This document shows positions 1-10,747 of a DNA stretch of 10,747 nucleotides, piece after piece (positions within the stretch are counted from its first letter, which is position 1; every line of letters starts with the position of its first letter). Location: NCBI GenBank assembly GCA_002342225.1, contig DDPO01000184.1:24424-35170 (forward strand), in the 5' to 3' direction. The DNA is from Bdellovibrionaceae bacterium UBA2466. GTDB lineage: Bacteria > Bdellovibrionota > FAC87 > UBA2466. The notes beneath the pieces were generated by a model, which worked only from the letters and a program-made list of their open reading frames with translations, was not told the origin of the DNA and did not search any database. The translations under genes and the position numbers were made by a program.

Positions 1-2
1 GA

Positions 3-437
3 GCCGTAAGATCTGTGGGAAGCCAAGAGCTTCATCATATTATTAAAAATCATGAGTCGCCCACTTTTGGTTTCGCTTCTCAAAATTTTTTCTCTGAGTT
101 TTTGGCTATTCTTGAAGTGGAAAGAGAATACAGAAAGCACTTTGGGAAAATGCTTGTTGATCCTCCAATCGAAAACGAAAGAGTCCTTATTCTAAAAGCC
201 TCACCCATCGTCGAAATATCTAACCGCTGTGGTATTTCCCCCAAAGAGATTAGTTACTACAACCCTGCGCTTACTGACAGAGTCATAATTGGAAAAACCA
301 ATATTCCAAAAGGATTTAAACTTCGAGTTCCCGTTGGAAACGGTGAACTCTGCATTCGTCCGAAGAAATCTATCACTCAAAACACGAAAACTATTCCTGC
401 ACAAACGATGCGTTTTCATTTAAACTCTGAAGGGTAA
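3..437 (+). CDS. C-terminal part of an MltD-like lytic transglycosylase (partial, start lies upstream)
   Basis: The frame is open from the left edge of the window; a GTG at 15 lies inside the gene and is not its start. About 144 residues are visible. The stretch around 'HHIIKNHESPTFGFASQNF' followed by 'SEFLAILEVE' is the typical end of the catalytic SLT domain in MltD-type enzymes, where the last helices pack after the glycan groove. The catalytic Glu would be upstream and is not visible. Residues after about 55 ('ASPIVEISNRCGISPKEIS', then 'YYNPALTDRVIIG', then 'IPKGFKLRVP') look like a LysM-like module that would bind glycan strands. Family knowledge: these enzymes cleave MurNAc-GlcNAc bonds in the periplasm and leave 1,6-anhydro ends. 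The stop is followed after 18 bases by the NamZ homologue, so the two probably share a transcript. Family call fairly sure, exact orthology not. Confidence 0.75.
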   Translation, partial: AVRSVGSQELHHIIKNHESPTFGFASQNFFSEFLAILEVEREYRKHFGKMLVDPPIENERVLILKASPIVEISNRCGISPKEISYYNPALTDRVIIGKTNIPKGFKLRVPVGNGELCIRPKKSITQNTKTIPAQTMRFHLNSEG

Positions 438-455
438 ACAAATCAATCTTCGGGC

Positions 456-1634
456 ATGAGCATGAAAATCGAAACAGGACTTGAGCGATTTATAAAAAAA
501 GATTTTAACCGCTTCAAAAAAATGAAGTTGGGGCTTTTATGCAACCAAGCCTCTGTAAACACCAGTCTCAGACATGCTTCAGAACTTCTCACTCAAAAAC
601 AGTTAAAATTGAATATCAGTTGTTTTATGGGTCCTCAGCATGGCATCCGCGGAGAAAAGCAGGACAATATGGTGGAGTCTGATGACTTTATCGACGCCAA
701 AACAAAATTACCTGTTTATAGCCTTTATGGATCTTCAAGAAAACCAACTCCCTCAATTTTAAAAGATCTCGATGCATTTGTTATTGATCTTCAAGATATT
801 GGCTGCCGAATATACACTTTTATGTACACTATGCTTTATTGCATGGAAGCCGCTAAATCCCACGGCAAAAAAGTTGTCATTTTGGATCGACCCAACCCGA
901 TAGGTGGAACTCAAGTTGAGGGAAACATCCTAGATATGAACTTTGCATCGTTTGTTGGGTTGTTTCCAATGGTTACTCGTCATGGAATGACCATGGGTGA
1001 ACTAGCACTCATGTTTAATGAAGAATTAAACATTCATTGCGACTTAGAAATTATTCCAGTGAAGGGTTGGAAGCGAGATCAATACTCTGAGCATTGGGGT
1101 AGATCTTGGGTTCCCCCCTCGCCGAACATACCTATTGCGGCCTCTGCAGAGACTTTCCCTGGTACTGTTCACTTTGAAGGGACCAATGTTTCGGAGGGAA
1201 GAGGAACAACTATGCCCTTCCTCTATTTAGGAGCACCTTTTATTGATTCGGATCTCCTAGCTGAAAAAATGAATAGGCTAAAACTTCCGGGTGTGTTTTT
1301 TAGAGCCATTTTTTTTCAACCGACTTTTCATAAGGGAAAGGACCAAGTCTGTGGTGGGGTTCATTTCCACGTGCTAAACCGGAAAAAATTTAATGCCTTT
1401 GAAGCTGGCATTCATCTACTTTCTCAGATCTCACAACTGTATCCAGATGCTTTTCAATGGAAACAGCCTCCCTATGAATATGAAACAGAAAAAATGCCAA
1501 TAGACCTTATCGCTGGAACCGATGAATTGAGACTTTTAATCGAATCGAAAAAACCCATTAAAGGATTTTTGGAAAAGGCCCGTGAGGATTCAAAATCATT
1601 CTTGAAATTTCGGAAACCCTATTTAATTTATTAA
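456..1634 (+). CDS. DUF1343 / NamZ-family exo-beta-N-acetylmuramidase homologue, no signal peptide
   Basis: This is a 392-residue protein with the full set of DUF1343 (NamZ, glycoside hydrolase family GH171) landmarks: 'LLCNQAS' (27-33), 'GPQHGIRGEKQDNM' (59-72), 'LYGSSRKPT' (90-98), 'DLQDIGCRIYTF' (111-122), 'DRPNPIGG' (144-151), 'RHGMTMGELA' (175-184), 'EGTNVSEGRGTTMPF' (241-255) and 'CGGVHFHV' (299-306). Length agrees with a Rossmann-like catalytic domain plus the C-terminal NamZ domain. Characterised members release MurNAc from the non-reducing end of peptidoglycan chains. Many family members read 'PEHG' in the first motif; this one reads 'PQHG'. The N-terminus is polar and basic with no signal peptide. 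No earlier in-frame start exists, because the upstream gene's stop is in the same frame; ATG 462 is an alternative start. I see no good ribosome binding site, so coupling to the upstream gene is likely. Confidence 0.85.
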   Translation: MSMKIETGLERFIKKDFNRFKKMKLGLLCNQASVNTSLRHASELLTQKQLKLNISCFMGPQHGIRGEKQDNMVESDDFIDAKTKLPVYSLYGSSRKPTPSILKDLDAFVIDLQDIGCRIYTFMYTMLYCMEAAKSHGKKVVILDRPNPIGGTQVEGNILDMNFASFVGLFPMVTRHGMTMGELALMFNEELNIHCDLEIIPVKGWKRDQYSEHWGRSWVPPSPNIPIAASAETFPGTVHFEGTNVSEGRGTTMPFLYLGAPFIDSDLLAEKMNRLKLPGVFFRAIFFQPTFHKGKDQVCGGVHFHVLNRKKFNAFEAGIHLLSQISQLYPDAFQWKQPPYEYETEKMPIDLIAGTDELRLLIESKKPIKGFLEKAREDSKSFLKFRKPYLIY

Positions 1635-1696
1635 CCTCTCCCTTTTCGGATTTGACTCCACTCTTTGAATGTTCTATCTAACACCGCGAGGTTTTT

Positions 1697-2071
1697 ATGC
1701 GGTTTCAAAAGTTTTTATTATTCGTTGTTGTAATTTGTTCCATCTCCTCTTTCGCAGTGAGAGCCGCGGAAGATCGCAGTGAGAGCCCGATCTTGGCTAA
1801 AAACACTTCGATTGTGCCCGAATCTGAGATTACTAAACTTCAGCAGCATTTTGACCCGAGAAAGAAGTTAGATGCTGGGGAAATTCAAAGCCTTCCAAGC
1901 TCGGCACTCAACTACTACCCCGTGTGGTACTGTGTTGCTCAATCCTACTTTTCTGGGGCTTGGTACTACTGGTACTCACCGAATTACAATTACTCACGAT
2001 TCCGAGCACTTAACGCCTGCACTCACTACAACGGCTATACCTGTTTTGTTAACTGCGAAATCAGATACTAA
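1697..2071 (+). CDS. Small exported Cys- and aromatic-rich protein, function unknown
   Basis: The product is 124 residues long. Start ATG 1697 has a GAGG ribosome binding site at 1688-1691, five bases upstream. The N-terminus is a classical signal peptide: 'MRFQK', a hydrophobic run to about residue 19, and likely cleavage after 'AVRA' (residue 23). Residues 24-70 are polar and include 'TKLQQHFDPRKKLD'. The C-terminal part (72-124) is extreme in composition: 12 Tyr, 3 Trp and 3 Phe in 53 residues, with Cys at 79, 108, 116 and 120, enough for two disulfides in the periplasm or outside. The 'RALNAC...C...C' pattern resembles small secreted DUF4189-like proteins, but I would not assign that family. 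A 14-bp direct repeat straddles the signal cleavage region. It lies upstream of the exported transglutaminase-like protein with a 106-base gap, so shared transcription is possible but not shown. Confidence 0.75.
   Translation: MRFQKFLLFVVVICSISSFAVRAAEDRSESPILAKNTSIVPESEITKLQQHFDPRKKLDAGEIQSLPSSALNYYPVWYCVAQSYFSGAWYYWYSPNYNYSRFRALNACTHYNGYTCFVNCEIRY
1752..1787 (+). repeat. 14-bp perfect direct repeat with a 22-base period
   Basis: TCGCAGTGAGAGCC occurs at 1752-1765 and again at 1774-1787, separated by 8 bases. It lies inside the small exported protein gene, around the signal peptide cleavage site. The 22-base period is not a multiple of three, so the two copies are read in different frames (FAVRA against RSESP). 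Confidence 0.8.
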
Positions 2072-2180
2072 TCAGGCCTCGATTTAGCTTTATTTCTTAT
2101 ATAAAAACGAGTAAGTACACGCTGCGTCAAATCAAGCTCTTTAAATTCTTTTTAGAACCTTCGGTTTGCTAGGATGATTG

Positions 2181-3851
2181 GTGGATATGTACTTATATTT
2201 GTTATGTTTTTTGGTCTGCTCTTCGTCGGTTTTTGCCACCATTTTGCATCTTAGCCCGACTGAATTAGACGAAGTTAATAAACGAATAGAGCTCTTTTAT
2301 TCCGAAAATAACACTCCCAGTGTCATGAATCGGCCGACACTCAAATATGATATTCGGGAGGACCGTGTAGCTCATCCCAACCCACAGCTTGCCGGAGACC
2401 GCCAGCTTTCGCAAAACCCTTTAGCTCAACTCGCTGGCAAGAAACTCTCCAAAGAATTTAAACAATATCGGTGCGAAAAGTTTCTTAAACCCCTCTTTCC
2501 ACAAATGGATTGCGATTCAAAAATCGCCGATGCTACATGGTCGACTTTTCAGACTAACGACAAGTTATCTGATTTAACTAAAACTTGGATAGACAATCCA
2601 ACCTATCAACTTGATGAAATTCCTACTTCAGGAAGCATTGAAAATGATGCTTGGTCTGATGACTACTGGCGAACACGGTGGGGACAAACTTCTTACAGAT
2701 ACGGCTTAAGTGAGTTTAACCGTGAAACCACCTACAACGATGCAATCTCAAGTTATCAAAGCGAAACAGAGTGGAATTTTTTAGGACAAACTTTACTTCC
2801 TTTAGATATCTCAAAAAAAATTCTCTTTTGGTCCCCTGCAGAGAAATATGACCTCACTGTAGGCGATGAAACTTTCTCTTTGACCCGACAACAAAAAACT
2901 GCTGGCGCATCGAGTGTGGATTCAGAGGGCAATGTTGAAAACTGGTTTGGCATTTGCCACGGTTGGGCTCCTGCAGCCCTCATGGCACCAAGACCCACAA
3001 TACCAGTAACGACAAAAGTGAAACAGAACATCGATGTTACTTGGTTTCCAAACGACATCAAGGCGATGGTGAGTCTTTCTTGGGCAAATGGTAATTACAC
3101 CACGAATTTTATCGGTGGAAGATGTGAACTCAAAGAAGCAACTACTTTGCCTAACGGTCGAATCAAAGACCAAAGCTGCTTTGACAGTAATCCAGCAACG
3201 TTTCACTTGGCTCTTGGAAACATGATCGGAAAAGCAAAAGCTGGTTTTGTTTTTGATAAATCTTTTGATTACGAAGTCTGGAACCAACCAGTGATCGCTT
3301 ATGAAACTCTTTATTTCAATCCACTCAACACAAACTCTAGGAGTTACGATTGGCGTAAAGTAGCAGTGCCTTATGACCGTTATTTCAAGCAGCATGACCG
3401 TTTTCAACATCCGCTGTCTCGCGGACGATGGAATCCACAACTATCAGGATATGACGACTCTAAAATTCAATATATCGTAGGAGCTATCACTACGGTCGTG
3501 TACTTGGCTGAAATTCGCCCCAATCAAACCTTAGAGATTCAAGAAGATAAAAAATACCGAGAAACTTACACATACGACCTTGAAATAGAAGCAGTTAATG
3601 GCCGATGGGCTGCCTCGGGCGGGGAATGGCACGAAAACTCTCATCCCGATTTCTTATGGGTTCCTCAAAAAGGCTCAGTACCAAAAATTAATTTTGACCA
3701 AGAAGATATCACAGTCTCTCTCTCTGAAGGAGCCAATGCTCAGCTGACTGCTACTGCTCAAAAAGCAAGTCCTCTTGGGAGTCCGCTCTGTAAAGTCATT
3801 AAAGCCCTATTAGCAGAATCGACTGGGACTGATACTTACCTTTGTGAATAG
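2181..3851 (+). CDS. Exported transglutaminase-elicitor family protein (oomycete GP42-like) with a Pep-13-type motif
   Basis: The product is 556 residues from GTG 2181, which has AGGA at 2171-2174 six bases away; TTG 2178 and ATG 2187 are alternatives. A signal peptide ends near 'SVFA' (residue 19). The core matches the transglutaminase-elicitor family known from Phytophthora GP42: 'WFGICHGWAPAAL' with the likely nucleophile Cys259, 'FHLALGNMIG' with His342, 'FVFDKSFDYE' with Asp359, directly followed by 'VWNQPV' (366-371), the first six residues of the 13-residue Pep-13 elicitor. Further family-like motifs are GGEW (480-483) and HPDFLW (488-493). These enzymes form Gln-Lys isopeptide crosslinks; the catalytic residues here are assigned by motif order. 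The N-terminal 150 residues are unrecognised, and a tail after about 510 carries two Cys. Likely secreted or periplasmic. Its target may be own or foreign envelope protein; that is inference. Confidence 0.85.
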   Translation: MDMYLYLLCFLVCSSSVFATILHLSPTELDEVNKRIELFYSENNTPSVMNRPTLKYDIREDRVAHPNPQLAGDRQLSQNPLAQLAGKKLSKEFKQYRCEKFLKPLFPQMDCDSKIADATWSTFQTNDKLSDLTKTWIDNPTYQLDEIPTSGSIENDAWSDDYWRTRWGQTSYRYGLSEFNRETTYNDAISSYQSETEWNFLGQTLLPLDISKKILFWSPAEKYDLTVGDETFSLTRQQKTAGASSVDSEGNVENWFGICHGWAPAALMAPRPTIPVTTKVKQNIDVTWFPNDIKAMVSLSWANGNYTTNFIGGRCELKEATTLPNGRIKDQSCFDSNPATFHLALGNMIGKAKAGFVFDKSFDYEVWNQPVIAYETLYFNPLNTNSRSYDWRKVAVPYDRYFKQHDRFQHPLSRGRWNPQLSGYDDSKIQYIVGAITTVVYLAEIRPNQTLEIQEDKKYRETYTYDLEIEAVNGRWAASGGEWHENSHPDFLWVPQKGSVPKINFDQEDITVSLSEGANAQLTATAQKASPLGSPLCKVIKALLAESTGTDTYLCE

Positions 3852-3862
3852 TGGGGAAAAGA

Positions 3863-3892
3863 TTGGTCGTCGACAACAAATAGAGCTATAGT
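3863..3892 (+). promoter_or_regulatory. Possible sigma70-type promoter in front of gshA, implying a near-leaderless mRNA
   Basis: TTGGTC (3863-3868) and TATAGT (3887-3892) are separated by 18 bases. The -10 box ends seven bases before ATG 3900, so transcription would begin at or one base before the start codon. No Shine-Dalgarno sequence is visible there, which agrees with a leaderless message. Two hexamers in a 48-base gap are weak evidence. Confidence 0.3.
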
Positions 3893-3899
3893 CTCCCAG

Positions 3900-5255
3900 A
3901 TGAAACGGCCCCCCCACAATTCAAAAGGCCAATGGATAGCCGAGCTCCTTCGATCTCAAATACGCCAACCCTCTGAACGCAGAGTGGGTATTGAAATTGA
4001 GCGAATAGGAATGTGGAACGACTTAAGTCCCTTTCAATACTCTGATAATAAATTAATGAGTGGTTCTTACCGCCCAGGGGCCGCAACTCTTCTTAACCTC
4101 TTATCAGAACACAACCAATGGCCCAAAATACATAATCACAAGGGACAGCCGATGGGTCTTACTACGCCAATTGGTAAAGTATCTCTTGAGCCGGGAAGCC
4201 AAGTGGAACTATCAACAGATCCCTTTTCCGATTTGGTCACTGTTAAAAGCAAAGTCGACCATTTTGAAAGCAAAGTTTCTGAAGTCACCCGTCCTTGGGG
4301 ACTTAATTGGATTGGATTAGGCGTTAATCCATTCAACACCGTTCAAGATATCGAACTAATACCTTCCACTCGTTATCACATCATGGATCAGTTCCTAAAT
4401 GAACGGGGTAAGCTTGGAACTAGCATGATGAGAAAAACTAGTTCAGTGCAAGTTAATTTAGACTATACCAGCGAAGAAGAAGCCATTCAGATGCTTCAAG
4501 TATCGCTACTAGTAGCTCCTCTATCTTATGCTCTATTCGCCAACTCACCCTTTTCCGAAGGTAATGAGACAGGATATTTCTCTTTCCGTGGAAAGATATG
4601 GCAAGAGACCGATCCGTCCCGAACAGGCCTTCTGCCGGAGGCCTTTGAAGAGGGCTTCAACTTTGACGACTACGCACACTTTTTATGGCATGAGCCTCTC
4701 ATGTTTGTTCAAGACTCAAAAACCAACTATTTGCCTGGGAATGGCCTGTCTCTAGCTCAAATTGAGGAAGGAAAGCTTTCTCAAGTAACCTGTTCTGAGG
4801 AAAACCAGTTAAATGCAATGAGACAACTGTTCTCTGAAGCCAGAATTAAATTGGGATATGTGGAAGTGAGATCTATCGATGGGCTTTTGCCCGATTATCG
4901 ATATGCTGCTGCTAGTTTCTGGCTTGGCATCTTGTACAACAAACAAGCTCGAAACGAAGTCATCAAAATTTTTGGAAAGCTTAATCGTAACGAACGGCAA
5001 ACTCTTTTCAATGAATCGCTTAAAAAGGGGCTCGACGCCACCGTGGGCAATGTAAAATTAAATCATATTGCCAAGACTCTTTTTGAAATTTCAGAAACCG
5101 AACTTAAATCTCGAGGTTTTGGCGAGGAAACCCTACTCGAACCACTTAAAGCCAATTTAAAAACCAATGATAGTCCTGCATCGGTTTTATTGAAAAGGTT
5201 TCATAAAGAATGGAAAAAAGACATCAAGAAAGTTTTTGAAAATACTAAGCAATAA
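3900..5255 (+). CDS. gshA: Glutamate-cysteine ligase (GCS2 / plant-alphaproteobacterial type)
   Basis: This 451-residue enzyme joins L-glutamate to L-cysteine using ATP, the first and committed step of glutathione synthesis in the cytoplasm. Motifs of the GCS2 family are clear: 'GIEIER' (30-35, metal- and nucleotide-binding strand), 'SLEPGSQVELS' (95-105, the substrate-binding EPG...E segment), 'MMRKTSSVQVNLDY' (176-189), 'RGKIWQETDPSRTGLLP' (230-246) and 'RSIDGLLPDYRYAA' near the C-terminal part of the catalytic domain. Length suits the plant/alphaproteobacterial class rather than the longer E. coli class. ATG 3900 is the first possible start after the preceding stop in the same frame, and no ribosome binding site precedes it. 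Codons 4-5 lie in a run of seven C. A glutaredoxin follows 12 bases on, supporting the glutathione role. Glutathione synthetase is not in this window. Confidence 0.92.
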   Translation: MKRPPHNSKGQWIAELLRSQIRQPSERRVGIEIERIGMWNDLSPFQYSDNKLMSGSYRPGAATLLNLLSEHNQWPKIHNHKGQPMGLTTPIGKVSLEPGSQVELSTDPFSDLVTVKSKVDHFESKVSEVTRPWGLNWIGLGVNPFNTVQDIELIPSTRYHIMDQFLNERGKLGTSMMRKTSSVQVNLDYTSEEEAIQMLQVSLLVAPLSYALFANSPFSEGNETGYFSFRGKIWQETDPSRTGLLPEAFEEGFNFDDYAHFLWHEPLMFVQDSKTNYLPGNGLSLAQIEEGKLSQVTCSEENQLNAMRQLFSEARIKLGYVEVRSIDGLLPDYRYAAASFWLGILYNKQARNEVIKIFGKLNRNERQTLFNESLKKGLDATVGNVKLNHIAKTLFEISETELKSRGFGEETLLEPLKANLKTNDSPASVLLKRFHKEWKKDIKKVFENTKQ

Positions 5256-5267
5256 ATAAGGAGAGGT

Positions 5268-5513
5268 ATGATTCAACTTTATCAATCTGAAGGATGTCCG
5301 TTTTGCGTTAAAGTGCGAGTTGCTTTTGAGCAACTCGGAGTTTCCTACATTTCGAAGTCTATGCCCTTAAGGGTCATGTCACCTTTTAAAGAGGAGCTCA
5401 TTCAACTTGGAGGCAAAACTCAAGTACCTTTTCTATATGATCCAGAGCGCTCTGTTAAAATGTATGAGAGCGATGACATCATCGCTTATGTCAAAGAGCA
5501 TTACGCGAAGTAA
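5268..5513 (+). CDS. Glutaredoxin (dithiol, CPFC active site)
   Basis: This 81-residue thioredoxin-fold protein has the dithiol redox motif CPFC at 10-13, the cis-proline motif TQVP at 51-54, and the glutathione-contacting 'YESDDIIAYV' near 67-76. Its length is normal for a single-domain glutaredoxin. It would reduce disulfides or protein-glutathione mixed disulfides in the cytoplasm, using glutathione made by the pathway the upstream gene begins. A strong ribosome binding site, AAGGAG at 5258-5263, lies four bases before the ATG and just after the gshA stop, so the two are almost certainly one operon. Glutaredoxin and the N-terminal half of a glutathione S-transferase look alike; the short length and CPFC favour glutaredoxin. 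Confidence 0.92.
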   Translation: MIQLYQSEGCPFCVKVRVAFEQLGVSYISKSMPLRVMSPFKEELIQLGGKTQVPFLYDPERSVKMYESDDIIAYVKEHYAK

Positions 5514-5524
5514 GTTAGTGATTC

Positions 5525-6418
5525 ATGATCGAATTCTCTTACTTTTTAGGAATCGATCAAACAGGTGCAGCAGTTTGTAAGGGCAGAAAAGCTAAACCAC
5601 TCAAAGTGTGTTTGGCGAAAAAAGAGAAAAAACACTGGGCTATCTCCACAAGATCACCCTCACAACAACCACTGACTTTACCAGCCCTGACCCCCTCTCA
5701 CTTAAAAGACCTGTTGGATAAGTTTGAAATTGATTGGCCCAATCCAAAACTAGCTATCCTTGCAGACTCTGTTTTTGGAATGCCCAAAGGGGTATTTCCC
5801 AAAGTTAAAGGTCGTAATTCGCATGAAAACCTATGGGAACTCTTTTCACAAACTTTAAATCACTCGCTCGGCGAAGCCATTTTCGGGATGAAGGTTTCTG
5901 AAATTTTTTTCACTCGTTTTTTAAAATCTAAGACTGATATCCCCAAGCGCGATTGTGAGGAGGTCTCACGTTCCAACTCTCTCTTTACAACTCGTCCATT
6001 TCAAAAAAACATTCAAACCGGAAGCTACCGTATTTGGAGAGATTTGGTCTCTGAAACGACTAATCCATGGATTAATATCTGGCCTTTCGCCACCCCAGAG
6101 GATTTTATAATGACCACAGGATGGCTTTTTGAAGGATACCCTTCGCTGGTATGGAGGGATCTGTTGGGTTTACAAAACCGAAACAGTTTGGCTCTCATTA
6201 AAGTTCTAAAATGCACAAGTATGACCAAACTTTTCAGCTTTGATTCTTTTTCTTATCTAAAATCTGATCCAGACCTGTGCGATGCCGCAGTACTTGCTTT
6301 GGGAGGCGTCTTGCTGCAAGATCAGAAAAGACTTCTTGAACCTTTTCCCAACTTCTGGGAACAACCAACTAACTCTACCGAAGGGTGGATATCTGGACTC
6401 ACGAAGAAAAAAGACTAG
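5525..6418 (+). CDS. DUF429-like predicted RNase H-fold protein
   Basis: The product is 297 residues. The start 'FLGIDQTGA' (first strand, Asp11), 'LAILADSVFGMPKG' (77-89, Asp81), 'EGYPS' (203-207, Glu203) and 'DLCDAAVLALGG' (250-261, Asp253) follow the order of the acidic motifs in DUF429-type predicted nucleases (G-I-D, D-x-x-x-G-x-P, E-x-[HY]-P, D-A-x-x-A-A). These are a divergent RNase H-like fold; activity is predicted for the family rather than well proven. No signal peptide or membrane segment is seen, so it is cytoplasmic. It begins 11 bases after the glutaredoxin stop with only a weak ribosome binding site and is followed 7 bases on by the J-domain gene, so it is mid-operon. Its link to glutathione chemistry is unexplained. 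Family call moderately sure. Confidence 0.7.
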   Translation: MIEFSYFLGIDQTGAAVCKGRKAKPLKVCLAKKEKKHWAISTRSPSQQPLTLPALTPSHLKDLLDKFEIDWPNPKLAILADSVFGMPKGVFPKVKGRNSHENLWELFSQTLNHSLGEAIFGMKVSEIFFTRFLKSKTDIPKRDCEEVSRSNSLFTTRPFQKNIQTGSYRIWRDLVSETTNPWINIWPFATPEDFIMTTGWLFEGYPSLVWRDLLGLQNRNSLALIKVLKCTSMTKLFSFDSFSYLKSDPDLCDAAVLALGGVLLQDQKRLLEPFPNFWEQPTNSTEGWISGLTKKKD

Positions 6419-6425
6419 TCGACTC

Positions 6426-7595
6426 ATGCAATCTTTGATTTTTTTCTACCTTGTAGCAATAGGCACACGAGCCTCTGGAAACCCCTACCAAGTTCTTGGC
6501 GTTTCACCCAATGCTAATGAAGATGAAATCATCAAAGCCTACCGAGAAAAAGCAAAACAATACCATCCTGACGTTTCTTCACTTTCTATAGAAGAGGCCA
6601 ACCGAAGATTTAAAATGATACAAGCGGCATTTGAAGAAATTCAAAAGCAGAAAACGCGGCCCAAATATTCCACGCAACAGGAAAACGATAATAGAGACAG
6701 GAAAGAAGAAGAACGAAGGATCGCTAGCAGAGCGGCTAGAGCTGTTCTCGAGTCCGATTGGAGCCGAGGAGTTTTTAATGAGTCAACGCTCGATAAAATG
6801 CCTACCCTAGCATCTAAAAAAGATAAGAGATCCGGCTTTCATCTGGGCCGCGGGCCAAAAGAGGATGGAGAATGGTTGGCTTTAAGTGAGTTTCTAAGAA
6901 GTCATGAAAGAGAGATATTGAGTCAAAATCCAGATCCTGAGACATTGAAAAAGATTTTATCAAAAATTGATCTCTACACCGAATTCACGGGGGAATCGGT
7001 TAAAGACTTGAGAAAGGGTCTATTAACTCCGTTCGAACAATTTATCCTTGAAAAAACCCAAGACAAAACTCTTTTTCTAGAAGCTATGGAGGACCGATTG
7101 AGCCGATCGAGTCGTACTGGAGCTTTTCCTTTGTTCTCTGCGGAACCCTCTGAGCGGGAAAAAGTTTTTGGAAACGCTCCGGAACTTTATGCTCGAAAAT
7201 TTGGTTCCCTTCCAAAGTCTGGAGAAAGCCCTGAACTTCAATTGGCAAAAGAAATATCAAAAATGGCTTTTTCTCGGACATTACAAAACCCATCTCGACT
7301 CCATGAGCTAGATTATTTAATAAGAAGTGTCCCTTCTGCTCTGACTTCAGAAGAAAAACTTCTTTTTCTGGCTGACGTCATGACCGAGGTTGATTCGATC
7401 CCCAAGAGCAAAATATCTAGAGGAGCTTTTGAGGATTTCAAAAACCGTATCAATGGAAAAATCCAGCGCGTTTTTAGCACCCACCCAGACCTCAAAGCCA
7501 AGTACCAAAAAAAAGGAAGTTGGTTCAATGCTCTCTTTGGAGGCGCCAACTCTTGCGAAATTTTGCTAGGAAGACTCTCGCGGGCTAGTTCGTAG
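6426..7595 (+). CDS. J-domain (DnaJ-type) protein with signal-like N-terminus and unknown C-terminal region
   Basis: The product is 389 residues from ATG 6426; a longer reading from 6282 would overlap the upstream gene by more than 130 bases and is rejected. Residues 19-75 form a J domain: 'NPYQVLGVSPNANEDEI', the HPD signature at 47-49, and a fourth helix ending near 'AAFEEIQ'. A basic linker rich in Lys, Arg and Glu follows (about 78-110). The remaining 280 residues are mostly predicted helix with no domain I recognise; the zinc-finger and C-terminal substrate domains of true DnaJ are absent. The first 16 residues ('MQSLIFFYLVAIGTRA') are hydrophobic and look like a weak signal peptide or membrane anchor, odd for a protein expected to meet cytosolic Hsp70. 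No clear ribosome binding site is present, so translation probably depends on coupling to the upstream gene 7 bases away. Confidence 0.8.
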   Translation: MQSLIFFYLVAIGTRASGNPYQVLGVSPNANEDEIIKAYREKAKQYHPDVSSLSIEEANRRFKMIQAAFEEIQKQKTRPKYSTQQENDNRDRKEEERRIASRAARAVLESDWSRGVFNESTLDKMPTLASKKDKRSGFHLGRGPKEDGEWLALSEFLRSHEREILSQNPDPETLKKILSKIDLYTEFTGESVKDLRKGLLTPFEQFILEKTQDKTLFLEAMEDRLSRSSRTGAFPLFSAEPSEREKVFGNAPELYARKFGSLPKSGESPELQLAKEISKMAFSRTLQNPSRLHELDYLIRSVPSALTSEEKLLFLADVMTEVDSIPKSKISRGAFEDFKNRINGKIQRVFSTHPDLKAKYQKKGSWFNALFGGANSCEILLGRLSRASS

Positions 7596-7658
7596 GTATT
7601 ATTGATTCTTGAACTCAGAAAGCCCTGTGCATCGGGTCAAACAATGCCTACATAGTAT

Positions 7659-7693
7659 ATTACCTCGAAAAACCCATATTTACGGAAGGTAAT
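7659..7693. repeat. 7-bp perfect inverted repeat in the promoter region of the carrier-protein cluster
   Basis: ATTACCT at 7659-7665 is the exact reverse complement of AGGTAAT at 7687-7693, with 21 bases between. The right arm starts just after a candidate -35 box. It could be a regulator site or chance; arm spacing is about 28 bases centre to centre, between two and three helical turns. Confidence 0.4.
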
Positions 7694-7706
7694 TCTGTTC
7701 TAAAAT
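7679..7706 (+). promoter_or_regulatory. Candidate promoter for the carrier-protein / adenylation / oxidase genes
   Basis: TTTACG (7679-7684) and TAAAAT (7701-7706) are separated by 16 bases and match the sigma70 consensus at 4 of 6 and 5 of 6 positions. This gives a leader of about 50 bases before the carrier-protein start. The 166-base gap is the largest in the window and lies where the gene content changes, which fits a new transcription unit. Confidence 0.3.
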
Positions 7707-7737
7707 ACCGGAAAAGGGTTCCCCCAAAAATAAAGCC

Positions 7738-7746
7738 AAGGGGAGG
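7738..7746 (+). promoter_or_regulatory. Strong but distant Shine-Dalgarno sequence, possibly masked by a hairpin
   Basis: AAGGGGAGG lies 15 bases before ATG 7762, further than the usual 5-9, and no in-frame start codon lies closer. TCCCC at 7720-7724 can pair with GGGGA at 7740-7744, which would cover it. Confidence 0.35.
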
Positions 7747-7761
7747 AAAAAAAGATATACT

Positions 7762-8037
7762 ATGGGTATGAATGATCAAATCCATGTAAAAGTTCGTTCT
7801 ATTGTTGAAAAATTTTTAGACAAAAACCATAGTTCAGAAATCTCTGATACTACCAAGCTTATTACGTTAGGGTATATTGATTCCTTTAGCATTGTAGAAC
7901 TCATCTCAATCCTTGAAACGGAATTTTCATTTCAATTTGATCCAGCGACATTGAAACTTGAAACATTTGACTCGATCAATAGCATTTCTGAAGCAGTCGA
8001 ACTAGCAACCCAAACTAAATTTCTTAAACATGCCTAA
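7762..8037 (+). CDS. Stand-alone acyl/peptidyl carrier protein
   Basis: This is a 91-residue acidic helical protein with the carrier-protein signature 'LGYIDSFSIVELI', where Ser41 in DSF would take the 4'-phosphopantetheine arm. 'TTKLITLGYIDS' precedes the motif and 'FDSINSISEAVELA' forms the last helix, as in the family. DSF differs from the DSL usual in fatty-acid ACP, which favours a specialised carrier. No fatty-acid genes are nearby. The next gene, an adenylation enzyme, starts inside the last codons of this one (8-base overlap), so they are translationally coupled and probably partners: the enzyme would load its acid onto this protein as a thioester. ATG 7768 is an alternative start. 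No phosphopantetheinyl transferase is in the window. Confidence 0.88.
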   Translation: MGMNDQIHVKVRSIVEKFLDKNHSSEISDTTKLITLGYIDSFSIVELISILETEFSFQFDPATLKLETFDSINSISEAVELATQTKFLKHA

Positions 8038-9538
8038 ACGACTAGACGAACTTATACTTCACAGTTTATCAGCTTTTCCAAACAGGACCGCAGTTTGTGG
8101 CCCGGATAGGACGTTAACGTTTTCTGAGCTTAATGACTCCATCCTGAAAGCCACCTATTGGCTGAGATCTCTTGAAGTAGGCAAAGGTGACAGAGTAGGA
8201 GTCTGTCTAGAAAGATCTGCCTTTAGTATTGTAATGTTTCACGCGATATCGCGCCTTGGGGGAGTTTATGTGCCCCTCGACAATGAAGGGCCCTCGCAAC
8301 TCGTATGTGACGTGATATCGGACTGTACCCCCAAAATAGTCTTGTGTGACACAGACAAAATGTTGCAACTGGCGGGTCAAATTTCCGACAAGTCTAAACT
8401 AATAACCGTAAAGAGAGACGCAAAAGGAAATATTTCATGGTCGGAAATTGAGTCAATGTCGAAACCAACTGACATCCGTAACGAAGTGGATTGGAATGAC
8501 CCAGCCTACATTCTCTATACTTCGGGCTCTACTGGGCAACCCAAAGGTGTCTGTTTAAGCCATGGTAATGCGATTGCTTTTATTGAATGGGCGGCCAAAC
8601 TGACAAATGCTAACGAAGATGATGTCTTCGCTAGTCATGCTTCATTCGGCTTCGGAATATCTGTTTACGATATCTACGTGCCATTGCTCAGCGGATCCAA
8701 ACTAGCTATTATTCCCGAAAGTATTCGTAATAATGGTGCGGCCATTTGCACATTTATCACTAGTCACAAAATCAATCATTGGTACTCGGTACCCTCTGCT
8801 CTTCTTTTGCTTATTCGTAGTCAGGAGTTCAAAACCTTGCCGAGCACCCAGTTTAAGACCATAAAATATGCTGGCGAACCACTACCCAACAGATTTGCTA
8901 ATGTTTTGCGAACAAAGTTTTGCAATAGCAGAATCTTCAATTTTTATGGCAATACTGAGACCAATGTCTGCACTTATTTTGAAATTAAATCAGAGCTTGA
9001 TCCATCAGATCCTCCAGTGCCGATTGGTTTTCCCTCCTGTGGAAATCGAGTCTGGATTGAAGAGGCCGGAATAAATGGAGTTAATCGCCAAGGAGAGCTC
9101 GTAGTGCAAGGTCCTACGGTTATGCTCGGATACTGGGGTGACACGTTTAATACTGATCGAGTTTATCGAACTCGTGATCTTGTAAGAGAAACAGGAGATG
9201 GATGTTTTCTTTACATCTGCAGAGTCGATAATGTCGTTAAGATTAGGGGCCACAGAGTTGAAATTGGTGAGGTCGAGTCCCACCTCATGAGGCACCCGGA
9301 TCTTCGCGATGTGGCTGTTGTTTGTGTTGGCGAGATTGAAAATCGAAAACTGATTGCATACGTAGTTCCTAACGACCCTCAATCGCTACCAACTTTAGTG
9401 GGTTTGAAGGAGTTTTTAGCAAAACACCTCCCGCCTTACAAAATCATTTCTATGGTTCATTTTGTGCAAACTCTTCCCAAAAATATTAACGGTAAGATCG
9501 ATCGAAAAAAATTGAAATCAGAGGCGGAGGCAGCATAA
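8030..9538 (+). CDS. Stand-alone adenylation enzyme (NRPS A-domain type acid:carrier-protein ligase)
   Basis: The 502-residue protein is a complete ANL-superfamily enzyme without condensation or carrier domains. Core motifs: A3 'YTSGSTGQPKG' (163-173), A4 region 'FGFGISVYDIY' (206-216), A5 'NFYGNTETN' (304-312), A7 'YRTRDLV' (379-385), A8 'RVDNVVKIRGHRVEIGEVE' (398-416), and A10 'NINGKIDRK' with the catalytic Lys489. It would use ATP to make an acyl-AMP and pass the acyl group to the carrier protein encoded just upstream. Aligned by eye to GrsA, the specificity positions read G-I-Y-Y-K-A-F-V-C-K. Gly209 replaces the Asp235 that holds the alpha-amino group, and Lys279 sits at position 299, so the substrate may not be an ordinary alpha-amino acid. 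It starts in an 8-base overlap and lacks its own ribosome binding site. Activity class is sure, substrate unknown. Confidence 0.9.
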   Translation: MPKRLDELILHSLSAFPNRTAVCGPDRTLTFSELNDSILKATYWLRSLEVGKGDRVGVCLERSAFSIVMFHAISRLGGVYVPLDNEGPSQLVCDVISDCTPKIVLCDTDKMLQLAGQISDKSKLITVKRDAKGNISWSEIESMSKPTDIRNEVDWNDPAYILYTSGSTGQPKGVCLSHGNAIAFIEWAAKLTNANEDDVFASHASFGFGISVYDIYVPLLSGSKLAIIPESIRNNGAAICTFITSHKINHWYSVPSALLLLIRSQEFKTLPSTQFKTIKYAGEPLPNRFANVLRTKFCNSRIFNFYGNTETNVCTYFEIKSELDPSDPPVPIGFPSCGNRVWIEEAGINGVNRQGELVVQGPTVMLGYWGDTFNTDRVYRTRDLVRETGDGCFLYICRVDNVVKIRGHRVEIGEVESHLMRHPDLRDVAVVCVGEIENRKLIAYVVPNDPQSLPTLVGLKEFLAKHLPPYKIISMVHFVQTLPKNINGKIDRKKLKSEAEAA

Positions 9539-9557
9539 ATTTCATTTCTCTGAGCCC

Positions 9558-10747
9558 ATGAAAAATCAAAAAACATTCTATGATGTTGTTATTTGCGGCG
9601 CCGGCATTTCGGGGCTTTACTGTGCTATGAGGCTTGCTGAGCACAACGATGTCAACCAAGCCCCCAAAAAAATAGGTTTGATCGAGCAAAGCAATCGAAT
9701 TGGGGGTCGAATCTATACCGAATTTATGGATCAGGCACCCGGCATTCCAGTAGAGTTAGGCGCCATGCGGTTTCTCGATTCTCACATTATAGTCAAGAGC
9801 CTAGTCAATCGGTATCGTCTCCAGAAGAGTGCCTTCGGAGTAGATGAACATAAGAAATTTCATCTAAGAGGTTTGCTACACAATGAAAACTGCAATGACT
9901 TTCCTAGATTTAATCTTAGACCAAGTGAAACCGGGAAGAATCCGGAAGAATTATTAGCTTACGCAATAAATCGAGTCATTCCGCGCTCTATGTGGAAGGA
10001 CCTCAATCAGGTATTTAAGAAGCGAGATGTACGATTCAGTAACGACGTCTACGACGATATCTCAGTAAACGATTTTGGGTTCCAAAGTCTCTTGCAAAGC
10101 TTAATATCAAATGAAGCCTTCGAGCTGGTTAAAAAAACGACTGGGTACGACTCAACTTTCTTCAACTGGAATGCCTTGCAAGCCATTCGTCAAATTGTAA
10201 ATGATTTATCTTCAAAAACCCGTTCTTGGCAGCTAAACCAAGGGATGTCACAACTATCCGAAAATCTCCTAAAGGATTTCGTACAGTTCGGAGGAAACGT
10301 TTGTCTTGGCTCAAAGATCATCAAAATAGAACTCAAGAATCATTCCAAAAACCAATTCATCGAATGCGAGGTGGCCACTACCGACGGTAAGTCATTTACG
10401 CTCGGGACTAAGCAATTGATCCTTGCTGTTCCAGCAGATGCGCTGCGACCTTTGCTCATATCGCCAGAATTAAATAACCACCAAGAAGTTGAACTTAAAA
10501 ACAGATTGAATGCAGTCTATCCGCAACCAGGATTTAAACTTTTTCTAGCCTTTAATGAACCTTGGTGGCGAACAAAAGATTTTCGATCCGGCTCCATCGT
10601 GTCCGACAGTCCGCTCCGCATGACTTACTTTAGTAAGACGTCCGAGGAATGCGGCGGAAGTAAGGGTGACACTCGTTGCCTTGCATTGGCTTCTTATGCT
10701 GACATGGAGTCTTTTTACTTCTGGAATTCCTACAGGACAAAGGGGGG
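9558..10747 (+). CDS. FAD-dependent amine oxidase, L-amino-acid-oxidase-like (partial, runs off the right edge)
   Basis: The frame stays open for 396 codons from ATG 9558 to the window edge, 19 bases after the adenylation gene. The N-terminus has the Rossmann FAD motif 'VVICGAGISGLYCAMRL' (10-26), an acidic strand end 'IGLIEQ' (39-44), 'RIGGRIYTE' (47-55) and 'ELGAMRF' (66-72). The ELGxMR form is typical of L-amino-acid oxidases, in which the Arg contacts the substrate carboxylate. 'SWQLNQGMSQLSENL' (223-237) and 'LILAVPADALRPLL' (287-300) are the later FAD- and substrate-domain landmarks of the flavin amine oxidase family. It would convert an amine or amino acid to an imine with release of peroxide, probably in the cytoplasm, since no signal peptide is seen. 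The context suggests a tailoring step beside the carrier protein and adenylation enzyme. The C-terminal FAD-binding end is not visible. Confidence 0.85.
   Translation, partial: MKNQKTFYDVVICGAGISGLYCAMRLAEHNDVNQAPKKIGLIEQSNRIGGRIYTEFMDQAPGIPVELGAMRFLDSHIIVKSLVNRYRLQKSAFGVDEHKKFHLRGLLHNENCNDFPRFNLRPSETGKNPEELLAYAINRVIPRSMWKDLNQVFKKRDVRFSNDVYDDISVNDFGFQSLLQSLISNEAFELVKKTTGYDSTFFNWNALQAIRQIVNDLSSKTRSWQLNQGMSQLSENLLKDFVQFGGNVCLGSKIIKIELKNHSKNQFIECEVATTDGKSFTLGTKQLILAVPADALRPLLISPELNNHQEVELKNRLNAVYPQPGFKLFLAFNEPWWRTKDFRSGSIVSDSPLRMTYFSKTSEECGGSKGDTRCLALASYADMESFYFWNSYRTKG

Follow-up and report, generated by a model that had tools for sequence, protein, structure and literature searches.

A GP42-type transglutaminase homologue of Bdellovibrionaceae and the bacterial distribution of its family

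The closest described relative of the protein studied here is GP42 of Phytophthora sojae (PDB 3TW5), the source of the plant-immunity epitope Pep-13. An excerpt of a 2016 review restricts the occurrence of GP42 homologues to oomycetes and some marine Vibrio (PMC4915311), and a search of open-licence papers by title and abstract opening returned no bacterial GP42 proteins outside Vibrio. In the portion of a 2023 classification of papain-like enzymes that deals with GP42, the enzyme has no histidine at the canonical place and carries one directly after the cysteine, which interacts with a beta-2 Asn or with an Asp on a non-core helix (PMC10318531). The same extract describes the microbial transglutaminase of Streptomyces mobaraense, also a papain-like transglutaminase, as having His and Asp swapped, with the Asp essential (PMC10318531); we liken it to the present family by that description only.

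We analysed a 10,747-nucleotide stretch of a contig from Bdellovibrionaceae bacterium UBA2466 (the window), in which one gene encodes a GP42 homologue with the following features.

2187..3851 (+): GP42-type transglutaminase homologue, ATG at 2187, 554 amino acids (554 codons plus stop)
2187..2237 (+): probable Sec signal peptide, residues 1-17 (MYLYLLCFLVCSSSVFA), judged by eye
2238..2522 (+): N-terminal helical domain, residues 18-112, a possible pro-domain; predicted helices 24-37, 44-48, 78-87 and 89-103
2523..2549 (+): low-confidence linker, residues 113-121 (pLDDT <50), a possible processing site
2544..3833 (+): catalytic part, residues 120-549, from structural alignment to 3TW5 164..528
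2955..2960 (+): C257-H258, the 'CH' pair of GP42 (C290-H291), by alignment
3204..3206 (+): H340, a conserved His (81/85 aligned rows) in predicted helix 336-349
3255..3257 (+): D357, invariant (85/85), in predicted strand 354-358
3276..3293 (+): VWNQPV, the Pep-13 core, with N366 directly preceding predicted strand 367-378

Sequence and fold assign this protein to the GP42 family as firmly as such evidence can. A first-pass annotation had called it a GP42-type homologue, and the profile search proposed there bore this out, with 115.5 bits against the PF16683 (TGase_elicitor / GP42) profile (curated cut-off, 25). GP42 was the best match in both sequence (91 bits to 3TW5) and fold, and the structural alignment with 3TW5, at 27% identity, placed the protein in the GP42 fold; the runner-up structure matches were proteases, the fold being papain-like. 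Compared with P. sojae GP42, the window protein is bacterial and lacks a four-cysteine insert. Searches of NCBIfam and of a defence-system library returned no match. The same annotation had described an intact, apparently exported protein of a non-Vibrio bacterium, which agrees with the open frame and the signal peptide seen by eye. We aligned the window protein with 84 of 120 listed homologues (85 rows) and found C313 and C331 kept in 85/85, as would be expected of an exported protein; from its sequence, the window protein is most likely secreted.

The N-terminal helical domain precedes the 3TW5-aligned portion (120..549), and 10-residue pLDDT means across residues 11-110 were 81-97. Residues 113-121 form the sole run of at least three residues with pLDDT <50 in the protein, and a relative with Cys-Asp in place of Cys-His (P0105) likewise has a low-confidence stretch, at 135-144. 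The domain and the linker together suggest a zymogen, in which the helical domain may serve as a pro-domain.

Residues are numbered here from the ATG at 2187, and C257, H340 and D357 are the Cys259, His342 and Asp359 that the first-pass annotation had proposed as a triad; GP42 numbering is anchored on C290, which we take to be the mutated cysteine. C257, H258 and N366 align with the active-site places of GP42, the choice of N366 (GP42 N394) as the Asn being our own assignment. C257 and N366 were both kept in 85/85 rows, and position 258 was H in 70, D in 14 and N in 1. The C257/H340/D357 triad is probably wrong: PMC10318531, in the part that treats GP42, puts the histidine right after the cysteine, and H340 is predicted to lie in a helix and was substituted in 4 of the 85 rows, all with C257 kept. 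The beta-2 Asn of that description is most likely N366, to go by the alignment, and thus the third residue of Pep-13; a role for N366 in the active site would explain why the Pep-13 core is fixed.

The residue after the cysteine varies within the family. The window's own genome carries three family copies, one of which has Cys-Asp instead of Cys-His.

L173 1564-3168, on contig C84 of the window's genome (G000): third family copy, Cys-Asp, syntenic

This syntenic copy was present in 6/6 genomes of the genus, with Cys-Asp in all, and is the sole family copy found in four of them. Cys-Asp also occurred in 24 of the 120 best-listed homologues and Cys-Asn in 6 of 12 further, hand-picked Myxococcota loci. 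L164 and L170 have CHGW at the active site. The Cys-Asn loci (L155-L158, L160 and L161, all Myxococcota PF16683 proteins) read WWGHCNGW and form a separate tree group (100/100). A compensating switch was sought in the 15 Cys-Asp or Cys-Asn rows of the 85, and no column turned wholly to His. Column 468 (nt 3588-3590) was His in 9 of these 15 rows versus 10 of the 70 Cys-His rows, a shift that is possibly linked to the altered active site. The strongest other shift was at Y362, which is Tyr in 61/70 Cys-His rows and Ala or Ser in 10/15 Cys-Asp or Cys-Asn rows. The His/Asp swap of the S. mobaraense enzyme offers a possible parallel to the Cys-Asp copies. Should these prove active, the accepted view of GP42 as a Cys-His enzyme would have to be broadened.

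The window copy lies downstream of NamZ, with a small exported protein on one side and a GCS2 ligase on the other, and the same genes flank the copy in G003. NamZ, the small protein and GCS2 also occur together without a transglutaminase, in G002 and G005.

1697-2071: small exported-looking protein, 124 amino acids, whose C-terminus is conserved and contains Tyr/Trp and Cys
L188 1318-5406 and L189 1354-5467: transglutaminase-free NamZ/small protein/GCS2 loci in two genomes of the genus

The window copy is accessory, because it is absent at the same locus in G002 and G005; the Cys-Asp copy, by contrast, occurs in every one of the six genomes. The 124-residue protein was found in 4/6 genomes of the genus (its own included) and in 0/53 other relatives searched, and it had no match in Pfam or NCBIfam. 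As a candidate cognate substrate it was rejected, since it occurs at the NamZ/GCS2 locus without a transglutaminase in G002 and G005. A QYP-repeat lipoprotein-like protein stands beside the C164-type copy (L174 7709-8136 and L164 5682-6044). It was also rejected as a substrate, since G001, G002, G004 and G006 have it on fetched stretches without a transglutaminase, two of which are short (L185, a 3.7-kb contig, and L187, a 3.9-kb contig end). Among the loci compared within the genus, no neighbour of the family copies behaves as a partner.

The GP42 family is widespread in bacteria. PF16683 was detected in 183 of 324 Bdellovibrionota genomes (own genome included; completeness of at least 80% asked) and in 80 of 283 genomes sampled from Myxococcota, the phylum to which Nannocystis exedens belongs (at least 90% requested), both phyla being rich in predators, and in none of 14 control genomes. 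These counts make the statement that the family is confined to oomycetes and Vibrio, as worded in the excerpt of PMC4915311, untenable. A pattern scan of species genomes, biased because it was centred on the oomycete-like type, revealed 516 stretches encoding relatives, and the 79 loci listed were titled Myxococcota, Deltaproteobacteria, Oligoflexia, Bacteriovoracales or just 'bacterium' or 'proteobacterium'. Phages gave no family match, and none of 8 pattern matches in viral contigs was confirmed as a relative. Plasmid carriage was seen in one record, from Vibrio owensii.

That Vibrio protein (L119, NZ_CP025798.1) belongs to the same subfamily as the window protein, with 30% identity over 97% of the latter (230 bits), and likewise has no cysteine insert; its motif is SPSEKYD. 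It differs in being plasmid-borne, in its C-terminal ricin-type lectin domain and in its annotation as a ricin-type lectin. Among the bacteria sampled, the proteins nearest to those of oomycetes come from Myxococcota and Oligoflexia (L007/L037, L049 and L120), which share PF16683 with the window protein but, unlike it, carry a cysteine-rich insert and, in L007, also PKD repeats and PPC domains. The Oligoflexia locus L007 (1-3363) encodes five PKD stretches, the GP42-like domain and two PPC stretches, and is of the type nearest to oomycete GP42 in the sampled set.

We built a tree of 96 rows, made up of the quick-tree rows minus 21 (mostly near-copies) plus 16, with L029 outside the set for want of a pattern match. 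Its 16 eukaryote rows were chosen from 120 proteins, and its Myxococcota rows were hand-chosen from the loci of the scan and of the Myxococcota searches and mostly found by searching with the oomycete-like type. The eukaryote rows formed one clade (support, 100/100) nested in a 43-row clade (97/97) together with 21 Myxococcota-labelled, 5 unnamed and 1 Oligoflexia rows. A 35-row clade (100/96) held the window protein, 28 other Bdellovibrionota, 5 Myxococcota and the V. owensii protein. A repeat tree that omitted 7 long-branched or unusual rows gave 100/100 for the eukaryotes, 97/94 for the Myxococcota-type clade and 100/93 for the window/Vibrio clade. The four-cysteine insert, located before WFGxCH, was present in 16/16 eukaryote rows, in 13/38 Myxococcota-labelled rows by the strict pattern (counting L045, L053 and L055, which bear no Myxococcota name; 8 more rows have at least three Cys), in 1/36 Bdellovibrionota rows (the Oligoflexia one; 6 of the 36 are unnamed proteins labelled by similarity) and in 0/1 Vibrio rows. 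The window row has no such insert and carries SPAEKYD, and its motif and tree position fit a Vibrio/Bdellovibrionota-type subfamily.

Holding the eukaryotes with Vibrio, the published grouping, was rejected (p 0.000409 in the 96-row tree and 6.6e-5), and holding them with the whole 41-row window/Vibrio side was not (AU test p 0.399). Because of this last value, it is branch support and the four-cysteine insert that place the oomycetes among Myxococcota-type proteins; on these, the oomycete branch was most likely derived from a Myxococcota-type rather than a Vibrio-type protein. The first-pass annotation had expected the homologue to bear on how the family moved between oomycetes and bacteria, and the tree suggested there does so, regrouping the oomycetes away from Vibrio. 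One protein (P0327), whose name gives the fungus Catenaria anguillulae as its source, falls within the oomycete clade next to a Lagenidium protein (96/98); either another transfer or mixed-up samples may account for this.

In the reading that we favour, at a probability of about 0.6, the window protein is a secreted, papain-fold GP42 (PF16683) enzyme that cross-links envelope or extracellular proteins, the family is widespread and the oomycete branch came from a Myxococcota-type protein. The protein would be exported via its Sec signal and remain a zymogen until cleavage at the 113-121 linker removes the N-terminal domain. C257, aided by H258 and N366, would then form a thioester with a protein glutamine, and the acyl group would be handed to a lysine to give a cross-link in envelope or extracellular proteins of the own cell or of prey. 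Transglutaminase chemistry is our best guess for the window protein, and the role in envelope or prey is a weaker one. The papain-like fold, the proteases among second-best structure matches and the varied active-site letters of the bacterial proteins (Cys-Asp in the 24 of 120 best-listed, Cys-Asn in the 6 of 12 picked Myxococcota loci) would also suit a cysteine protease or glutamine deamidase acting on prey or own proteins, with cross-linking a later oomycete use. We consider this doubtful, as GP42 is the closest protein in sequence and fold and the Cys, His and Asn of the window copy stand where the GP42 portion of PMC10318531 puts those of GP42. Much harder to credit is that these are decaying or neutral accessory copies with no function, an idea for which the absence of the window copy from its syntenic place in two genus genomes (L188 and L189) speaks; the frame is open, the active site conserved and dN well below dS in the compared pairs, most of them saturated (dN 0.04 and dS 0.18 in the one clearly unsaturated pair, which is Cys-Asp).

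On origin, the published account in which oomycetes acquired their gene from a Vibrio-type source (PMC4915311, in the excerpt citing Reiss 2011) can point to the presence of the family in Vibrio and to the AU test, which tolerates oomycetes joining the whole window/Vibrio side at its base (p 0.40). We regard it as improbable given that an oomycete-plus-Vibrio clade was rejected, that the Vibrio protein lacks the insert carried by 16/16 eukaryote and many Myxococcota-type rows, and that an Oligoflexia protein matched 3TW5 at 287 bits versus 91 for the window protein. The bacterial homologues offer enzymes for testing the GP42 mechanism, and the wider value lies in the spread of the family, the re-placed oomycete link and the Cys-Asp variant.

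The first-pass annotation had also noticed that VWNQPV equals the first six residues of Pep-13 and is followed by IAYETLY, which we confirmed; the full Pep-13, an oomycete trait and not a definition of the enzyme family, is absent from the window protein. The presence of VWNQPV is no sign of a special link to oomycetes, as the window protein groups with the Vibrio homologue and the oomycetes lie nearer to Myxococcota-type proteins; VWNQP was present in 104 of the 120 best-listed window-type homologues. Because only the first six residues are common to it and Pep-13, the window protein is a poor candidate for plant recognition, and Myxococcota-type proteins appear to be better ones: VWNQPVRGFKV, the first 11 of 13 Pep-13 residues, occurred in four proteins of the L007-type set of 120 (P0140, P0146, P0153 and P0179), all of the Myxococcota/Oligoflexia type. 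Their type suggests that these four come from bacteria and, if so, it can be tested directly whether plants recognise bacteria via Pep-13.

Tree and distribution together shift the likely source of this classic epitope. Tentatively, a broader picture can be drawn of a large secreted family of predator-rich phyla whose oomycete copy came from a Myxococcota-like donor. Pep-13 would consequently be a strand from the active site of an ancient bacterial enzyme, by which plants may also sense soil bacteria. Within the family, a stable Cys-Asp active site would have replaced Cys-His, and in four genomes of the genus no copy other than this one was found.

Elsewhere in the window, a DnaJ-domain ORF (6282-7595) overlaps the preceding ORF at its earliest possible start, and its true start is probably further in. 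A carrier protein, an AMP-binding ligase and a flavoprotein-like ORF (recognized by eye) follow in succession at 7762-10747 and are perhaps a small biosynthetic cluster.
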